NCBI GenBank assembly: GCA_025359185.1
Contig: JANYHF010000085.1
Location: 28,620 to 92,619 of the forward strand
Length of the DNA: 64,000 nucleotides
Direction of reading: 5' to 3'
DNA from: Hyphomicrobiaceae bacterium
GTDB lineage: Bacteria; Pseudomonadota; Alphaproteobacteria; Rhizobiales; Hyphomicrobiaceae
Below are positions 1 to 64,000 of this stretch, piece after piece; within the stretch, counting starts at the first letter, position 1, and each line of letters begins with the position of its first letter. A model generated the notes under the pieces. That model ran no database searches, was not told the origin of the DNA, and saw nothing but the letters and a program-made list of their open reading frames with translations. The translations under genes and the position numbers were made by a program.

Positions 1-87
1 ATTCTCACGGTCGCCCTGTTGGCCGGTTTCATCGGCCGTGCGACGCCGCCCAAGGCCGGCGGCGTGCCCTATGTCAAGGAGCGCTGA
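1..87 (+). CDS. ABC transporter permease, C-terminal fragment (probable nucleoside uptake)
   Basis: The window opens inside a reading frame of 28 codons that ends at TGA 85-87. The visible tail is one hydrophobic stretch (LTVALLAGFIGRA) followed by a short polar end, GGVPYVKER. That ending resembles the C-terminus of BMP-type (Bmp/NupQ-like) nucleoside ABC permeases. The cdd start follows after only 2 nt, so the gene is the upstream member of the nucleoside salvage operon, which fits uptake of nucleosides feeding cdd, PNP and deoA. The identification rests on a very short fragment plus context. Confidence 0.5.
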   Translation: MLTVALLAGFIGRATPPKAGGVPYVKER

Positions 88-89
88 GT

Positions 90-494
90 ATGGCAGAACA
101 CACCCAGGATCTGATCGCGGCCGCCGTCGCCGCGCGGTTGAAGGCGTATGCGCGCTATTCAAAATTTCTCGTCGGTGCCGCCGTGCGCGACGAGCAGGGC
201 CGCATCCACGCCGGCTGCAACGTGGAGAACGCCGCCTATCCCGTTGGCGCCTGTGCCGAGGCGGGCGCGCTCTCGGCCATGGTGCTGGCGGGCGGACTGC
301 GCGCCGTTGAAGTTGCCGTGGTTGGCGCGGGCGCCGGGCTGGTGACGCCCTGCGGCGGCTGCCGTCAGCGCTTGCGCGAATTTTGCGCCGAGGACACCAA
401 GGTGCATGTGTGCGATGAGACGGGCAAGGTGCGCCGCACATTTACACTGGTGGAACTGTTACCGTCCTCCTTCGGACCGGAGAACCTCAAATGA
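90..494 (+). CDS. cdd: cytidine deaminase
   Basis: Hydrolytic deamination of cytidine and deoxycytidine to uridine and deoxyuridine in the cytosol. The 134-residue length is that of the short homotetrameric bacterial enzymes. The zinc-site motifs are visible: CAEA (Cys55, proton-shuttle Glu57) and PCGGC (Cys88, Cys91), and the substrate-binding NVENAAYP precedes them. ATG 90 is 2 nt after the permease stop, and the end overlaps the next start as ATGA, so it is translationally coupled with the purine nucleoside phosphorylase gene. It supplies uridine or deoxyuridine to the downstream phosphorylase. Confidence 0.95.
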   Translation: MAEHTQDLIAAAVAARLKAYARYSKFLVGAAVRDEQGRIHAGCNVENAAYPVGACAEAGALSAMVLAGGLRAVEVAVVGAGAGLVTPCGGCRQRLREFCAEDTKVHVCDETGKVRRTFTLVELLPSSFGPENLK

Positions 495-1285
495 CTCCAG
501 CGGCCGAAAGACTAAAGAAGCACATTGGAGGCGAACAGCCCGTCTTTGCCATTGTGCTCGGTTCCAGCCTCGGTGGCCTTGCTGACGGGCTCGAAAATCA
601 ACGCGTGCTCAACTACGCCGAACTGCCGGGATTTCCCAAGCCCTCGGTGTCGGGCCACGCGGGTGAACTGGTCACTGGCCGGTTGGGTGGCAAGCCCATT
701 CTGATGCTGAAAGGCCGCGCCCACGCCTACGAACATGGCGACGGTGCCGCCATGCGCCCCGTCATTGAAGCACTGGCAGCCTGTGGCATCGAGCAGATTG
801 TGCTCACCAACGCCGCCGGCTCCTTGCGGCCCGAGGCCGGGCCGGGCAGCCTCATGCTGATCACGGATCATATCAACCTCTCCGGCCTTTCCCCCCTATT
901 CGGCGAGACCGGCGATGAGCGTTTTGTCAGTCTGACCAATGCCTACGACTCCGGCCTCGCCAATCAGATGCGCGCCGCCGCCAAACAAGAGTCCGTCACC
1001 CTGCATGAAGGCGTCTATGCCTGGTTTCCCGGCCCCTCCTTCGAAACGCCCGCCGAAATCCGCATGGCCACGATCATTGGTGCGCACGCCGCCGGCATGT
1101 CCACAGCGCCTGAAACCATCCTCGCCCGCCGCTTCGGACTGAAAGTCGCAGCGCTCTCAGTCCTCACCAATTTGGGCGCTGGCATCGGCGGCGCATCGCC
1201 CAGCCACGACGAGACCAAGCGCGAGGGCGCCAAGGCCACCGCCAACATGGCGCGGCTGATCGCCTGCTTTACGAGAAATCTCTGA
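491..1285 (+). CDS. punA: purine-nucleoside phosphorylase (trimeric, PNP-I type)
   Basis: Phosphorolysis of purine (deoxy)nucleosides to free base and (deoxy)ribose 1-phosphate. At 264 residues it matches the trimeric PNP/MTAP family rather than hexameric DeoD. Visible family motifs are the N-terminal phosphate loop VLGSSLGG, the SGHAGELV segment, [10 protein letters not shown], the TNAAGSL stretch, and [11 protein letters not shown] near residue 180. It overlaps cdd by 4 nt (ATGA) and ends 1 nt before deoA. With deoA and deoB it converts nucleosides into pentose 5-phosphates. The symbol follows common usage for this subfamily; substrate preference is not visible. Confidence 0.9.
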
Positions 1286-1286
1286 C

Positions 1287-2612
1287 ATGCTGGCCCAGGA
1301 AATCATCCGCAAGAAGCGCGACGGCGGGGAACTCTCGGCGGGCGAAATCGCGTCGATCATCAGCGGACTCACCAAGGGCACGGTGAGCGAGGGCCAGGCC
1401 GCCGCCTTCGCCATGGCGGTGTTCTTCAACGGCATGACCACGCCCGAACGGGTCGCCCTCACGCTCGCCATGCGCGATTCCGGCCGTGTCCTCATCTGGC
1501 CGCGCGGCCGCTTCAACGGCCCGATCCTCGACAAGCATTCAACCGGCGGCGTCGGCGACAACGTTTCCCTAATGCTGGCCCCCATGCTGGCTGCGGCGGG
1601 CGCGTTCGTGCCGATGATCTCGGGGCGCGGTCTCGGCCATACCGGCGGCACGCTCGACAAGCTCGAGGCCATCCCCGGCTACAACGCGCAGCCCGGTATC
1701 GAGCTATTCGAGCGCACCGTGGAGCGTGTGGGCTGCGCCATCATCGGCCAGACGCCGGACCTCGCCCCTGCCGACAAGCGGCTCTATGCGATCCGCGATG
1801 TGACGGCCACCGTTGAATCCATTCCGCTAATCACCGCCTCGATCCTGTCGAAGAAACTGGCGGCTGGCCTCGACGGATTGGTGATGGACGTGAAAGCCGG
1901 CTCAGGCGCGTTCATGGCCAAGGAGAAGGACGCGCGCGACCTCGCTAAAACGCTGGTGGCCGTCGCCAACGGCGCAGGCCTCAAAACCACGGCGCTGATC
2001 ACCGATATGGACGAGCCGCTGGCATCGGCCGCAGGCAATAGCGTCGAAGTGATGAACGCGATTTGTTATCTGACCGGTGCGCAACGCGATGCGAGGCTGC
2101 ATGAGGTGACGCTGGCGCTGGGAGCCGAGGTGCTGGCCAGCAGCGGGCTTGCCAAAACTCTGGCCGAGGGCCGCAAGAGGCTTCAGCGGACGCTGGATAC
2201 CGGGGCGGCGGCAGAGCGATTCACAAGGATGGTCGCCGAGCTCGGTGGCCCAACTGACCTCATCGAACATCCCGCCAAGTACATTGCCGCCGCTCCGGTC
2301 CAGATCGAAGTGTATGCGGCTAGCGCCGGGAGTGTCGCGGCCATCGATACGCGAGCGCTGGGCATCGCCGTCATCCTGCTGGGCGGTGGGCGCAAGGTGC
2401 CAAATGACGTGATTGACCACCGCGTTGGCTTGACGGAGCTGGCAGGCAAAGGCGCGGCCGTGGACAACAACCGGCCGCTCGCGATCATCCATGCTAAGGA
2501 CACTGGAAGCGCTGAAGCCGCTGCAGAAGCCATCCGCTCGGCCTTCATTTTGGGAGAACCGCCCACAGCAGGCAAACCCGTCCGTGCCCGGATTGCGGAG
2601 CCCAAGGCATGA
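1287..2612 (+). CDS. deoA: thymidine phosphorylase
   Basis: Phosphorolysis of thymidine or deoxyuridine to base and deoxyribose 1-phosphate. The 441-residue length is normal for DeoA. The N-terminal alpha domain is followed by the signature [15 protein letters not shown] near residues 84-98 and the [20 protein letters not shown] segment typical of thymidine/pyrimidine phosphorylases; a glycosyl-transferase-like alpha/beta domain follows. It starts 1 nt after PNP and its stop overlaps the deoB start (ATGA), so all four salvage genes are coupled. Nothing looks aberrant. Confidence 0.95.
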
Positions 2613-3850
2613 CCCGCGCCATTCTCATTGTGATGGATTCCGTCGGCATCGGCGGTGCGCCGGATGCAGCCGGTTATGGCGATACGGGATCGCATACGCT
2701 CGGCAACATCGCGGCAGCCTGTGCCGCTGGCCGCGCTGACAAGCCGGGATTGCGGACCGGACCGTTGCAGCTGCCAAATCTTGTCCGTCTCGGCCTTGGC
2801 CATGCTGCCCAACTCGCCAGCGGACAGCCGCTCGCCGGGGTCAAACTGCCCGATAGGTTGCAGAGCCAATGGGGTGCTGCCCGCGAAATCTCGCTGGGCA
2901 AGGATACGCCGTCAGGCCATTGGGAAATCGCGGGGTTGCCGGTCACGTTGGCTTGGGGCTATTTTCCGCACACGGAGCCGACTTTTCCGAAGGCGCTCAC
3001 TGACGATCTCATCACCCGCTGCCAGTTGCCCGGCGTCCTTGGCAACACCCATGCCTCGGGCACCGAAATCATCGCGCAGCTGGGCGCCGAGCACATCGCA
3101 ACCGGCAAACCCATCATCTACACCTCGGCCGACAGCGTGATGCAGATCGCGGCGCACGAAGAGAGTTTTGGGCTGGAACGCCTCTATAAGGTGTGCAAAA
3201 CCGCGCGCGTGCTGTGCGATCCTTTGAACATCGGCCGCGTTATCGCCCGCCCCTTCACCGGCGACACACCCACCACCTTCACGCGCACCGGAAACCGCCG
3301 CGATTTCGCCGTGCCGCCGAGCGCGCCGACTCTCTTGGATCGCCTGACATCGGCCGGGCGGGAGGTCGTTTCCATCGGCAAGATCGGCGATATCTTCGCT
3401 CATCGCGGCACCGGGCGCGTCATCAAGGCCAGCGGGCATCCAGCGCTGTTGGACGCGCTCCTCGACACCCTCCGTACGCTGCCAGACGGAGGCCTCGCCT
3501 TCGTCAACTTCGTCGATTTTGACATGCTGTTCGGCCACCGCCGGGATGTGGCGGGCTACGCCGATGCGCTCGAACACTTCGACGCCATGATCCCCCGCAT
3601 CGAAGCCGCGCTCCGCCCTGGCGATCTCGCTATCCTCACCGCCGACCACGGCTGCGACCCCACCGCGCCCGGCACGAACCACACGCGGGAATGCGTGCCG
3701 GTGCTCGCCTTCGGGCCGGGCGTAACTGCAGGAAGCATCGGATTGCGCGACAGTTTCGCAGATATCGGCCAGACCATTGCCTGGCATCTCAGCATTGCTC
3801 CGCTGGCGCATGGTCAAGCCTGGAGGTTGGGAGATGAATGCGATGACTGA
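2609..3850 (+). CDS. deoB: phosphopentomutase
   Basis: Interconverts (deoxy)ribose 1-phosphate and 5-phosphate, completing the path from nucleosides to central metabolism. The 413-residue length fits the alkaline-phosphatase-fold DeoB family. The metal-site motif [12 protein letters not shown] is at the N-terminus, [10 protein letters not shown] is near residues 98-107, and the C-terminal metal motif TADHGCDPT is present. ATG 2609 overlaps the deoA stop. The 3' end overlaps the start of the aldolase gene by 17 nt, which places the next two sugar-acid genes in the same transcript. Confidence 0.95.
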
Positions 3851-4490
3851 CGACGTTTTGGTGGAACTCGCCCGCGTCAAAGCGGTGCCAGTGATCAGGG
3901 CCGGCAGTATTGAGCACGCTATGCGCGCAGCACTGTGGCTCGCAGAAGCCGGCATGACCGTTTTGGAAATGACGCTGACGACGCCTGGTGTGTTCGAAGG
4001 CATCGCGGAACTGCGCAGAATGCCGGGCTTGATCGTCGGCGCGGGCACGGTCCTCTCGAGGCAGGACGCGCGATTGGCCATCGCGGCGGGGAGCCAATTT
4101 GTTGTAACCCCCTGCTGGGTCGAAGGCGTCATCGAGCAAGCTCTTATGGCAAAAATCCCGGCGCTGATCGGCACTGCCAATCCAAGCGAGATTTGGCATG
4201 CACACACTGCCGGTGCTGCGGCTGTGAAGGTGTTCCCGGCTGCCTGCGTGGGCGGCGCTGCGTATGTCAAGCAGGTGCGTGCTGTTTTCCCGGGTGTGCG
4301 CATGATGCCGACGGGAGGTGTCACCGTTGAGACGGCCCCGGACTATCTGGCAGCGGGCGCCTTTTGTATTGGGCTCGGCAGCGAACTTGTCTCGGCCAAG
4401 GCATTGGTGGCCAACGACAAGGCCAGTGTTGTCGCCAAGGCGCGGCAGCTGCTCGAACGGCTGTCGCCATCGCAAACCATGGCCGTATGA
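3834..4490 (+). CDS. eda: KDPG/KHG-type aldolase
   Basis: Class I aldolase that cleaves 2-keto-3-deoxy-6-phosphogluconate (or 4-hydroxy-2-oxoglutarate) to pyruvate plus an aldehyde. The (beta/alpha)8 family motifs are in order: [15 protein letters not shown] with the catalytic Glu, [14 protein letters not shown], the Schiff-base lysine in VKVFPA, and PTGGV. I prefer ATG 3834 (218 residues) over the longer track ORF because GGAGG lies at 3822-3826 with ideal spacing and the longer start would run deep into deoB. It is followed after 7 nt by a KDG-type kinase, so the pair forms a sugar-acid module attached to the nucleoside operon. Confidence 0.9.
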
Positions 4491-4497
4491 GCCCCTG

Positions 4498-5409
4498 ATG
4501 TTCGACATCATCGCCCTAGGCGAGCCGATGATAGAGTTTAACGAGGAGCCCGACGGCCGCTATCGTCAGGGTTTTGGTGGCGACACCTCCAACGCGGCCA
4601 TTGCCGCTGCGCGGCTCGGCGCGCGGGTCCGGTACGTGACGATGTTGGGCAAGGATCGCTTTGGCGATGCCCTGATGGCGCTATGGCAAGCCGAGGGCGT
4701 TGACGCTGCCCATGTTGGACGGCACGAACGCGCGCCGACGGCGGTTTATTTCGTCAACCATTCTGCGGCCGGGCACAGTTTCACCTATCTGCGCTCCGGG
4801 TCGGCCGCAAGCCATATGTCACCGTCAGATTTTCCGCAGGAGGCTTTCAAGCAGGCAAAGTTCCTGCACGTATCGGCGGTCAGCCAGGCTATCAGCGTTT
4901 CGGCGCGCGAAACCGTTGCACATGCCATCACCATTGCGGCGGCATCGCATACGCCGCTTTCATACGATACCAATTTGCGTTTGCGTCTGTGGTCCCTCGA
5001 CGAGGCCCGCGAAGTGATCGCTGCGACGGCGAAGAAAGCGTACATTCTCAAGACCTCCATTGATGACGCGCGCACTTTGACCGGGCTAACTTCGCCCGGC
5101 GAGGTGGCGCAGCACTACCTGGAATTGGGTGCCGAAAAGGTGTTGGTGACTTTGGGGTCGGACGGGGTGCTCGTGGCGACGGAAGACGCGCGATGGACGC
5201 TCTCTGCTCACAAGGTCAACTCTGTTGATGCGACTGGTGCGGGAGACGCTTTCGCAGGCGCTCTGTTGGCAATGTTAGCGCAATGGCGCGATATTGGCGC
5301 TGCGGCCCGCTTTGCCAATGCCGCAGCAGCGCTGGCGACGACCGGTTACGGTGCGGTGGCTCCGTTGCCCCGCCGCGAGGACGTGGAACGGTTACTGGCG
5401 CCGGTGTAA
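4498..5409 (+). CDS. kdgK: 2-dehydro-3-deoxygluconokinase-type PfkB kinase
   Basis: PfkB-family sugar kinase, probably phosphorylating 2-keto-3-deoxygluconate to KDPG for the aldolase next door. ATG 4498 gives 303 residues starting MFDIIALGEPMIEF, the usual KdgK opening; the longer track ORF only extends back through the aldolase gene. The substrate loop GGDTSNAAIAAARLG (near residue 28) and the ATP/anion-hole motif DATGAGDAFAGALL near residue 245, with the catalytic Asp, are intact. It is last in the operon and runs convergently into DUF2093. Ribokinase-like activity on a related sugar cannot be excluded. Confidence 0.85.
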   Translation: MFDIIALGEPMIEFNEEPDGRYRQGFGGDTSNAAIAAARLGARVRYVTMLGKDRFGDALMALWQAEGVDAAHVGRHERAPTAVYFVNHSAAGHSFTYLRSGSAASHMSPSDFPQEAFKQAKFLHVSAVSQAISVSARETVAHAITIAAASHTPLSYDTNLRLRLWSLDEAREVIAATAKKAYILKTSIDDARTLTGLTSPGEVAQHYLELGAEKVLVTLGSDGVLVATEDARWTLSAHKVNSVDATGAGDAFAGALLAMLAQWRDIGAAARFANAAAALATTGYGAVAPLPRREDVERLLAPV

Positions 5410-5416
5410 GGCAACA

Positions 5417-5716
5417 TCAGCCCCGGTGGTTCTGCATATAGCGCTGCAAGGACGCTTCGACACTGGCATAGGGCTCCTGCAAATCGACGCTCCAATATTT
5501 CAGCTGGCTGAGCGGGATCACGGCTCCCGTCACAGCGCAGCGCACAAAATCACCCTTGTTGATGACTTGAAACTCGCCGTTGCCGTAGCGCACGCGGGCC
5601 TCACCGGGGAACCCGGCGAATTTCTCGAACTTGTTCAAAACCCGTGCACTCCACGCTCCGCGCCACCCGGTTTCCGGGACGGTCACAAATCTATGACGAA
5701 CCCGCGCAATCAGCAA
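5417..5716 (-). CDS. DUF2093 domain protein
   Basis: Small alphaproteobacterial protein of unknown function. The core RVRYGNGEFQVINKGDFVRC, then AVTGAVIPLSQLKYWSV and a terminal QEPYASVEASLQRY, matches the DUF2093 family as I know it. Family members are usually about 70 residues, so the true start may be the internal TTG just before NKFEKFAGFPGEARV rather than the TTG at 5716 used by the track. It lies 3 nt downstream of xseA on the same strand, a linkage common in alphaproteobacteria, so it is probably co-transcribed with xseA. Confidence 0.8.
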   Translation of the reverse strand: MLIARVRHRFVTVPETGWRGAWSARVLNKFEKFAGFPGEARVRYGNGEFQVINKGDFVRCAVTGAVIPLSQLKYWSVDLQEPYASVEASLQRYMQNHRG

Positions 5717-5719
5717 TTC

Positions 5720-7300
5720 TCAGAACAGCGATCCTTGTTGAGAGCCTCCGCCGCGCGCGGGGGCGGCGCGCGGCTTGCCAATCGCGGGGACGCCACCTGG
5801 CTTGGTCTGCGGGCCGTCACCTCCGCGAGCCACCGTGCGTGCTGCGATGTGGCCATCTGACAATTCAATGTCGAGCAGGGCGTCGGCGGACACGTCAGCA
5901 GCGGCCCGGAGCATCCGGCCAACGTCGCTGCGCACTATGGCAAAGCCGCGCTCAAGAACGCTCCGGTGGCTTAGCGACGCCAGCAGTTGCGACAAGGCGG
6001 CCAAGCCGCGCGCGCGCCGGCCCATCTGGTTGGCCACGGCCAGCTGCAACCGCGCATCCACATCGCTAAGCCGTTGCGCGCTACGCTGTAGCTGTTGTCG
6101 AATAGCCAGCGGACGAAGCCCCGCCGCTGTCCGCTCCAACCGGGCGTGTCCAGCTTCCAGACGGCGGCGGGCGGCACGCTGGGCTAGGTCCGAAAGCGTC
6201 GATAGCCTGTCCGTGAACCGTTGCAGCCGGACCTTGACCAGCCCTGGCGAAAGTCGCGCCGCCACCTTCGCGAACCGGTTGGCGTGCAGCTGCGAATTGA
6301 GCCTCAACGCGCGAGGCAGGCGTCCCGCCGCCGTATCAAACCGCTGTCGCGGCATGGCGACGAGGTCCTGCGGCCGGGGCAAGCCGCCGGTGACAGCTTT
6401 GAAGCGGGTCCGCTCGTTGGCGAGTGTCCGTTTCATGCCAGCCCCTAGCCGCAAACTGAATTCTCCCACTTGCAGCAACAGATCGGAACGCTTTGGCACG
6501 GCCCATTCGGCAGCCTTGGTCGGCGTCGGCGCGCGGGCATCGGCGGCCAGATCAATGAGGGTCCAGTCGGTTTCGTGGCCAACGGCCGAGATCAGCGGGA
6601 TCTCGCTTGCCGCAGCTGCGCGCACTACGATTTCCTCGTTGAAACTCCAAAGGTCTTCGAGACTGCCGCCGCCGCGCGCGACGATCAGCACATCTGGCCG
6701 GGGGATGGGGCCGCCCGGTTGCATGGCATTGAAGCCGGTGATCGCCGCAGCCACTTCGGTGGCGGAGGTCTCGCCCTGCACGCGGACGGGCCAGACGAGG
6801 ACATGCACCGGGAATCTCTCGGCGAAACCGTGCAGCATGTCGCGGATGACGGCGCCGGTGGGCGAGGTGACGATGCCGACGACGCGCGGCAGAAACGGCA
6901 GCTTTCGTTTCCGTTCCTCTGCAAACAGCCCTTCGGCGGTGAGTTGCCTCTTGCGCTCTTCGAGGAGCGCCATCAGCGCGCCGACTCCGGCCGGCTCCAG
7001 GCTCTCAATTACGATCTGGTATTTGGACGAACCCGGATAGGTCGTGATCTTGCCGGTGGCGATGACTTCGAGGCCCTCGGAGGGCTTAAAACGTAAAGAC
7101 GAAAATACACCTCGCCAGACCACGGCGTCGATTTTGGCGTTCTCATCCTTCAGCGAAAAATAGCAGTGGCCGGACGAATGGGGGCCGCGATAGCCGGAAA
7201 TTTCGCCGCGCAGACGGATATGCCCAAAGCCCCCCTCAAGCACCCGCTTGATGGCCTGGGCCAGTTCCGAAACGCTGAACTCAGCGACGTTGGCTTTCAC
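5720..7300 (-). CDS. xseA: exodeoxyribonuclease VII large subunit
   Basis: Catalytic subunit of the single-strand-specific exonuclease that degrades DNA to oligonucleotides. The protein has 526 residues. An N-terminal OB-fold (about 1-105, with [20 protein letters not shown]) is followed by the catalytic domain carrying [34 protein letters not shown] and [11 protein letters not shown], then a long helical region and a C-terminal RGFAIVR element. GTG 7300 overlaps the stop of the chorismate mutase gene (GTGA), which implies coupling. The small subunit xseB is not in the window. Confidence 0.95.
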
Positions 7301-7680
7301 GGTGTGCCGTCGATGGTCTTGAGGAGTTTTTCCTCCTCATACTGCACATTCCAGCCGATCATCTGGCGCCACAGCGCCTCGCACAGCTCTGGCGACACGC
7401 CCTGTTCCTTGGCGCGCATACGCACCTTGTCAATCACCTGCTGATTGCGCCAAGGCACGTTGGCCTCGGCCTTTTCCACCAGCTTGAGCTGCCAGGCCCT
7501 TTCTACATAGCCGAAACGGACCGCCATCAGATCGACCAACGCCCGGTCGAGGCGATCGATTTCCTGGCGGACATCGGTCAGCGAGAGGCATTCGCCAGGC
7601 GGCTTCTGACTTTGGGTCACAGTGTTGGGGGTCACAGTGTTGGGGTTCGCAATGTTGGCGCCCGTCATCGCACTCTCCAT
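7297..7680 (-). CDS. chorismate mutase, AroQ class
   Basis: Probable conversion of chorismate to prephenate in aromatic amino acid synthesis. From ATG 7680 the protein has 127 residues. The single helical AroQ domain starts near residue 40 with [22 protein letters not shown], followed by ERAWQLK and a C-terminal [18 protein letters not shown] helix, which looks like the short PchB-like proteins. The N-terminal 30 residues are low-complexity and include a PNTVT duplication. The start is chosen because it overlaps the upstream lipoprotein stop (TGATG). A pyruvate-lyase side activity, as in PchB, cannot be judged. Confidence 0.8.
7616..7660. repeat. 15-bp in-frame tandem repeat
   Basis: Two exact copies of GTCACAGTGTTGGGG (7616-7630 and 7631-7645) are followed by a degenerate third copy, TTCGCAATGTTGGCG. 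The unit is five codons long, so copy-number changes stay in frame and only change the N-terminal linker of the chorismate mutase (repeated PNTVT on the minus strand). Confidence 0.85.
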
Positions 7681-8555
7681 CACTTGACCTTGGCCGCCGC
7701 AGCGGCAATCGTATCGGGTGTCAGGCTCGCCGGCAGTCCCGCTTTTTCGGGCACGCACCCGTCCGCATCCTTAGTGCCGCCCGCGATCATATCAAACACG
7801 GGTTTGACCTTTGGATGGTCTGCGAGCAACTCCGGCACCTTCGAAGACCCATCCGTTGCAAGCCGAACTTTCGGCGCGACAAGTCGGCATTTGCTGATGG
7901 TTTGCGTGCCTGCCGACTTCAGCGTCATCGCCGCCGTGTGCAACCGCGGGGCATCATCCGGCCGCTGACGGATGAGTTCGGCCAAGGCGTGCGGGTCTGA
8001 CGGTTTGACAGCGAACGCGGCGGCACGGCCGTCGATGCCTGACGAGAAGCCGTCGACCTTGGCCTGTGTCACCGAAAGTTCGCCCACGTCCAGCACATCG
8101 CCGGGGGCGAGCTCGAAGCTGGCAAGACTGCTCTCCCAATGGTCGCTCTTCCAGGGCACCGCCTCTTTGTGCGGGTTGACACCCGCCGAGACGACCTTGC
8201 TGCCATTGCGGCAGGCGACGTGAACGATGTGGTAGATTCCTGAGGGCAGATCGATGACGGCGCCGCCGGACCCATTGCCAAATTGGCTGTTGATGGGGAA
8301 CACGCCGGCCGTCGCAAACCCCGTGGCGTCGGCCCTCGCCAGCACCACGCGGCTTTCAGCGCAGGTCAACCCGGCGATGTTGGCTGACAGCAGAACGGTC
8401 CCTTTGGCGCCGTCATCGCTCGGAGACGCGAACTGAGGCAGGTTGAAGGCTGACAAGGTTGGCAGCGTGAACGCCGATTGCGACGAATAGCTGCTGCAGC
8501 CGGCGAGCAGGGCCGCCAGCAGTCCAGTCGTGATCGGCCGCAGTCGCAAAGCCAT
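7680..8555 (-). CDS. hypothetical lipoprotein
   Basis: Unknown function. ATG 8555 gives 291 residues beginning with a short charged n-region, a hydrophobic core and lipobox LLAGC (Cys20), so the product is probably lipid-anchored. The mature part has a beta-rich middle (SRVVLARADATGF, SGIYHIVHVAC) and ends with a lysine-rich tail. No catalytic motif is recognised. It overlaps the chorismate mutase start and is separated from gatA by 26 nt on the same strand, so it may be co-transcribed with either. The longer track start would overlap gatA and lacks the signal at the terminus. Confidence 0.7.
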   Translation of the reverse strand: MALRLRPITTGLLAALLAGCSSYSSQSAFTLPTLSAFNLPQFASPSDDGAKGTVLLSANIAGLTCAESRVVLARADATGFATAGVFPINSQFGNGSGGAVIDLPSGIYHIVHVACRNGSKVVSAGVNPHKEAVPWKSDHWESSLASFELAPGDVLDVGELSVTQAKVDGFSSGIDGRAAAFAVKPSDPHALAELIRQRPDDAPRLHTAAMTLKSAGTQTISKCRLVAPKVRLATDGSSKVPELLADHPKVKPVFDMIAGGTKDADGCVPEKAGLPASLTPDTIAAAAAKVK

Positions 8556-8581
8556 GCCCAAAACCTTCCGGTCCTCACACG

Positions 8582-10093
8582 TCAACTTGTCTTGCGGGAT
8601 TTGCCCGGCGCCGCGCCGGTCCACCAGCGGTTGGAGACCGGGAACCGCCCAGCCGCCTGTTCGATGACCTCGGCCGCCCGGAACAAAGTTTCTTCGTCAA
8701 ACGCCTTGCCGATGAGTTGCAGGCCCAACGGCAGACCATCGGGCGCGAGCCCGGCAGGCACAGCGATACCTGGCAACCCGGCCATGTTCACCGTCACCGT
8801 GAAGATGTCGTTGAGATACATCTGGATCGGGTCGTTGCTCATCGAGCGCAGCGGGAACGCGGCATTGGGTGTGGCGGGCGTCAGCAGCACATCGACCTTT
8901 TGATAGGCCTCGTCGAAATCGCGCTTGATCAGCGTGCGCACTTTCTGGGCCTGGAGATAATAGGCATCGTAATACCCCGCCGACAGCACGTAAGTGCCAA
9001 TGATGATACGCCGCTTGACCTCTTTGCCAAAGCCCTGCGCGCGGCTCTTTTCGTAGGTCTCGATCAGATCTTTGCCTGGCACGCGCAGGCCGTAGCGCAT
9101 TCCGTCATAGCGGGCGAGATTGGAGGAGGCCTCGGCGGGCGCGACGATGTAGTAGGCGGGCAGCGCCAGCTTGGTGTGGGGCAGGCTGACCTCGTGGATG
9201 GTGGCGCCCGCAGCTTTCAACCAATCGATGCCCTGCTGCCAGAGCTTTTCTATTTCTGCAGGCATCCCGTCGATACGGTATTCCTTCGGCACCCCGACCT
9301 TGAGCCCCTTGATGCCCTTGCCCAGCGCCGCCTCATAGTCAGGCACCGGTAGATCGGCGGAAGTCGTGTCCTTTGGATCATGACTGGCCATGGCCTTCAG
9401 CAGGATCGCGGCATCGCGCACGGTTTTGGCGATGGGGCCGGCCTGGTCGAGTGAGGACGCGAAGGCAACGACACCCCAGCGCGAGCAGCGGCCATAAGTT
9501 GGCTTGATGCCGACCGTGCCAGTAAGCGCGGCCGGCTGGCGGATCGAACCGCCGGTGTCGGTCGCTGTGGCGCCAAGGCAGAGCGATGCCGCCACCGCCG
9601 TCGCCGAACCACCGGAGGAGCCGCCCGGCACCAAATCGGCATTTTTGCCGCTGGCGCGCCAGGGGTTCACCACCGGGCCGTAATAGCTGGTCTCGTTCGA
9701 CGAGCCCATGGCGAACTCGTCCATGTTGAGTTTGCCCAACATAACCGCGCCGGCATCCCAAAGGTTCTGCGTGACCGTGCTCTCATAGGTCGGCTTGAAG
9801 CCGTCGAGCACTTGGCTACAGGCCTGTGTATGCACGCCCTTGGTAGCGAACAGATCCTTGATGCCCAGCGGAATGCCCTCCAGAGCGCGGCCTTTGCCCT
9901 TGGCCAGCGTGTTGCCGGAAATCCGCGCCATCGCCCGCGCCTGATCGGCCGTGACGGCGACATAGGCGTTCAGCGATGGATTGGCCTGCTCGATGGCAGC
10001 AAGGAAGGCGTCGGTCAGTTCCAAGGCGGTGAATTGTTTGCCAGCGAGGCCATCGCGGGCTTCGGCAAGGGTGAGTGACGTGAGATCGGTCAT
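8582..10093 (-). CDS. gatA: Asp-tRNA(Asn)/Glu-tRNA(Gln) amidotransferase subunit A
   Basis: Amidase subunit of GatCAB, which makes Gln-tRNA(Gln) (and Asn-tRNA(Asn)) by transamidation in organisms lacking GlnRS or AsnRS. The 503 residues from ATG 10093 start [16 protein letters not shown], typical for the family. The Ser-cisSer-Lys triad is visible: Lys79 in PLGIKDL, Ser159 in PGGSSGGSA and nucleophile Ser183 in [11 protein letters not shown]. gatC lies on the same strand about 900 bp upstream with two unrelated genes between; gatB is not in the window. Confidence 0.95.
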
Positions 10094-10119
10094 TCGATAC
10101 CTGATTGGATAGGCAAAGA

Positions 10120-10713
10120 CTAATTTGCGAGATGGGTCTTGGCGTAGACGTCGTTGAGAGCGCAGGAGAGTCCAATACACGTCAGAATCAACTTGCCGCC
10201 CTTTTCGATTGTCTCCGGCCGCTCTGGCCAAGCACCTTCGGCATCGCGGCGCAAAAGTTGAGCTTCAATCCGGGTCGATTGCACGACCAGGATCTCGACG
10301 ACGGTTGGTATTGATGCGTACACAAACACATCGTCCCAAGTGTCAGACGAGTTGCCTGGCGACAAAATTTCAACAAGCAAAACCGGGTCCGGCAAGGCAA
10401 TTTGCCCAGCCTCAGTCGGCGAACAGGTCACGCCCACGTCGGGAACACGCATGTTCACATCGGCCCTGATGCGGGTGGCGACCGCAGGCTCCGTAAAAAC
10501 CATGCAAGGGCTCTTTTTCTTTTTGAGACAGTTGCCGATTAGAATCGCGACATTGGCCTGCAACGCCCCATGTGTGGTGCTCGCAGGCGACATCGCCCGA
10601 ATGACGCCATCGACCAACTGGAATTTCTTGTGGACACCATCCCCCGGCCAGTCGATGAATTCATCAACGGTGATTGGCGGCGGTGGCAGCATGTCTTTCT
10701 TTAGTGCGCTCAT
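10120..10713 (-). CDS. Uma2/DUF820 family putative endonuclease
   Basis: Member of the Uma2 (DUF820) family, which has a PD-(D/E)XK nuclease fold, is widespread in Cyanobacteria and scattered in Proteobacteria, and has no settled function. The 197-residue protein shows the family layout: an N-terminal [20 protein letters not shown], the acidic VRVPDVGV-type strand (here MRVPDVGV) and [16 protein letters not shown] with the Glu expected in the active site. It lies between gatC and gatA, which normally adjoin, so it is probably a later insertion. A run of lysines near residue 78 (LKKKKSP) lies in a loop. Confidence 0.8.
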
Positions 10714-10758
10714 TGAAACGCCTGTCGATCAAAGATAGCCTCCGGCCAGCACTTTGGC

Positions 10759-10998
10759 CTATTCTGACGCCTTTGACGGACTGTCCGCCTGTGCCGCAAG
10801 AATGATGGCGAGAATTCCGACGAGAATCGCGAGCAGCCCGCCCAAAAAGCCCCAGAGCATCCAGCCGATATACATTGGGTCGCTGCTCAACTCGGGCGCG
10901 CGGCTGTAGATCATCACGCGGCTAACCACTGACGACAAAAGGCCCAGCGCCGAATTGCCAATCAGCACAGCCGCCGCGATGATGGTGAAGATCCGCAA
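10759..10998 (-). CDS. small two-TM membrane protein
   Basis: A 79-residue hypothetical protein with two predicted membrane helices (about residues 3-24 and 45-68) joined by a short polar loop (SRAPELSSDPMYIG), ending in a small polar tail. No family recognised. It starts 3 nt downstream of gatC on the same strand, so it is probably transcribed with gatC. Together with the Uma2 gene it separates gatC from gatA. Confidence 0.6.
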   Translation of the reverse strand: MRIFTIIAAAVLIGNSALGLLSSVVSRVMIYSRAPELSSDPMYIGWMLWGFLGGLLAILVGILAIILAAQADSPSKASE

Positions 10999-11001
10999 GA
11001 G

Positions 11002-11295
11002 CTACTCCACCACCTTGGGCACGACGAAAAAATTGTCCTCAGCCATCGGCGCGTTCTTGACGATGTCGGCGGCCATTTCGCCGTCGGTCACCACGTCGTC
11101 GCGCTGCTTCATGCGCATACTGACAACGCGGGTCATCGCCTCGACGCCCTTGGTGTCAACCGCGCTCAGCTGCTCGACCCATTTCAGGATCGCGTTCAGC
11201 TCGCTCTTCAGGCTGCCGGCGTCGGCGTCCGTGATTTCGAGCCTTGCCAGCCGCGCGATACGTCGCACTGTAGCCTCGTCAACCTCTTGCATCAT
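11002..11295 (-). CDS. gatC: Asp-tRNA(Asn)/Glu-tRNA(Gln) amidotransferase subunit C
   Basis: Small stabilising subunit of GatCAB. At 97 residues it matches the family in full: [21 protein letters not shown] at the N-terminus, [20 protein letters not shown] in the middle and the C-terminal extended tail ending VVPKVVE that wraps around GatA. The two adjacent ATG codons (11295 and 11292) are equally plausible starts. It is divergent from the YbaK-type gene, with about 90 bp of shared upstream sequence. Confidence 0.92.
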
Positions 11296-11387
11296 GCCTC
11301 ACCGTTTCTTCAGGGGCGGTCTCGTTAGGGGATTGCCCGAAGCAGTGCCATACAGATAGCCTCAAGCCGCTAAATGATGCAACCAAG

Positions 11388-11876
11388 GTGGCTGTGATGA
11401 CGGCAGAGCGGAAAGACGGGCCGGCGCGGTTTGTGGCGGCTGCGGCGCAGCTTGGACTGACAGTGGATCTTAAGACTTTTGAGCAGAGCACTCGCACCGC
11501 CGAGGAGGCTGCAGCCGCTTGCGGATGCGAGGTGGGCCAGATCGTGAAATCGCTGGTGTTCAAGGGCCGCACCACCGGCACGCCCTATTTGCTGCTGGTG
11601 TCGGGCAGCAACCGCGTCGATCAGAAGGGCGTCGCGGGCCAGATCGGCGAGCCGCTCGACCGGCCCGATGCCGGCTTCGTGCGGGACCTCACAGGCTTTG
11701 CCATTGGTGGCATTCCGCCTCTGGGTCACGATACGCCGCTCAAGACCTTTATGGACGGCGATTTGCACAAATTCGCACTGGTTTGGGCGGCGGCGGGATC
11801 CCCCAATGCTGTGTTCGCGGTCGAACCCGCAGCGCTGCAATCCGCCAGCAAGGCCCAAACCATAAAAGTCATCTAA
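11388..11876 (+). CDS. YbaK/EbsC-type aminoacyl-tRNA deacylase
   Basis: Trans-editing domain protein that probably hydrolyses mischarged aminoacyl-tRNA such as Cys- or Ala-tRNA(Pro). It has 162 residues from GTG 11388; ATG 11397 (MTAERKDGP) is an alternative start. The YbaK fold is recognisable from CEVGQIVKSLVFK with the catalytic-site lysine, LLLVSGSNRVD, FAIGGIPPLGH (the conserved GxxPxG loop) and the terminal VFAVEPAAL. It stands alone, divergent from gatC. Exact tRNA substrate cannot be read from sequence. Confidence 0.85.
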   Translation: MAVMTAERKDGPARFVAAAAQLGLTVDLKTFEQSTRTAEEAAAACGCEVGQIVKSLVFKGRTTGTPYLLLVSGSNRVDQKGVAGQIGEPLDRPDAGFVRDLTGFAIGGIPPLGHDTPLKTFMDGDLHKFALVWAAAGSPNAVFAVEPAALQSASKAQTIKVI

Positions 11877-11964
11877 TGGCGCCACGCCGCCGTTGTCCGG
11901 CCCCAAACTTAGGGTTAGCATGGGTTTTGCGCGCCAGACCGGCGTTGCACTTTTGCGGGGGCCG

Positions 11965-12972
11965 ATGATGATTTTGCCATTCCGATGCTGGCCGATGGCA
12001 ATGCTGATGGTGTTTGCAACCGCCGCCCCTGCCGCCGCGTTCGATTGCGGCAAGGCGCAGACCAAAGTCGAAAAGATCATTTGCGCCGATGCCAAACTCA
12101 AATCCGCCGACGACATGATGTCGGGCGCCTATGCTAAACTGAAAGACAGCTTGGAGGCCAAAACCGAAAAGGAGGCCTTGCGCATCTCCCAACTGCGCTG
12201 GATCAAGCAGCGCGAGGCTTGTGACTATGACGGCGCGACAGACGTTGCAGAATGCGCGCGCGGTTCAACTGCCAAGCGCATGGCGCTGCTGACAGCCCAT
12301 CCACAAACTGGTCCCGGCGACGGTACGGATCTCACCCCTTGGTTCATTCAGAAGGAGGGCAAGAAGGGTGGCTGGGACATCGATCTCAATCTCATTCGCT
12401 ATGCCGGGCCGCAATCGGAAGGCGAATATCTGTTCAACCGCGAGGCCCAGGCGCTGGCGGTTCCAGCCTTGCTGGAAAATTCAACGCTCGGCACCGCCAC
12501 ACTCGAGGTTGCCAAGGACCGGATCTATGGCAAGTCGGTGTCGCTGACGCCCACATACGCTTCCAAGCGCTTCATCTCAGCGCTGGCGGAGGTCTACGAG
12601 GATAGCGGCGGCGCGCATGGCAACAGCTGGTCCTATTCCATCAACATCAATCTCGACGAGGGCCGCCATCTCAACTACGGCGATCTGTTCACGCGCGACG
12701 TCACCGGCATCCTGGCCAAGCTGTGTAGCGATCAGCTGATTACGGCCCGCAAAGTGCGCACTGAGGACAACACAGTGACATTGGAAGAGGGCGGCGACAT
12801 CGTCATTCTCTCCCACATCAAAGATCTGGAGCGCTGGTCGTTCCGTGCTGACAAGGCGACAGTGCTGTTTGATCCTTACGAGATCGGCTCGTTTGCCGAA
12901 GGCGCGTTTACCTGCATCTTCGATATGGCCAAGCTCAAGACCTTGGCCATACCGGGAGCGCCGCTGCCTTAG
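11965..12972 (+). CDS. secreted LprI-like / DUF3298 protein
   Basis: Exported protein of two recognisable parts. From ATG 11965 it has 335 residues with a signal peptide ending APAAAFDC. The LprI/DUF1311 domain (about 25-105) has the cysteine pattern DCGKAQTKVEKIIC and the LRWIKQREACD motif shared with periplasmic lysozyme-inhibitor-like domains. The C-terminal half (ALAEVYEDSGGAHGN, then LNYGDLFT) resembles DUF3298 (RsiV-like) domains that in some proteins bind lysozyme. The combination suggests a periplasmic protein involved in envelope defence, but no target is proven. The upstream TTG start in the track puts a non-signal segment at the N-terminus and is disfavoured. Confidence 0.75.
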   Translation: MMILPFRCWPMAMLMVFATAAPAAAFDCGKAQTKVEKIICADAKLKSADDMMSGAYAKLKDSLEAKTEKEALRISQLRWIKQREACDYDGATDVAECARGSTAKRMALLTAHPQTGPGDGTDLTPWFIQKEGKKGGWDIDLNLIRYAGPQSEGEYLFNREAQALAVPALLENSTLGTATLEVAKDRIYGKSVSLTPTYASKRFISALAEVYEDSGGAHGNSWSYSININLDEGRHLNYGDLFTRDVTGILAKLCSDQLITARKVRTEDNTVTLEEGGDIVILSHIKDLERWSFRADKATVLFDPYEIGSFAEGAFTCIFDMAKLKTLAIPGAPLP

Positions 12973-13110
12973 GTTCGGTGCCCAGCACCAGGTTGAACTG
13001 CTGGAATATCATTGCGCGATTGCGCTGCCAGTCGCGGCGCTGGGCTCCGTTCAGCTTCAAAATATCGCGGTCACCGGCGAGAATTTCGCCCGTGCTGCAT
13101 TGCGCGCGCG

Positions 13111-13139
13111 CCCTTACGCACCTGTCACAATTCCATTAG
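13111..13139 (+). promoter_or_regulatory. possible PhoB box upstream of phnG
   Basis: The 189-bp gap before phnG contains CTGTCAC at 13122-13128, a perfect Pho-box half-site. The positions one 11-bp repeat away on each side (CCCTTAC at 13111 and CCATTAG at 13133) match only 4/7 and 3/7. The phn operon is normally PhoB-activated, so the site is expected here, but the sequence support is one good half-site only. Confidence 0.3.
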
Positions 13140-13161
13140 GTTGACTGCCTAAGGAGAATGA

Positions 13162-13638
13162 ATGTCTGCTTCACATCCTGCGGCCGTGGGCGTTTCGTCA
13201 TCTGCGGAGCGCCGCCACGTGATGGCCGTTTGCGCCCACGCCACGCTTGCCGAACTCGCCGATGGTATCGCTGCCGTCGCTCCAGACCTTGCAGCAACCG
13301 TGGTGCGTCCGCCCGAGCTTGGCCTTGTCATGCTGCGTGGCCGTGCGGGCGGTGATGGCGCTCCGTTCAATTTGGGTGAGGCCACGGTGGCGCGTGCGGC
13401 CGTGCGCTTGTCCAGCGGCGAGATGGGCCTCGGTTATGTGCTCGGCCGCTCGTTGGAAAAAGCCCGGCTTGCCGCGATTGTTGACGCCTTGGCGCAGGTG
13501 CCCGCTCACCGCCCGGCCCTGCAGCGGGCGCTCATCGAACCAGTCGAAGCACGGCGCTTGCGCGAACGTTCGGTGACGGCGGCTGAAACGGCGGCGACCA
13601 AAGTCGACTTCTTTACCCTCGTTCGCGGCGAGGATTGA
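13162..13638 (+). CDS. phnG: C-P lyase core subunit PhnG
   Basis: Subunit of the PhnGHIJ core complex of carbon-phosphorus lyase, which attaches alkylphosphonate to ribose 1-phosphate. The 158 residues contain the family segments LGLVMLRGRAGGDGAPFNLGE, the RLSSGEMGLGYVLGR strand and the C-terminal VDFFTLVRGED. ATG 13162 has a good ribosome site (AAGGAGA). It is first in an eight-gene phn operon and lies 6 nt before phnH. The first 16 residues are not conserved in my recollection of the family, so an internal start is possible. Confidence 0.92.
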   Translation: MSASHPAAVGVSSSAERRHVMAVCAHATLAELADGIAAVAPDLAATVVRPPELGLVMLRGRAGGDGAPFNLGEATVARAAVRLSSGEMGLGYVLGRSLEKARLAAIVDALAQVPAHRPALQRALIEPVEARRLRERSVTAAETAATKVDFFTLVRGED

Positions 13639-13644
13639 GCGACA

Positions 13645-14238
13645 ATGATCAGTGCCAGCACATCCACTTTCGCCGATCCCGGCCGCGAATCGCAGCAGGT
13701 GTTCCGCGCCGCCATGCGCGCGCTCGCCCAACCGTGCAAGCCAGTTGAGCTTATGGCGAGGGTATCGCCACCGGACGGATTGACGTCAGGGGCCGCAGCC
13801 CTGCTTCTGACCTTGGCGGATTTCGAAACATCGGTATGGCTGGATGCCGTCACAACCGTGCGGCCCGAGATCAGCGGCTATCTCAAGTTCCATACCGGCA
13901 CCCGGATGGTAAAAGATCCCGATCAGGCCAACTTCGCATTGATCACCTTGGCCGGGCGGATGCCGAAACTCTATGATTTCGCGCAAGGCGTGCCGGAATA
14001 CCCGGACCGGTCGACGACCTTGATCGTGGAGACGACCGCCTTCAATCACAGCGACTGGGCGTGCAAAGGCCCCGGCATCGCCGGCACACGGACATTCGGC
14101 GTTGCGGGCGTGCCGTCCGACTTCATCAATTTTTGGGAGCACAACCGCCTCGGCTTCCCGCTCGGTGTGGATATCCTGTTCGTCTGTGGCCATCAGATCG
14201 CAGGTCTGCCGCGCACCACCCGCCTGACGGAGGCCTGA
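13645..14238 (+). CDS. phnH: C-P lyase core subunit PhnH
   Basis: Core subunit that with PhnG, I and J makes the ribose-1-phosphonate triphosphate. The 197 residues show the usual opening FADPGRESQQVFRAAMRALA and the middle LADFETSVWLD, then the C-terminal GPGIAGTRTF and FVCGHQIAGLPRTT. Length and ends are normal. It is separated from phnI by 3 nt. Confidence 0.92.
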   Translation: MISASTSTFADPGRESQQVFRAAMRALAQPCKPVELMARVSPPDGLTSGAAALLLTLADFETSVWLDAVTTVRPEISGYLKFHTGTRMVKDPDQANFALITLAGRMPKLYDFAQGVPEYPDRSTTLIVETTAFNHSDWACKGPGIAGTRTFGVAGVPSDFINFWEHNRLGFPLGVDILFVCGHQIAGLPRTTRLTEA

Positions 14239-14241
14239 CCC

Positions 14242-15339
14242 ATGTATGTTGCCGTCAAGGGTGGCGAAGCCGCCATCGCCAATGCGCATCGGCTGCTGGC
14301 CTCCGAGCGGCGCGGCGATCCAGCCGTGCCCGAGATATCGCCAGACCAGATCCGCGAGCAGCTGTCGCTGGCCGTCGATCGTGTCATGAGCGAGGGCTCG
14401 CTCTATGACCGCGATCTCGCCGCCCTCGCCATCAAGCAGGCGCGCGGTGATATGATCGAGGCGATCTTTCTTGTCCGCGCCTTCCGCACCACGCTGCCAC
14501 GCTTCGGCTATGCCGCGCCGCTGGACACTGCCGCCATGCAGATCCGGCGCCGCATTTCAGCAACGTACAAGGATCTTCCGGGTGGGCAGCTTCTGGGGCC
14601 GACATTCGACTACACGCACCGGCTGATCGATCCGGCCCTTGCCGGCGATGAAACGGCAGTACCCGCTCCGTTGCGTGCACAAATTGTGAGTACAGAGCTT
14701 GTCCCGCACGTTACTGGCCTGCTCGATGGCGAAGGCCTGATCGAACGCAATGCTCCGCGAGCGGATGGCCTCCCCGCCGGCGACCTCACGCGCGAGGCGC
14801 TGGAGTTCCCGGCGGACCGCGACCTGCGCCTGCAATGCCTGTCCCGCGGCGACGAAGGCTTCCTGCTCGGCATGGCCTATTCGACGCAACGCGGTTTCGG
14901 CCGCACCCATCCCTTCGCGGGCGAAATACGCATGGGCGAGGTGGAGGTGGAGCTCTTCGCCGAGGAGGCAGGTTTCGCCATCCCGCTCGGCGAGATTACC
15001 GTGACTGAGTTCGAGACCGTCAACCAGTTCACCGGTTCCGAATCCGCGCCGCCACAGTTTACACGCGGCTACGGCCTCGTTTTCGGCCATTGCGAGCGAA
15101 AGGCGATGTCGATGGCGTTGGTCGATCGTGCTCTGCGTGCGGACGAATTGGGCGAGGAGTCCGGCGCGCCCGCCCAAGACCAGGAATTCGTGCTCTCGCA
15201 TTGCGATAATGTCGCCGCTACCGGCTTCGTCGAGCACCTGAAGCTGCCGCACTATGTCGATTTCCAAGCCGAACTCGGCCTCATCCGCAAGCTCCGCCGT
15301 GAGCACACTGCCCGGCACGTGAAGGAGGCTGCGGAATGA
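14242..15339 (+). CDS. phnI: C-P lyase core subunit PhnI
   Basis: Subunit of the C-P lyase core; the E. coli protein forms the nucleosidase active site. The 365 residues start with the invariant MYVAVKGGEAAI and contain SPDQIREQLSLAVDRVMSEG-like and GDFLLGMAYSTQRGFGRTHP-like segments; the C-terminus has FVEHLKLPHYVDFQAEL. After its stop (15337-15339) there are 190 bp before phnJ, unusual in this otherwise overlapping operon, because a long palindrome occupies the gap. Confidence 0.93.
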   Translation: MYVAVKGGEAAIANAHRLLASERRGDPAVPEISPDQIREQLSLAVDRVMSEGSLYDRDLAALAIKQARGDMIEAIFLVRAFRTTLPRFGYAAPLDTAAMQIRRRISATYKDLPGGQLLGPTFDYTHRLIDPALAGDETAVPAPLRAQIVSTELVPHVTGLLDGEGLIERNAPRADGLPAGDLTREALEFPADRDLRLQCLSRGDEGFLLGMAYSTQRGFGRTHPFAGEIRMGEVEVELFAEEAGFAIPLGEITVTEFETVNQFTGSESAPPQFTRGYGLVFGHCERKAMSMALVDRALRADELGEESGAPAQDQEFVLSHCDNVAATGFVEHLKLPHYVDFQAELGLIRKLRREHTARHVKEAAE

Positions 15340-15370
15340 TCGTTAGGCGTACTATGTCAGTGAGTCTTGC

Positions 15371-15484
15371 GTCCCCTCGCCCCTTCGGGGAGAGGGATAG
15401 GGTGAGGGGGCTGTCGCTTGCCGCACATGCTGAGCATTCCACAAACCCCTCACCCTGTCCCTCTCCCCAGCGGGGCGAGGGGAC
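15371..15484. repeat. palindromic repeat between phnI and phnJ
   Basis: Two arms of about 39 nt (15371-15409 and 15446-15484) are reverse complements with about three mismatches and enclose a 36-nt loop. The arm begins GTCCCCTCGCCCCTTCGGGG. Such GC-rich long palindromes are common dispersed repeats in Hyphomicrobiales genomes. The 65-codon ORF 15336-15533 called here is only the repeat read through (PSPCPSPQRGEG). In the phn mRNA it would fold into a very stable hairpin between phnI and phnJ, which could affect processing or relative expression. Confidence 0.9.
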
Positions 15485-15529
15485 GTTAGGGCCCCAGAGT
15501 ACCGCAATCGCGACAATGGGGGTGTACAC

Positions 15530-16561
15530 ATGACCGATCTCCCGGCCTACAACTTCGCCTATCTCGATGAGCAGACCAAGCGGATGATCCGGCGCGCGAT
15601 CCTCAAAGCCATCGCCATTCCGGGCTATCAGGTGCCGTTCGCCAGCCGCGAGATGCCGATGCCCTATGGCTGGGGCACAGGCGGCGTGCAGGTAACGGCG
15701 GCGATCCTCGGGGCCGATGATGTGCTCAAGGTGATCGATCAGGGGGCAGACGATACGACTAATGCCGTGTCGATCCGCAGCTTCTTTGCGAAGACAGCGG
15801 GCGTCGCCACCACGACGAAAACCAGCGAGGCCACCGTCATCCAGACGCGGCATCGCATCCCGGAACAGCCGCTGACGGACAAACAGGTTCTTGTCTATCA
15901 GGTGCCGATCCCCGAGCCCTTGCGCTTTCTGGAGCCGCGCGAAACCGAGACGCGGGCCATGCACGCGCTCGCCGATTACGGCCTCATGCATGTGAAACTC
16001 TACGAAGATATTGCCAAACACGGGCATATAGCGACGTCCTATGACTATCCCGTCAAGGTCGATGGCCGATACATCATGGACCCATCGCCGACGCCAAAAT
16101 TCGACAACCCGAAGATGGACAATTGCGCCGCCTTGCAGCTGTTCGGCGCGGGCCGCGAGAAACGCATCTACGCCATCCCGCCCTACACTAAGGTCGTCAG
16201 TCTCGACTTTGAGGACCACCCGTTCGAGCGCAACGTCTTCACTGAACCTTGCGCCATCTGCGGCGCCACCGGCGTCTATCTCGATGAGGTGCTGACGGAC
16301 GATAAGGGTGGACGGATGTATGTCTGCTCGGATACGGACTATTGCGAGACGCAGGCTGCCGAGGGGCCTTCCCGCCCCACCCCCACCATGTTCCTCCCCC
16401 CTCAAGGGGGAGGAGACGCTGGGGCCGTGAGAGCGGACGCTATCGCTTCTAGCGTCCCTTCCCCCTTGACGAGGGAAGGACAGGATGGGGGTGGGGCGGG
16501 TGATGTCAGAGGCGCCACCATTACGACTAAGCTCAACAGAACGCGCGACGGTGCCTCATGA
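15530..16561 (+). CDS. phnJ: C-P lyase PhnJ (radical SAM) with repeat-derived C-terminal tail
   Basis: Radical-SAM subunit that cleaves the C-P bond. Residues 1-274 are a standard PhnJ: YNFAYLDEQTKRMIRRAI, YGWGTGGVQVTAAILG, FLEPRETETR, and the cysteine motif CAICG followed by VCSDTDYC, giving all four conserved cysteines. After CET the remaining 69 codons are unlike PhnJ (SRPTPTMFLPPQGGGD and so on) and are mostly translated from a 130-bp palindrome inserted in frame. The ORF nevertheless stays open and ends in a normal ATGA overlap with phnK. The tail is downstream of all known catalytic residues, so activity may survive. Confidence 0.92.
   Translation: MTDLPAYNFAYLDEQTKRMIRRAILKAIAIPGYQVPFASREMPMPYGWGTGGVQVTAAILGADDVLKVIDQGADDTTNAVSIRSFFAKTAGVATTTKTSEATVIQTRHRIPEQPLTDKQVLVYQVPIPEPLRFLEPRETETRAMHALADYGLMHVKLYEDIAKHGHIATSYDYPVKVDGRYIMDPSPTPKFDNPKMDNCAALQLFGAGREKRIYAIPPYTKVVSLDFEDHPFERNVFTEPCAICGATGVYLDEVLTDDKGGRMYVCSDTDYCETQAAEGPSRPTPTMFLPPQGGGDAGAVRADAIASSVPSPLTREGQDGGGAGDVRGATITTKLNRTRDGAS
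16371..16500. repeat. palindromic repeat inside the 3' end of phnJ
   Basis: Arms of about 50 nt (16371-16420 and 16451-16500) are imperfect reverse complements around a 30-nt loop. The outer ends are CCCGCCCCACCCCCA and TGGGGGTGGGGCGGG, the inner ends GACGCT and AGCGTC. Its sequence differs from the 15371-15484 repeat, so two repeat families have entered the same operon. It is read in frame as part of PhnJ. Confidence 0.9.
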
Positions 16562-17340
16562 CCACCGCGGAACACCCCCTGCTGATAGCCGATGACCTAA
16601 CCCACTCCTACGGCACGCGTATGGGGTGCACAGACGTCTCGTTCGAGTTGTATGAGGGCGAGGTGCTGGCCGTCGTTGGTGAATCCGGCTCGGGCAAGAC
16701 GACGCTGCTCAACGTGCTCTCGGGCCTGTTGCCGCCGTCGCGCGGGCGCGTGATGTACCGGATGCGCGATGGTGTCACCCGCAATGTGCTCGATCTCAGC
16801 GAGGCCGAGCGGCGCTTCCTGCTGCGGACCGATTGGGGCTTCGTGCATCAGGATTCCGCGATGGGTCTCAGGATGCGCGTCTCTGCGGGGGGCAATGTTG
16901 GCGAGCGGCTGATGGCGATCGGCGACCGGCACTATGGCAAGATCCGCACCGCCGCCACCGATTGGCTGGAGCGTGTCGAAATCAGTACAGATCGCATCGA
17001 CGATATGCCCTTGCAGTTCTCCGGCGGTATGCGCCAGCGCTTGCAGATCGCCAAGTGTCTGGTGACAAAGCCACGCCTCGTTTACATGGATGAACCCACG
17101 GGCGGGCTGGACGTGTCGGTGCAGGCGCGTCTGCTCGATCTGATCCGCCAACTGGTGGAAGACCTCGGCCTTGCTGCCGTCGTCGTCACCCATGATCTTG
17201 CCGTGGCGCGGCTGCTGTCGCACCGCATCATTGTCATGCAGCAAGGCCGCATCATCGAGACCGGCCTCACCGACCGCGTGCTCGATGATCCTTGTACGCC
17301 CTATACGCAGCTGCTCGTCTCATCCGTGTTGCAGGCCTGA
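16558..17340 (+). CDS. phnK: C-P lyase ABC-type ATPase PhnK
   Basis: ATPase subunit that binds the C-P lyase core; it is soluble rather than a transporter component. The 260 residues carry Walker A GESGSGKTT, signature FSGGMRQRLQIAKCL, Walker B RLVYMDEPTGGLD and the switch His in VVTHDLA. ATG 16558 overlaps the phnJ stop. The stop overlaps phnL (TGATG). Highly similar to dipeptide-transporter ATPases, but context makes PhnK clear. Confidence 0.92.
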   Translation: MTTAEHPLLIADDLTHSYGTRMGCTDVSFELYEGEVLAVVGESGSGKTTLLNVLSGLLPPSRGRVMYRMRDGVTRNVLDLSEAERRFLLRTDWGFVHQDSAMGLRMRVSAGGNVGERLMAIGDRHYGKIRTAATDWLERVEISTDRIDDMPLQFSGGMRQRLQIAKCLVTKPRLVYMDEPTGGLDVSVQARLLDLIRQLVEDLGLAAVVVTHDLAVARLLSHRIIVMQQGRIIETGLTDRVLDDPCTPYTQLLVSSVLQA

Positions 17341-18038
17341 TGATGACCGAAATGATGGACATTGATGGCGTCGCCAAGAGTTTCACGCTGCATTTGCGCG
17401 GCGGGACGGTGCTGCCCGTGATGCGTAACGTCAAACTCCATGTCAACACCGGGGAATGCGTTGTGCTTGGCGGCCCCTCGGGCGCCGGCAAATCCTCGCT
17501 GCTACGCATGATCTTTGGCAACTACGCCGCCGATGCGGGGCACATCCATGTCCGGGACGCTGGCGACATGGTGGACGTGGTGACGGCAACGCCGCGCCGC
17601 CTCGTTGAACTGCGCCGCCGGGCCATGAGTTATGTCAGTCAGTTCCTGCGGGTGATTCCACGGGTAAGCTCGCACGACATTGTAGCCCGCGCCGCCGCCG
17701 AGGGCGGGCTGGACGCCGGCGCTGCGGGCTCGCGTGCCGATTCGCTCCTCACATGCCTCAATGTACCGCCATCGCTTTGGCGTCTGCCGCCTGCGACCTT
17801 TTCGGGTGGCGAACAACAACGCATCAACATCGCACGCGGTTTCGCCGTGCCCCGCCCCATCCTGCTGCTTGACGAACCCACTGCGTCACTCGATGCCGCC
17901 AACCGGCAAGTGGTTGTGAATATGATCAATGATGCCAAGCGGGCAGGTGCAGCCGTGCTCGGCATATTCCACGATGAAGATGTGCGCGATCAGGTTGCCA
18001 CGCGCATTGTCGATGTTACCCAATTCAAACCGCAATGA
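17340..18038 (+). CDS. phnL: C-P lyase ABC-type ATPase PhnL
   Basis: Second ABC ATPase of the C-P lyase pathway, LolD-like in sequence. ATG 17340 overlaps the phnK stop and gives 232 residues; the longer track start lies inside phnK. Walker A GGPSGAGKSSLLRMI, signature FSGGEQQRINIARG and Walker B PILLLDEPTASLD are present, with the switch histidine in GIFHDED. It is followed by phnM after 10 nt. Confidence 0.92.
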   Translation: MMTEMMDIDGVAKSFTLHLRGGTVLPVMRNVKLHVNTGECVVLGGPSGAGKSSLLRMIFGNYAADAGHIHVRDAGDMVDVVTATPRRLVELRRRAMSYVSQFLRVIPRVSSHDIVARAAAEGGLDAGAAGSRADSLLTCLNVPPSLWRLPPATFSGGEQQRINIARGFAVPRPILLLDEPTASLDAANRQVVVNMINDAKRAGAAVLGIFHDEDVRDQVATRIVDVTQFKPQ

Positions 18039-18048
18039 GATCCACTTG

Positions 18049-19200
18049 ATGCCGGAACTTGAAGACTTACTGCTGACCAATGCCCGTATCGTCCTGGCTG
18101 ACCGCGTCATCGAGCGCGGCTGGGTCGCCGCGAGTGGCGGCATGATCACAGAACTGGGCGAGGGCCAGGCGCCCGGACGAGGCGCCGATCTTGACGGTGA
18201 CTTGCTGATCCCCGGCCTCGTGGAGCTGCATACTGACCATATCGAGGCGCATTTTTTGCCGCGCCCCGCTGTCGTCTGGCATCCGCTGGCGGCCGCCATC
18301 GCCTATGACGCGCAGATTGCCGCCTCGGGCATTACCACTGTGTTCGATTGTTTCCGGGTGGGGTCCGACGAACGCAAAGACGTGATGATCGACAATGTGC
18401 TGATGTTGTCGCAGACGGTGCAGCAGGCGCAGGCAGATGGCCTCTTCCGGGTGCGCCACCTGACACATCTGCGCTGCGAAGTGTGCTCGCCTGATGTGAT
18501 CACGGCCGCCGAAACGATGCTCGCGGCCCGCCCTGCCGAGATCATGTCGCTGATGGATCATACGCCCGGCCAGCGCCAGTTCCGCGATATCGAGAAGCTG
18601 AAGGACTACTATCGCCGTGCGTCCGGCATGTCGGAAGCGCAGATGCAGACATTTATTGCCGAACGGCTCGAATTGCATGGACACTATGCCAAAATCAACC
18701 GCAAGGCGCTGGTGGCGGTTGCGCGTACGCATGATATTCGTCTGGCAAGCCATGACGATACGACTACGGAGCAGGTGGTCGAAGCCCTGGGCGATGGCGT
18801 GTCTATCGCAGAGTTTCCGGTGACATTGGAGGCTGCTGCGGCCTCACACGCTGCGGGCATCAAGGTCCTGATGGGCGCGCCGAACGTCGCGCGCGGCGGC
18901 TCGCACTCGGGAAACATCGCTGCGATTGAGCTGGCGCACGCTGGTGTGCTGGACATTTTGTCATCCGATTATGTACCCTCCAGCCTGCTGTTGGCCGCGT
19001 TCCACCTGGCCGCCCAGGTGCCCGGCATCACGCTTCCTGCGGCCATCGCCACAGTGACGCGCGCACCCGCCGAAGCGGCCGGCTTGTCCGACCGGGGTCA
19101 GATCGCGCCCGGCCACGTCGCCGATCTCATCCGGGTCACCGACCGCGCCGAAGTGCCTGTTGTGCGTACCGTCTGGTGTGCCGGACGGAGGGTGGTATGA
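18049..19200 (+). CDS. phnM: alpha-D-ribose 1-methylphosphonate 5-triphosphate diphosphatase PhnM
   Basis: Amidohydrolase-superfamily enzyme that removes pyrophosphate from the triphosphate intermediate to yield 5-phosphoribosyl 1-phosphonate. ATG 18049 (383 residues) is chosen because the protein then starts MPELEDLLLTNARIVLADRV; the track ORF reads back into phnL. Family features are the GDLLIPGLVELHTDHIEAHF metal-site segment, MDHTPGQRQF and ASHDDTT, and a C-terminal GQIAPGHVADLI typical of amidohydrolases. The stop overlaps phnN (ATGA). Confidence 0.92.
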   Translation: MPELEDLLLTNARIVLADRVIERGWVAASGGMITELGEGQAPGRGADLDGDLLIPGLVELHTDHIEAHFLPRPAVVWHPLAAAIAYDAQIAASGITTVFDCFRVGSDERKDVMIDNVLMLSQTVQQAQADGLFRVRHLTHLRCEVCSPDVITAAETMLAARPAEIMSLMDHTPGQRQFRDIEKLKDYYRRASGMSEAQMQTFIAERLELHGHYAKINRKALVAVARTHDIRLASHDDTTTEQVVEALGDGVSIAEFPVTLEAAAASHAAGIKVLMGAPNVARGGSHSGNIAAIELAHAGVLDILSSDYVPSSLLLAAFHLAAQVPGITLPAAIATVTRAPAEAAGLSDRGQIAPGHVADLIRVTDRAEVPVVRTVWCAGRRVV

Positions 19201-19754
19201 GCACACCCGGCGTCCTGGTTCTGGTCGTTGGCCCGTCTGGTGCCGGCAAGGATACGCTGATCAACGCTGCGCGCGAGAAGCTGGCGGACGATCCCCAGTT
19301 TGTCTTTCCACGCCGCGTTGTCACTCGCACCCGTACGGCCTTTGAGGATCACGATAGCATCGATACGGAGGATTTTGTCCGCGCTGTCACAGCGGGGGAG
19401 TTTGCACTGCATTGGCAAGCCCATAACCTGGGATACGGCGTGCCGCGCACCATCGAAAGCCAGATTGCTAAAGGCCGGGTTGTTGTTTGCAACGTCTCGC
19501 GCACCGTGATCGAACAGGCGCGGGCGCGATTTCCCCGGGTGCACGTGGTCTACATCGATGCAAGTCCCGAAGTCCGGGCCGCCCGCATTGTCAAACGCGG
19601 CCGTGACGCCGCCGAGGGCTCGCGCAGCGATCCAAATCGCGCTGGCCCCGGCCGGCCGTCTTATGATGTACTGATCGACAATTCGGATGCGTTGGAGGGT
19701 GCCGTAGCCCGTTTCATGGTGGTCCTCCTCGAGCTGGCGGCCGAAACCTCGTGA
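19197..19754 (+). CDS. phnN: ribose 1,5-bisphosphate phosphokinase PhnN
   Basis: Phosphorylates ribose 1,5-bisphosphate to PRPP, recycling the ribose of the C-P lyase pathway. From ATG 19197 it has 185 residues with the guanylate-kinase-like P-loop GPSGAGKDTL, then FPRRVVTRTRT, ALHWQAHNLGYGVP and RGRDAAEGS. The start overlaps the phnM stop. It is the last of the contiguous phnGHIJKLMN run. Confidence 0.92.
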   Translation: MSTPGVLVLVVGPSGAGKDTLINAAREKLADDPQFVFPRRVVTRTRTAFEDHDSIDTEDFVRAVTAGEFALHWQAHNLGYGVPRTIESQIAKGRVVVCNVSRTVIEQARARFPRVHVVYIDASPEVRAARIVKRGRDAAEGSRSDPNRAGPGRPSYDVLIDNSDALEGAVARFMVVLLELAAETS

Positions 19755-19810
19755 TCAACTTCAAACTTTTGGTCGTTTTTTCGTCATGGCAGAGAAAGCC
19801 GCCGTGACGA

Positions 19811-20491
19811 TTGATGGGGGCCGTTGTCTCAATCGCTAAATTCGGATTGCACCAGATGATCAAAACTCCGTCAGGACAAACCCGACTGAGCCTCCAACCG
19901 CTCATTCACGAGGGAGCGTCCGTCACAGCGTCGACGCTCGGTCTCTATACTGAAATCGGGACGCGCACGTCGCTGACCGAGGTCGCACTTGGCGACTACT
20001 CTTATGTTATGAGCGACTGCGAAATCATCTATGCCAGCATCGGTAAGTTCTGCTCGATTGCCGCACACGCTCGCATCCATCCCGTGAACCATCCGATGCA
20101 GCGGGCCAGCCAATCGCATTTCACCTACCGGGCGGCGGACTATTTTGCGGGCGAAGCCCACGAGGAGGATTTTATTGATTGGCGCCGGGCCCAGCGCGTC
20201 CACATAGGTCACGATGTCTGGGTGGGACACGGAGCGATTGTGCTGGCGGGGCGCAAGGCCGGGACCGGCGCGGTGCTGGCGGCGGGCGCGGTCGTCACCA
20301 AGGATGTGGCGCCCTACACGATTGTTGGCGGCAACCCGGCGCGGCTGCTCAAGCGCCGGTTTCCCCAAAGCATCGGCGACCGCCTCGAACGGCTCGCTTG
20401 GTGGGATTGGAGCCACGCGCAGCTGCGAAAGACCCTGCCCGATTTCCAGTCATTGCCCATCGAAGCGTTCCTGGAGAAACATGGCGGTTAG
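19811..20491 (+). CDS. phosphonate-operon acetyltransferase (left-handed beta-helix)
   Basis: Hexapeptide-repeat acyltransferase of the type found at the ends of phn operons. Visible features are the beta-helix region SVTASTLGLYTEIGTRTSLTE, then IYASIGKFCSIAAHARIHP, HDVWVGHGAIVLAGRKAGTG and the terminal VGGNPARLLKRR. The track start is a TTG; ATG 19814 or ATG 19856 (MIKTPSGQTRLS) is more likely, giving 225 or 211 residues. It probably acetylates an aminophosphonate or another intermediate; the substrate is inferred from position only. Confidence 0.85.
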   Translation: MMGAVVSIAKFGLHQMIKTPSGQTRLSLQPLIHEGASVTASTLGLYTEIGTRTSLTEVALGDYSYVMSDCEIIYASIGKFCSIAAHARIHPVNHPMQRASQSHFTYRAADYFAGEAHEEDFIDWRRAQRVHIGHDVWVGHGAIVLAGRKAGTGAVLAAGAVVTKDVAPYTIVGGNPARLLKRRFPQSIGDRLERLAWWDWSHAQLRKTLPDFQSLPIEAFLEKHGG

Positions 20492-20576
20492 CGGACCGAA
20501 TTCAACGGTTTCCTCCCTCCCACCTCATCATGGCAGCATAGGCTGTTCTAAGTGTTAGGCGCGGACCACCAGGTCC

Positions 20577-21875
20577 CTACTTCTCCCGCACGGCCCGTTG
20601 CATCTGGTCGGTGATCGGCTTCAGGATGTAGCTGGCAAACGTTCGCTCGCCGGTGACGATGAAGGCTTCGGCGGGCATTCCGGGCAGCAGCTTCAGGCCG
20701 TCGAGCCGTTTCATCTCGTCGTCGCTGATGCTGACACCGGCGAGATAAAAGGCAGCGCCGGTCTGGGGTTCGCGCGACAGATCACCGGCGATGCGGCTGA
20801 CCGTGCCAGTCAGTTCCGGGGTCGTGCGTTTATTGAAAGCGGTGAACCGGACGCGCACGTCCTGCCCGAAATGCACCTGGTCGATGTCCTGTGGTGCGAT
20901 TTTTATCTCGACGATCAGCCGGTCGCTCTCGGGCACGATAAGCATCATCGGCTCGGTCGGCGACACTACGCCGCCGACGGTGTGCACGGCCAACTGATGC
21001 ACTTTGCCCGAGATCGGCGCACGGATCTCGATGCGCTTCAATTGTTCCTGCGCCGAGGTCAGCCGCTGCTCCATCTCGCCGATCTTGGTTTCGGTCTCGC
21101 GCAAATCCTTGGAGACGTCCGACAGACTCTCCTTTTCCAATTGTGACTTCTGCAAAACGGTTTCCTTGATCTTGCCTTTGAGCTCGGCGATCTTGGCGAT
21201 CGTGCTGCCGATGACACCTTCGGCCTGCACCACTTCGCGGTCGAGTTGGGTCATGCGCGGGCGCGTCACCAGATGAGCAGCCGCCAGGCCTTGCAACGAC
21301 TGTCGCTCCTTGGCGGCAACTTCGCGCCCGGCTTTGGCTGCGTCGAGTTGCTGTTGCAAGCCATCGATCTGCTCATTGAGCTGACCAATCCGCTCGTCCA
21401 TCTGCTGGCGCTGGCCATCCTGCGACGAGTGACGCGAGACCAGGAACTTGCGTTCGCTGGACAAGACCTCGTCAATCGCATCGTCGTGTTCGGCTTGTTT
21501 GAGGAGATCGGCCGGGAAGCCGATCTCGTCGCGGCCGGCGCGCTCGGCCAGCAGGCGGGCCTCACGGGCGCGGGCCGAGGTGAGGTCGTTGATGACGATG
21601 TTGAGGCTGGCCTTGGTGTCGGTATCGTTGAGGCGCACCAGCAGATCGCCCTCGGTGACGTGCTGGCCTTCGGTCACGTAGAGCGCGCCGACAACGCCGC
21701 CGGTCTGGTGCTGGACCTTGCGCAAGTTGCCCTCGGCCACAACAATTCCGGAGCTGACAATGGCAGAGCCCAGCGGCGCCATGAAACTCCAGGCCGTCGT
21801 GGTGCCGCCGAACAGGGCCACCACGGCGAGCGCCAGCCACATCTGGTGCCGCATTTCGTTCTTTGCGCTGCGCAT
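20577..21875 (-). CDS. type I secretion membrane fusion protein (HlyD/PrtE family)
   Basis: Periplasmic adaptor linking an ABC exporter to an outer-membrane channel. The 432 residues have one N-terminal membrane helix (about 13-35, LALAVVALFGGTTTAWSFM), a lipoyl half-motif GNLRKVQHQTGGVVGALYV, a long coiled coil (about 95-275, rich in Q, E, K and R) and the second lipoyl half RAPISGKVHQLAVHTVGGVV, followed by a beta-barrel. The start overlaps the ATPase stop (TAATG). No TolC homologue or RTX substrate is in the window, so the cargo is unknown. Confidence 0.9.
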   Translation of the reverse strand: MRSAKNEMRHQMWLALAVVALFGGTTTAWSFMAPLGSAIVSSGIVVAEGNLRKVQHQTGGVVGALYVTEGQHVTEGDLLVRLNDTDTKASLNIVINDLTSARAREARLLAERAGRDEIGFPADLLKQAEHDDAIDEVLSSERKFLVSRHSSQDGQRQQMDERIGQLNEQIDGLQQQLDAAKAGREVAAKERQSLQGLAAAHLVTRPRMTQLDREVVQAEGVIGSTIAKIAELKGKIKETVLQKSQLEKESLSDVSKDLRETETKIGEMEQRLTSAQEQLKRIEIRAPISGKVHQLAVHTVGGVVSPTEPMMLIVPESDRLIVEIKIAPQDIDQVHFGQDVRVRFTAFNKRTTPELTGTVSRIAGDLSREPQTGAAFYLAGVSISDDEMKRLDGLKLLPGMPAEAFIVTGERTFASYILKPITDQMQRAVREK

Positions 21876-23695
21876 TATTCAGCTCCCATGGCTACGCCCG
21901 CCAGCCGGAGCGGCGCGCCTGACGGTTGACCCATTGCGATGCCCGGCTGGCCAGCGGCCGGGTTGATCGGCACGACCTTGTTCGCATTCTGCACGGTTTT
22001 GGCGAGAATCTCGTCACGCGGGCCAAAGGCAACCACTTCGCCGTGTTGCATAACGAGCAGCTTGTCCACCGCCTGGATGGCGCTTGGCCGGTGCGCAACC
22101 ACGATGACAATGCCGCCACGCTTGCGGACCGACGCGATGGCCTCGCTGACTGCCCCTTCACCCTCGCTGTCGAGGTTGGAGTTGGGCTCATCGAGCACGA
22201 CCAGGAACGGGTTGCCGTAGAGCGCGCGCGCCAGGCCCACGCGCTGTCGTTGCCCGGCCGACAGCTGCGCGCCGCCATGGCCGATGCGGGTGTCGTAGCC
22301 GTTGGCGAACCCCAGCACGGTCTGATGGAAGCCGCTCGCCGTCGCCGCCGCAATCACGGATTTCGATGTGAAATCGGGCTGGAAGCGCGCGATGTTCTCG
22401 GCAATCGTACCATCGAACAGCTGGATATCCTGCGGCAGGTAGCCGATATGGGGCCCAAGCCGTACCGGGTCCCACTGCTCAAGGCCGGCGCCATCGAGAA
22501 TGATGCGCCCACTGACCGGTTTCCAAACGCCAACGATGGCGCGGGCCAGCGAGGTTTTGCCGGACGCGCTCGACCCGATGATGCCGAGGCCCTGGCCCGC
22601 TTCCAGCGCAAAACTCGCCCGCTTGACGATGGTTTGCGGCGTACCCGGAACCGTGACGATGATGTTGTCGATCTTCAGCGATTTCACCGGCGCCGGCAGC
22701 TCGAACGGTTTGGCGCGGGCCGGAAAGTTCGTGAACAGCTGTGTCAGGCGCGCCCGGCTCTGGCGGGCAGCGATCAGGCTCTTCCAGGCACCGATCGCCA
22801 TATCAATGGGGGCGAGCGCGCGCGACGACAAGATGGTGCCTGCGATGATCGAGCCCGACGACATCTCGCCCTTGATAGCGAGATAGGCGCCAAGCCCGAG
22901 CATGGCCGATTGCAGCACATAGCGGAAGGTTTTCGAAATCGACGAGATGCCACCAACGGCGAACGTCAACTGACGGTTGGCGGTCATGGCCTCGGTGTGG
23001 GCGGTTTGCCAGCGGGTGCTCAGCACACCATGCATTCCCATAGCGCGCACGGCTTCGGAATTGCGCTGCGTGGCATCGGCAATGCTGTTGCGTTTGGAGG
23101 TGGCTTCGGACGCTGCCTTGGCCGGACCCTTGCCACGGAAATCGGCCAGCACCGTCAAGCCGATCAGAACGCAGGCGCTGCCCACGGACACTTCGCCCAG
23201 CAGCGGATGCAGAATGAACAACGCCACCACATAGATCGGCACCCAAGGCATATCGAACAGCGCCAGCGGTCCCGGGCCGCCCAGATAGGCGCGCACCGTA
23301 TCGAGATCGCGGAACGGCTGCATGGCCTCGGCCGAGCCGCGCGTGGCGCCGGGCGGCATTTCGATCACGGCTTGGTGGATCTTGGGGCCGGCCTCATCAT
23401 CGATGCGCTCGCCAACAAGTGCCAGCACGCGGGCGCGCATCATTTCAAGAAGTCCCTGGAAAAGATAGGCCCCGATGGCGATCCCCGACAGGGCCCAGAG
23501 TGTCGGCACACTGTGGCTGCCGAGGACGCGGTCATAGACCTGCATCATGAACAGCGAGCCCGTCAGCATTAGCAGATTGATGAGACCCGAGATGGCCGCA
23601 ACGCCCACAAAGATGCTGCGCGAAGACTTCAGCACCGCCGCGATGGGTGATTGGCCTGCCCCCTGTGCCGGCAGTGCCTGGGTTACGCTACTCAT
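21875..23695 (-). CDS. type I secretion system permease/ATPase (PrtD-like)
   Basis: Exporter half-transporter with fused membrane and nucleotide-binding domains, 606 residues. The membrane domain covers about 28-310 (FVGVAAISGLINLLMLTGSL is the first helix). The NBD has Walker A GSSASGKTSLARAI, signature LSAGQRQRVGLARAL and Walker B FLVVLDEPNSNLD, then VVAHRPSA. There is no N-terminal C39 peptidase domain, which matches exporters of RTX-type or S-layer-type proteins rather than bacteriocins. Divergent from the TPR lipoprotein gene. Confidence 0.92.
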   Translation of the reverse strand: MSSVTQALPAQGAGQSPIAAVLKSSRSIFVGVAAISGLINLLMLTGSLFMMQVYDRVLGSHSVPTLWALSGIAIGAYLFQGLLEMMRARVLALVGERIDDEAGPKIHQAVIEMPPGATRGSAEAMQPFRDLDTVRAYLGGPGPLALFDMPWVPIYVVALFILHPLLGEVSVGSACVLIGLTVLADFRGKGPAKAASEATSKRNSIADATQRNSEAVRAMGMHGVLSTRWQTAHTEAMTANRQLTFAVGGISSISKTFRYVLQSAMLGLGAYLAIKGEMSSGSIIAGTILSSRALAPIDMAIGAWKSLIAARQSRARLTQLFTNFPARAKPFELPAPVKSLKIDNIIVTVPGTPQTIVKRASFALEAGQGLGIIGSSASGKTSLARAIVGVWKPVSGRIILDGAGLEQWDPVRLGPHIGYLPQDIQLFDGTIAENIARFQPDFTSKSVIAAATASGFHQTVLGFANGYDTRIGHGGAQLSAGQRQRVGLARALYGNPFLVVLDEPNSNLDSEGEGAVSEAIASVRKRGGIVIVVAHRPSAIQAVDKLLVMQHGEVVAFGPRDEILAKTVQNANKVVPINPAAGQPGIAMGQPSGAPLRLAGVAMGAE

Positions 23696-24032
23696 CTGAA
23701 CCCACTCCCGCCCTATTAATCGGCCACGCCCATTGGCACTCGAGAGCCAACCCTACGTGCCTGCAAGGATCGCGCCTAGGTAAGGAAGGCCCGGGCTCAT
23801 GGCCCCCGCCGATGGTCCGAAAGGGGGGGGTGAGCGCTCCATTTCAGTCGTCCCGGATCGGCTCCAGCACCCGTCCGATGCCAGTCTCACTCGCGGGTAT
23901 CAAGCATTCGGGTCACTCTGCGATTGGTTAGCGTCATTCATGGCCCATAATGGCACGCCGGTTAAACTTCTGTTCAGCAGTCTCGCACACTCTCAGACAT
24001 CAGGATCGATTCGGGGTTGGGGGGGGCTGGCG
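23696..24032. other. 337-bp intergenic region upstream of the secretion ATPase and TPR lipoprotein
   Basis: The region contains no convincing gene. It presumably holds the divergent promoters of the type I secretion pair and the TPR lipoprotein. It contains a G7 tract near 23824-23830 and a G8 tract at 24019-24026, only 6 nt before the ATG at 24033. No clear -35/-10 pair or operator stands out. Confidence 0.5.
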
Positions 24033-24932
24033 ATGGCGCGACGGCAGATGACAGCGATGGTGCCGCTGGTGCTGGGCGTTCTGTTGACGGGCTGCGCCAG
24101 CTCTGGCGAGGGGCAATCGCTGTTTTCGACTGCGGATGGGGCGAGCGAACAGACCAGTTCGATAGCGAAGGCCAACACGCCTGCCGGGGCCGCGGCGGCC
24201 AGGGAGTATTGGCAAACCGCCTATGCCAAGAACCCGAGTGACGAAAAAGCCATCATCGGATATGCCCGTATCTTGAAGGGCGAAGGCGCCAAGGACAAGG
24301 CCTTGAGCCTGCTGCAGCAGGCCGCAATCTATAATGCCGATAGCAAGGCCATCGCCTCCGAAGAAGGCCGGCTGGCGCTCGATATGGGCCAAGTGGATCT
24401 CGCCGAGAAGCTGCTGACCCGGGCCAATGATCAGCAAGCGCCGGACTGGCGCGTGTTGAACGCGCTCGGCGCCATCGAGGCCCAACGCGGCAACAAAGCG
24501 CCCGCCAAAGACTATTTCGAGCGCGCGGCGAAACTGGCGCCAAGAGAGCCCAGCGTGCTCAACAATCTGGCGCTGACCTATGCGCTCAACAACGATCCGG
24601 CCAAGGCCGAAGAGATGCTGCGCCGCGCCGCCGCTGCCGGTGGCGACGTGACCAAGGTACGCCAGAACCTCGCGCTGGTGCTGGGTGTCCAAGGCAAACT
24701 CGATGAGGCCCAACAGGTCGCCGAGGCCGATCTCGGCAAAGAGCAATCCAACGCCAACCGGGCGTATCTGCAAAAGATGGTAGCCTCGACGCCGATGGCG
24801 CTCGGCAAGGCACTCAAGGGCGGCAAAGCTCTGGCGGTGCCCGCCAATGCGTGGTCGACCGGGACGCAGGTCGAACCGCTCCCGGTGCCGGGCAGTGCTT
24901 GGTCCGCCAATGTGGCCACCGCAGGCAAATAA
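24033..24932 (+). CDS. TPR lipoprotein (TadD-like)
   Basis: Outer-membrane-type lipoprotein with tetratricopeptide repeats. ATG 24033 gives 299 residues with lipobox LLTGC (Cys21); the longer track ORF buries this signal. At least four TPR-like units occupy about residues 60-230 (AREYWQTAYAKNPSDEKAI, then DWRVLNALGAIEAQRGN and PSVLNNLALTYALNNDPAKA). The arrangement resembles Flp-pilus TadD, but no other tad gene is present. It is divergent from the type I secretion genes and might support their assembly. Confidence 0.8.
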   Translation: MARRQMTAMVPLVLGVLLTGCASSGEGQSLFSTADGASEQTSSIAKANTPAGAAAAREYWQTAYAKNPSDEKAIIGYARILKGEGAKDKALSLLQQAAIYNADSKAIASEEGRLALDMGQVDLAEKLLTRANDQQAPDWRVLNALGAIEAQRGNKAPAKDYFERAAKLAPREPSVLNNLALTYALNNDPAKAEEMLRRAAAAGGDVTKVRQNLALVLGVQGKLDEAQQVAEADLGKEQSNANRAYLQKMVASTPMALGKALKGGKALAVPANAWSTGTQVEPLPVPGSAWSANVATAGK

Positions 24933-24971
24933 CGTCCACACCGAATTGGGGTTACCGTCTTCCCGGATGCG

Positions 24972-25134
24972 CTGCACCGTGCGTCATGGTGCAGTGCTGA
25001 TCCGGCGCCTTGCCTGCGGCTTCTGCACCCGGCCATTGCACAACAGTCCCGTGACTGCCGCGCATGGGATGACGACGGCTCTGGGTCCAGCCAATGCGCC
25101 GCGCTGGCCGGTTTCGCGCGCTTACCAAACCGGC
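24972..25134. other. two hairpins upstream of the DMGDH/GcvT-like gene
   Basis: In the 245-bp gap before ATG 25178, CTGCACC/GGTGCAG (24972-24978 with 24988-24994) and GCCGGTTT/AAACCGGC (25107-25114 with 25127-25134) form perfect 7- and 8-bp stems. Neither is followed by a T-run, so they are not typical terminators, and the layout does not match a glycine riboswitch as I know it. Confidence 0.4.
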
Positions 25135-25177
25135 TACCTTTCCGGGCAAATCTGCCACCCTCGCCCGGAGCTTGCCC

Positions 25178-27589
25178 ATGTCCACATTTCCCACCCATGC
25201 CCGCGTTGTCATTGTCGGCGGCGGCATCGTCGGCGTGGGGCTGGCCTATCATCTTGCGCTGCAAGGTTGGACCGATGTGGTGCTGGTGGAAAAGGGCGAG
25301 CTGACGTCGGGCTCGACCTGGCACGCGGCCGGCCAGTGCCCGCACTTCAACGGCTCATTCAATCTCTCGAAAGTCCATCTCTACGGCACGCAGTTGTATC
25401 CAAAACTGCCAGAATTGACTGGCCAGCAGGTGAGCTGGCATGGCTGCGGCGGCATAAGGCTGGCGCTGACGGACGAGGAGGTGGATTGGTTCCGCCACGT
25501 CCACGCCATGAGCAAGTTGATCGGCTATGAGGCGCATATCATCTCGCCCGAGGAGATCCGTCAGTGCCACCCCTATCTGGAGACGTTCGGCGTCAAGGCC
25601 GGGTTTCTCACCGTGACGGACGGCCATGTGGCCCCGGCAGATGTCACCAACGCTATGGCGGCGGGCGCACGCAAGCTGGGCACGGTGTTTTCACGGCGCA
25701 ACCGGGTGAGCAATATCGAGCGTCTGCCGTCAGGCGAATGGAAGGTGACGACGGCGCAAGGAGAAATCATCTGCCAGCATGTGGTGAACGCGGCTGGATC
25801 CTATGCCGATGTGGTCGGCGCCTGGACAGGCCATAACGTGCCGATCGCCAACATGCTGCACCACTACGTGATCACCGAGCCGTTGCAGGAACTGATCGCT
25901 CTGAAAAAAGAGCTGCCTGTCGTCCGCGATCCGTATTCGCACAGCTATTTGCGCGAGGAAACCAACGGCGTGCTCGTCGGCCCCTATGAGACGGCGGGCG
26001 CGCATTCGGTGTTCGACGACGGCATTTCTTGGGACTTCGAAAGTGAGCTGCTGCCCGCCGAACTCGACCGGCTCATGCCGTGGCTGGAGAAGGCGACCGA
26101 GCGGATGCCGATCTTTGGCAAGGCAGGTATCAAGTCAGTGATTTCGGGCGCCATCACGCATACGCCCGATGGCAATTTTCTCTTGGGGCCAGCACCGGGC
26201 GCGGAGAACTACTGGATGGCCGCGGGTGTTTCCATCGGCATCTGCCAGGGCGCTGGCATGGGCAAATACCTCGCCGAGTGGATGGTGCACGGCGCGGCCG
26301 AGATCAACATGGCCGAGTTTGACCCGCGCCGCTTCGGCAATTGGGCGACCAAGGAGTACACGCGCGCAACGTCGGTGAACGACTATCACAATATGTACAC
26401 CTGCATGCCGCCGGGACGGCAGCACGAGGTGGGGCGCAACCTGCGGCAATCGTCCCTTCACAGCCGTTTGGCGGCTGAGGGCGGACAGTTCATGCAGATC
26501 GCCGGCTGGGAGCGGCCGAGGTGGTACGACAAGAGCGGTGCGGGCGAGGCGTTCAGTTACCGGCGCAGCAATTGGTGGGAGACCGTCGAGCAAGAGTGCA
26601 AGGGCGTGCGCGAGGGCGTGGGGCTGATGGACCTCTCCACCTTCTCGAAATACGATGTGACCGGAAGGGATGCCGCCTCGTTCCTCGACCGGATCTTTGC
26701 CAACAAAATGCCGAAAAAGGATGGCGGCATCGCGCTTGCCCATCTGTTGACGGGCGGCGGGCGGACCGAGAGCGAGATGACCATCACCCGGCTCGGCGAA
26801 GGCCGGTATTACCTGCTGTCGGCGGCGGTGGCGCAGCTGCATGACCTCAGCCTACTGAGGAATGCGGTCAGGGCCAGCGACGATGTGACGATCGCCGATG
26901 TCACGGACGCCTACGGAACTTTGGTGCTGGCTGGCCCCTTGTCGCGAAACGTGTTGCAGAAGCACACGGACACGGACCTCTCGAATGCCAACTGGCGCTG
27001 GTTGACCGGCCGCGAAATCACCGTGGCGGGCGTGCCCACGCGGGCGCTGCGGGTGAACTATGTCGGCGAACTGGGCTGGGAGTTGCACGCACCGATGCCG
27101 GGCCTCGCCGCCATCTATGACGCGCTGAAGCCGCATTGCACGTTGTTCGGCAGCTACGCCATGAATTCGCTTCGCATGGAAAAGGCCTATCGCGGCATGG
27201 GCTCGGAGCTCACCAACGAGATCACCCTGATCGAAGGCGCCATGGAGCGGTTTGTCGATCTGACCAAGCCCGATTTTGTGGGTAAGGCCGCGACGCTTTC
27301 GTCAAAGCAGCAAGGCGCGCGCATCCAGCTGATCTACATCGCCGTTGATGCCGGCGATGCCGATTGTCTGGGCGGCGAACCGGTCACGGCGAACGGCAAG
27401 ATGGTGGGCGTGACCACCTCCGGCGCCTACGGATTTGCGGTAAAACAGTCGCTGGCCTTCGCCTATGTCGAGCCCGAGTTCGCCAAGCCCGGCATGGCGC
27501 TCGAAGTCGAAATCCTCGACCGCGTCTGCAAAGCGCGGGTGCTGAGTGAACCGGCCTACGACGCGGCAAATCTGAAATTGCGGGCATAG
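25178..27589 (+). CDS. FAD-dependent oxidoreductase, dimethylglycine/sarcosine dehydrogenase family with GcvT domain
   Basis: Demethylating flavoenzyme that probably oxidises an N-methylated amine such as dimethylglycine or sarcosine and passes the C1 unit to tetrahydrofolate. From ATG 25178 it has 803 residues. The N-terminal DAO domain (1-about 420) begins VVIVGGGIVGVGLAYHLALQ and has STWHAAGQ, the position of the covalent-FAD histidine in DMGDH. The C-terminal half is GcvT-like (RVNYVGELGWELH, then MNSLRMEKAYRGMGSELTNE, and the folate-domain end). It is a single gene, followed by psuK 61 nt later. Confidence 0.9.
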   Translation: MSTFPTHARVVIVGGGIVGVGLAYHLALQGWTDVVLVEKGELTSGSTWHAAGQCPHFNGSFNLSKVHLYGTQLYPKLPELTGQQVSWHGCGGIRLALTDEEVDWFRHVHAMSKLIGYEAHIISPEEIRQCHPYLETFGVKAGFLTVTDGHVAPADVTNAMAAGARKLGTVFSRRNRVSNIERLPSGEWKVTTAQGEIICQHVVNAAGSYADVVGAWTGHNVPIANMLHHYVITEPLQELIALKKELPVVRDPYSHSYLREETNGVLVGPYETAGAHSVFDDGISWDFESELLPAELDRLMPWLEKATERMPIFGKAGIKSVISGAITHTPDGNFLLGPAPGAENYWMAAGVSIGICQGAGMGKYLAEWMVHGAAEINMAEFDPRRFGNWATKEYTRATSVNDYHNMYTCMPPGRQHEVGRNLRQSSLHSRLAAEGGQFMQIAGWERPRWYDKSGAGEAFSYRRSNWWETVEQECKGVREGVGLMDLSTFSKYDVTGRDAASFLDRIFANKMPKKDGGIALAHLLTGGGRTESEMTITRLGEGRYYLLSAAVAQLHDLSLLRNAVRASDDVTIADVTDAYGTLVLAGPLSRNVLQKHTDTDLSNANWRWLTGREITVAGVPTRALRVNYVGELGWELHAPMPGLAAIYDALKPHCTLFGSYAMNSLRMEKAYRGMGSELTNEITLIEGAMERFVDLTKPDFVGKAATLSSKQQGARIQLIYIAVDAGDADCLGGEPVTANGKMVGVTTSGAYGFAVKQSLAFAYVEPEFAKPGMALEVEILDRVCKARVLSEPAYDAANLKLRA

Positions 27590-27650
27590 GTGGGGCTGGA
27601 AAGCCCCTCATCAACCTCCATCATGTCCATCAAACCTTGCGGCTGGACAC

Positions 27651-28574
27651 ATGATCCCTCACCACCCCATCCTGTGCATCGGGGGCGCGGTCATTGACCG
27701 CACCTATCTGTGTGCGAACGAACCTTCGCCCGGCACCAGCAATCCGGTCAGCAACCGGCGCAGTTTTGGCGGCGTGGCGCGCAATGTGGCCGAGAGCCTG
27801 GCGCGGCTGGGTGCAACGGTGCGGCTGATCACTGCCATCGGTGACGATGAAGCGGGCCGGGCGCTGGTGGCAGGGCTGGCGGCGATGGGAACGGATCTCA
27901 GTGGCGTCCTCACGGTGCCCGATCAACCGACGGCGGAATATACGGCCGCCTTCTGGCAGGGCGAGCTGTTTGCCGGGTTCGCCGACATGGCGATCTTCGA
28001 CCGGTTGACGCCCGAGGCGGTTCTGCCCGTCTTGCCGAAGGGCGCGCGGGAAACCTTGGTGTTCGCCGACTGCAATCTGCCACAGGCAACGCTGCTGGCT
28101 CTCGCCAGCCAGGCGCTGACGGATGGATTTCCCCTGTGCGTTGACGCGCTCTCGCTGGCGAAGGCCGAGCGGCTGCCGCCCCGGCTCGATGGCGTGCACG
28201 TCCTGTTCCTCAATGCCGCGCAGGCCCGGCATATCACTAAAACAGAAGCCCTGCCGGAGGCCATCGACCGGCTGCGGGCACGCGGCGCACAGGCGATTGT
28301 CCTTACCCAAGGGGCGGACGGCGTGTCGGTTTGCAACAGCAATGGCACCAAGCGCTTGCCGCCACCCGCCGTATCCGTTCTCAATGTCAGCGGCGCGGGC
28401 GACGCCATCATCGCGGGCACGCTGCTTGGGCTCAGCGAGGGACAGCCCTTGACCGATGCCGTTCACTTGGGCCTTGCAGCCGCCGCGCTGGCGCTGCAAA
28501 GCATGGAGACCGTGCCACCCGGCCTGACGCGCGCCACACTTGAGGCCAGCAAGGAAAGATACGATGTCCGCTGA
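27651..28574 (+). CDS. psuK: pseudouridine kinase (PfkB family)
   Basis: Phosphorylates pseudouridine to pseudouridine 5'-phosphate for cleavage by PsuG. The 307 residues start with the PfkB strand ILCIGGAVIDRTY, have the substrate loop NRRSFGGVARNVAESLARLG and end with the ATP motif NVSGAGDAIIAGTLLG including the catalytic Asp. It overlaps psuG by 11 nt, and this pairing is the strongest evidence for substrate. There is no strong ribosome site before ATG 27651; an imperfect inverted repeat spans the start. Confidence 0.88.
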   Translation: MIPHHPILCIGGAVIDRTYLCANEPSPGTSNPVSNRRSFGGVARNVAESLARLGATVRLITAIGDDEAGRALVAGLAAMGTDLSGVLTVPDQPTAEYTAAFWQGELFAGFADMAIFDRLTPEAVLPVLPKGARETLVFADCNLPQATLLALASQALTDGFPLCVDALSLAKAERLPPRLDGVHVLFLNAAQARHITKTEALPEAIDRLRARGAQAIVLTQGADGVSVCNSNGTKRLPPPAVSVLNVSGAGDAIIAGTLLGLSEGQPLTDAVHLGLAAAALALQSMETVPPGLTRATLEASKERYDVR

Positions 28575-29523
28575 CAAACTCACCCTGTCGCCCGAGGTCA
28601 GCGCCGCGCTCGCTGCCGGAACCGCCGTGGTGGCGCTCGAATCGACCATCATCACCCATGGCATGGCCTACCCCGTCAATGCCGGGACGGCGCGCGAAGT
28701 GGAGGCCGAGGTGCGGGCGGCGGGCGCCGTTCCGGCCACCATCGCCATTCTCGACGGTCACCTGCACGTGGGGCTGGAGCCTGAGCAGCTGGACGCGCTC
28801 GCCCGCAACACCTCGGCCGCCAAGGCCTCGCGCCGTGACATGGCGCTGCTGGTATCGCAAGGCCGCACCGCTGGCACCACCGTTGCGGCAACGATGCTCA
28901 TTGCCGCCCGTGCAGGTATCCCAATCTTTGCCACGGGCGGCATCGGCGGCGTGCACCGGGGCGCAGAATTGACGTTCGATGTCTCGGCCGACCTGATCGA
29001 GCTGTCGCGCAGCCCCGTCGCTGTCGTCTGCGCGGGCGCCAAATCGATCCTCGATCTACCCAAGACGCTGGAAGTTCTCGAAACCTACGGCGTGCCTGTT
29101 TTGGGCTATCAGACTGATGAATTCCCCGCCTTCTTCTCGCGCGACTCAGGCTTGCGCGTCGATGGCCGCCTGGACAGCGCCCACGCCGCCGCCGACCTTA
29201 TCCGCTCGCACCGGAAACTTGGCATGACCGGCGGGATGCTGATCTGCAACCCGCTCCCCGCCGTTGACGAGGTGCCTGCCGCCGAAATGGGCCCGCGCAT
29301 CGAGGCAGCGCTGGCCGAGGCCGCCGCCAAAGGCGTCCACGGCAAGGACGTGACGCCCTTTCTGCTCGCCCGCCTCGTCGACCTCACCGGCGGCCGCAGC
29401 CTGACCGCCAACCGCAAGCTCATCCGTAACAACGCGCGCCTGGCCGCCGAAATCGCCCTGGCGCTCAGCGGTGAGACGATGCCCGGACCGTTCGGGTTCC
29501 TCGCCAAATCACGGCCCGCATGA
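28564..29523 (+). CDS. psuG: pseudouridine-5'-phosphate glycosidase
   Basis: Reversibly cleaves the C-C glycosidic bond of pseudouridine 5'-phosphate to uracil and ribose 5-phosphate. ATG 28564 (319 residues) gives the canonical VALESTIITHGMAYPVN near residue 22, then GRTAGTTVAATMLIA, FATGGIGGVHRGAE, GAKSILDLPKTLEVLET and the C-terminal TGGRSLTANRKLIRNNA. Overlaps psuK and the following amidotransferase (ATGA), suggesting one transcript. Normal length. Confidence 0.95.
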   Translation: MSADKLTLSPEVSAALAAGTAVVALESTIITHGMAYPVNAGTAREVEAEVRAAGAVPATIAILDGHLHVGLEPEQLDALARNTSAAKASRRDMALLVSQGRTAGTTVAATMLIAARAGIPIFATGGIGGVHRGAELTFDVSADLIELSRSPVAVVCAGAKSILDLPKTLEVLETYGVPVLGYQTDEFPAFFSRDSGLRVDGRLDSAHAAADLIRSHRKLGMTGGMLICNPLPAVDEVPAAEMGPRIEAALAEAAAKGVHGKDVTPFLLARLVDLTGGRSLTANRKLIRNNARLAAEIALALSGETMPGPFGFLAKSRPA

Positions 29524-30284
29524 TAAGAACGATGCGCAAGCTCACAGGATTTTCCATGTTGATCGGTATTCTCGAAACCGGCCGCCCCGTCGACGCCCTC
29601 AAGGATCATGGGTCCTACCCTGAGATGTTCGAGCGGCTGCTCGGCCCCGAGTCCAAGGAGTTCACGTTTAAGACCTACGCTGTCATCGACGGCGATGTGC
29701 CCGCCGACCCTCATGCCTGCGATGCCTGGTTGATCACTGGCTCGCGGCACGGTGTCTATGAGCGCGCGCCGTGGATGCTGGCCACCGAGAACCTGTTGCG
29801 CAAGGCGATCCACGACAAGGTGCCAATGGTGGGGATCTGCTTTGGCCACCAACTGCTGGCGCAGGCGCTTGGCGGCAAGGTGGTGAAATCGCCGAAAGGC
29901 TGGGGCTTCGGGTTACACGACTACACGGTGACGGAGGCTCCATCCGTGGACGGTCAGAGGCCGGACAAAATCACCGTCGCCGCGCTGCACCAGGACCAGG
30001 TGGTCGAGGTGCCCGAGGGCGGGCGGGTCATCGGCTCATCCGATTTCTGCCCCAACGCGGTCATCGCTTACGGCGACACAGCGCTGTCGTTCCAGCCACA
30101 CCCCGAGTTCGACGTACCGTTCCTGCGCGGATTATCCGAACACCGGCTGAAGGGTCTCGCTCCCGACGCCGTGCTGGACGCAGCCGAACGCGACTTCCGA
30201 TCCAAGACGCCCGATCAACCCCTCGTGGCGTCGTGGATCGCGCGGTTTTTATTGGATCAGGCGAAGGCCAAGCGGACGGCGTAG
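29520..30284 (+). CDS. type 1 glutamine amidotransferase (GMP synthase-like)
   Basis: Class I GATase domain protein of unknown acceptor. The nucleophile elbow VGICFGHQLLAQALGG and the His-Glu pair in SFQPHPEFD complete the Cys-His-Glu triad. ATG 29520 overlaps the psuG stop, but ATG 29556 (MLIGILETGRPVD) matches the usual family start better, giving 242 residues. No synthetase domain is attached. Its position after psuKG suggests a nucleotide- or amide-related role, but that is only context. Confidence 0.85.
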   Translation: MIRTMRKLTGFSMLIGILETGRPVDALKDHGSYPEMFERLLGPESKEFTFKTYAVIDGDVPADPHACDAWLITGSRHGVYERAPWMLATENLLRKAIHDKVPMVGICFGHQLLAQALGGKVVKSPKGWGFGLHDYTVTEAPSVDGQRPDKITVAALHQDQVVEVPEGGRVIGSSDFCPNAVIAYGDTALSFQPHPEFDVPFLRGLSEHRLKGLAPDAVLDAAERDFRSKTPDQPLVASWIARFLLDQAKAKRTA

Positions 30285-30286
30285 GC

Positions 30287-30321
30287 GTAGGTTGGGTCGC
30301 TTGAAGGCTTGACCCAACTAC
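30287..30321. terminator. bidirectional hairpin between convergent genes
   Basis: GTAGGTTGGGTC (30287-30298) pairs with GACCCAACTAC (30311-30321) with one bulged G and a 12-nt loop. It lies between the amidotransferase stop and the MBL-fold stop, which is inside the right arm. There is no T-run. The arm sequence resembles the hairpin at 32317-32355, suggesting a repeated element. Confidence 0.55.
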
Positions 30322-31217
30322 AGGGCCATCACCGCTGCCACATTCGCCCTGTGAACCTCTTCATACGGCTCGAAATAGGTGATCGAACCGTCTGCAAGTT
30401 CGCGGGCAACGAAGGTGCGTAGCGATTGGGCGGCAAGGCCGGGCTCACTGTTGCACTGGGCCAAACGCCCCACATAGGCCTCAGTCGCTGCGATCAGGCT
30501 CTTGCCGTAGCCGCCCGCCGCGATCTTGTCCGGGTCGCCGTGGCACGGCAGGATCCGGTCAATCTGCCAAAGGGCCATACGGGCAAGATCGCGCTGGTGA
30601 TTGGCAAAGCCTTCGGCCTCGGCAATATAGGTACAGGTGTCTTCGAGCGCATCGCCTGCCAGCATCAACCGCTGGTCCGGCAGCACCAGCATGGTGCCGT
30701 CGCGGCTGTGGATGTCGACATGGCGCAACTCGACGGCCAGGCCGCCCACGCGCAACGCCAGAGTATCCGTATACACCGTCGTGGGCATGACCACAGGTTT
30801 GATCGCAGGCGGCTGCGCGCCGCTCTCAATATCGGCCTTGTGCTTGATGAGGGCGTCCCGCGTCCACTGATGGGCAATGATCTCGCAATCGGCAAAAACG
30901 GCTGTGCCCGCAATGTGATCCCGGTGCCAATGGCTGAGCACGACACGGATGGTCCGTACACCTGCCTCAACAAGCGTTGCCCGGATGATTTCGGCGTGCC
31001 GGACAGAGATATGCGTGTCGTAGACAACTGCTTCGGTGCCATCGACGAGGGCGAATGTGCATATGCCGAGGCCATAAGCACCGCGGTCGACCCAGTTCGG
31101 CCCGGCGGAATAGCCGCGCCTGCCCGGCACGCGCCCGTCATAGAACGCGATCACGTTCGGCGCCGGGCGAAACACCCGCAAGGTCGAGCCCATCGGAGCA
31201 ATTTCAGTTACACTCAT
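30318..31217 (-). CDS. MBL-fold metallo-hydrolase
   Basis: Metallo-beta-lactamase-fold hydrolase of 299 residues. The metal motif LSHWHRDHIAG (HxHxDH) is intact, with later ligands in MLAGDALED and LPCHGDPDKI. The N-terminal strand AFYDGRVPGRRGY and FALVDGTEAVVYDTHIS are typical. Substrate unknown; no neighbouring gene specifies it. It is divergent from the RbsD/FucU-type gene across 72 nt. Confidence 0.85.
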   Translation of the reverse strand: MSVTEIAPMGSTLRVFRPAPNVIAFYDGRVPGRRGYSAGPNWVDRGAYGLGICTFALVDGTEAVVYDTHISVRHAEIIRATLVEAGVRTIRVVLSHWHRDHIAGTAVFADCEIIAHQWTRDALIKHKADIESGAQPPAIKPVVMPTTVYTDTLALRVGGLAVELRHVDIHSRDGTMLVLPDQRLMLAGDALEDTCTYIAEAEGFANHQRDLARMALWQIDRILPCHGDPDKIAAGGYGKSLIAATEAYVGRLAQCNSEPGLAAQSLRTFVARELADGSITYFEPYEEVHRANVAAVMAL

Positions 31218-31289
31218 GATCTGACTCTAGACGAAATGCTGGCGAATGCACGCTGAACGCGGGCAGAGCTGCCACAAGGAAGCCGTTTC

Positions 31290-31739
31290 ATGCTCAAAAA
31301 CCTCTCTCCCCACCTCTCGGCCGATCTCCTCTGGACGCTCAAAGCCATGGGCCATGGCGAGGACCTGCTGATCTGCGACGGCAACCATCCGGCGGGCACT
31401 ATCGCCAAGACGACGGTCAGCGGGCGTATTATCGAAGCGCCGGGGCTGGATATGGGCCAGGCGGTGGCTGCCGTGCTGACAGTGTTTCCGCTCGACACCT
31501 TTGTCGAGGCACCCGTGACGCGCATGGAGGTGGTTGGCGATCCGAGCAAGCGGCTGCCGATATTCGACGAGGTGCAGAGACTCTGCGACGCTGCTGAGGG
31601 GCGTCCGGTAAAAATTGCGGCGCTGGAGCGCTTTGCCTTCTATGCCACCGCGGGAAAGGCCTTCGCCGTTCTGCGCACGTCGGAATTCCGGCCCTATGGC
31701 TGCTTCCTGTTCAAAAAGGGCGTGATCTTTCCGGCGTAA
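31290..31739 (+). CDS. RbsD/FucU-family sugar mutarotase
   Basis: Probably interconverts anomers of a sugar (fucose or ribose type) before phosphorylation. The 149 residues contain the family features [20 protein letters not shown] with the catalytic His, [22 protein letters not shown] and the C-terminal [20 protein letters not shown], whose F/Y pattern favours FucU over RbsD. No transporter or kinase is adjacent. Start ATG 31290. Confidence 0.85.
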
Positions 31740-31781
31740 ACGCTAGGCTAGCATCTGCATTACAAACAGGACTTGCCCGCC

Positions 31782-32320
31782 ATGCGCATCGACGCCATCC
31801 CCACCGGCGTCAACCCGCCCAACGATATCAATGTCATCATCGAGTGCCGGTCGGCGGCGAGCAGATCAAATACGAGATGGACAAGGCGTCCGGCACGCTG
31901 TTCGTCGACCGTTTCCTTTATACGCCGATGGTCTATCCGGGCAATTACGGTTTTGTTCCCCATACGTTGTCGCTCGATGGCGATCCCATCGATGTGCTGG
32001 TTTGCAACACCCGCGCGATTGTGCCCGGCGCCGTCATGAACTGCCGCCCGGTCGGCGTGCTGGTGATGGAGGACAACGCAGGTGGCGATGAAAAGCTGAT
32101 CGAGGTGCCGTCACAGAAGTTGACTCGCCGCTATGATAAGGTGGCGACGTACAAAGATCTGCCCGAGATCACGTTGCAGCAGATCGAGCATTTCTTCGCC
32201 CACTATAAGGATTTGGAGCCCGGCAAATGGGTGAAGATCGACCATTGGGGCGGCATCGACGAGGCCAAAAAATTGCTGGTCGAAGCCATCGAGCGGGCGA
32301 AGGCAAAAGCCAAGGCGTAG
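31782..32320 (+). pseudogene. ppa: inorganic pyrophosphatase, split by a 1-nt frameshift
   Basis: Family I soluble pyrophosphatase in two frames. ATG 31782 encodes [21 protein letters not shown] (21 codons, through 31844), then the frame is lost. From GTG 31844 the next frame continues [17 protein letters not shown] to [14 protein letters not shown]. Restoring one base near 31844 (GAG|GTG) gives a normal protein of about 179 residues with all expected metal and phosphate ligands ([35 protein letters not shown]). Because ppa is normally essential and the rest is perfectly conserved, a sequencing or assembly deletion is the likeliest cause; a true recent pseudogene with a second copy elsewhere is the alternative. 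Confidence 0.9.
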
Positions 32321-32355
32321 GGTGGGCTTGGCAGAAGATGCTCAGCCTACCCAAC
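32317..32355. terminator. hairpin between convergent ppa and ureohydrolase gene
   Basis: GTAGGGTGGGCT (32317-32328) pairs with AGCCTACCCAAC (32344-32355) with one mismatch and one G-U pair around a 15-nt loop. It covers the ppa stop and ends 3 nt before the speB-like stop, so it could terminate both transcripts. It resembles 30287-30321. Confidence 0.55.
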
Positions 32356-32357
32356 AC

Positions 32358-33341
32358 TTACATCCTGCCCACCGGCGCGCCCTTGGCACCCTTCTTGACC
32401 GCCAGCAGGCACAGATAATCATGCGCAAACGTCGCCGCTGCAAGCGCCGTAATCTCGGCGTGGTCGTAGGGCGGGGAGACTTCGACGATGTCCATGCCGA
32501 TCAAATTCAAATCACCCAGCCCGCGCAAAATCGCCAGCGCCTGCCAGCTCGACGGGCCGCCGGGGACGGGCGTGCCGGTGCCGGGCGCGTAGGCGGGATC
32601 GAGGAAATCGATGTCGAAGGAGATGTAGACTTTTGCCTCGCCCACCCGCGCCTTGATGGCAGCAATCGTGGCGTCCACGCCGTTCCGGTGCAGCCAGGGC
32701 GCGGTCAAAATCTCGAAGCCATGCGCGCTGTCGTTATGCGTGCGCAGACCAACCTGCATCGAATGCTTGAGGTCGATCAGCCCCTCGGTGCCCGCGCGCA
32801 AAAACATCGAGCCGTGGTCAAAGGCCGTTGCCGCACCGCCCAGCGCCGGCCAAGTGTCGCAATGGCTATCAAACTGCAGCAGCGCCACCGGGCCGTGCTT
32901 GGCGGCGTGGGCCTTCAGCAGCGGATAACTTATGAAGTGATCACCGCCAAACGTCAGCAGCTGCGCACCCGCCTCCAGCACGCGCGCCGCGTGGGCTTCG
33001 ATAGCCGGCACAACCGTCTCGGGCAGGTGATGGTTGACGGCGCAGTCGCCATAGTCGACGGCGTTGAGTGTGCCAAAGAGATCGAACCCCCATGGAAACG
33101 CTTTCAGCTCCGACAGCCCGACGCTGGCGGCGCGAATGGCGCGGGGGCCGAGGCGCGTGCCAGGGCGCCCCGTGGTGGCACTGTCATAGGGCACGCCCGT
33201 GATGGCGACATCGACGCCCGTCAGGTCGCGCGAATAGGGACGGCGCAGGAAACTGAGGATGCCGCCAAACGTGGGCTCCCACGGGCCGCCCTTGAGATCT
33301 TCCCATTGCGGTTCGGGCGTGGGTTTGGGTTTGCGCGCCAT
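32358..33341 (-). CDS. speB: agmatinase / ureohydrolase
   Basis: Manganese ureohydrolase that releases urea from agmatine or a related guanidino compound. From ATG 33341 it has 327 residues. The di-Mn motifs are all present: FGGDHF, LQFDSHCDTW and SFDIDFLDPAYAPGTGTP. The speB-type GMDIVEVSPPYDHAEIT near the C-terminus is also seen. The DSH instead of DAH in the second motif also occurs in guanidinobutyrase-like members, so substrate is uncertain. It is separated from the methyltransferase gene by about 20 nt on the same strand. Confidence 0.85.
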   Translation of the reverse strand: MARKPKPTPEPQWEDLKGGPWEPTFGGILSFLRRPYSRDLTGVDVAITGVPYDSATTGRPGTRLGPRAIRAASVGLSELKAFPWGFDLFGTLNAVDYGDCAVNHHLPETVVPAIEAHAARVLEAGAQLLTFGGDHFISYPLLKAHAAKHGPVALLQFDSHCDTWPALGGAATAFDHGSMFLRAGTEGLIDLKHSMQVGLRTHNDSAHGFEILTAPWLHRNGVDATIAAIKARVGEAKVYISFDIDFLDPAYAPGTGTPVPGGPSSWQALAILRGLGDLNLIGMDIVEVSPPYDHAEITALAAATFAHDYLCLLAVKKGAKGAPVGRM

Positions 33342-33364
33342 CACGGGGCCTCTTGCGGGGTGAC

Positions 33365-34027
33365 TTACAGGGAAAAGACGGGCTTGCGGTCGAAGCCGGG
33401 CAGGGCGGGCGCTTCGGCGTCAAAAGCGTAGCGGCTGCTCAACCCATCGCCAATGCGCTCGAACACGGTCGCCCGGCCGATTTGCCCTTCGGCAATGATG
33501 GCGATCAGGCGGCCGCCCTCACGCAACTGGTTCCGTAGAGTGGCGGGCACATCGGGCAATGTTCCCGAAACGATGATGACGTCGTAAGGCGCGCCGGAGG
33601 CATCGCCGGCCGCCAGCTCGCCGCTCTTGATGGTGACATTGCCCCGGCCGAGAAGCGCCAACACCGCTTGCGCCTTGGCCGCCAGCGCCGGATCGCTTTC
33701 GATTCCCGTCACCGACTTGGCGATCTGCGAGATCACCGCCGTACCATATCCCGAGGCGCAGCCGATCTCCAGCACACGCTCCTCGAAATCCAGGCTTGCC
33801 AGCTGCACCAGGCGGGCCGTAATGACGGCAGCTGGCAGCGAACGTCCAGACGCCCAGCTGCCCAGCGACACCCCCTCGCCACTATACGCAAGCGCCTGCA
33901 TCGCCTCGGGCACGAAGGCCTCGCGCGGCAGCTCCAGCATGGCGCGCAGCACGCGACGGTCGGTGACATCGTTGGTGCGCACCTGCGATTCGACCATGGT
34001 CTTGCGCAGTGTCGTATAATCCGTCAT
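33365..34027 (-). CDS. protein-L-isoaspartate O-methyltransferase family protein
   Basis: SAM-dependent methyltransferase of the PCMT family. ATG 34027 gives 220 residues starting MTDYTTLRKTMVESQVRTNDV, the typical alphaproteobacterial form; the longer track start is upstream of a good ATG. SAM motif I is VLEIGCASGYGTAVI, followed by VTGIESD and a DVIIVSGTLPDVP stretch. The C-terminus is truncated relative to E. coli Pcm in sequence character, so true isoaspartyl repair activity is an inference. It sits upstream of, and co-directional with, the ureohydrolase. Confidence 0.85.
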   Translation of the reverse strand: MTDYTTLRKTMVESQVRTNDVTDRRVLRAMLELPREAFVPEAMQALAYSGEGVSLGSWASGRSLPAAVITARLVQLASLDFEERVLEIGCASGYGTAVISQIAKSVTGIESDPALAAKAQAVLALLGRGNVTIKSGELAAGDASGAPYDVIIVSGTLPDVPATLRNQLREGGRLIAIIAEGQIGRATVFERIGDGLSSRYAFDAEAPALPGFDRKPVFSL

Positions 34028-34636
34028 CCGCCCGCGATCCTCGCAATGCCCCGCCAATGCCCCGCACGTTAGCCCATGTGGCGCAACGCCGGCTAGTGCC
34101 CAAGATCAGGGAAGTGAGAGTGGCGGGGCCCGGCTGTCAATCGAGCGGTAGCGAAGCCGAGCGCGACCGCGCGATCGGCGCTCTGAGCGCCGCGTACCCG
34201 GTACTTTATGGGAGTTGAGAAGCGCCGCTCTTGGCCTGTTAAACGAAAAGAAGCGGCACCCTGGCTGCTTGGGCGCCGCTTCTTTTGGTGAGTGCCCTCG
34301 TCCCCACCGAAAATCACGAGCGGGGTCAGTCCGTCGAGAACGAGGTTTTCGAACTTCCGACGCGGAACATACGGATACGCGAGACACTAACTGGCACACA
34401 CAGCCACTACAACGGAGCGATCGCAAATTTAATTCCCTCCCCGATTGCCTTTTCTTTGCAACCGTGAACGGCCCGCGATTCGTCAGCCGCAAACCACAGC
34501 GTATGGACTTGCCAAACGAGTTCTGTTACCCAATCGCCAGTTGGTTGATGTGGTGCTGCACGGGTTTCTCGAACATGCGCACCTCGCCATGCCGGAATAT
34601 GCCGAAATCCACTCACGCTTAAAGAGGTGACGACGC
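34028..34636. other. 609-bp intergenic region with structured DNA upstream of rpsU
   Basis: No convincing gene. It contains a perfect 7-bp stem with a 3-nt loop at 34176-34192 (CGGCGCT/AGCGCCG) and a perfect 12-bp inverted repeat at 34246-34257 and 34275-34286. The 61-codon ORF 34445-34630, ending 6 nt before the rpsU start, has no recognisable family. The region must contain the rpsU promoter and the pcm promoter; a small RNA is possible but unproven. Confidence 0.5.
34246..34286. terminator. 12-bp perfect hairpin, possible terminator of an unseen transcript
   Basis: AAAAGAAGCGGC pairs exactly with GCCGCTTCTTTT across a 17-nt loop. The A/T-rich base of the stem gives a T4 end on both strands, the usual look of a bidirectional intrinsic terminator. 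No annotated gene ends here on either strand, so it may close a small RNA or a leader. Confidence 0.45.
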
Positions 34637-34870
34637 GTGCAGGTCCTCGTTCGTGACAACAATGTTGATCAAGCCCTCAAGGCGCTCAAGAAGAAGATGC
34701 AGCGCGAGGGTATTTTCCGCGAGATGAAGCTGCGCGGGCATTATGAAAAGCCATCGCAGAAGCGGGCACGTGAGCAGGCCGAGGCGGTGCGCCGCGCGCG
34801 CAAGCTCGCCCGCAAGCGTTTGCAGCGCGAGGGTTTGCTGCCCGCCACGGTCGTGACCAAGCGCCGCTAG
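34637..34870 (+). CDS. rpsU: 30S ribosomal protein S21
   Basis: Small-subunit protein of 77 residues, basic and helical: [20 protein letters not shown]-type start followed by [20 protein letters not shown] and a long Arg/Lys/Ala helix ending VTKRR. GTG 34637 is preceded by GAGGTGA at 34624-34630. The length fits the longer alphaproteobacterial S21. It stands alone after a 609-bp gap; no dnaG or rpoD follows as in enterobacteria. Confidence 0.95.
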
Positions 34871-35069
34871 GCTGTCTGTCTCATCGATACCAATTCAAAC
34901 TCTGGGGCCAATGGTCCCGGAGCTTTTGGTTTTACGTGGACCAGAATGCATACCTTTGGTGTTTCCGTCATCCCGTGCGCGGCAGACACGGGACCATAGA
35001 CAGCGGCAGGTCTGGCGGGTGGCAACGCCGGACGGGCTGGTCTGCTGATTTTCGACCGCTCCAATGCTC

Positions 35070-36854
35070 CTACCAGCCCGCCGCACCATAGACTGGTGTC
35101 GCGATGCTCTCCATCCGCGCCTTGATCTGCAACGCCACATACAGCGAATAATGCCGGGACAATGCCAGATTGCCGCCATGCAACCACAAGGCTTCTTGCG
35201 CCAGCGGCTTCCACATATTGCGCAGTTCGCCCTGCCACGGCCCCGGATCGCCGGCAAAGCCCGATCCATAACCCCAATTGGCTCCGATCCTGTCGGCCAC
35301 CTCCCGCGAGATGATCCCGGCCACCCACTCGTTCATCGGCCGGTAGCCGGTGGCATAGACTATCACGTCAGCGCTGTGTTCCTCGCCATTCGACAGCAGC
35401 ACCGAGCGGGGCCGCACCTCGCTCACCTCGACGCCGCTGCGCACCTCGACATGCCCACGCGCGATCAGCTCCGAGCACCCCACATCGATGTAATAGCCCG
35501 AGCCGGTCCGCAGCGCCTTCATCATCAGGCCCGATTCATCTTGCCCGTAATCGGTCTGGAACCCGGCGCTGTTCAACCGGCCGATGAGATCGGCGTCGCG
35601 CTCTGCAATCGCTATGTAAAGCGTGCGCTGGGCATCCGCCATCAGACGGAATGGCATCGAGGCAAAGATGAGATCGGCGGTCTCCGTTGTTATCCCCGCG
35701 TTCACGGCCGCGTCGGAATAGAGGCCCGCAAACCCCAGGTCCATCAGCGTTTCCGACCGCACCACCGTCGTTGGCGAGCGCTGGATCATGGTGACGTTAG
35801 CGCCATTCTCCCAGAAATCGGCACACATGTCGTGCCCAGAGCTGTTGGCCCCGATGACGATGGCCTTGCACCCCGCAAAGCGCGCCGCCGACGTGTGCCG
35901 GCTCGAATGGTACTGCTCGCCGGTGAAACTCGCTTGGCCCTTGATCGTAATCTCGCGCGGCGGCCCGTAGGAGCCGGTAGCAAACACGAGTTGCTTAGGC
36001 CTCAGAACCACGTCCTGCCCCTCACGCCGCGCCGTCACCGTCCACGTCTTGCTGGCGCCATCGAAGGCAGCACCGGTACAGGATGTCGAGCCCCAGACGT
36101 TCAGCTCCATCAGCTTGGCGTAGCATTCCAGCCAATCGCCCATCTTGTCCTTGGGGGTGAACACCGGCCAATGCTCCGGGAACGGCAGATAGGGCAGGTG
36201 GTCGTACCAGACCGGATCATGCAGCACGAGCGACTTGTAGCGATTGCGCCAGGAATCTCCGGCGCGCGGACTCTTTTCCAGGATGAGCGCAGGCACACCC
36301 AGCCGCTTCAACCGGGCCCCAAGCGCCAGCCCGCCCTGGCCGCCGCCGATGATCACGCAATAGGGTTGCTGCGTCACGCCGAGTTCCGCCTCGTCCTGCG
36401 TGCGCTGCTCAGCCCAAGTCCGGCGGTTCTGGCGCGCGCCATGGGCAACCCCTTGCTCCCGCGACACTCCCGTCTGCTCTTCGTGCCCTTTCAGTTCCAG
36501 GATCGTGGTCAGCAGCGTAAAGGCCTTTCCGTCTTTCAGCCGCAGATGGCCTTTGCCACGCGCAACTCTGGTCTCAAACCTGAACCAGGCCGCGAGGATG
36601 CCATCGTCAAGCCGGGCCTCGCCTTCGATTCGGAACTGCGACGGCCCAACGGCCGCCAACTGATGGCCGAGCATGTCCGCGATGCCGGCCTCTCCCTCCA
36701 TCGTCTTGATGGTCCAGGTGAACGACACGAGGTCGCGCCAGAAGCATTCGGGGCCAAACAATCGGGTGACGGTCTTGATGTCGCCTGACGAGAGCGCCTG
36801 CTCAAAGGCCTGCAACCATGATACGGCGGTTTCGGTGGTGGATGGTGCTGGCAT
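35070..36854 (-). CDS. NTF2-like plus flavin-containing monooxygenase fusion
   Basis: A 594-residue protein in two parts. Residues 1-about 125 look like an NTF2/SnoaL-type domain (AFEQALSSGDIKTVTRLFG, then CFWRDLVSFTW). A linker follows, then a flavin-containing monooxygenase of the YUCCA/Baeyer-Villiger group with FAD motif CVIIGGGQGGLALGARL (from about 166), NADPH motif AIVIGANSSGHDM and the FMO-identifying IVYATGYRP. It begins 27 nt after the DUF3307 gene stop on the same strand, so it may share the satD-DUF3307 transcript. Substrate unknown. Confidence 0.85.
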   Translation of the reverse strand: MPAPSTTETAVSWLQAFEQALSSGDIKTVTRLFGPECFWRDLVSFTWTIKTMEGEAGIADMLGHQLAAVGPSQFRIEGEARLDDGILAAWFRFETRVARGKGHLRLKDGKAFTLLTTILELKGHEEQTGVSREQGVAHGARQNRRTWAEQRTQDEAELGVTQQPYCVIIGGGQGGLALGARLKRLGVPALILEKSPRAGDSWRNRYKSLVLHDPVWYDHLPYLPFPEHWPVFTPKDKMGDWLECYAKLMELNVWGSTSCTGAAFDGASKTWTVTARREGQDVVLRPKQLVFATGSYGPPREITIKGQASFTGEQYHSSRHTSAARFAGCKAIVIGANSSGHDMCADFWENGANVTMIQRSPTTVVRSETLMDLGFAGLYSDAAVNAGITTETADLIFASMPFRLMADAQRTLYIAIAERDADLIGRLNSAGFQTDYGQDESGLMMKALRTGSGYYIDVGCSELIARGHVEVRSGVEVSEVRPRSVLLSNGEEHSADVIVYATGYRPMNEWVAGIISREVADRIGANWGYGSGFAGDPGPWQGELRNMWKPLAQEALWLHGGNLALSRHYSLYVALQIKARMESIATPVYGAAGW

Positions 36855-36881
36855 CGTGTGTCCCCCTTAAAGGCCCCGCTC

Positions 36882-37616
36882 TCATTTTGTCATGACCTGA
36901 GCCCAATGGGTCACCCCGAATTGCGTCAACACCGCGATCAAAAGCCCCCAGCCAAAGCTCATGAACGTGCCGATGATGATATATTCTGTCATCTGCCGTT
37001 GGCTGGGATCCTTCACATCGCCAAAGCGCAGGATGGATTTGGCGGTGATGAGAAAGCCAACGCCCGCCGGCTGCCCGATGAGAATGAGCAGCATTACCAG
37101 CGCGCGCTCCAGGCAGCCGATGGTGAGGCCGCCGCTCTTGAGCCCTTCAATCCCGCCAGCGATTTCCGAGGTGAACCCGCTGGTGGCCTTGCGGATCAGA
37201 ATGGCGCCCATCGTCAGCGAGGCCATCAGCCCGCTGAGCAAACTGAGGCCAACGCAATAGGCGCCAAGCCAGCCAGACGGCAAATGACTGAGCCAGCCTT
37301 GCGCCACCGTTTGGGGAAAGGCCGCCGCCAACCCGCCGAGCACAGCCAGATGGACAGACTGATCCAACGCGAAGGACCGCACCGTGTCCTTGAGCAGATG
37401 GCTCTTGATGGCATCCATGGCAAAATGGGCCGCCATCAGGATCAGCATCAGCAAAACCGGGCAGGCACCGGTCACCACAATCGCCAGCATCCCCACGCGG
37501 ATCACGTGCAGCCCAAGAACCCTGGGATCGCGTTTGTTCTGGACCATCCAAAGCGGCTGAAACTGAAAATCGGCCAACAGATGCGCTGTCAGCAGTGCTA
37601 TGAAGGTCTCGCTCAT
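36882..37616 (-). CDS. DUF3307 membrane protein
   Basis: Integral membrane protein of 244 residues with about six predicted helices. The N-terminal LLTAHLLADFQFQPLWMVQNK is the DUF3307 hallmark (aqueous H/D/F positions in the first helix), followed by MLILMAAHFAMDAIKSH. Helices then cover about 89-130 and 160-235. DUF3307 genes are often beside satD, as here, but the function is unknown. A 20-bp palindrome lies 29-48 nt upstream of its start, related to the one before satD. Confidence 0.8.
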   Translation of the reverse strand: MSETFIALLTAHLLADFQFQPLWMVQNKRDPRVLGLHVIRVGMLAIVVTGACPVLLMLILMAAHFAMDAIKSHLLKDTVRSFALDQSVHLAVLGGLAAAFPQTVAQGWLSHLPSGWLGAYCVGLSLLSGLMASLTMGAILIRKATSGFTSEIAGGIEGLKSGGLTIGCLERALVMLLILIGQPAGVGFLITAKSILRFGDVKDPSQRQMTEYIIIGTFMSFGWGLLIAVLTQFGVTHWAQVMTK

Positions 37617-37644
37617 GCGGCGGCCAACCCCACCGTACTGAATC

Positions 37645-37664
37645 GACAGCTTATTACGCCTGTC
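37645..37664. promoter_or_regulatory. palindromic operator upstream of the DUF3307 gene
   Basis: GACAGCTTATTACGCCTGTC is an imperfect palindrome. Its reverse complement matches the site upstream of satD at 16 of 20 positions, with both GACAG/CTGTC outer half-sites kept. It sits 29-48 nt before the DUF3307 start codon on the minus strand. A further half-site (GACAGGCTAATA on the minus strand) overlaps the satD 3' end. Confidence 0.6.
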
Positions 37665-37682
37665 TTGACTCCAACAGCCGTA

Positions 37683-38393
37683 TTAGCCTGTCTCGCCATC
37701 TGTCCCCGCGCCACCAATCGCCTGCCAGTCCATGGTCTCAAACGCCCTGATCGGCTCCAACAGTGTACGCCAGTTGGCCCCCTTCAGAGAATCGGTGACT
37801 GTCTGCTTGGTTACAGACGGGCTGAGCGCCGCCGCGATCCGCTCATGCGTCGGGGTGTCGAGCGTCAAGGCACAGGCGAAGATCTCGGCCTGACGCTGGG
37901 TCCAGGAGCGGACCAGCCCGCTGCTGAGATGAACGGCCACCTGAACCCATTGCGCGAGGGCCCCCGCGCGCGCCGGCAAGGCGGCGGTCAGCTCGAAGTA
38001 ACCGGTCAGATGGTCGAGCGCATGGCCCGAGAGGGTGAACGCCTCGCCGGTTGAGAGCGACAGTCGCGTTGGGTTGATAAGATCAACCGTACCAATCCCG
38101 ATGGCGATCCGCGTATCGAGATCAAGCTCACCGCGGAGCGTCGCGCGGATCAGCAGCGCCACCCGCAGTGCGAGACGCGGGTCCGCCAGCAGCAGCTGCC
38201 AGGCGTCACCGCGAAAGAAATCGGGTTTTCCCGGGACGATGCCGGGGTGCGCTTGCTCGAACCTGGCCGTCACCTGGAGGACCAACTGCCGGGCCGCCAA
38301 AAGTTGTTTCGGCTCCAGTTCTGTCGAACCGATGAGATCGCCGGTGAGGACGGCGGCGACGGCATCCGGGCGCAATGTGAGGTATCTGGTCAA
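37683..38393 (-). CDS. SatD-family protein: cyclase-like domain plus predicted HTH
   Basis: A 236-residue SatD-family protein. Residues 11-130 run in the order of a class III nucleotidyl cyclase core: VAAVLTGDLIGST (Asp19), KPDFFRGDAWQLLL (Asp63), RIAIGIGTVD and FTLSGHALDHL, so both metal-site Asp positions appear kept although flanks are degenerate. Residues 166-212 (RQAEIFACALTLDTPTHERI, then SVTKQTVTDSLKGANW) look like a helix-turn-helix. I infer a transcription regulator with a ligand- or nucleotide-sensing domain acting on the paired palindromes. It is upstream of DUF3307 on the same strand with a 66-bp gap. Confidence 0.75.
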   Translation of the reverse strand: MTRYLTLRPDAVAAVLTGDLIGSTELEPKQLLAARQLVLQVTARFEQAHPGIVPGKPDFFRGDAWQLLLADPRLALRVALLIRATLRGELDLDTRIAIGIGTVDLINPTRLSLSTGEAFTLSGHALDHLTGYFELTAALPARAGALAQWVQVAVHLSSGLVRSWTQRQAEIFACALTLDTPTHERIAAALSPSVTKQTVTDSLKGANWRTLLEPIRAFETMDWQAIGGAGTDGETG

Positions 38394-38419
38394 GTTGGCG
38401 CCTCAGATCAGCTGAAGTT

Positions 38420-38439
38420 GACAGGCGAATAAACCTGTC
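38420..38439. promoter_or_regulatory. palindromic operator upstream of satD
   Basis: GACAGGCGAATAAACCTGTC has 6-bp inverted half-sites (GACAGG/CCTGTC) and an 8-bp spacer, and sits 27-46 nt before the satD start on the minus strand. The almost identical distance to the related palindrome before the DUF3307 gene suggests one dimeric regulator controls both promoters, SatD itself being the obvious candidate. Confidence 0.6.
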
Positions 38440-38726
38440 TAGCTTACGACAGCCTCTATTGGCAGTCAACAGCGATTTGCTGATCCAGTCAGATCCCACC
38501 TGACAGGCGCCAGACCACTTGCCCCTTCGCGATGCAACCCAGCACCGGTGCAGTCCGCTGGCGCCAAGACGGCCTTGCCTCAGATACGAGCGTCTTAGAA
38601 TTGAAAGTGGAACACGGTGTCGAGGTTCGAACGAGATGCGGCTGACGTGTGGCTAATCTAAGTATTTCGGGATAGAGTAAAACCAGCGGCAAGCTAGAAG
38701 GGTGTCATACGGTTCACGAACGTTCG
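38440..38726. other. non-coding stretch between the satD promoter and the IS1595 element
   Basis: No gene is recognised. The minus-strand ORF 38489-38692 resembles nothing I know. A GGTTCGAAC string near 38626 does not sit in a tRNA-like T-arm. A further GACAGG half-site (TGACAGGCGC, near 38501-38510) is present. This could be remnant sequence disturbed by the element insertion. Confidence 0.4.
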
Positions 38727-38751
38727 GGGAACTATGCACTTGACTGAACAG
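38727..38751 (+). repeat. left terminal inverted repeat of the IS1595 element
   Basis: Begins GGGAACTATGCACTTGACTG and ends AACAG; the reverse complement of the right end differs at one base only (C versus T at position 6). Confidence 0.88.
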
Positions 38752-38758
38752 GTGGCCT

Positions 38759-38959
38759 ATGGCAAATGAGCAGGGACAGGCCGACGCGATTATGATCATC
38801 ACACCCGAGATGATCGCCGCTGGGTTGGAAGCTATGGTGGGGTATGATCCGGGCTGGGATAATGACAGCCATCTCGTCATAGATATTTACATTGCAATGG
38901 CGGCTAGGGCGTGCCGCCAGGCATCAGCAACTTGTGCACGTAGTTCTTGTGATCGTTGA
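38759..38959 (+). CDS. small hypothetical protein (IS passenger)
   Basis: A 66-residue ORF whose first part, IMIITPEMIAAGLEAMVGYD followed by PGWDNDSHLVIDIYIAMA, looks like small proteins found in phages and mobile elements of Rhizobiales. It starts 8 nt inside the left terminal repeat. Its last part overlaps the 3' end of the opposite-strand 167-codon ORF and is cysteine/serine-rich, so the original C-terminus may be altered. Function unknown. Confidence 0.5.
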   Translation: MANEQGQADAIMIITPEMIAAGLEAMVGYDPGWDNDSHLVIDIYIAMAARACRQASATCARSSCDR

Positions 38960-39407
38960 AGGCGGCTAGCTTGCGAGCCGCATCCTGGACAGCGGTTCGC
39001 GTCGCCGCGATCTTCTCTGCGAAAATGGGGACAGGTTTGCCAGCGCCCTTGCCTCTATAGACGATCGACATGATATTGAATTCCGGTCCCTTGGCAACTA
39101 CTAGCCCGTGGATATAGAGATTGCGGTCAGCGGTTAGCTGGCCCATCTTCTCTTTGATCTTACCGAGCGTATTGCGATATGATGGATTCAGATGTTCCGT
39201 TGCAATTTGGGCCAGCAACTCCCAGCGTCCGCGCATATCCAGTTTGTAGGTGATGTGCTGGCCGACGTCGATGCCTATTCGCAAAAGGCCCCAGATTGTT
39301 CTCTCTACTTCGTATTCAAGAAAGGACCAAGCGCAGCATAAGCGGCCAATTTCGATCATCAATTCGTCTGATACGGGCGGCGGTAGTGTCGGTACGGTCT
39401 GAGCCAT
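38904..39407 (-). CDS. hypothetical protein (IS passenger)
   Basis: A 167-residue soluble protein of unknown function. It is helical with a CCAWSFLEYEVERTIWGLLR motif near residue 24 and TADRNLYIHGLVVA near residue 92, a layout shared by small hypothetical proteins in mobile regions (a HEPN-like N-terminal pair of helices is conceivable from RNLYIHG, but I cannot confirm it). It lies between the small plus-strand ORFs inside the IS1595 element. Confidence 0.6.
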   Translation of the reverse strand: MAQTVPTLPPPVSDELMIEIGRLCCAWSFLEYEVERTIWGLLRIGIDVGQHITYKLDMRGRWELLAQIATEHLNPSYRNTLGKIKEKMGQLTADRNLYIHGLVVAKGPEFNIMSIVYRGKGAGKPVPIFAEKIAATRTAVQDAARKLAAFNDHKNYVHKLLMPGGTP

Positions 39408-39431
39408 GAACGTAATTCCCTGGAGCGAATG

Positions 39432-39584
39432 ATGCCCAAAAACACACAGCTAAAGGATGAGCCCGGCGCGGAGGATCGTTTCTTTAAGGGCGTCCGGAAG
39501 GCGATGACGATGCCGCCGAAACCGCAAAAGGACGATGTCAAGCCAAGCAAAGGCAAATCCCAAAATGGGAGTGCAAAATCTTGA
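39432..39584 (+). CDS. 50-residue passenger protein, too short for the ORF track
   Basis: ATG 39432 to TGA 39584 encodes a lysine- and proline-rich 50-residue protein starting MPKNTQLKDEPGAEDRFFKG and containing MPPKPQKDD. I recognise the DEPGAE-RF-KG-RKA pattern as a small family recurring in Rhizobiales mobile regions. The codons are well formed and the gene lies between two longer passenger genes. It is strongly polar, with no domain, so a DNA- or protein-binding peptide is only a guess. Confidence 0.65.
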   Translation: MPKNTQLKDEPGAEDRFFKGVRKAMTMPPKPQKDDVKPSKGKSQNGSAKS

Positions 39585-39620
39585 CCGACATCGTCAAAAG
39601 CGGAAGCGGCGGCGGCAACG

Positions 39621-40001
39621 CTAATTCGCCTTACTTAGTGGTGGTGAGTGGGGCCGGATCGCCACCTGAGTTTGAAGTATGCGGCCTAGTTTCTCAGCTT
39701 CGTGAGGTGGCAGCAAATAGTGAAGCCAGCCGAATCTCGGGTCTCGAAGATGCAAAAGACTGTGACCTTGCATCATATCCGGCTCTGTCGCCCATACTGG
39801 ATCGGGGACGGCCCCGACCTTCTGTCCCGTCGCGAAAACGCGGCCAAACTCCGGCATCATCGAAGCTCGAAATTCTCCAAGATGCAGCAAAAGATCGTCC
39901 ACGCCCGCAGCGTCGAGCTGCAAGGCAACGGGCGGGTTTGTCGGGAAAGTGACGGTAACTGTCTTGAGGTCGTCCTCAAGCTTCCAATTTAGACCGTCCA
40001 T
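39621..40001 (-). CDS. hypothetical protein (IS passenger)
   Basis: A 126-residue protein starting MDGLNWKLEDDLKTVTVTFP and containing the segments VALQLDAAGVDDLLLHLGEF, RASMMPEF and GHSLLHLRDPRFGWLHYLLP. The beta-rich N-terminal half followed by a conserved RDPRFGWLHY block is familiar from uncharacterised proteins carried on mobile elements in Rhizobiales. No catalytic motif. It is 180 nt downstream of the transposase stop on the same strand, with a hairpin between. Confidence 0.65.
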   Translation of the reverse strand: MDGLNWKLEDDLKTVTVTFPTNPPVALQLDAAGVDDLLLHLGEFRASMMPEFGRVFATGQKVGAVPDPVWATEPDMMQGHSLLHLRDPRFGWLHYLLPPHEAEKLGRILQTQVAIRPHSPPLSKAN

Positions 40002-40101
40002 GACGGCTCCTTTCTATCGAAGGATGGAACCGGGCGCTTGACGCGGAGTCGCGAGTCTGTAATTTAGAAGTGCTATCGAGTGGGTAATGCGAGACGCAAA
40101 C

Positions 40102-40140
40102 AGGGGTTGACGTTTGCTGCGTCAACCCCTTCTCTTTTTT
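40102..40140 (+). terminator. strong intrinsic terminator inside the IS element
   Basis: AGGGGTTGACG (40102-40112) pairs perfectly with CGTCAACCCCT (40120-40130) around a 7-nt loop and is followed by TTCTCTTTTTT. The orientation stops plus-strand transcription just before the antisense side of the transposase gene. The only plus-strand gene upstream inside the element is the 50-residue ORF ending at 39584. Confidence 0.85.
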
Positions 40141-40179
40141 CTGATTCTCCCTTCATAGTCCAGCGTTCGCGCCCTGTTC

Positions 40180-41124
40180 TTACGACGCCGTTTCGCGATC
40201 AGGCCGTCGATAGGTCAGGCGCTTGCCGTCGGCGCCCTTGATTGCTGCATTCGCGCGCATCGTGTCGTCGATCCCAAGCTTGATACGGTTGTTCCACTTG
40301 AACGCGGCCTCATCGACATATCGTTGCAGGTGCTGCTCGCTGACGGCGTGGAAGCTGCCGTAGACGCCGCGCTTCAGCAGGGCAAAGAAGCTTTCGACCG
40401 ACTGCGTATGCGTCTTGCCGTCGTCCTTCACGTATTCGCCGGCCGCGTGGTTGACCATGGCATAGTCGGAGAAGTCCTGGCCGGGCGCTACGTTCGCCGA
40501 AGCGGCGTCGGTGTTGAGGATGGAGCTTAGGTCGGCCTTAGCGGTTTGGATCGTCTCGCGAAGCGTCTTTGCCGTCACGTTGGCGATGTGCTTGGCGCGA
40601 ACTTCGCCATCGCGCTCAACCAGCGCATGCACGGCGTGCTTCTTCGGGATCGGCTTGGACCTATGCGCGTTCTTGGCCTTGCCGCCGACGTAGGTTTCGT
40701 CGCTTTCCAGCGTCTTGCCTTCGCCGCCAATCGGGCCGGCCACATCCATATCCGGCGCCATCGCCTCGCGTATGCGCATCGCCATAATCCATGCCGTGCG
40801 ATAAGAGCCGGTGCCGAGCATGCGATGCAACTGATGCGCCGACACGCCTTTCTTGCTTGAGGCCATAATCCGAAAGGCCAGCGCCCACTTGTGCAACGGA
40901 ACGTGGCTGCGCTCCATAACGGTGCCGACGCGGACGGTGAATTTGTCTCGGCATGCGCCGCAATGGAACCAGCCCGGTCCCATGGACTTGCCGGCAAGTG
41001 GCTTCACAGCCTCAGGATTGCCGCAGAAGGGGCAGATAGGCCCGTTCAGCCAACGCTGTTCCTCAAAGAACGCGCGGGCTTTCTCCTCGTCATGAAAGAT
41101 AGCGTTCGTGAGATCGATGGCCAT
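40180..41124 (-). CDS. IS1595-family (ISXO2-like) transposase
   Basis: Transposase of 314 residues. An N-terminal zinc ribbon (Cys31, Cys34, Cys55, Cys58 in CPFC and CGAC) precedes the ISXO2 domain with ESDETYVGGKAKN (first Asp), SILNTDAASAN (second Asp) and the TQSVESFFALLKRGVYG motif with the acidic third residue. Full-length for the family and without internal stops, so the element may be active. It is read from near the right terminal repeat inward. Confidence 0.93.
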   Translation of the reverse strand: MAIDLTNAIFHDEEKARAFFEEQRWLNGPICPFCGNPEAVKPLAGKSMGPGWFHCGACRDKFTVRVGTVMERSHVPLHKWALAFRIMASSKKGVSAHQLHRMLGTGSYRTAWIMAMRIREAMAPDMDVAGPIGGEGKTLESDETYVGGKAKNAHRSKPIPKKHAVHALVERDGEVRAKHIANVTAKTLRETIQTAKADLSSILNTDAASANVAPGQDFSDYAMVNHAAGEYVKDDGKTHTQSVESFFALLKRGVYGSFHAVSEQHLQRYVDEAAFKWNNRIKLGIDDTMRANAAIKGADGKRLTYRRPDRETAS

Positions 41125-41161
41125 GGGAATTCCTCCATGACCAGAAGATAGACCCTCGGAA

Positions 41162-41186
41162 CTGTTCAGTCAAGTGCATAATTCCC
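41162..41186 (-). repeat. right terminal inverted repeat of the IS1595 element
   Basis: Read on the minus strand it begins GGGAATTATGCACTTGACTG, matching the left end at 24 of 25 positions. It lies 37 nt upstream of the transposase start. Confidence 0.88.
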
Positions 41187-41538
41187 AATTGGGCAAAGAG
41201 GCGCATGACATGGGGTGCGGTGGCTTCTTCGCCCCATCAGCCCGGCATTCCGGTGGCACAACCGTCCCTATGTTCTTGGCAAGTACACTATCCAATCCGG
41301 CCGTCGTCTCGACGGTTCGTCTCTTTTACGACGTGGACGGTACCACCGTCGATTCCAAAGACCTACCTTCCGTTTGATCTCAGACCCTGATTGGCAACAA
41401 GCAGGTTTACGCGCACCGGTCGGCAGGACCCGGTCACCACCGGCCGTCGCCCGATCCGCCGGACTGCCGAGTTTCACGCCGGCCACAACTTCGGCGACTG
41501 TCTTTTGCCAACGAGCTGGACCGGCTGGCCCTTGGCAC
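41187..41538. other. 352-bp intergenic stretch downstream of ispG
   Basis: No gene is supported. The overlapping ORFs here share no recognisable family and change frame arbitrarily. A short palindrome GACGGTACCACCGTC is near 41335-41355. This may be remnant sequence beside the IS1595 insertion. Confidence 0.45.
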
Positions 41539-42756
41539 TCACCCCACCCCATACCTCCGCCTCACATACCCCTCCACAATCTCCTTGAACTCCGCGCCGA
41601 TCCCCGCGCCCCTGAGCGTCATCGCCTTCTTCCCATCGATGAACACGGGCGCGGCCGGGCTTTCCCCTGTCCCGGGGAGCGATATCCCAATGTCGGCGTG
41701 CTTGCTCTCACCCGGCCCATTCACGATGCAGCCCATCACCGCTACTTTGAGCGTTTCGACACCGGGATAGACCTTCGTCCACTCCGGCATTTTTTCGCGC
41801 ACAAACACCTCGATATCGCGCGCCAGTTCCTGGAACACCGTACTCGTCGTTCTTCCGCAGCCCGGACATGCGGCGATCACCGGGATGAACGCACGCAGGC
41901 CCATGGTTTGCAGGAGTTCCTGGGCGGCCCGCACTTCCGTCGTGCGGTCACCGCCGGGTTCGGGCGTCAGGGAATAGCGGATGGTGTCACCGATGCCCTG
42001 TTGCAGCAGGATGCCCATGGCGGCGGACGAGGCGACAATGCCCTTGGAGCCCATGCCCGCTTCAGTAAGACCAAGATGCAGCGCATACGGACACCGGATG
42101 GCGAGCATCTTGTACACGGCGATCAGGTCCTGCACCGCCGATACCTTGGCCGAGATGATGATACGGTCCTGGGGTAGACCGATTTTCACGGCGAGGTCCG
42201 CGCTGAGCACGCCCGACTGCACGATGGCCTCATGCATCACCAGCCGTGCATCGGAAGGGTCCGGCAGCTTGGCGTTGGCGTCCATAAGCCGGGTCAGCAG
42301 GTCCTGGTCGAGCGAGCCCCAGTTGACGCCAATGCGTACCGGCTTGCCGTGCTCCAGCGCCAACTCGATAATCTCCGTAAACTGACGGTCGCGTTTGTCC
42401 TTGAAGCCGACATTGCCGGGATTGATGCGATACTTGTCGAGGGCCACCGCGCAGTCCGGATAGTCCGTGAGCAGCGTATGGCCGTTGTAGTGGAAATCGC
42501 CGATCAGCGGCACGGTCAGGCCGAGCTTGCGGAGGCCATCGCGGATACGCGGCACGGCGGCGGCGGCCTCGGGGCGGTCGACGGTGATGCGTACGAGTTC
42601 GGACCCAGCGCGGGCGAGCGCGGCGACCTGGGCGATGGTGCCGGGCGCGTCGGCGGTGTCAGTGTTGGTCATCGACTGCACCACGACAGGCGCCGTGCCG
42701 CCGACGGTGACGGCACCGACTTTGACCGGGATCGAAACGCGGCGGGCAGACATCAT
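41539..42756 (-). CDS. ispG: 4-hydroxy-3-methylbut-2-en-1-yl diphosphate synthase
   Basis: Penultimate step of the MEP isoprenoid pathway, an iron-sulfur reductase. The 405 residues carry [11 protein letters not shown] (substrate site) near residue 27, [25 protein letters not shown], the GVNWGSLD segment, and the [4Fe-4S] cysteines in [10 protein letters not shown] and [16 protein letters not shown]. Both ATG codons at the start (42756, 42753) are possible. It is a single gene here with 258 bp of shared divergent upstream sequence. Confidence 0.95.
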
Positions 42757-42948
42757 GGCGGGCGGCTCACTTTTGGAAGGTCGCCCTCTCTTACCTTAAA
42801 GTGCGATCAGCAGCACTTGCGGCAAACCGGCCATGGAACCTTACGGGTTATACCCGAGTTATACACAGGCCGCGCAAACTCCGCGATTTTGCCACGGTGC
42901 CGTCCCGCTCGCGGTGCAAACGAGCGATATTGTCTCTCAAATCGTCGC

Positions 42949-42995
42949 GAATGCACTCTGAATCGTTCGGAATGCACCATGAATGACCACGAATG
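42949..42995. repeat. helically phased GAAT array in the ispG-thiolase divergent region
   Basis: GAATG, GAATC, GAATG, GAATG, GAATG begin at 42949, 42960, 42970, 42981 and 42991, spacings of 11, 10, 11 and 10 bp, which put all copies on one face of the helix. The array ends 20 nt before the thiolase start at 43015 and is about 190 bp from the ispG start. It could be a multi-site operator for a protein that binds cooperatively. Confidence 0.7.
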
Positions 42996-43014
42996 AACAC
43001 CTTGTGACAGTCAA

Positions 43015-44154
43015 ATGACACGTATTTCTCCACAGGCCTACATCATCGCGGCGCGCCGCACAGCCATCGGCCTCACCGGTGGGTTGCATCGGCACCGGCG
43101 CGTCGAAGAGCTCGCGGCGATGGCGTTACAGGCAGCGTTAACCGACGCCCGGTTGAGCCCCAAAGACGTCCAGCAGTTGGTGATCGGCAATGCGTCGGAA
43201 GGCGGCAATCCGGCCCGGTTGATCGGCCTCACCGCAGGGCTGCCGGAGACCTCGCCAGCCTATACCATTGACCGCCAATGCGCCTCTGGACTTGACGCCA
43301 TTCTGACAGCCATCCGGCTGGTGGAAAGCGGTGATGCCGAGGTGGTTGCGGCGGGCGGCGCGGAGTCGCTATCGACCGCGCCCTGGCGGCTCGCCCGGCC
43401 CCACGGCACCGCCCAAACCCCCCGGTTTCTGGAGGCCGGCAATAGCGATTTCGAGGCCGACGAAACGCTGGCCCGGCGCGGGCAGATAACGCGCAAAAAG
43501 CAGGATGCCTATGCGCTTGCCGCGCGCCAGGCGGGAGCGGCGACAGGCGGCGCCAAGGCGGAAATTGTGGCGATGCGGCCCGAGGCGGCAGAGGCCCGCG
43601 ACGAGTGGCTCGGATATGGGTTGGAGGCTGCGGAAATCGCGGATTTACTGCCTTTTTTCGAGGAAGGCGGCACACTGACGAGCGGCAATACCAGCCCATC
43701 GGGAGACGGCGCAGCGATGGTGGTTGTGGTCAGCCAGGCGTGCTATCAGCGGCTCGGCCGGCCACCGGCTTTATGCCGGCTGGCCAGCGCCGCGACAGGG
43801 GCCCGTCCCGGCTCAGAATCTGAGGCGCCGGCGCAGGCTGTCTTGAAGCTCCGTGAACGGCTGAACGGTGACGCCAGACGGCCCGTCGCGACCCACGAAT
43901 TGAACGAAACCTCGGCCGCCCAAGCCATCGCTTTTCGTGACCAACTGGCGATCCCTGCGGACCGCTTTAACCCTGGCGGCGGAGCGCTCGCCCATGGCCG
44001 CCCTTTCGGTGCCAGCAGCGCCGTTGTGGTGGTCCGCCTGTTCGCCCGGCTGCTGGCCTCTGGGGCGTCCATTAAGGGCCAGCTCGGGCTCGCGGCGACC
44101 GGCGCACATGGCGGCCTTGGCGTCGCTGCTCTGTTCGAAACGCACCTCACATGA
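43015..44154 (+). CDS. thiolase-family protein with degenerate active site
   Basis: Thiolase fold of 379 residues, slightly short of the usual 390. The N-terminal half keeps the acyl-enzyme cysteine (DRQCASGLDAI, Cys89). The C-terminal active site is altered: NEAFA is NETSA, the usual GGAIALGHPLGAS reads GGALAHGRPFGAS so the catalytic His position is Arg, and LCIGGG reads TGAHGG so the second catalytic Cys is lost. I infer it may not catalyse the standard Claisen reaction, or uses other residues. It is followed 134 nt later by the large membrane protein gene. Confidence 0.85.
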   Translation: MTRISPQAYIIAARRTAIGLTGGLHRHRRVEELAAMALQAALTDARLSPKDVQQLVIGNASEGGNPARLIGLTAGLPETSPAYTIDRQCASGLDAILTAIRLVESGDAEVVAAGGAESLSTAPWRLARPHGTAQTPRFLEAGNSDFEADETLARRGQITRKKQDAYALAARQAGAATGGAKAEIVAMRPEAAEARDEWLGYGLEAAEIADLLPFFEEGGTLTSGNTSPSGDGAAMVVVVSQACYQRLGRPPALCRLASAATGARPGSESEAPAQAVLKLRERLNGDARRPVATHELNETSAAQAIAFRDQLAIPADRFNPGGGALAHGRPFGASSAVVVVRLFARLLASGASIKGQLGLAATGAHGGLGVAALFETHLT

Positions 44155-44288
44155 GGTCCCCGTTAGGCTTGTTGCAAACCGGGCAACCACCCAATGTGGT
44201 CCCGGCTGGCGTGCCCCCGCAACGGCGTGGTATACTCGACAGGATAAGGCGAAAGCCCTGCCCAGGTGCTAGCGGGAATAGTCTGACA

Positions 44289-47200
44289 ATGCGGTGTTTG
44301 AGTCTCCGGGGCCAAGGGAAAAGAGCCTTGAATCGCTTGGGCTTTATAGCCGCCGGAGCCTATCTGGCCTTGGCTCGCGGGGCGATCGCCGCCGATGCCG
44401 CAAAGAACGTTGCTGCTGCGCCAGATGCGGCCGGCCAACAGGTCACCAATTCGACCGATCTCGTGCGCCTGGTACAGTCCTCGGTAAGCCAGAACCATCT
44501 CCTGCTTTGGATCGGCTATCTTGGCGTCGCCAGTATCGTCAGTACAGGGATCTACAGGTTCGCCAAGTCGTCCTCTGGCAAGAGCCTTGGCAAGCGGCTG
44601 GAAAGCGAGGTGCTCACGAACTGGCGTCTGGCCATGCTCGGCATCACCAGCTTAGCTCTAACCCTCGCGTCAGGCTGGACCACCTGGGACGGGATGACGA
44701 ATTTCACGGGCACCCCGGTCCTCAGTTTCCTGATCACGCTCGGCATCCAAGGCATCATGCTAATCGCCGCCTGGCTGATCGGCGAGAGCTTCGCCGTCGG
44801 CCTCGCCAACGCCGGCAACGGCAACCGCGCCTCTATGCCAGATCGCATCCTCGCTGTGCTCTCGGTGGGGCTACTCGCCATCGGACTTTATTTCGTGTCG
44901 ATGGCGAGCCTGCAACGCGGCACAATCGAGTTCATCGACAGCATGGTCAGCCGGCACAAGAGTGAGCTGGCGCTACCGATCCCGACAACGAATTTCCGTA
45001 TTCTGATCTCCTTAGCTTTCTCGGCTCTGCTGACGGCGCTGCTGGTGACCCAAAAGGAGATTTACGAACCTTATCTGCGCGGTATCAAGGCGATCCTGAA
45101 AACGCTGCCGATCTGGTTCATGTTTCTCGCCTGCGCGATAACATCCGTATTTTTCTCATTCGACTCGCTGTTCTCAACGATTTTCCCCGCTCAGGAGCGC
45201 GAGCGGGCCGCCCAACTGCGCACCACCAATCAGGTCGCAGGCATCGTCGGAGACCTCGGCAGCACCATCACAAAGCGCCAGGGCGCGGGCATTGACGCGC
45301 TGTTTTCCAGCTCCGAATGGAAGGACTATTCGGACCGCATCACCGACATCATCACCATCGCCCGCGCTGCGCCCGATCAGATCGCGGAGTTGGCGCGCAA
45401 AGAGCTGGAGGACCAGCAATCCGTACGCGCTGGATTGCAGGAGCGCAAAGCCTCGGCATCGAGCCAACAGGCCGGTATCAACAAGCGAAAGGCAGAGCTG
45501 CTGGGCGATGTCGGCAAGCTCAAGGAGGAGGTGCCACCGGTCGCCGCCGAAGTCGACCGGCTGAAGGGCGAAGTCTTCAAGGAAGAGAGCGAAATTCTCG
45601 CGAAAAAGGCCGAAATGCAGGCCGAAGCGGGCGGTGTCGGCGGATCCCTGAAGGCGGGCCAGGGGCCGGAATTTGCCAAGCGCCGCAAGGAGCTGGATGA
45701 CTTCGCCAAGCTCAAGGCGATAACCGAAAGTCAGCTCAAGGATCGGGTGGCGCAGCTTAAAGACAAGCGGGATCGCGTGGCAGCAGCCGAAGCTGAACTG
45801 GCGCAGATCGACGGCGAACTCGGCAAACTCACCGGCGAGATGGAGGTTGCGGACAAGCAGATCGCGGTGGCAACGGTCCCCAAGGAGGGCGGCTCTCTGG
45901 CAGCCACCAAGGAAACCATGGCGGTCACCGGTTTCAGCTCACTGGATGATGCTTTTGCACAGTTCCGTCAGCGCCCTGAGCGAAGATCGTTCGATGCCAT
46001 CCAGCAGCAATGTGCAGCGCTGCTGGCGGTGTTTGACAAGGTGCCCGCCATCAAGGCGGCAGCGCAGGTCAAGAACGTTCGCTGCGATCCGAGCGTTGTC
46101 GCCGAGCCGGTCGCGCGCATCCTGGCGCTGAATGAGGGCCAGCTTTCATTCAAAGAGCGTTGCGCCAAGCCCGAAAGCCTGCCGCAAACCACCGTCGATG
46201 ACCTGCTGACGTTCGGCCAGCAATGCGTGCAGACGTCGGGTCTCGCCGGCCAGGATACGGCGTTCTACCGCTCACAGATCAACAGTATCGGCCTTAACCG
46301 GGACGACAAGGCGCACCGGTTCGTAGTCAGCTGGAATGCCTTCCTCGATGGCAACCGGCTCGCCTATCTGGCACTGGGCATTGCCATCGCGTTAGATGGC
46401 CTTGTTTTCATGTCAGGGCTGTTCGGCGCCAACGCCGTGAGTTCGCCGCTGGTCCGGCTGCCGTCGGCAGGCGGACGGTCACCCGGCGATCTTGAAGCCC
46501 GCATGTACGCGGCGCTTGGCAATGACATCTATGGCAATGCCAGGCGAGTACTCAATGCTTTGCATCCAATCAAGGCGCGTGATGGCTTTGTTTCCGAAGT
46601 TCGCTTGGCCGGTCAGGCCCCCAAATATGCCGACGAAATCCGCAGTGTACTGAGTGCAGCTGCCGAACTTGGCGCCGTCCGCCCGGACAGCCGTGAGGAT
46701 GGCGTCTATCTGGTGCGCGGCGAACTCAGCGAATTCCTGAGCAAGGCCTGCCATCGCGAATTGCGCACCAATCCGAATGTAAAAAGGCAGGCCGAACTGG
46801 CGCGTGAAAGCGAAATTGCTGACCATGCCGAGTACGAAAAGAAGCGGCACGGCGAGATGGAAGGTGAGCGGCTTCGCGCTGCCGAAGCGCAGCAGGACGA
46901 ACGCGATCTGCAACGCCGTGCGCGGGCGCTGGAGCCCGTGCTGAAAGCTGCGCTTTTGCCGGACCGCATCGAGGACCGGGAGGCCCTGTTTCATCAGGCG
47001 TCGCAGGTGTTGGCGCATATGCGGCCAACGGCTGGCGGCAAGGATGGTGCCGAGGGCTTCACGTCCGAGATCGAGCTCGGCGAGCGGGAACAGAACGTGC
47101 TGCTGTTGCGCAGTGTGCTAAACGCCGCCGCGACGCGAAAGGCCGTGGTCAAGGCTTCACAAGCGGCCCCGGAACTCTATCTGATCCAGCCTGAATTCAC

Positions 47201-48011
47201 GCTCTGCCTGACGGCCATCCGCGTCAAGGCCTACGAGGATTGGCAGCAGCGCGCCAACAAGCCAAAAATGTTCCCGTGGCTGCGCAGCCGCGATGTGACG
47301 CCAGCCAACCTGACCATTACACCTCCTGCCGTGCCTCGCAATGGCGCTCCATCAGCGGGCATCTTGTCCGGACGGCTGCCCTCAGCCAAACCTGCAATCC
47401 GGTCTGTGCCAGCGCCACCTTCTGCGTCCAGCCAAGAGATTTCCGCAGCCACGGCGTCAACCGTCCGGGCGATGTTCAATGGTCCCGCCCAAACGCAAGT
47501 CGTCGATCCAGAGACACTGGATGCCTTGAACGCCTGGGCCAAACGCAATGCGTTCAGCGATCTAGAGCTCGGCACAGTGCATGAGTTCATCAAGACCGAT
47601 TGGTCAGCGCAGCTGTCGGCCTATCTCGGGCGTATCCTAGGCACACAACGCCTGGCCGACAACGCTTCCGCTGCCCGAGAGCAGGCGCGCAGCCAATTAC
47701 AATCGTTCCTGGACTCAACACCCGAGGGCCGAGTGAACGACGCCGAAACGGCCATCATTGCGCGTGCGTTCTACGATACCTATCTGCTTGACAGTTTGAA
47801 TGCGTCTTTGAGCGTGACCATCGACGGCTATGCGAGCCGCAAAGTGCCTGGCTCGGTCAATGGCGAATACTACGACAGCCTCTGCGAGCTGAAGGACGCC
47901 ATTGGAATGCTACCGGAAGGCGCGGATAACACGTTCCGCGTCTGGGACCGGGCCATCGCCAATCTCAACCGTCTTGACGACACCAATAGCCAACACCGCG
48001 TCGCGGTTTAG
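44289..48011 (+). CDS. large membrane/coiled-coil protein of unknown function
   Basis: A 1240-residue protein from ATG 44289; the track ORF adds 46 upstream codons with no signal. An N-terminal export-type segment (GFIAAGAYLALARGAIAADA) is followed by six predicted helices (about 71-91, 112-130, 144-166, 187-207, 237-255, 273-299), a coiled coil (about 364-529), a region with four cysteines (575, 599, 625, 646), a seventh helix (690-712) and a roughly 530-residue tail with another charged coiled coil (about 730-880) and a Pro/Ala-rich linker. With the N-terminus outside, coiled coil and cysteines would be periplasmic and the tail cytoplasmic. No domain recognised. Confidence 0.75.
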   Translation: MRCLSLRGQGKRALNRLGFIAAGAYLALARGAIAADAAKNVAAAPDAAGQQVTNSTDLVRLVQSSVSQNHLLLWIGYLGVASIVSTGIYRFAKSSSGKSLGKRLESEVLTNWRLAMLGITSLALTLASGWTTWDGMTNFTGTPVLSFLITLGIQGIMLIAAWLIGESFAVGLANAGNGNRASMPDRILAVLSVGLLAIGLYFVSMASLQRGTIEFIDSMVSRHKSELALPIPTTNFRILISLAFSALLTALLVTQKEIYEPYLRGIKAILKTLPIWFMFLACAITSVFFSFDSLFSTIFPAQERERAAQLRTTNQVAGIVGDLGSTITKRQGAGIDALFSSSEWKDYSDRITDIITIARAAPDQIAELARKELEDQQSVRAGLQERKASASSQQAGINKRKAELLGDVGKLKEEVPPVAAEVDRLKGEVFKEESEILAKKAEMQAEAGGVGGSLKAGQGPEFAKRRKELDDFAKLKAITESQLKDRVAQLKDKRDRVAAAEAELAQIDGELGKLTGEMEVADKQIAVATVPKEGGSLAATKETMAVTGFSSLDDAFAQFRQRPERRSFDAIQQQCAALLAVFDKVPAIKAAAQVKNVRCDPSVVAEPVARILALNEGQLSFKERCAKPESLPQTTVDDLLTFGQQCVQTSGLAGQDTAFYRSQINSIGLNRDDKAHRFVVSWNAFLDGNRLAYLALGIAIALDGLVFMSGLFGANAVSSPLVRLPSAGGRSPGDLEARMYAALGNDIYGNARRVLNALHPIKARDGFVSEVRLAGQAPKYADEIRSVLSAAAELGAVRPDSREDGVYLVRGELSEFLSKACHRELRTNPNVKRQAELARESEIADHAEYEKKRHGEMEGERLRAAEAQQDERDLQRRARALEPVLKAALLPDRIEDREALFHQASQVLAHMRPTAGGKDGAEGFTSEIELGEREQNVLLLRSVLNAAATRKAVVKASQAAPELYLIQPEFTLCLTAIRVKAYEDWQQRANKPKMFPWLRSRDVTPANLTITPPAVPRNGAPSAGILSGRLPSAKPAIRSVPAPPSASSQEISAATASTVRAMFNGPAQTQVVDPETLDALNAWAKRNAFSDLELGTVHEFIKTDWSAQLSAYLGRILGTQRLADNASAAREQARSQLQSFLDSTPEGRVNDAETAIIARAFYDTYLLDSLNASLSVTIDGYASRKVPGSVNGEYYDSLCELKDAIGMLPEGADNTFRVWDRAIANLNRLDDTNSQHRVAV

Positions 48012-48316
48012 GTCCCTCCCAGATGCTTGCGGATTTGATCGGAGAGGCGACGCTTAGGTGATAGCCCGGCTTCCGCCTCAGTTTGGTTAGGCCCTGACGT
48101 TGGCTCGCTGACGACGGCCTCGGACGTCTCTGCCGGCTGATCGCGAAAAAATTTGGCCGAGCGCAGATCATCCAGCGCCAGCAGCTCCAAATGCTCCGCT
48201 CCCTGCTTTTGTACCAGATACAGCGGCCCCGCCTTGCCAATGACGCGCCCGCTCATCCTGCCAAGGCCGCCCGACACTTCGAACCGCAATCCCAGCAGCA
48301 CATCGTCTTCACTCAT
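48008..48316 (-). CDS. small hypothetical protein, convergent with the large membrane protein
   Basis: From ATG 48316 it has 102 residues: a compact beta-rich first half (VLLGLRFEVSGGLGRMSGRV, then PLYLVQKQGAEHLELL), an acidic/proline-rich middle and a basic C-terminus (PKRRLSDQIRKHLGGT). Its TAA overlaps the TAG of the large gene (stops at 48008-48010 and 48009-48011). No family recognised. The track start adds nine weakly supported residues. Confidence 0.6.
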   Translation of the reverse strand: MSEDDVLLGLRFEVSGGLGRMSGRVIGKAGPLYLVQKQGAEHLELLALDDLRSAKFFRDQPAETSEAVVSEPTSGPNQTEAEAGLSPKRRLSDQIRKHLGGT

Positions 48317-48493
48317 TGTCCGGCTCCACGTCAGCGATCCCAAGATCTATCGACCGTCTCAGAATTAGCACAACATCATGGCTGTGACTTGGCATCCACA
48401 GGCTCACGCGATTCGATCTCCAGACAAGAATTTTTCTCCTCTCTGAACCGTTTGCGTTGCTAGGTTTAGTGCGTTGGGGGAGGAGTAGTTATT

Positions 48494-49213
48494 ATGCGTT
48501 GGGGGACGATAAGCCGGGCGTTCACGCGCCTGACGGTCATAATGTTGTGCGCGACGGTGGCCTCGTGCAGCGCCAATCCGACAGCGAGCGGGACGTCGGG
48601 CATCACGGACCTGCCGGCCAACGACAGTCCAAACTGGGTGCCGATCGCGCTCACTCCCGTCAGTTTGGCGGCCGTGCGAACAACCGAGATGCCGATTGCA
48701 GATTCGGGCATCGAACACGCCGTCAATCTCTACCGGATGCAGCGTGGCGAAGTCCTCACGCCTTTCGTACGGGCGGGTGCCGATCTCAATGGCGACGGCA
48801 CCGCGGAAGTGGTCGCTTATCTCTCCGCACCTGATTGCGCAGCTTCAGGCTGCCCAATGCTGGTGTTTGCTTTGGCTGGCGGTAGCTACCACTTGCTGTC
48901 GCGTACAGAGCATGTCTTGCCGCCGGTTGGTGTTGCGGCATCGTCGCACAACCGCTGGCGCGATCTGACCGTCCGAAATCTTGCCCGCAAGACGGTGCAA
49001 GTCGGGTTTTCCGGCAAGGGCTATGTGGGGGACGCCGATGGCCTGCCCGAAACCGTTGAGGGTCTGGAAACCCTCATTGCGACTGCCGAACCACAGCTGC
49101 CATCCCCAACGGCCGTGCAGGCTGTCGCATGGCCCCTTGCGAAGGTTGCCAAAGCCCCGTGGGGAGCCGCCAGCAAAGGTGGGGATGCCGAGGAGGCCGC
49201 GGGTGGGCAATGA
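48494..49213 (+). CDS. hypothetical lipoprotein
   Basis: A 239-residue protein with signal peptide and lipobox-like TVASC (Cys25). The mature region contains ADLNGDGTAEVVAYLSAPDC, an FG-GAP/VCBS-like calcium-type loop, followed by LVFALAGGSYHLLSRTEHV. Such repeats occur in surface proteins that read out a value, but no function is assignable. It is convergent with the FAD monooxygenase. Confidence 0.7.
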   Translation: MRWGTISRAFTRLTVIMLCATVASCSANPTASGTSGITDLPANDSPNWVPIALTPVSLAAVRTTEMPIADSGIEHAVNLYRMQRGEVLTPFVRAGADLNGDGTAEVVAYLSAPDCAASGCPMLVFALAGGSYHLLSRTEHVLPPVGVAASSHNRWRDLTVRNLARKTVQVGFSGKGYVGDADGLPETVEGLETLIATAEPQLPSPTAVQAVAWPLAKVAKAPWGAASKGGDAEEAAGGQ

Positions 49214-49219
49214 ACGGGG

Positions 49220-50392
49220 TTAAGCAGCGGGTTTACGCGGATCATAGCCGAACAGCCAATCATACTCCGTGAGCAGCCCCTTGGGATTGGTCATCCGCAA
49301 GCCAAGGTCGCGCACCGCGGCAACCAGGCCGCTCTGATGGTAGAGGCTGCCATTGCGGCGCGAGGCGTTGGCGACGCGCGTTAGGCGGGGACGGCGCCAG
49401 GCCTCAAACCGGGAAAAAGCGGCGGCATGATTTTCGCCCGGATTGCTGAGGAGGCCAGCCAGCGTGACGGCATCCTCCAGAGCCATGACCGCGCCTTGCG
49501 CAAGGAACGGCAGCAGCGGATGGGCGGCATCACCAACGAGGCACGTGTTGCCCGCGTACCATTGGCCTGCCGCGGGCAGGTCATAGAGCGTCCATCGCCG
49601 CCATTCTGGAGCCTGGGTAAGCAGTGCGCCCATCGCCGGCGACCATCGCGCCACATTGGGAGTGAGATCGGCAATAGCCCCCGGCTGGTCCCAGTCTGGC
49701 GAACCAACGCGGCTCTTGACAATGACAACAATGTTGAGCCGTTCGCCGCCCCGAACGGGATAGTGCACCACATGGGCATCACGGCCAATCCAGAGACCCA
49801 CTTGCGGAGCATCAAAGGGCGCTGTCAGGCGTGGGCGCGGGATTAACGCACGGTAGGCTGAATATCCAGCAGTTTTGGGCATCGGACCGCCTAGCAACTG
49901 GCGGACACGCGACCAAAGACCGTCGGCGCCGATCAGCGACACGCCGGTTTCTGTTCGGCCATCGGCAGCCCGGACTGTCACCGTGCCGTCCGACTGCTCA
50001 ATGGTAGCCACATCGAAATCATGCAGCAAGGTGATCGCTTCCGATGCCTTGGCGGCGGCCAAAAGCGCTGCCTGCAAATCGGCCCGGTGCACGGTGAGAT
50101 AGGGTGCATGGTATCGCTGGGTAACGTCACCTAGATCGATCGCGGTCAGGCGGCGACCAGTGCGGCCCTGAAACACTGCAATGCGCTCGGGCCGGAATGC
50201 GTTTGGCTGGAGCGCCTCAAGCAGCCCCAACGCCGCCAACGCCTTAACGCCGTTCGGACCCATCTGGATGCCCGCGCCCGCTTCGGTCAGTACACTCCGC
50301 TTTTCCAGCAGGCGGACGCTTTGCCCCGTTTGCGCCAGCGCTACCGCAGTCGCCAACCCAGCAATTCCCGCACCTGCAATCAGGATCGCCAC
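49220..50392 (-). CDS. FAD-dependent aromatic-ring monooxygenase (salicylate hydroxylase-like)
   Basis: Class A flavoprotein monooxygenase, 390 residues. The N-terminal Rossmann motif is LIAGAGIAGLATAVALAQTG, the middle motif SLIGADGLWSRVRQ (DG motif) and the second FAD motif CLVGDAAHPLLPFLAQGAVM with the GD signature. Closest in pattern to salicylate or 6-hydroxynicotinate hydroxylases, but the substrate is not visible. It lies 3 nt downstream of the zinc-finger gene on the same strand. Confidence 0.85.
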   Translation of the reverse strand: MAILIAGAGIAGLATAVALAQTGQSVRLLEKRSVLTEAGAGIQMGPNGVKALAALGLLEALQPNAFRPERIAVFQGRTGRRLTAIDLGDVTQRYHAPYLTVHRADLQAALLAAAKASEAITLLHDFDVATIEQSDGTVTVRAADGRTETGVSLIGADGLWSRVRQLLGGPMPKTAGYSAYRALIPRPRLTAPFDAPQVGLWIGRDAHVVHYPVRGGERLNIVVIVKSRVGSPDWDQPGAIADLTPNVARWSPAMGALLTQAPEWRRWTLYDLPAAGQWYAGNTCLVGDAAHPLLPFLAQGAVMALEDAVTLAGLLSNPGENHAAAFSRFEAWRRPRLTRVANASRRNGSLYHQSGLVAAVRDLGLRMTNPKGLLTEYDWLFGYDPRKPAA

Positions 50393-50395
50393 GGC

Positions 50396-50647
50396 TCAAG
50401 CCGCTTTCTGCGTACCTTCGAACAGGCACCCAGGCGGATCGCTCTCAGGGCCGTGCAATTGCGGATCATAGACATAGTGCGTCGAGCAATAGGGGCACAG
50501 CGTGTCGCCACTGGCGCCCATGTCGAGAAACACATGCGGATGATCGAATGGTGGGCGCGCGCCCATGCACTGGAACTCTTTGACACCAATGGTGATTTTA
50601 CCAACGCCCTGGTCGTTGCAGAAATGCGGGACGAGCGATGCCGCCAT
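50396..50647 (-). CDS. zinc-finger domain protein (zf-CHCC)
   Basis: From ATG 50647 it has 83 residues. The zf-CHCC pattern is seen in order: FQCMGARPPFDHPHVFLDMG (Cys and His), DTLCPYCSTHYVYD (two Cys). This domain is shared with the NDUFS6 subunit of complex I and small alphaproteobacterial proteins. The longer track ORF starts upstream in unrelated sequence. Probably co-transcribed with the monooxygenase, though a functional link is not obvious. Confidence 0.85.
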   Translation of the reverse strand: MAASLVPHFCNDQGVGKITIGVKEFQCMGARPPFDHPHVFLDMGASGDTLCPYCSTHYVYDPQLHGPESDPPGCLFEGTQKAA

Positions 50648-50725
50648 GGAGGTTCCCTTTCGTGCTGTGCGGAGGCACACTAGGGGTTGGCGGTTGAGAT
50701 TCCTAGCCCGCCAAGTGAGGGCAAT

Positions 50726-51502
50726 ATGCCGATTGAGATGCAGCATTTTTCTTCGGGTGGCGTTGACATCGCCTTCATTGACGAGGGCGCGGCTGAAGCA
50801 ACCAACGGCACGGTGCTGCTAATCCATGGCTTCGCTTCCAATGTCGCGGCCAACTGGGTCGATCCGGGCTGGGTGCGCACACTGGGCCGGGCAGGCTATC
50901 GGGTGATCGCTCTTGACAACCGCGGCCACGGCCAAAGCGCCAAGTTGTATGACGAAGCCGCCTATGGCCCGCGCCTGATGGCCGAAGATGCGCGAGGGCT
51001 GTTGGACCACGTTGGAGTCGAACATGCCCATGTCATGGGTTATTCGATGGGCGCACGGGTGACGGCGTTCCTGTCTTTGATGCATCCCGAGCGGATGCGC
51101 AGCGCCATCTTTGGCGGCCTCGGTGCTAATATGGTGCGTGGATTGGCGGGCGCGCGGCCCATCGCCAATGCACTTTTGGCTCCCTCAATGGCCGAAGTGA
51201 CCAACGCCACCGCCCGCACCTTCCGCGCCTTCGCCGAGGCAACCCACAGTGACCTGAAGGCGCTGGCCGCCTGCATATTATCGTCGCGCGAACCCTTCAG
51301 CGCCGAGATGGCAGGGCAGATCAAGCTGCCCGCGCTAGTCGCAGTGGGCGACCAAGACGTCATCGGCGGTTCGGCGACAGATCTGGCAGCGATGATCCCT
51401 GGCGCCGAAGCCTTCGTTATCGAAGGGCGCGACCACATGAAAGCCGTCGGGGATCTCAGGTTCAAAGAGGCTGTAGTAGCGTTTTTGGCCAAGCACGCGT
51501 AA
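50726..51502 (+). CDS. alpha/beta hydrolase
   Basis: Alpha/beta-hydrolase fold of 258 residues from ATG 50726, preceded by GAGGGCA. The oxyanion segment VLLIHGFASN, nucleophile elbow MGYSMGARV, acid VGDQDVIGG and histidine GRDHMKAV complete the triad. It belongs to the broad esterase/haloperoxidase group; substrate unknown. It lies 35 nt upstream of the HisD-family gene on the same strand. Confidence 0.85.
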   Translation: MPIEMQHFSSGGVDIAFIDEGAAEATNGTVLLIHGFASNVAANWVDPGWVRTLGRAGYRVIALDNRGHGQSAKLYDEAAYGPRLMAEDARGLLDHVGVEHAHVMGYSMGARVTAFLSLMHPERMRSAIFGGLGANMVRGLAGARPIANALLAPSMAEVTNATARTFRAFAEATHSDLKALAACILSSREPFSAEMAGQIKLPALVAVGDQDVIGGSATDLAAMIPGAEAFVIEGRDHMKAVGDLRFKEAVVAFLAKHA

Positions 51503-51537
51503 CAGACCATGGATTGACGTTTTGAAGCGGATACCCC

Positions 51538-52863
51538 ATGCCCCCCCCCATTTCCTTGCACGATCTCTCCAATCTCGACGCGCCCGCCCGCAAGCGGCTG
51601 ACCCAACGCACGGAGGCGGACTTGTCCGTCTACATCGAGCGTGTCAAGCCGATCATCGAAGCGGTGCGGACTGAGGGCGACGTGGCCCTGTCGCGCTTTG
51701 CCGGGGAACTGGACAAGTCGCAGGTGCCCGCCAATGCCATCAAGGTGCGCTCGGCCGAGTTCGCAGGTGCGGACGCAGGCGTATTGCCTGAGGTTCGCGA
51801 GGCCATAGCCTTCGCCATCGAAAACATCCGCAAATTCCACGAGGCGCAAAAGCCAGAGGAGATGTGGATCAAGGAGGTGCGCCCCGGCGTTTGGGCGGGC
51901 GACCGTTGCACGCCCATCGACTCGGTCGCCTGTTATGTACCGCGTGGAAAGGGCTCGTTCCCCAGCGTGCTGATGATGACGGCTATTCCGGCCAAGGTCG
52001 CGGGCGTGCCCAAGATCGCGCTGCTCACGCCGCCGGGACCTGATGGCAAGGTGGATGCGGCGACGCTTTATGCTTGCGGCCTGATCGGCATTACCGACGT
52101 GTACAAGTGCGGCGGCGCGCAGGCGGTGGCGGCGGTGGCCTATGGTACCGAGACCGTGCCCAAATGCTTCAAGATCATGGGACCAGGCAGCCCCTATGTG
52201 GTGGCGGCTAAGCGGCTGCTGTCGGACATTATTGATCCAGGAACGCCGGCGGGCCCTAGTGAATGCATCGTGCTTGCTGACGAGACGGCAGATGGGAGGC
52301 TGGCCGGGCTCGATCTCATCATCGAAAGCGAGCACGGAGCAGATTCCTCCGCCTTCCTCGTCACACCAAGCCGCGCCGTCGCCGAGGCCGCCCGCGCCGC
52401 CATTCCCACCTATTGGGCGCAGATGGGCGAGCAGCGGGTGTCCTTCTCCTCCACAGTGCTCGGCGGCCAGAAGGGCGGCATCGTCCTCACCCGCGACATG
52501 GACGAGGCCATCGCCTTCACCAACGACTACGCGCCTGAGCATCTGCAAGTGCTGACCAAGGATCCGTGGGCGACCGTCGGCCGCCTGCGCAATGCCGGCG
52601 AAATCCTCATGGGCCGCCACACGCCAACGGTGCTGGGCAACTACGTGATCGGCCCCAACGCGGTACTGCCCACGGCGGGCTGGGCACGCACGGCCTCGCC
52701 CTTGTCGGTGTTCGACTATATGAAGCGCACGTCACTAGCTTATGTCACCGAACCTGCCCACGCAGAATTGGCCAAACACGCGCACCGGCTGGCGATTTAC
52801 GAAGGCTTCGATGGACACGCATTGGCGGTTTCGGATGTGCGGGCAAAACTGTTGAAGGGCTAG
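51538..52863 (+). CDS. HisD-family dehydrogenase (sulfopropanediol dehydrogenase-like)
   Basis: NAD-dependent alcohol dehydrogenase of the histidinol dehydrogenase family, 441 residues. HisD motifs CYVPRGKGSFPSVLMMT and the catalytic NDYAPEHL are present, but the positions aligning with E. coli zinc ligands Gln259 and Asp360 are Glu and Asn (ESEHGADSS and GNYVIGPNA), and NHVLP reads NAVLP. Those changes resemble HpsN (sulfopropanediol 3-dehydrogenase)-type paralogues rather than true HisD. The facing TauE/SafE exporter fits sulfonate use. Codons 2-4 are a run of nine C. Confidence 0.8.
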   Translation: MPPPISLHDLSNLDAPARKRLTQRTEADLSVYIERVKPIIEAVRTEGDVALSRFAGELDKSQVPANAIKVRSAEFAGADAGVLPEVREAIAFAIENIRKFHEAQKPEEMWIKEVRPGVWAGDRCTPIDSVACYVPRGKGSFPSVLMMTAIPAKVAGVPKIALLTPPGPDGKVDAATLYACGLIGITDVYKCGGAQAVAAVAYGTETVPKCFKIMGPGSPYVVAAKRLLSDIIDPGTPAGPSECIVLADETADGRLAGLDLIIESEHGADSSAFLVTPSRAVAEAARAAIPTYWAQMGEQRVSFSSTVLGGQKGGIVLTRDMDEAIAFTNDYAPEHLQVLTKDPWATVGRLRNAGEILMGRHTPTVLGNYVIGPNAVLPTAGWARTASPLSVFDYMKRTSLAYVTEPAHAELAKHAHRLAIYEGFDGHALAVSDVRAKLLKG

Positions 52864-53621
52864 TGCCGCATAACAGCCAGCACACCGGCACGGATAAGCT
52901 CAACAGATACGATCGCAAGACAAACATTCGCGATGAAGTAGAACCGCTCCTGTGAAACGTGTTTTGCCATCCAGACACCGCAGAGCGCCGCAACCACGGC
53001 CATTGGAAACAGCATCACGCTGGCTTCAAAATTGCGGATGTTGATCATGCCCAGCAGCATGAACGGAACAACCTTGATGAGATTGAGCGCCGCAAAACAC
53101 ATGGTCATGGTGCCCGCGAACATCACCGGCGGCAATTTTTGCGGCTGCAAGTAGACCTGCGCCAGCGGCCCACCGGCATGGCTGATGAAACTGGTGAAAC
53201 CGGAGCCGATAGACAGCAAACGCCCCACAGTGCCGCCCACCGGATGGCTCGGCATGGCGTGGAACTTCAAATACGAATTGTAGAACATGAAAACGAGACC
53301 GATGACGCCGACGATGATGGCTATATGCCCTTCGGTCACATAGGCGGCAGTCAGCCAACCGATCCCCAGGCCCGCAATGGAGCTTGGCAGCATGACGGCC
53401 AAGTGGGCTTTGTCGAAGGTCTTGCGGTAGGACCACACGCCGACACAATCCATCGCCAGCAGCACCGGCAGCAGAATGCCGGCAGCGATCGTGGGCGGCA
53501 CAACAAGGGAGAGCAGCGGCACGCCAAGCAGCCCCAGCCCCGTCAAAAACCCGCCCTTGGATAGTCCAACCAGAAACACGATGGGCAAGGCGGCGGCGTA
53601 GAACCAGGGGTCAGTGATCAT
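52860..53621 (-). CDS. TauE/SafE-family sulfite exporter
   Basis: Polytopic membrane protein of 253 residues with about eight predicted helices. The N-terminal IVFLVGLSKGGFLTGLGLLG with its conserved glycines and the second-half FTSFISHAGGPLAQVYLQPQ repeat are the TauE hallmarks. The family exports sulfite or sulfoacetate during sulfonate breakdown. It converges with the HpsN/HisD-like gene with a 4-bp 3' overlap, so the two are not an operon. Confidence 0.88.
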   Translation of the reverse strand: MITDPWFYAAALPIVFLVGLSKGGFLTGLGLLGVPLLSLVVPPTIAAGILLPVLLAMDCVGVWSYRKTFDKAHLAVMLPSSIAGLGIGWLTAAYVTEGHIAIIVGVIGLVFMFYNSYLKFHAMPSHPVGGTVGRLLSIGSGFTSFISHAGGPLAQVYLQPQKLPPVMFAGTMTMCFAALNLIKVVPFMLLGMINIRNFEASVMLFPMAVVAALCGVWMAKHVSQERFYFIANVCLAIVSVELIRAGVLAVMRH

Positions 53622-53774
53622 GGGTCGGGCCTGGGCTCGGCTGAATTGCGGTTGTCAGGTGAGCCGGTTAGCAGAGTGTGCCCTGGCACGTCATGCGGCC
53701 AATAGGTTTGCTTGCTCCAGGCCAGCGGGCTTGGGATACTACGTGACGCACTGATTCTCCGGGCACCTGCACCT

Positions 53775-53981
53775 ATGTCCACCCTCGAAGACCGCCAGAT
53801 TCGCGACAAGCTCTCTCAGCTTCGGCTGCAGCACCGTGATCTAGACATGGCCATCGAAGCGCTGGAGCAGGCCGAGGCCCAGGATCAGCTGCAGCTGCGG
53901 CGGCTGAAAAAGCAGAAACTGAAGCTCAAGGATGAGATCAAGATCCTCGAAGCGCGGCTGCTGCCGGACATCATCGCCTGA
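53775..53981 (+). CDS. DUF465 (YdcH) family protein
   Basis: A 68-residue coiled-coil protein from ATG 53775; the longer track start adds 21 codons without support. MSTLEDRQIRDKLSQLRLQH, then LDMAIEALEQAEAQDQLQLR and a lysine-rich end with the LKKQKLKLKDEI motif are the DUF465 pattern. Function unknown. Single gene between TauE and the polyol cluster. Confidence 0.85.
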   Translation: MSTLEDRQIRDKLSQLRLQHRDLDMAIEALEQAEAQDQLQLRRLKKQKLKLKDEIKILEARLLPDIIA

Positions 53982-54036
53982 GGGCAAGAATTTTCTGCAA
54001 TAGAATTCCGTCTGCCCACAATTTCATCACTCGGGT

Positions 54037-54108
54037 GGGTATAACCCGGGCGTGCTGCACTGCAGCGACGAATCCGGATTGACCGCGATCTCGTCTTCTG
54101 AGTAATTG
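54037..54108 (+). promoter_or_regulatory. candidate promoter/operator region of the polyol operon
   Basis: Upstream of the substrate-binding protein gene are GGGTATAACCC (54037-54047), the perfect palindrome GCTGCACTGCAGC (54054-54066) and TTGACC (54079-54084) with a weak -10-like TAATTG at 54103. The palindrome is a plausible operator for an unseen polyol regulator. Assignments are by inspection only. Confidence 0.35.
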
Positions 54109-54157
54109 CCAATCGTCTAGAGCAAAAGCTCAAACACCCTCACGGGAGGAAATCCTC

Positions 54158-55462
54158 ATGAAATTACGCCACACATTTTTGACGGCCTGCGCCGTTTTCG
54201 CCCTCGGTGGCATTGCGCAAGCCGCTGACGTCACGCTGACCATCGCCACGGTGAACAACGGCGACATGATCCGCATGCAGAAAATGACCGATGACTTCAC
54301 AGCCACCAACCCCGGCATCAAGCTGAACTGGGTAACGCTGGAAGAGAACGACCTTCGCCAGAAAGTGACGAAGGACATCTCCACCAAGGGCGGCCAATAC
54401 GACGTGCTGACCATCGGCATGTATGAAACCCCGATTTGGGGCAAGAAGGGCTGGCTCGTTCCACTCGCTGGCATCGATGATCCTGCCGACATTCTGCCCG
54501 CCGTTGCTGGCGGCCTGTCCTACGATGGCAAGCTCTATGCTGCCCCATTCTACGGCGAGAGCTCGTTCGTCATGTACCGCAAGGACCTGATGGCCAAGGC
54601 CGGCCTGAAGATGTCGGATACACCAACATGGGACGAGATCATCACCGCAGCTGACAAGATGACCGATCGCGCTAACGGCGTAAACGGCATCTGCCTCCGC
54701 GGCAAAGCTGGATGGGGCGAGAACATGGCGTTCCTGGGCACCATGGCAAACTCCTTCGGCGCACGCTGGTTTGATGAAAACTGGCATCCCCAGTTCGACC
54801 AGCCTGAGTGGAAAGCCGCCATCACCACCTACTTGAAGGTGATGAAGGATGACGGCCCGGCCGGCGCTTCAGGCAACGGCTTCTCTGAGAACCTTGCTCT
54901 GTTCCAGTCCGGCAAATGCGGCATGTGGGCTGACGCGACAGCCGCCGGTTCCTTCGTGATCGATCCGAAGGCATCCAAGAACGCTGCCGACGTCGGCTTC
55001 ACGATTGCTCCCGACAAGGGCTTTGGCAAACGCGCCAACTGGCTCTGGGCATGGGCTCTTGCAGTCCCCGCCGGTTCGCAGAAGGTTGAAGCTGCTCAGA
55101 AGTTCATCGGCTGGGCAACCTCCAAGCACTACGGCGAGCTGGTCGCTGCCAAAGAAGGCTGGGCCAACGTTCCTCCGGGCACGCGTACATCGCTGTACAA
55201 CAATCCGGAATATCTGAAGGTGCCATTTGCTGCGATGACTTTGGCTTCAATGAACGCAGCTGATCCGATGCATCCGACGGCTAAGCCCGTTCCGTACACT
55301 GGCATTCAGTTCGTTGCCATTCCTGAGTTCGCAGGCATCGGCACCAAGGTTGGCGAAATCTTCTCGTCGGCTCTGGCTGGCCAGATCACCGCTGACGAGG
55401 CTCTGGCTCAGGCTCAGACCTACACGACTGACGCCATGACCAAGGCGGGTTACATCAAGTAG
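54158..55462 (+). CDS. smoE: polyol/sugar ABC transporter substrate-binding protein (SmoE-like)
   Basis: Periplasmic binding protein, 434 residues, with signal peptide MKLRHTFLTACAVFALGGIA and cleavage after QAADV. Family 1 features are VTLTIATVNNGDM, DFTATNPGIKLNW, GKLYAAPFYGESSFVMYRKD and the C-terminal TADEALAQAQ. ATG 54158 has GGGAGG upstream. It opens a transporter operon followed by mannitol and sorbitol-type dehydrogenases, so sorbitol/mannitol is the likely ligand. A hairpin terminator follows its stop. Confidence 0.88.
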   Translation: MKLRHTFLTACAVFALGGIAQAADVTLTIATVNNGDMIRMQKMTDDFTATNPGIKLNWVTLEENDLRQKVTKDISTKGGQYDVLTIGMYETPIWGKKGWLVPLAGIDDPADILPAVAGGLSYDGKLYAAPFYGESSFVMYRKDLMAKAGLKMSDTPTWDEIITAADKMTDRANGVNGICLRGKAGWGENMAFLGTMANSFGARWFDENWHPQFDQPEWKAAITTYLKVMKDDGPAGASGNGFSENLALFQSGKCGMWADATAAGSFVIDPKASKNAADVGFTIAPDKGFGKRANWLWAWALAVPAGSQKVEAAQKFIGWATSKHYGELVAAKEGWANVPPGTRTSLYNNPEYLKVPFAAMTLASMNAADPMHPTAKPVPYTGIQFVAIPEFAGIGTKVGEIFSSALAGQITADEALAQAQTYTTDAMTKAGYIK

Positions 55463-55468
55463 AACTTG

Positions 55469-55510
55469 AGGCGCTCCTTTTCCCAATGCGCGGGAAGGGG
55501 CGCCTTTTTT
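55469..55510 (+). terminator. intrinsic terminator between SmoE and the permease genes
   Basis: AGGCGCTCCTTTTCCC pairs with GGGAAGGGGCGCCT (two unpaired T) around AATGCGC, followed by TTTTT. It lies 7-48 nt after the binding-protein stop and would let only part of the transcripts continue into the permease genes, giving an excess of binding protein. Confidence 0.8.
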
Positions 55511-55585
55511 GTATGCCTCAACTTGCTTTTTCAACGGGAGCGAGGCTTGGGCGGATTGCCCCGTTGGCATATTTTGAGCGGCATC

Positions 55586-56452
55586 ATGGCGACACGGCAG
55601 GCTCAGGTACTTGGAAGATGGGCATTGGCCCCAGCGGTTACCGTGCTCGCCGCCTGGTCATTCGTACCTCTTGCACTCACCATCTATTTTGCTTTTTTGC
55701 GTTATAACCTGCAGGATCCGGATAATACGGGCTGGGCCGGATTCTCGAATTTCTACTATTTTTTCAAGGACCCCTATTTCGTCAAGGATCTGATCAACAC
55801 AGTCTTGTTGGTTGCCGGCACGATCGTAACCACTGTGGTTGGCGGCACCCTGCTGGCGCTGTTGCTGGACCAGCCGTTCTGGGGGCGGGGCATCGTTCGC
55901 TTACTGATGATATCGCCATTCTTCGTCTTGCCAACCGTTTCGGCGCTGGTATGGAAAAACCTCATCATGCATCCGGTGTTCGGCCTGTTCGCCGGCATCC
56001 AGCGGTTTTTCGGCTCGCACGAGCCCTTGGACTGGTTCGGCCGGTTGCCACTCTTTTCTGTAGGAATTGTCGTGTCCTGGCAGTGGCTGCCCTATGCCGC
56101 GCTGATCTTGCTGACGGCGCTGCAGTCGCTCGATGAAGAGCAAAAGGACGCCTCCGCCATGGATGGCGCGGGGCCGCTCAGCTATTTCCGCTACATCGTG
56201 CTGCCGCATCTGGCCCGCCCGATCACTGTGGTCATCCTGATCGAAACCATTTTCCTTCTGAACACGTTTGCCGAAATCAAGGTCGGCGGCATCGGCGGCA
56301 TTGCTGGCAACCTCACCTATCTCGTGTTCTCGCAACTCAATGACGCAACCGACGTGGGCATGGCTGCGGCGGGCGGGTTGGTGGCCGTCGTGCTGGCCAA
56401 TGTCGTATCGGCCTTCCTTGTCCGCTTGGTCGGCAAGAACCTGGAGGCCTGA
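55586..56452 (+). CDS. smoF: polyol ABC transporter permease (SmoF-like)
   Basis: MalF-type permease, 288 residues from ATG 55586; the track ORF extends into the terminator region. About six helices, starting APAVTVLAAWSFVPLALTIY, with the EAA loop DASAMDGAGPLSYFRYIVLP for contact with the ATPase. Overlaps no gene but ends 4 nt before the second permease. Sorbitol/mannitol uptake by context. Confidence 0.88.
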   Translation: MATRQAQVLGRWALAPAVTVLAAWSFVPLALTIYFAFLRYNLQDPDNTGWAGFSNFYYFFKDPYFVKDLINTVLLVAGTIVTTVVGGTLLALLLDQPFWGRGIVRLLMISPFFVLPTVSALVWKNLIMHPVFGLFAGIQRFFGSHEPLDWFGRLPLFSVGIVVSWQWLPYAALILLTALQSLDEEQKDASAMDGAGPLSYFRYIVLPHLARPITVVILIETIFLLNTFAEIKVGGIGGIAGNLTYLVFSQLNDATDVGMAAAGGLVAVVLANVVSAFLVRLVGKNLEA

Positions 56453-56456
56453 GGAC

Positions 56457-57503
56457 ATGGCGCGCAGACAATCTCCTCGCCGCACTCTGCTTATCACCAT
56501 CGTCGCCTGGACGATTGGCCTGTTGATGTTCTTCCCGATCTTCTGGACAGCGGTCGCCGCCTTCAAGTCTGAGTCGGATGCCTATTCGCTTCCGCAAACC
56601 GTGCTCTCCACGCCCTGGACCTTCGAGAATTTCGGCATCGTCCAGGATCGTTCCGACTACTTCCGCTATGTGTTCAACACCACGGTGATTGTGGTTCTGT
56701 CGACGCTGCTTGGGCTGATGTTCGCCATACCCGCAGCCTGGTCCATGGCCTTTGCGCCGACGGCGCAATCCCGCAGCAGCTTGAGCGGCAGGCAATGGCT
56801 GGCGATCATTTTTTCTGGCCTCGTCATCTGCTTTCTCGGGCTCTACTTCACCGACTGGAAGCCGAGCAACGCGCTAGTTGGCTTCGCGCTGCTGCTGATC
56901 TTCGTCGTACCGGGCTCGCTCTGGGCCTGGTCGCAGAACACCTCCGGCACGCTGCTGTGGATGCTCTCCACCAAGATGATGCCGCCCGCCGGCGCGCTGA
57001 TCCCGATTTATTTGATCTTCAACCGCAACGGACTGGTCTTCAAGGATTGGGGCTGGATCAATTTGTCCGACTACAATCTGATCGACAGTTTTTGGGGCAT
57101 GGTGCCGTTGATGACCCTGCTCAATCTGCCCATCATCATCTGGATGCTGTTCACCTATTTCAAGGAAATTCCCGTCGGCATTCTGGAAGCCGCGCGCATG
57201 GATGGCGCGTCGCTATGGAACGAGCTGTTCCGGGTGCTGACACCCATGGCGCTGCCCGGCATCGCCTCCACCTGCCTGCTCAACATCATCTTGGCCTGGA
57301 ACGAGGCCTTCTGGTCGTTGAACCTGACCAACAAATACGCCGCCCCTTTGAGCTTCTTCATCTCGGAATATTCTTCTCCCGAGGGACAATTCTGGGCCAA
57401 ACTCTCGGCCGCCTCGATCATGGCCATCGCCCCTATCCTGGTCATCGGCTGGTTCTCGCAGAAACAGCTCGTGCGCGGTCTCACCTTCGGCGCCGTCAAG
57501 TAA
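56457..57503 (+). CDS. smoG: polyol ABC transporter permease (SmoG-like) with extra hydrophobic insert
   Basis: MalG-type permease of 348 residues from ATG 56457 against about 280 for the family. The EAA loop [20 protein letters not shown] and terminal [17 protein letters not shown] are standard. Residues about 102-163 ([20 protein letters not shown], then [20 protein letters not shown]) are an extra segment with two predicted helices between the usual second helix and TKMMPPAG. The even number of added helices preserves the topology of what follows. ATG 56457 is 4 nt after smoF. Confidence 0.85.
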
Positions 57504-57520
57504 CGATACGGATACGGATA

Positions 57521-58518
<998 letters not shown>

Positions 58519-58522
<4 letters not shown>

Positions 58523-59292
58523 AACGGCTCAACGGCAAATCGGCACTCATCACAGGCGGAGCGGGCGGCATCGGCGCGGCGTTCGCTGCAGGCTACGTAC
58601 GCGAGGGCGCAACGGTCGCCGTCGCCGACATCGACATGGCGCGCGCCGAAGCCACCGCCAAAGGCATCGGCCCCGCCGCCTATGCCCTGCACCTCGATGT
58701 GACCAACCAGACCTCGATCGATGCGGCCATCGCCGCTGTCGAAGCCCGCGCCGGCGGCCTCGACATCCTCGTCAACAATGCCGCCGTGTTTGACATGGGG
58801 CCGATCGTCGACTTGCCACGCGCCAGTTACGACCGGCAGTTCGCTATCAATGTCAGCGGCACGCTGTTCACGCTGCAAGCCGCCGCCAAGTCGATGATCC
58901 GCAACCAGCGCAAGGGGAAGATCATCAACATGGCGAGCCAGGCTGGACGGCGCGGCGAGGCACTGGTGATCGTCTATACCGCCAGCAAGGCGGCAGTTAT
59001 CAGCATGACCCAATCGGCAGGCCTGGAACTCATCAAGCACGGGATCAACGTCAACGGCATCGCGCCAGGCGTGGTCGAGACCGAGATGTGGGATGTCGTC
59101 GATGGCCTGTTCGCCAAATACGAGAACCTGCCAATCGGGGAGAAGAAGCGCCGGGTGGGACTCGCCGTCCCCTACGGCCGCATGGGCGTGCCTGAAGACC
59201 TTGTCGGCATGGCTATCTTCCTCGCCTCCCAAGAAAGCAACTACATCGTCGCCCAGACATACAATGTCGACGGCGGCAATTGGATGAGCTGA
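58519..59292 (+). CDS. smoS: SDR sorbitol dehydrogenase-like (SmoS)
   Basis: Classical short-chain dehydrogenase, 257 residues: coenzyme motif [16 protein letters not shown] (NNAG type), catalytic Tyr/Lys YTASKAA. Acidic residues after the second strand ([11 protein letters not shown]) indicate NAD preference. Its place after the transporter matches SmoS, which oxidises sorbitol to fructose (and galactitol to tagatose in some species). ATG 58519 overlaps the smoK stop. Confidence 0.85.
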
Positions 59293-59297
59293 CCCTG

Positions 59298-60773
59298 ATG
59301 GCCAAATCCTTGTCACTTGCCGCGCTCGGCTCGCTCGGTCCCAACGTCAGTGTGCCCAACTATCGTCGCGACAGCCTTTCACCCGGCATAGTTCATATCG
59401 GCGTCGGCAATTTCCATCGCGCCCATCAGGCCGTCTACATGGACCGGCTGTTCAACAAAGGCATGAACCTCGATTGGGCCATCGTGGGCACAGGCGTTCA
59501 AGCGGCAGACAAGAAGATGTTTGATGCGCTGACGGCCCAGGATTGTTTGTCAACCGTCGTGGAGCAAGAGGCCGGGGGCAGCTCAGCGCGCGTCACTGGA
59601 GTGATGACAGGCTTCATCCGGCCCGGCGACACGGCGGCCATTCTTGCACATCTTGCCGATAGGTCGACGCGGATCGTCACCATCACCGTCACCGAAGGCG
59701 GGTATTTCATCGATCCGGCAACGGGCCAATTCGACCCGCAGGCACCCGAGATCCAGCGCGATGCAGCGAACCCGGATGCTCCGGCCACAGCCTTTGGCCT
59801 TATCGCCAAAGGCTTGTCGCTCCGCCGCAGCGCAGGACTTCGCCCCTTCACTGTGATGTGCTGCGATAACATCCCCCATAACGGGGTGGTCACACGCAAT
59901 GCTGTGGCCGGTCTTGCACGCCTCACTGCCCCCGATCTGGCGAAGTGGATCGCAGCGGAAGCCGCTTTCCCCAATGCCATGGTGGACCGGATCACACCCG
60001 CGACGACCGACCACCACCGCGCGCAACTCGCGGAGAACTACGGCATCACCGATCGCTGGCCGGTGTTCTGCGAGGAGTACATCCAATGGGTGCTGGAGGA
60101 CCACTTCTCGGCAGGACGGCCCGCACTTGAAGACGTTGGAGTCACCTTTGTGCCCGACGTGGCTCCTTATGAGTTCATGAAAATCCGCATACTGAACGGT
60201 GGACATGCCTCGATTGCCTATGCCGGCTCCCTGCTTGATGTGCACTTCGTGCACGACGCCATGGCCCACCCGCTCATCGGCGGTTTCCTTGCCAAGGTCG
60301 AAACGGACGAGATCATCCCCACGGTGCCACCGGTGCCCAATGTTAATCTGCAGGACTACTACGCGCTGATCCATCGCCGCTTCTCAAATCCCAAAATCGG
60401 AGACACCATACCGCGCCTCGCTTTTGATGGCTCCAACCGGCAGCCGAAGTTCATCGTTCCTGTCATCGCCGACCGGCTGAAGGCAGGCGGCAGTATCCGG
60501 GGACTGGCGCTCGAATCCGCCCTCTGGTGCCGCCACTGCGCTGGAACGACGGAGACTGGTAAGCCGATCTCCGCCAATGACCCAAACTGGGACCGGCTGA
60601 GTGCCAAAGCCGACGCCGCACGGGGCGATCCTCAGGTCTGGCTGGAAATGGCGGATATCTACGGCGAGGTTGGCCGTGCAACGGTCATGCGTGAGGCCTT
60701 TGGCGCAGCACTCAATGCAATCTGGACACACGGTGCAGCTGCTGTGATAGCGGACTATTTGAGTACGTCCTGA
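59298..60773 (+). CDS. mtlK: mannitol 2-dehydrogenase (long-chain polyol dehydrogenase)
   Basis: Polyol dehydrogenase of the MDH family, 491 residues from ATG 59298; the track adds six codons that overlap smoS. The coenzyme motif HIGVGNFHRAHQAVYMDRL is near residue 32 and the catalytic KIRILNGGHA (Lys, Asn, His) near residue 300, with NPWRADG-like C-terminal material absent but normal length. It oxidises mannitol (or arabinitol) to the 2-ketose. It ends 12 nt before the second SDR. Confidence 0.88.
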   Translation: MAKSLSLAALGSLGPNVSVPNYRRDSLSPGIVHIGVGNFHRAHQAVYMDRLFNKGMNLDWAIVGTGVQAADKKMFDALTAQDCLSTVVEQEAGGSSARVTGVMTGFIRPGDTAAILAHLADRSTRIVTITVTEGGYFIDPATGQFDPQAPEIQRDAANPDAPATAFGLIAKGLSLRRSAGLRPFTVMCCDNIPHNGVVTRNAVAGLARLTAPDLAKWIAAEAAFPNAMVDRITPATTDHHRAQLAENYGITDRWPVFCEEYIQWVLEDHFSAGRPALEDVGVTFVPDVAPYEFMKIRILNGGHASIAYAGSLLDVHFVHDAMAHPLIGGFLAKVETDEIIPTVPPVPNVNLQDYYALIHRRFSNPKIGDTIPRLAFDGSNRQPKFIVPVIADRLKAGGSIRGLALESALWCRHCAGTTETGKPISANDPNWDRLSAKADAARGDPQVWLEMADIYGEVGRATVMREAFGAALNAIWTHGAAAVIADYLSTS

Positions 60774-60785
60774 GGAGGTCGCCAG

Positions 60786-61562
60786 ATGTATCTTGCCAAA
60801 CTGAGACTAGATGGCCGAGTCGCAGTTGTGACTGGCGCAGGTCAGGGTATCGGTTATGCCTGCGCCGAGGCACTAGGTGAAGCGGGCGCAGTGGTCGTTG
60901 TCGCCGAGATCATGACAGACCGAATGCAGGAGGCCGTGTCACACCTTAAGGCCAAGGGCCTGAAGGTGAGTGGCCTTGTCCTCGATGTCACCAAATCGGC
61001 CGATGTGGACAAGGTCTGCGCCGCCATCATCAAAGAGCACGGGCGTATCGATGTGCTCGTCAACAATGCCGGCATCGCGCGCAGCTTTGTGAAGGCCGAG
61101 GACACCTCTGACGAGCATTGGCGCGCGCACATGGACATCAATCTGGATGCCGTCTTTTGGTGCTGCCGCGCTTTTGGCCGCGAAATGCTGAAAGCGGGAA
61201 GGGGATCGATCGTCAACATCGGCTCGATGTCCGGCATGATCGCCAACAAACCTCAGGAACAAGCGTTCTACAACGCTTCCAAGGCCGCCGTGCATCACTT
61301 GACGCGATCTCTGGCCGCCGAGTGGGCCGCGCGGGGCGTGCGTGTGAACGCCGTGGCGCCGACATATGTTGAGACCCCTTTGACAAAGTTTGCCATGACT
61401 GACATGCCCGACGTTTACAAAACCTGGCTTGAGATGACGCCGATGGGCCGGGTTGGCCAGCCGGACGAGATCGCCTCTGTTGTCCACTTCCTCGCCAGCG
61501 ACGCGTCGAGCCTTATGACGGGCTCCATCGTGCTCGCCGATGGCGGCTATTGTTGCTGGTAG
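60786..61562 (+). CDS. SDR polyol dehydrogenase (substrate uncertain)
   Basis: Second short-chain dehydrogenase, 258 residues: TGAGQGIGYACAEALG, NNAGIAR, YNASKAAVHHLTRSLA and the C-terminal GSIVLADGGYCCW. Ribosome site GAGGAGGTCGCC precedes ATG 60786. Placed between mannitol dehydrogenase and an FGGY pentulose kinase, it probably oxidises a pentitol (D-arabinitol or ribitol) to the pentulose used by that kinase. This is inference from neighbours. Confidence 0.82.
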   Translation: MYLAKLRLDGRVAVVTGAGQGIGYACAEALGEAGAVVVVAEIMTDRMQEAVSHLKAKGLKVSGLVLDVTKSADVDKVCAAIIKEHGRIDVLVNNAGIARSFVKAEDTSDEHWRAHMDINLDAVFWCCRAFGREMLKAGRGSIVNIGSMSGMIANKPQEQAFYNASKAAVHHLTRSLAAEWAARGVRVNAVAPTYVETPLTKFAMTDMPDVYKTWLEMTPMGRVGQPDEIASVVHFLASDASSLMTGSIVLADGGYCCW

Positions 61563-61582
61563 GCGCGCGAAACCCGAGGCAC

Positions 61583-62269
61583 ATGACCAACAAACCGCGC
61601 CCAGCCAAACTCGTGATTTTTGACTGCGACGGCGTGCTCGTTGACAGTGAACCGCTGTCGATCCGCGTGCTCGTCGAAACGTTCCGTGATCTCGGCGTCC
61701 CGTTGACTGAGGCGGAGTGCTACCAGCATTTCCTTGGCCGCAGTTTGTCCAGCCTCAAGGCCACAGTGCTCACCAAGTTCGACCGTGAGCTGACCGATGC
61801 AAAGCTCGAAACCATGCGCGAGCGCCTCTATGATCTGTACAGGCAGGAACTTAACCCCTTGCCAGATATGGAAATCGTTCTCAAGACCTTGAGTCTGCCC
61901 TATTGCGTGGCCTCCTCAAGCCTGCTGGAGCGCATCCAGCTGTCGCTAGATTTGACGGGCCTTGGTAGCTTCTTTGGTAAGCACGTATTCAGCTCCAGCA
62001 TGGTCGCCAACGGCAAACCGGCGCCGGATCTGTTTCTTTACGCCGCAAGCCATATGGGCCACGCCCCGGCCGACTGCATCGTAGTTGAAGACAGTCCCGC
62101 TGGCATAGAAGCAGCGGGCCTTGCCGGAATGCACGCGTTCGCCTTTGTCGGCGGATCGCACGCTGCCGCAGCAAGATTGCGTGAAACAGTTGCAGCCAAG
62201 CAGCCCTATTGTATCTTCGAGCGAATGGCAGAGCTGCCAGCGCTCATCGCGAACATGTCACAGGGCTAG
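61583..62269 (+). CDS. HAD-superfamily phosphatase
   Basis: Subfamily IA HAD hydrolase of 228 residues from ATG 61583. Motif I is IFDCDGVLVDSE, motif II is represented by the Ser pair in CVASSSLLER, the Lys region NGKPAPDLFLYA, and motif IV VVEDSPAGIEAA. It resembles sugar-phosphate phosphatases that clear side products, such as ketose phosphates formed by promiscuous kinases. 20 nt after the SDR; 3 nt before the kinase. Confidence 0.85.
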   Translation: MTNKPRPAKLVIFDCDGVLVDSEPLSIRVLVETFRDLGVPLTEAECYQHFLGRSLSSLKATVLTKFDRELTDAKLETMRERLYDLYRQELNPLPDMEIVLKTLSLPYCVASSSLLERIQLSLDLTGLGSFFGKHVFSSSMVANGKPAPDLFLYAASHMGHAPADCIVVEDSPAGIEAAGLAGMHAFAFVGGSHAAAARLRETVAAKQPYCIFERMAELPALIANMSQG

Positions 62270-62272
62270 ATT

Positions 62273-63871
62273 ATGCCGGCTGCGGAATTGGTCATAGGCG
62301 TAGATGTCGGCACCGGCAGCGCCCGCGCGGGTGTGTTCACGATGACCGGCCAGTTGCTGGGGCGAGGCCAGCACCCGATTTTGATGCATCAGCCTGCTGC
62401 CGATCATGCCGAACATGACAGCGAAGATATCTGGGCTGCCGTTGGCAGGGCGGTACATCTTGCCATGGCAGCCGCCAAGGCTGAACCCGACGCCATAGCC
62501 GGCATCAGTTTCGATGCGACCTGCTCCCTCGTCATCCGGGACCAGGATGCCAATCCGCTGAGCGTCTCGACAACGGGCGACAACCGGTGGGACACCGTCG
62601 TTTGGCTCGATCACCGCGCTCTCGCCGAAGCAGCGGAATGCACGGCTACCAAGCACAAGGTGCTCGACTACGTCGGTGGCGTCATGTCGCCCGAGATGGA
62701 AACGCCCAAGCTGATGTGGCTGAAGCGGCACTTTCCCGACCGCTGGGCGCGCGCCGGCTACATTTTCGACCTTGCCGACTATCTCACTTGGCGCGCGACC
62801 GGCAGTCTCGAACGGTCGCAATGCACCCTCGCCTGCAAGTGGACCTATCTTGGGCACGGCAATGAGACGTGGCGGCGGGACTATCTCGACATGATCGGCA
62901 TCGGTGACTTACTCGAGCGCGGCGCCTTGCCGGTCGAAGCCAGCCCCATCGGCAAACAGCTTGGCGGGTTGTCAGAGCAGGCAGCGGCCGACCTTGGCCT
63001 GACATCGGCAACCCAGGTCGGTGTCGGCCTGTTGGACGCGCACGCTGGCGCTTTGGGCGTTTTGGCGGGCTATGTCGGCGATGGCAGCGAGATTGAGCGT
63101 CATCTGGCTCTGATCGCGGGCACATCAAGCTGTATTATGGCGCTCTCGGCGGCAGCTAAGCCAGTGCCTGGCATCTGGGGACCTTACTTTGGAGCGCTCC
63201 TGCCCGACCTATGGTTGAACGAGGGTGGGCAGTCGGCGAGCGGCGCTCTGCTCGACCACATCATTCGCGCTCATTCCGCTGGAGTGATCGCCGACACTGC
63301 GATGCACCAGCGAATTACTGCGCGCATCATGACATTGCGCGAGAGGGAGGGCCTGGACTTGGCTGGCCGTCTGCACGTATTGCCGGATTTCCACGGAAAC
63401 CGCTCTCCCCTGGCTGATCCACACGCAGTGGGTGTAATCAGTGGGTTAACGCTGGACGCATCATTCGACAGCCTGTGCCGGCTTTATTGGCGCACTTGCG
63501 TCGCGATCGCCCTCGGCGTCCGGCATGTTCTCGATGCGCTCAACGCTAAGGGCTATGTTATCGACACGCTTCACGTCACCGGCGGGCACACCAAAAACCC
63601 GTTGCTGATGGAACTGTATGCCGACGCCACGGGCAGCGCTGTCGTCGAGCCTGCCGCCGAGGATGCCGTTTTGCTTGGCACAGCCATGGTAGCGGCGGCG
63701 GCGGCGGGTAAATTCGCCGATCTCGCAACGGCGGCCCGTGCCATGCAGCAAGGCGGCCGTGAACATCGGCCGAACCCGAAGGCCCGCAGCCGATTTGATC
63801 GCGACTATGCGGTGTTTCTGAAAATGCATCAGCAGCGCGTGGAACTTGACGCGCTGCTGAGTCGGCCGTGA
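62273..63871 (+). CDS. FGGY-family pentulose kinase (ribulokinase-like)
   Basis: Carbohydrate kinase of 532 residues. The N-terminal phosphate loop is IGVDVGTGSARAGVF; further features are ISFDATCSLVI, WLDHRA, the GGVMSPEMETPKLMWLKRH segment and IAGTSSCIMAL and the FGGY signature region VTGGHTKNPLLM. The size and FDATCS/WLDHRA motifs fit D-ribulokinases more than 490-residue xylulokinases. It would phosphorylate the pentulose formed by the upstream dehydrogenases. It is the last gene of the cluster. Confidence 0.85.
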   Translation: MPAAELVIGVDVGTGSARAGVFTMTGQLLGRGQHPILMHQPAADHAEHDSEDIWAAVGRAVHLAMAAAKAEPDAIAGISFDATCSLVIRDQDANPLSVSTTGDNRWDTVVWLDHRALAEAAECTATKHKVLDYVGGVMSPEMETPKLMWLKRHFPDRWARAGYIFDLADYLTWRATGSLERSQCTLACKWTYLGHGNETWRRDYLDMIGIGDLLERGALPVEASPIGKQLGGLSEQAAADLGLTSATQVGVGLLDAHAGALGVLAGYVGDGSEIERHLALIAGTSSCIMALSAAAKPVPGIWGPYFGALLPDLWLNEGGQSASGALLDHIIRAHSAGVIADTAMHQRITARIMTLREREGLDLAGRLHVLPDFHGNRSPLADPHAVGVISGLTLDASFDSLCRLYWRTCVAIALGVRHVLDALNAKGYVIDTLHVTGGHTKNPLLMELYADATGSAVVEPAAEDAVLLGTAMVAAAAAGKFADLATAARAMQQGGREHRPNPKARSRFDRDYAVFLKMHQQRVELDALLSRP

Positions 63872-64000
63872 AGAATTGCCAACCCTTTGATCCGGAATGC
63901 GAAACGGCCTGAATTGTATCGTGGGCGTTGCAAGATTTCAACGGTTGCACAGCGATTTCCTTGCAAATCGCGTTGGCCGATTCCCTCTCCTCACGAACCG

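Follow-up and report, generated by a model that had tools for sequence, protein, structure and literature searches.

What do two neighbouring genes of uncharacterised families do together, and which protein reads the similar palindromes in front of them? The satD-DUF3307 locus of the window, that is, of the whole 64,000-nucleotide stretch of DNA analysed here, raises this question. Both genes are on the minus strand, with a gap of 66 nt from satD to DUF3307. The satD-like gene (37683..38393, minus), defined by its open reading frame and a structure model, starts with TTG 38393, although a second TTG, 38375, may be the true start. It encodes 236 amino acids, with an N-terminal class III cyclase/palm-fold domain (about residues 8-140), a linker helix and a C-terminal helix-turn-helix (HTH, about residues 166-205). 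The DUF3307 gene (36882..37616, minus) encodes a membrane protein of 244 amino acids, which is a clear PF11750 match (50.2 bits; Pfam gathering cut-off 23) and has a conserved C-terminal block, AAKSxLRF...EYxIIGT. The SatD-like protein of the window has no Pfam or NCBIfam match of its own and does not reach the gathering score of PF16264, which has zero matches in the window genome, so the SatD name rests on more distant homology. Searches for PF16264 among the relatives were empty because the Pfam model is too narrow; sub-threshold matches (E 2.5e-5 to 4e-4) occur in three relatives, and the window protein would be distant kin of PF16264 at best. Just upstream of the satD operator, an insertion element (38727-41186) is bounded by 25-bp inverted repeats (38727-38751 and 41162-41186) that are 96% complementary; it holds an IS1595-family transposase (40180-41124) and two small passenger genes (38904-39407 and 39621-40001) without family matches.

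Beyond the window, SatD was found in 68/295 genomes of an alphaproteobacterial family (f64; Rhodobacteraceae-like by gene content), and DUF3307 adjoins satD at all loci that are not truncated by the end of a contig. The pair is also carried on plasmids down to 3.8 kb, and its neighbours sometimes include HEPN, HipA, RelE or Pycsar-like genes. On E. coli pEC34A (3,770 bp; L041) and K. pneumoniae INF049 plasmid 5 (4,424 bp; L087), the satD-like gene and DUF3307 are the main cargo; DNA of the pEC34A-type pair was absent among the complete E. coli genomes searched. On the Sphingomonas insulae plasmid NZ_CP048421 (L010 5578-8443), a cyclase, an E2-associated Cys-rich protein and a 'Pycsar system effector' occur together; this Pycsar-type cluster is convergent to the satD-DUF3307 pair, and a TIR protein is encoded nearby. 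No relative of SatD or DUF3307 turned up in phage records or IMG/VR, which gives a phage origin no support. With PADLOC models, neither satD and DUF3307 nor two neighbouring genes had a family match at E<=1.

For DUF3307, the structure model (pLDDT 73) had no counterpart among solved folds and so gave no clue to a biochemical function; the absent match does not make the fold new. The C-terminal block is found in all full-length SatD-paired DUF3307 proteins, strictly in 65 and as a slight variant in 2, the other 3/70 being cut short. Full-length DUF3307 orphans without satD (L137, L138 and L153) have lost it in 3/3. Of the accessory genes of S. pyogenes, only satD, which 178/249 genomes carry, proved essential in all strains tested (PMC11323703); this satD belongs to the more distant Pfam family, and polar effects are a possible cause of its essentiality. 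Together, the essentiality in S. pyogenes, the pattern of the C-terminal block and the plasmid carriage suggest that DUF3307 is harmful unless restrained, a reading for which we see the odds as even.

Alternatively, DUF3307 might be benign and conditionally needed, for example in the envelope or in iron-sulphur or metal homeostasis, with SatD as an ordinary one-component regulator within the same DNA-binding circuit. Such a role would suit the fixed place of the pair in the f64 family, where it lies between sufT-like and sufA-like genes in 53/62 loci, unlike a roaming toxin-antitoxin module. In satD-less genomes (L088-L099), sufT and sufA are within about 120 bp of each other in 7/12, other sequence separates them in 3/12, and no sufA was seen on the stretch examined in 2/12; the spot is often empty or taken up by unrelated genes. 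Such a pattern is consistent with the pair being gained and lost at a single site, or with a connection to Fe-S biology. A benign DUF3307 would also agree with a short subfamily of about 130-200 aa, comprising the N-terminal half only, which is common without SatD and without operators (L139-L152, L154), and with the satD name itself, which stands for secretion and acid tolerance D and comes from S. mutans (as told in PMC11323703). However, the satD of S. pyogenes is essential in the strains that carry it, the pair travels on plasmids, partly among toxin-antitoxin or defence genes, and the full-length orphans examined lack the conserved block, so that we regard a benign DUF3307 as rather unlikely.

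For SatD, the best Foldseek matches of the model were class III cyclases (E 4.6e-4; VIA-align Z about 9), with a cUMP synthase among the structural matches, and its N-terminal domain also matched GGDEF domains and the Cas10 palm. The first and second metal-site Asp, D19 (codon 38337..38339, minus) and D63 (codon 38205..38207, minus), are invariant in 70/70 homologues. Sequence and model therefore bear out what a preliminary description of this DNA had proposed, namely the order of a class III cyclase core with both Asp and a C-terminal HTH; the structure prediction suggested there as a check returned both the cyclase-like core and the HTH. At the position of the catalytic Asn (127), homologues have D (54) or E (11), and the Arg position (131) is variable, both positions having been placed by motif rather than by residue-level structural alignment. 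As the metal Asp are kept and the catalytic Asn and Arg are not, the palm would sense a nucleotide-metal ligand rather than synthesise a cyclic nucleotide, and nucleotide sensing is its fairly probable function. SatD could instead work as a cyclase, with a product that opens or activates DUF3307 in a Pycsar-like manner, the HTH adding autoregulation. The palm fold with both metal Asp and the match to cUMP synthase would allow for this, yet the loss of the expected catalytic residues, the missing PADLOC match and the sister locus beside a real Pycsar-type cluster, which has its own cyclase, make an active SatD cyclase improbable.

We then turn to the palindromes. In front of satD, the proximal palindrome GACAGGCGAATAAACCTGTC (38420..38439) lies 27-46 nt before TTG 38393, exactly where it had been described, and a distal palindrome GACAGCCTCTATTGGCAGTC (38448..38467) lies 28 bp farther upstream. 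In front of DUF3307, the proximal palindrome GACAGCTTATTACGCCTGTC (37645..37664), 29-48 nt before the start at 37616, is indeed 16/20 identical to the satD copy when read on the coding strand; its distal partner AACAGCCGTATTAGCCTGTC (37673..37692), again 28 bp farther upstream, overlaps the satD stop. The second palindrome of each promoter (37673-37692 and 38448-38467) had been overlooked in the preliminary description. Both genes thus have tandem palindromes of the GACAG-N10-CTGTC type, exactly 28 bp apart and at nearly equal distance from the gene. In the window, a single palindrome with 2 mismatches was not significant (5 found versus 2.5 expected); the tandem pattern with <=3 mismatches was found 2 times versus 0.13 expected. 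The regulon of the whole 4.04-Mb genome was examined by pattern search, and with <=2 mismatches the tandem pattern occurred at these two places only (reversed-pattern control, 1). By eye, a TTGACT-N17-TAAGCT element spans the distal satD palindrome of the window and the spacer behind it.

As the pair is absent from close relatives in the window's own family, operator conservation was tested on distant homologues. Contigs labelled KSB1, Chitinivibrionales, an alphaproteobacterium and Phycisphaerae yielded SatD homologues of 43-46% identity. At these loci DUF3307 is the next gene in 4/4, tandem palindromes lie between the genes, and the half-sites (ACAACC, ATAGCC) differ from those of the window. 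Operators were then scored blindly as a pair of 18-bp palindromes set 27-30 bp apart whose four half-sites agree (maximum 24). A score >=20 was reached in 70/75 satD-DUF3307 loci from several bacterial phyla and in 18/594 controls, and a score >=22 in 52/108 operator windows (38/75 upstream of satD, 14/33 upstream of DUF3307) versus 0/594 controls. Palindromes upstream of orthologous pairs, a check named beforehand, are hence present in those 70 loci. The palindromes measure 18-20 bp and the tandem spacing is 28-30 bp, 29 being commonest. Operators stand upstream of satD, of DUF3307 or of both: where there is no room between the genes, the operator precedes satD (41/42), and where there is a gap, it precedes DUF3307 (24/33), often with one before each gene. 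The same arrangement was seen on plasmids of Vibrio, Pseudoalteromonas, Sphingomonas, Agrobacterium and the archaeon Haloplanus; on small enterobacterial plasmids, palindromes were seen by eye, below the threshold of the operator score. As the Haloplanus plasmid (L083 3279-4696) carries the pair with tandem operators of the TTCGCC-N6-GGCGAA type, 29 bp apart, the arrangement spans both prokaryotic domains. Overall, the tandem-operator architecture of satD-DUF3307 is general. The flavin monooxygenase gene directly downstream of DUF3307 in the window (35070-36854; SnoaL-like N-terminal domain) had been considered as a further target of the same control. This idea was not upheld: the gene lacks its own operator, and DUF3307 is followed by a different gene at the other loci examined. 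We rejected it as a part of the module, as it is not found beside the other pairs examined.

Which protein reads the operators was addressed by comparing residues with half-site bases. In 13 loci with both operators, half-sites agree more within than between loci (permutation p = 4e-4). For the residue-base comparison, about 90 SatD versions and majority half-sites were used. When all SatD and DUF3307 columns were scanned for mutual information with half-site bases across all 70 loci, residue 196 with base 1 ranked first, and the leaders also included 201 with base 5, 197 with base 2 and 198 with base 4. As the model places the recognition helix at residues 196-205 (KQTVTDSLKG; 37779..37808, minus), residues 196, 197, 198 and 201 correspond to helix positions 1, 2, 3 and 6. 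Contingency tables, drawn up without 6/70 loci of ambiguous operator register, showed R196 with G1 in 41/42, A1 with K196 in 5/6 and with Q196 in 5/5, P/T/A196 with T1 in 11/11, Q197 with C2 in 56/58, A198 with A4 in 45/47 and K201 with C5 in 15/15. The window half-site A-C-A-G with K196, Q197 and T198 fits this code. Phylogenetically independent pairs were drawn on a tree of the SatD N-terminal domain. Where the residue class differed, the base differed in 7/8 (196), 4/4 (197) and 3/4 (201) of these pairs; where it was the same, the base differed in 1/28, 2/31 and 4/31, respectively. Prediction rules derived from the contingency tables and fixed beforehand were tried on 20 loci from a later phylum-wide search, 15 of them with a scored operator. 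At these unseen 15 loci, 42/48 bases were predicted correctly (shuffled mean 22.2, p = 5e-5), with 13/13 for base 1, 14/15 for base 2 and 7/7 for K201 and C5; the weaker rules gave 6/9 for base 4 and 2/4 for non-K residues at 201. HTH distance (0.21) and DUF3307 distance (0.22) could not be told apart by a partial Mantel test; the column-by-column scan, the independent pairs and the unseen loci did separate them.

The covariation of half-site bases with the recognition helix, together with the test on unseen loci, argues for SatD as a DNA-binding protein, and we are highly confident, from this comparison of sequences, that it binds the tandem operators. The earlier proposal that SatD binds both palindromes thereby gains support from helix and bases alike. 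A regulator specific for the operators of its own promoter, which is a criterion of an autoregulated toxin-antitoxin module, was thus found by computation. Another host regulator might bind the palindromes, with SatD and DUF3307 as its mere targets, but the half-site bases track the SatD helix across phyla and on unseen loci, and the tandem site occurs nowhere else in the window genome, so that such a regulator is very improbable.

In loci of the f64 family, -35/-10-like positions coincide with the right arm of the distal palindrome and with the proximal core; the start codon comes within a few to some tens of bases thereafter. This overlap favours repression, and from the position of its operators SatD is likely to repress rather than activate. 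A role of the palindromes as RNA hairpins, in termination or attenuation, is hardly credible. Any palindrome can fold as RNA, and T-runs stand behind some copies (L007), but the strict 28-30 bp period, the overlap with promoter positions, the mismatched arm positions, none of them G-U in the copies inspected, and the covariation with a DNA-reading helix all speak for DNA sites.

These data suggest a model, to which we assign a probability of roughly 0.55, in which satD and DUF3307 form an autoregulated two-gene module and SatD, a nucleotide-sensing repressor, restrains the membrane effector DUF3307. A SatD dimer would dock its C-terminal HTH on each of the two tandem palindromes, with residues 196, 197, 198 and 201 reading half-site bases 1, 2, 4 and 5 (A-C-A-G in the window). 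The palindromes would overlie the promoter of one gene or of each, and SatD would repress both genes. The N-terminal palm would most likely sense a nucleotide-metal ligand without making a cyclic nucleotide, and ligand binding would release repression, upon which the membrane protein DUF3307 would appear. Most likely, DUF3307 would harm the cell when unrestrained, in which case SatD would act like an antitoxin at the level of transcription. More tentatively, and with the balance leaning against it, the pair could be a guard module of bacteria and archaea, in which a cyclase-fold sensor serves as the transcriptional antitoxin that silences a lethal membrane effector, freed upon a change of the nucleotide pool (for example, phage infection or energy loss), with DNA specificity set by four helix positions in a readable code.

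Among open-licence PubMed Central papers, we found none that describes DNA binding by SatD, its operators or mechanism, or a link to DUF3307; both families are known by name and uncharacterised. A SatD that reads tandem operators at its own locus would provide a concrete mechanism for them, and the residue-by-base recognition code predicts sites in new genomes. The findings may also explain the puzzle of a satD that is accessory yet essential in S. pyogenes (PMC11323703), and they point to a little-known fusion, in which a palm-fold nucleotide-binding domain would be the sensor of a one-component regulator. The reach of satD and DUF3307 extends over many bacteria, 3.8-4.4-kb plasmids of E. coli and Klebsiella and a haloarchaeal plasmid.

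Compared with annotated families, the gene order is that of PF16264 with a DUF3307 (PF11750) partner on annotated plasmids (Haloplanus); PF16264 gives weak matches in several relatives of the window SatD, the window protein and most homologues staying below the cut-off. SatD has the fold and the Asp pair in common with the palm domains of class III cyclases, GGDEF proteins and Cas10. Unlike class III cyclases, it lacks the catalytic Asn and Arg, and its palm is fused to a C-terminal HTH predicted to read operators of its own locus. Pycsar likewise places a cyclase-fold protein beside a membrane protein, and one plasmid locus adjoins a Pycsar-type cluster, whereas satD-DUF3307 has no PADLOC match, and SatD carries an HTH and is devoid of the catalytic Asn and Arg. 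From toxin-antitoxin modules the pair differs in its regulator, which has a palm fold, and in the additional, separate operator that often precedes the partner gene; toxicity and protein-protein neutralisation are putative here. It resembles autoregulated modules of this kind in having two genes with the regulator first, tandem palindromes over the promoter, carriage on plasmids and a regulator that is essential where present, as for satD in S. pyogenes (PMC11323703).
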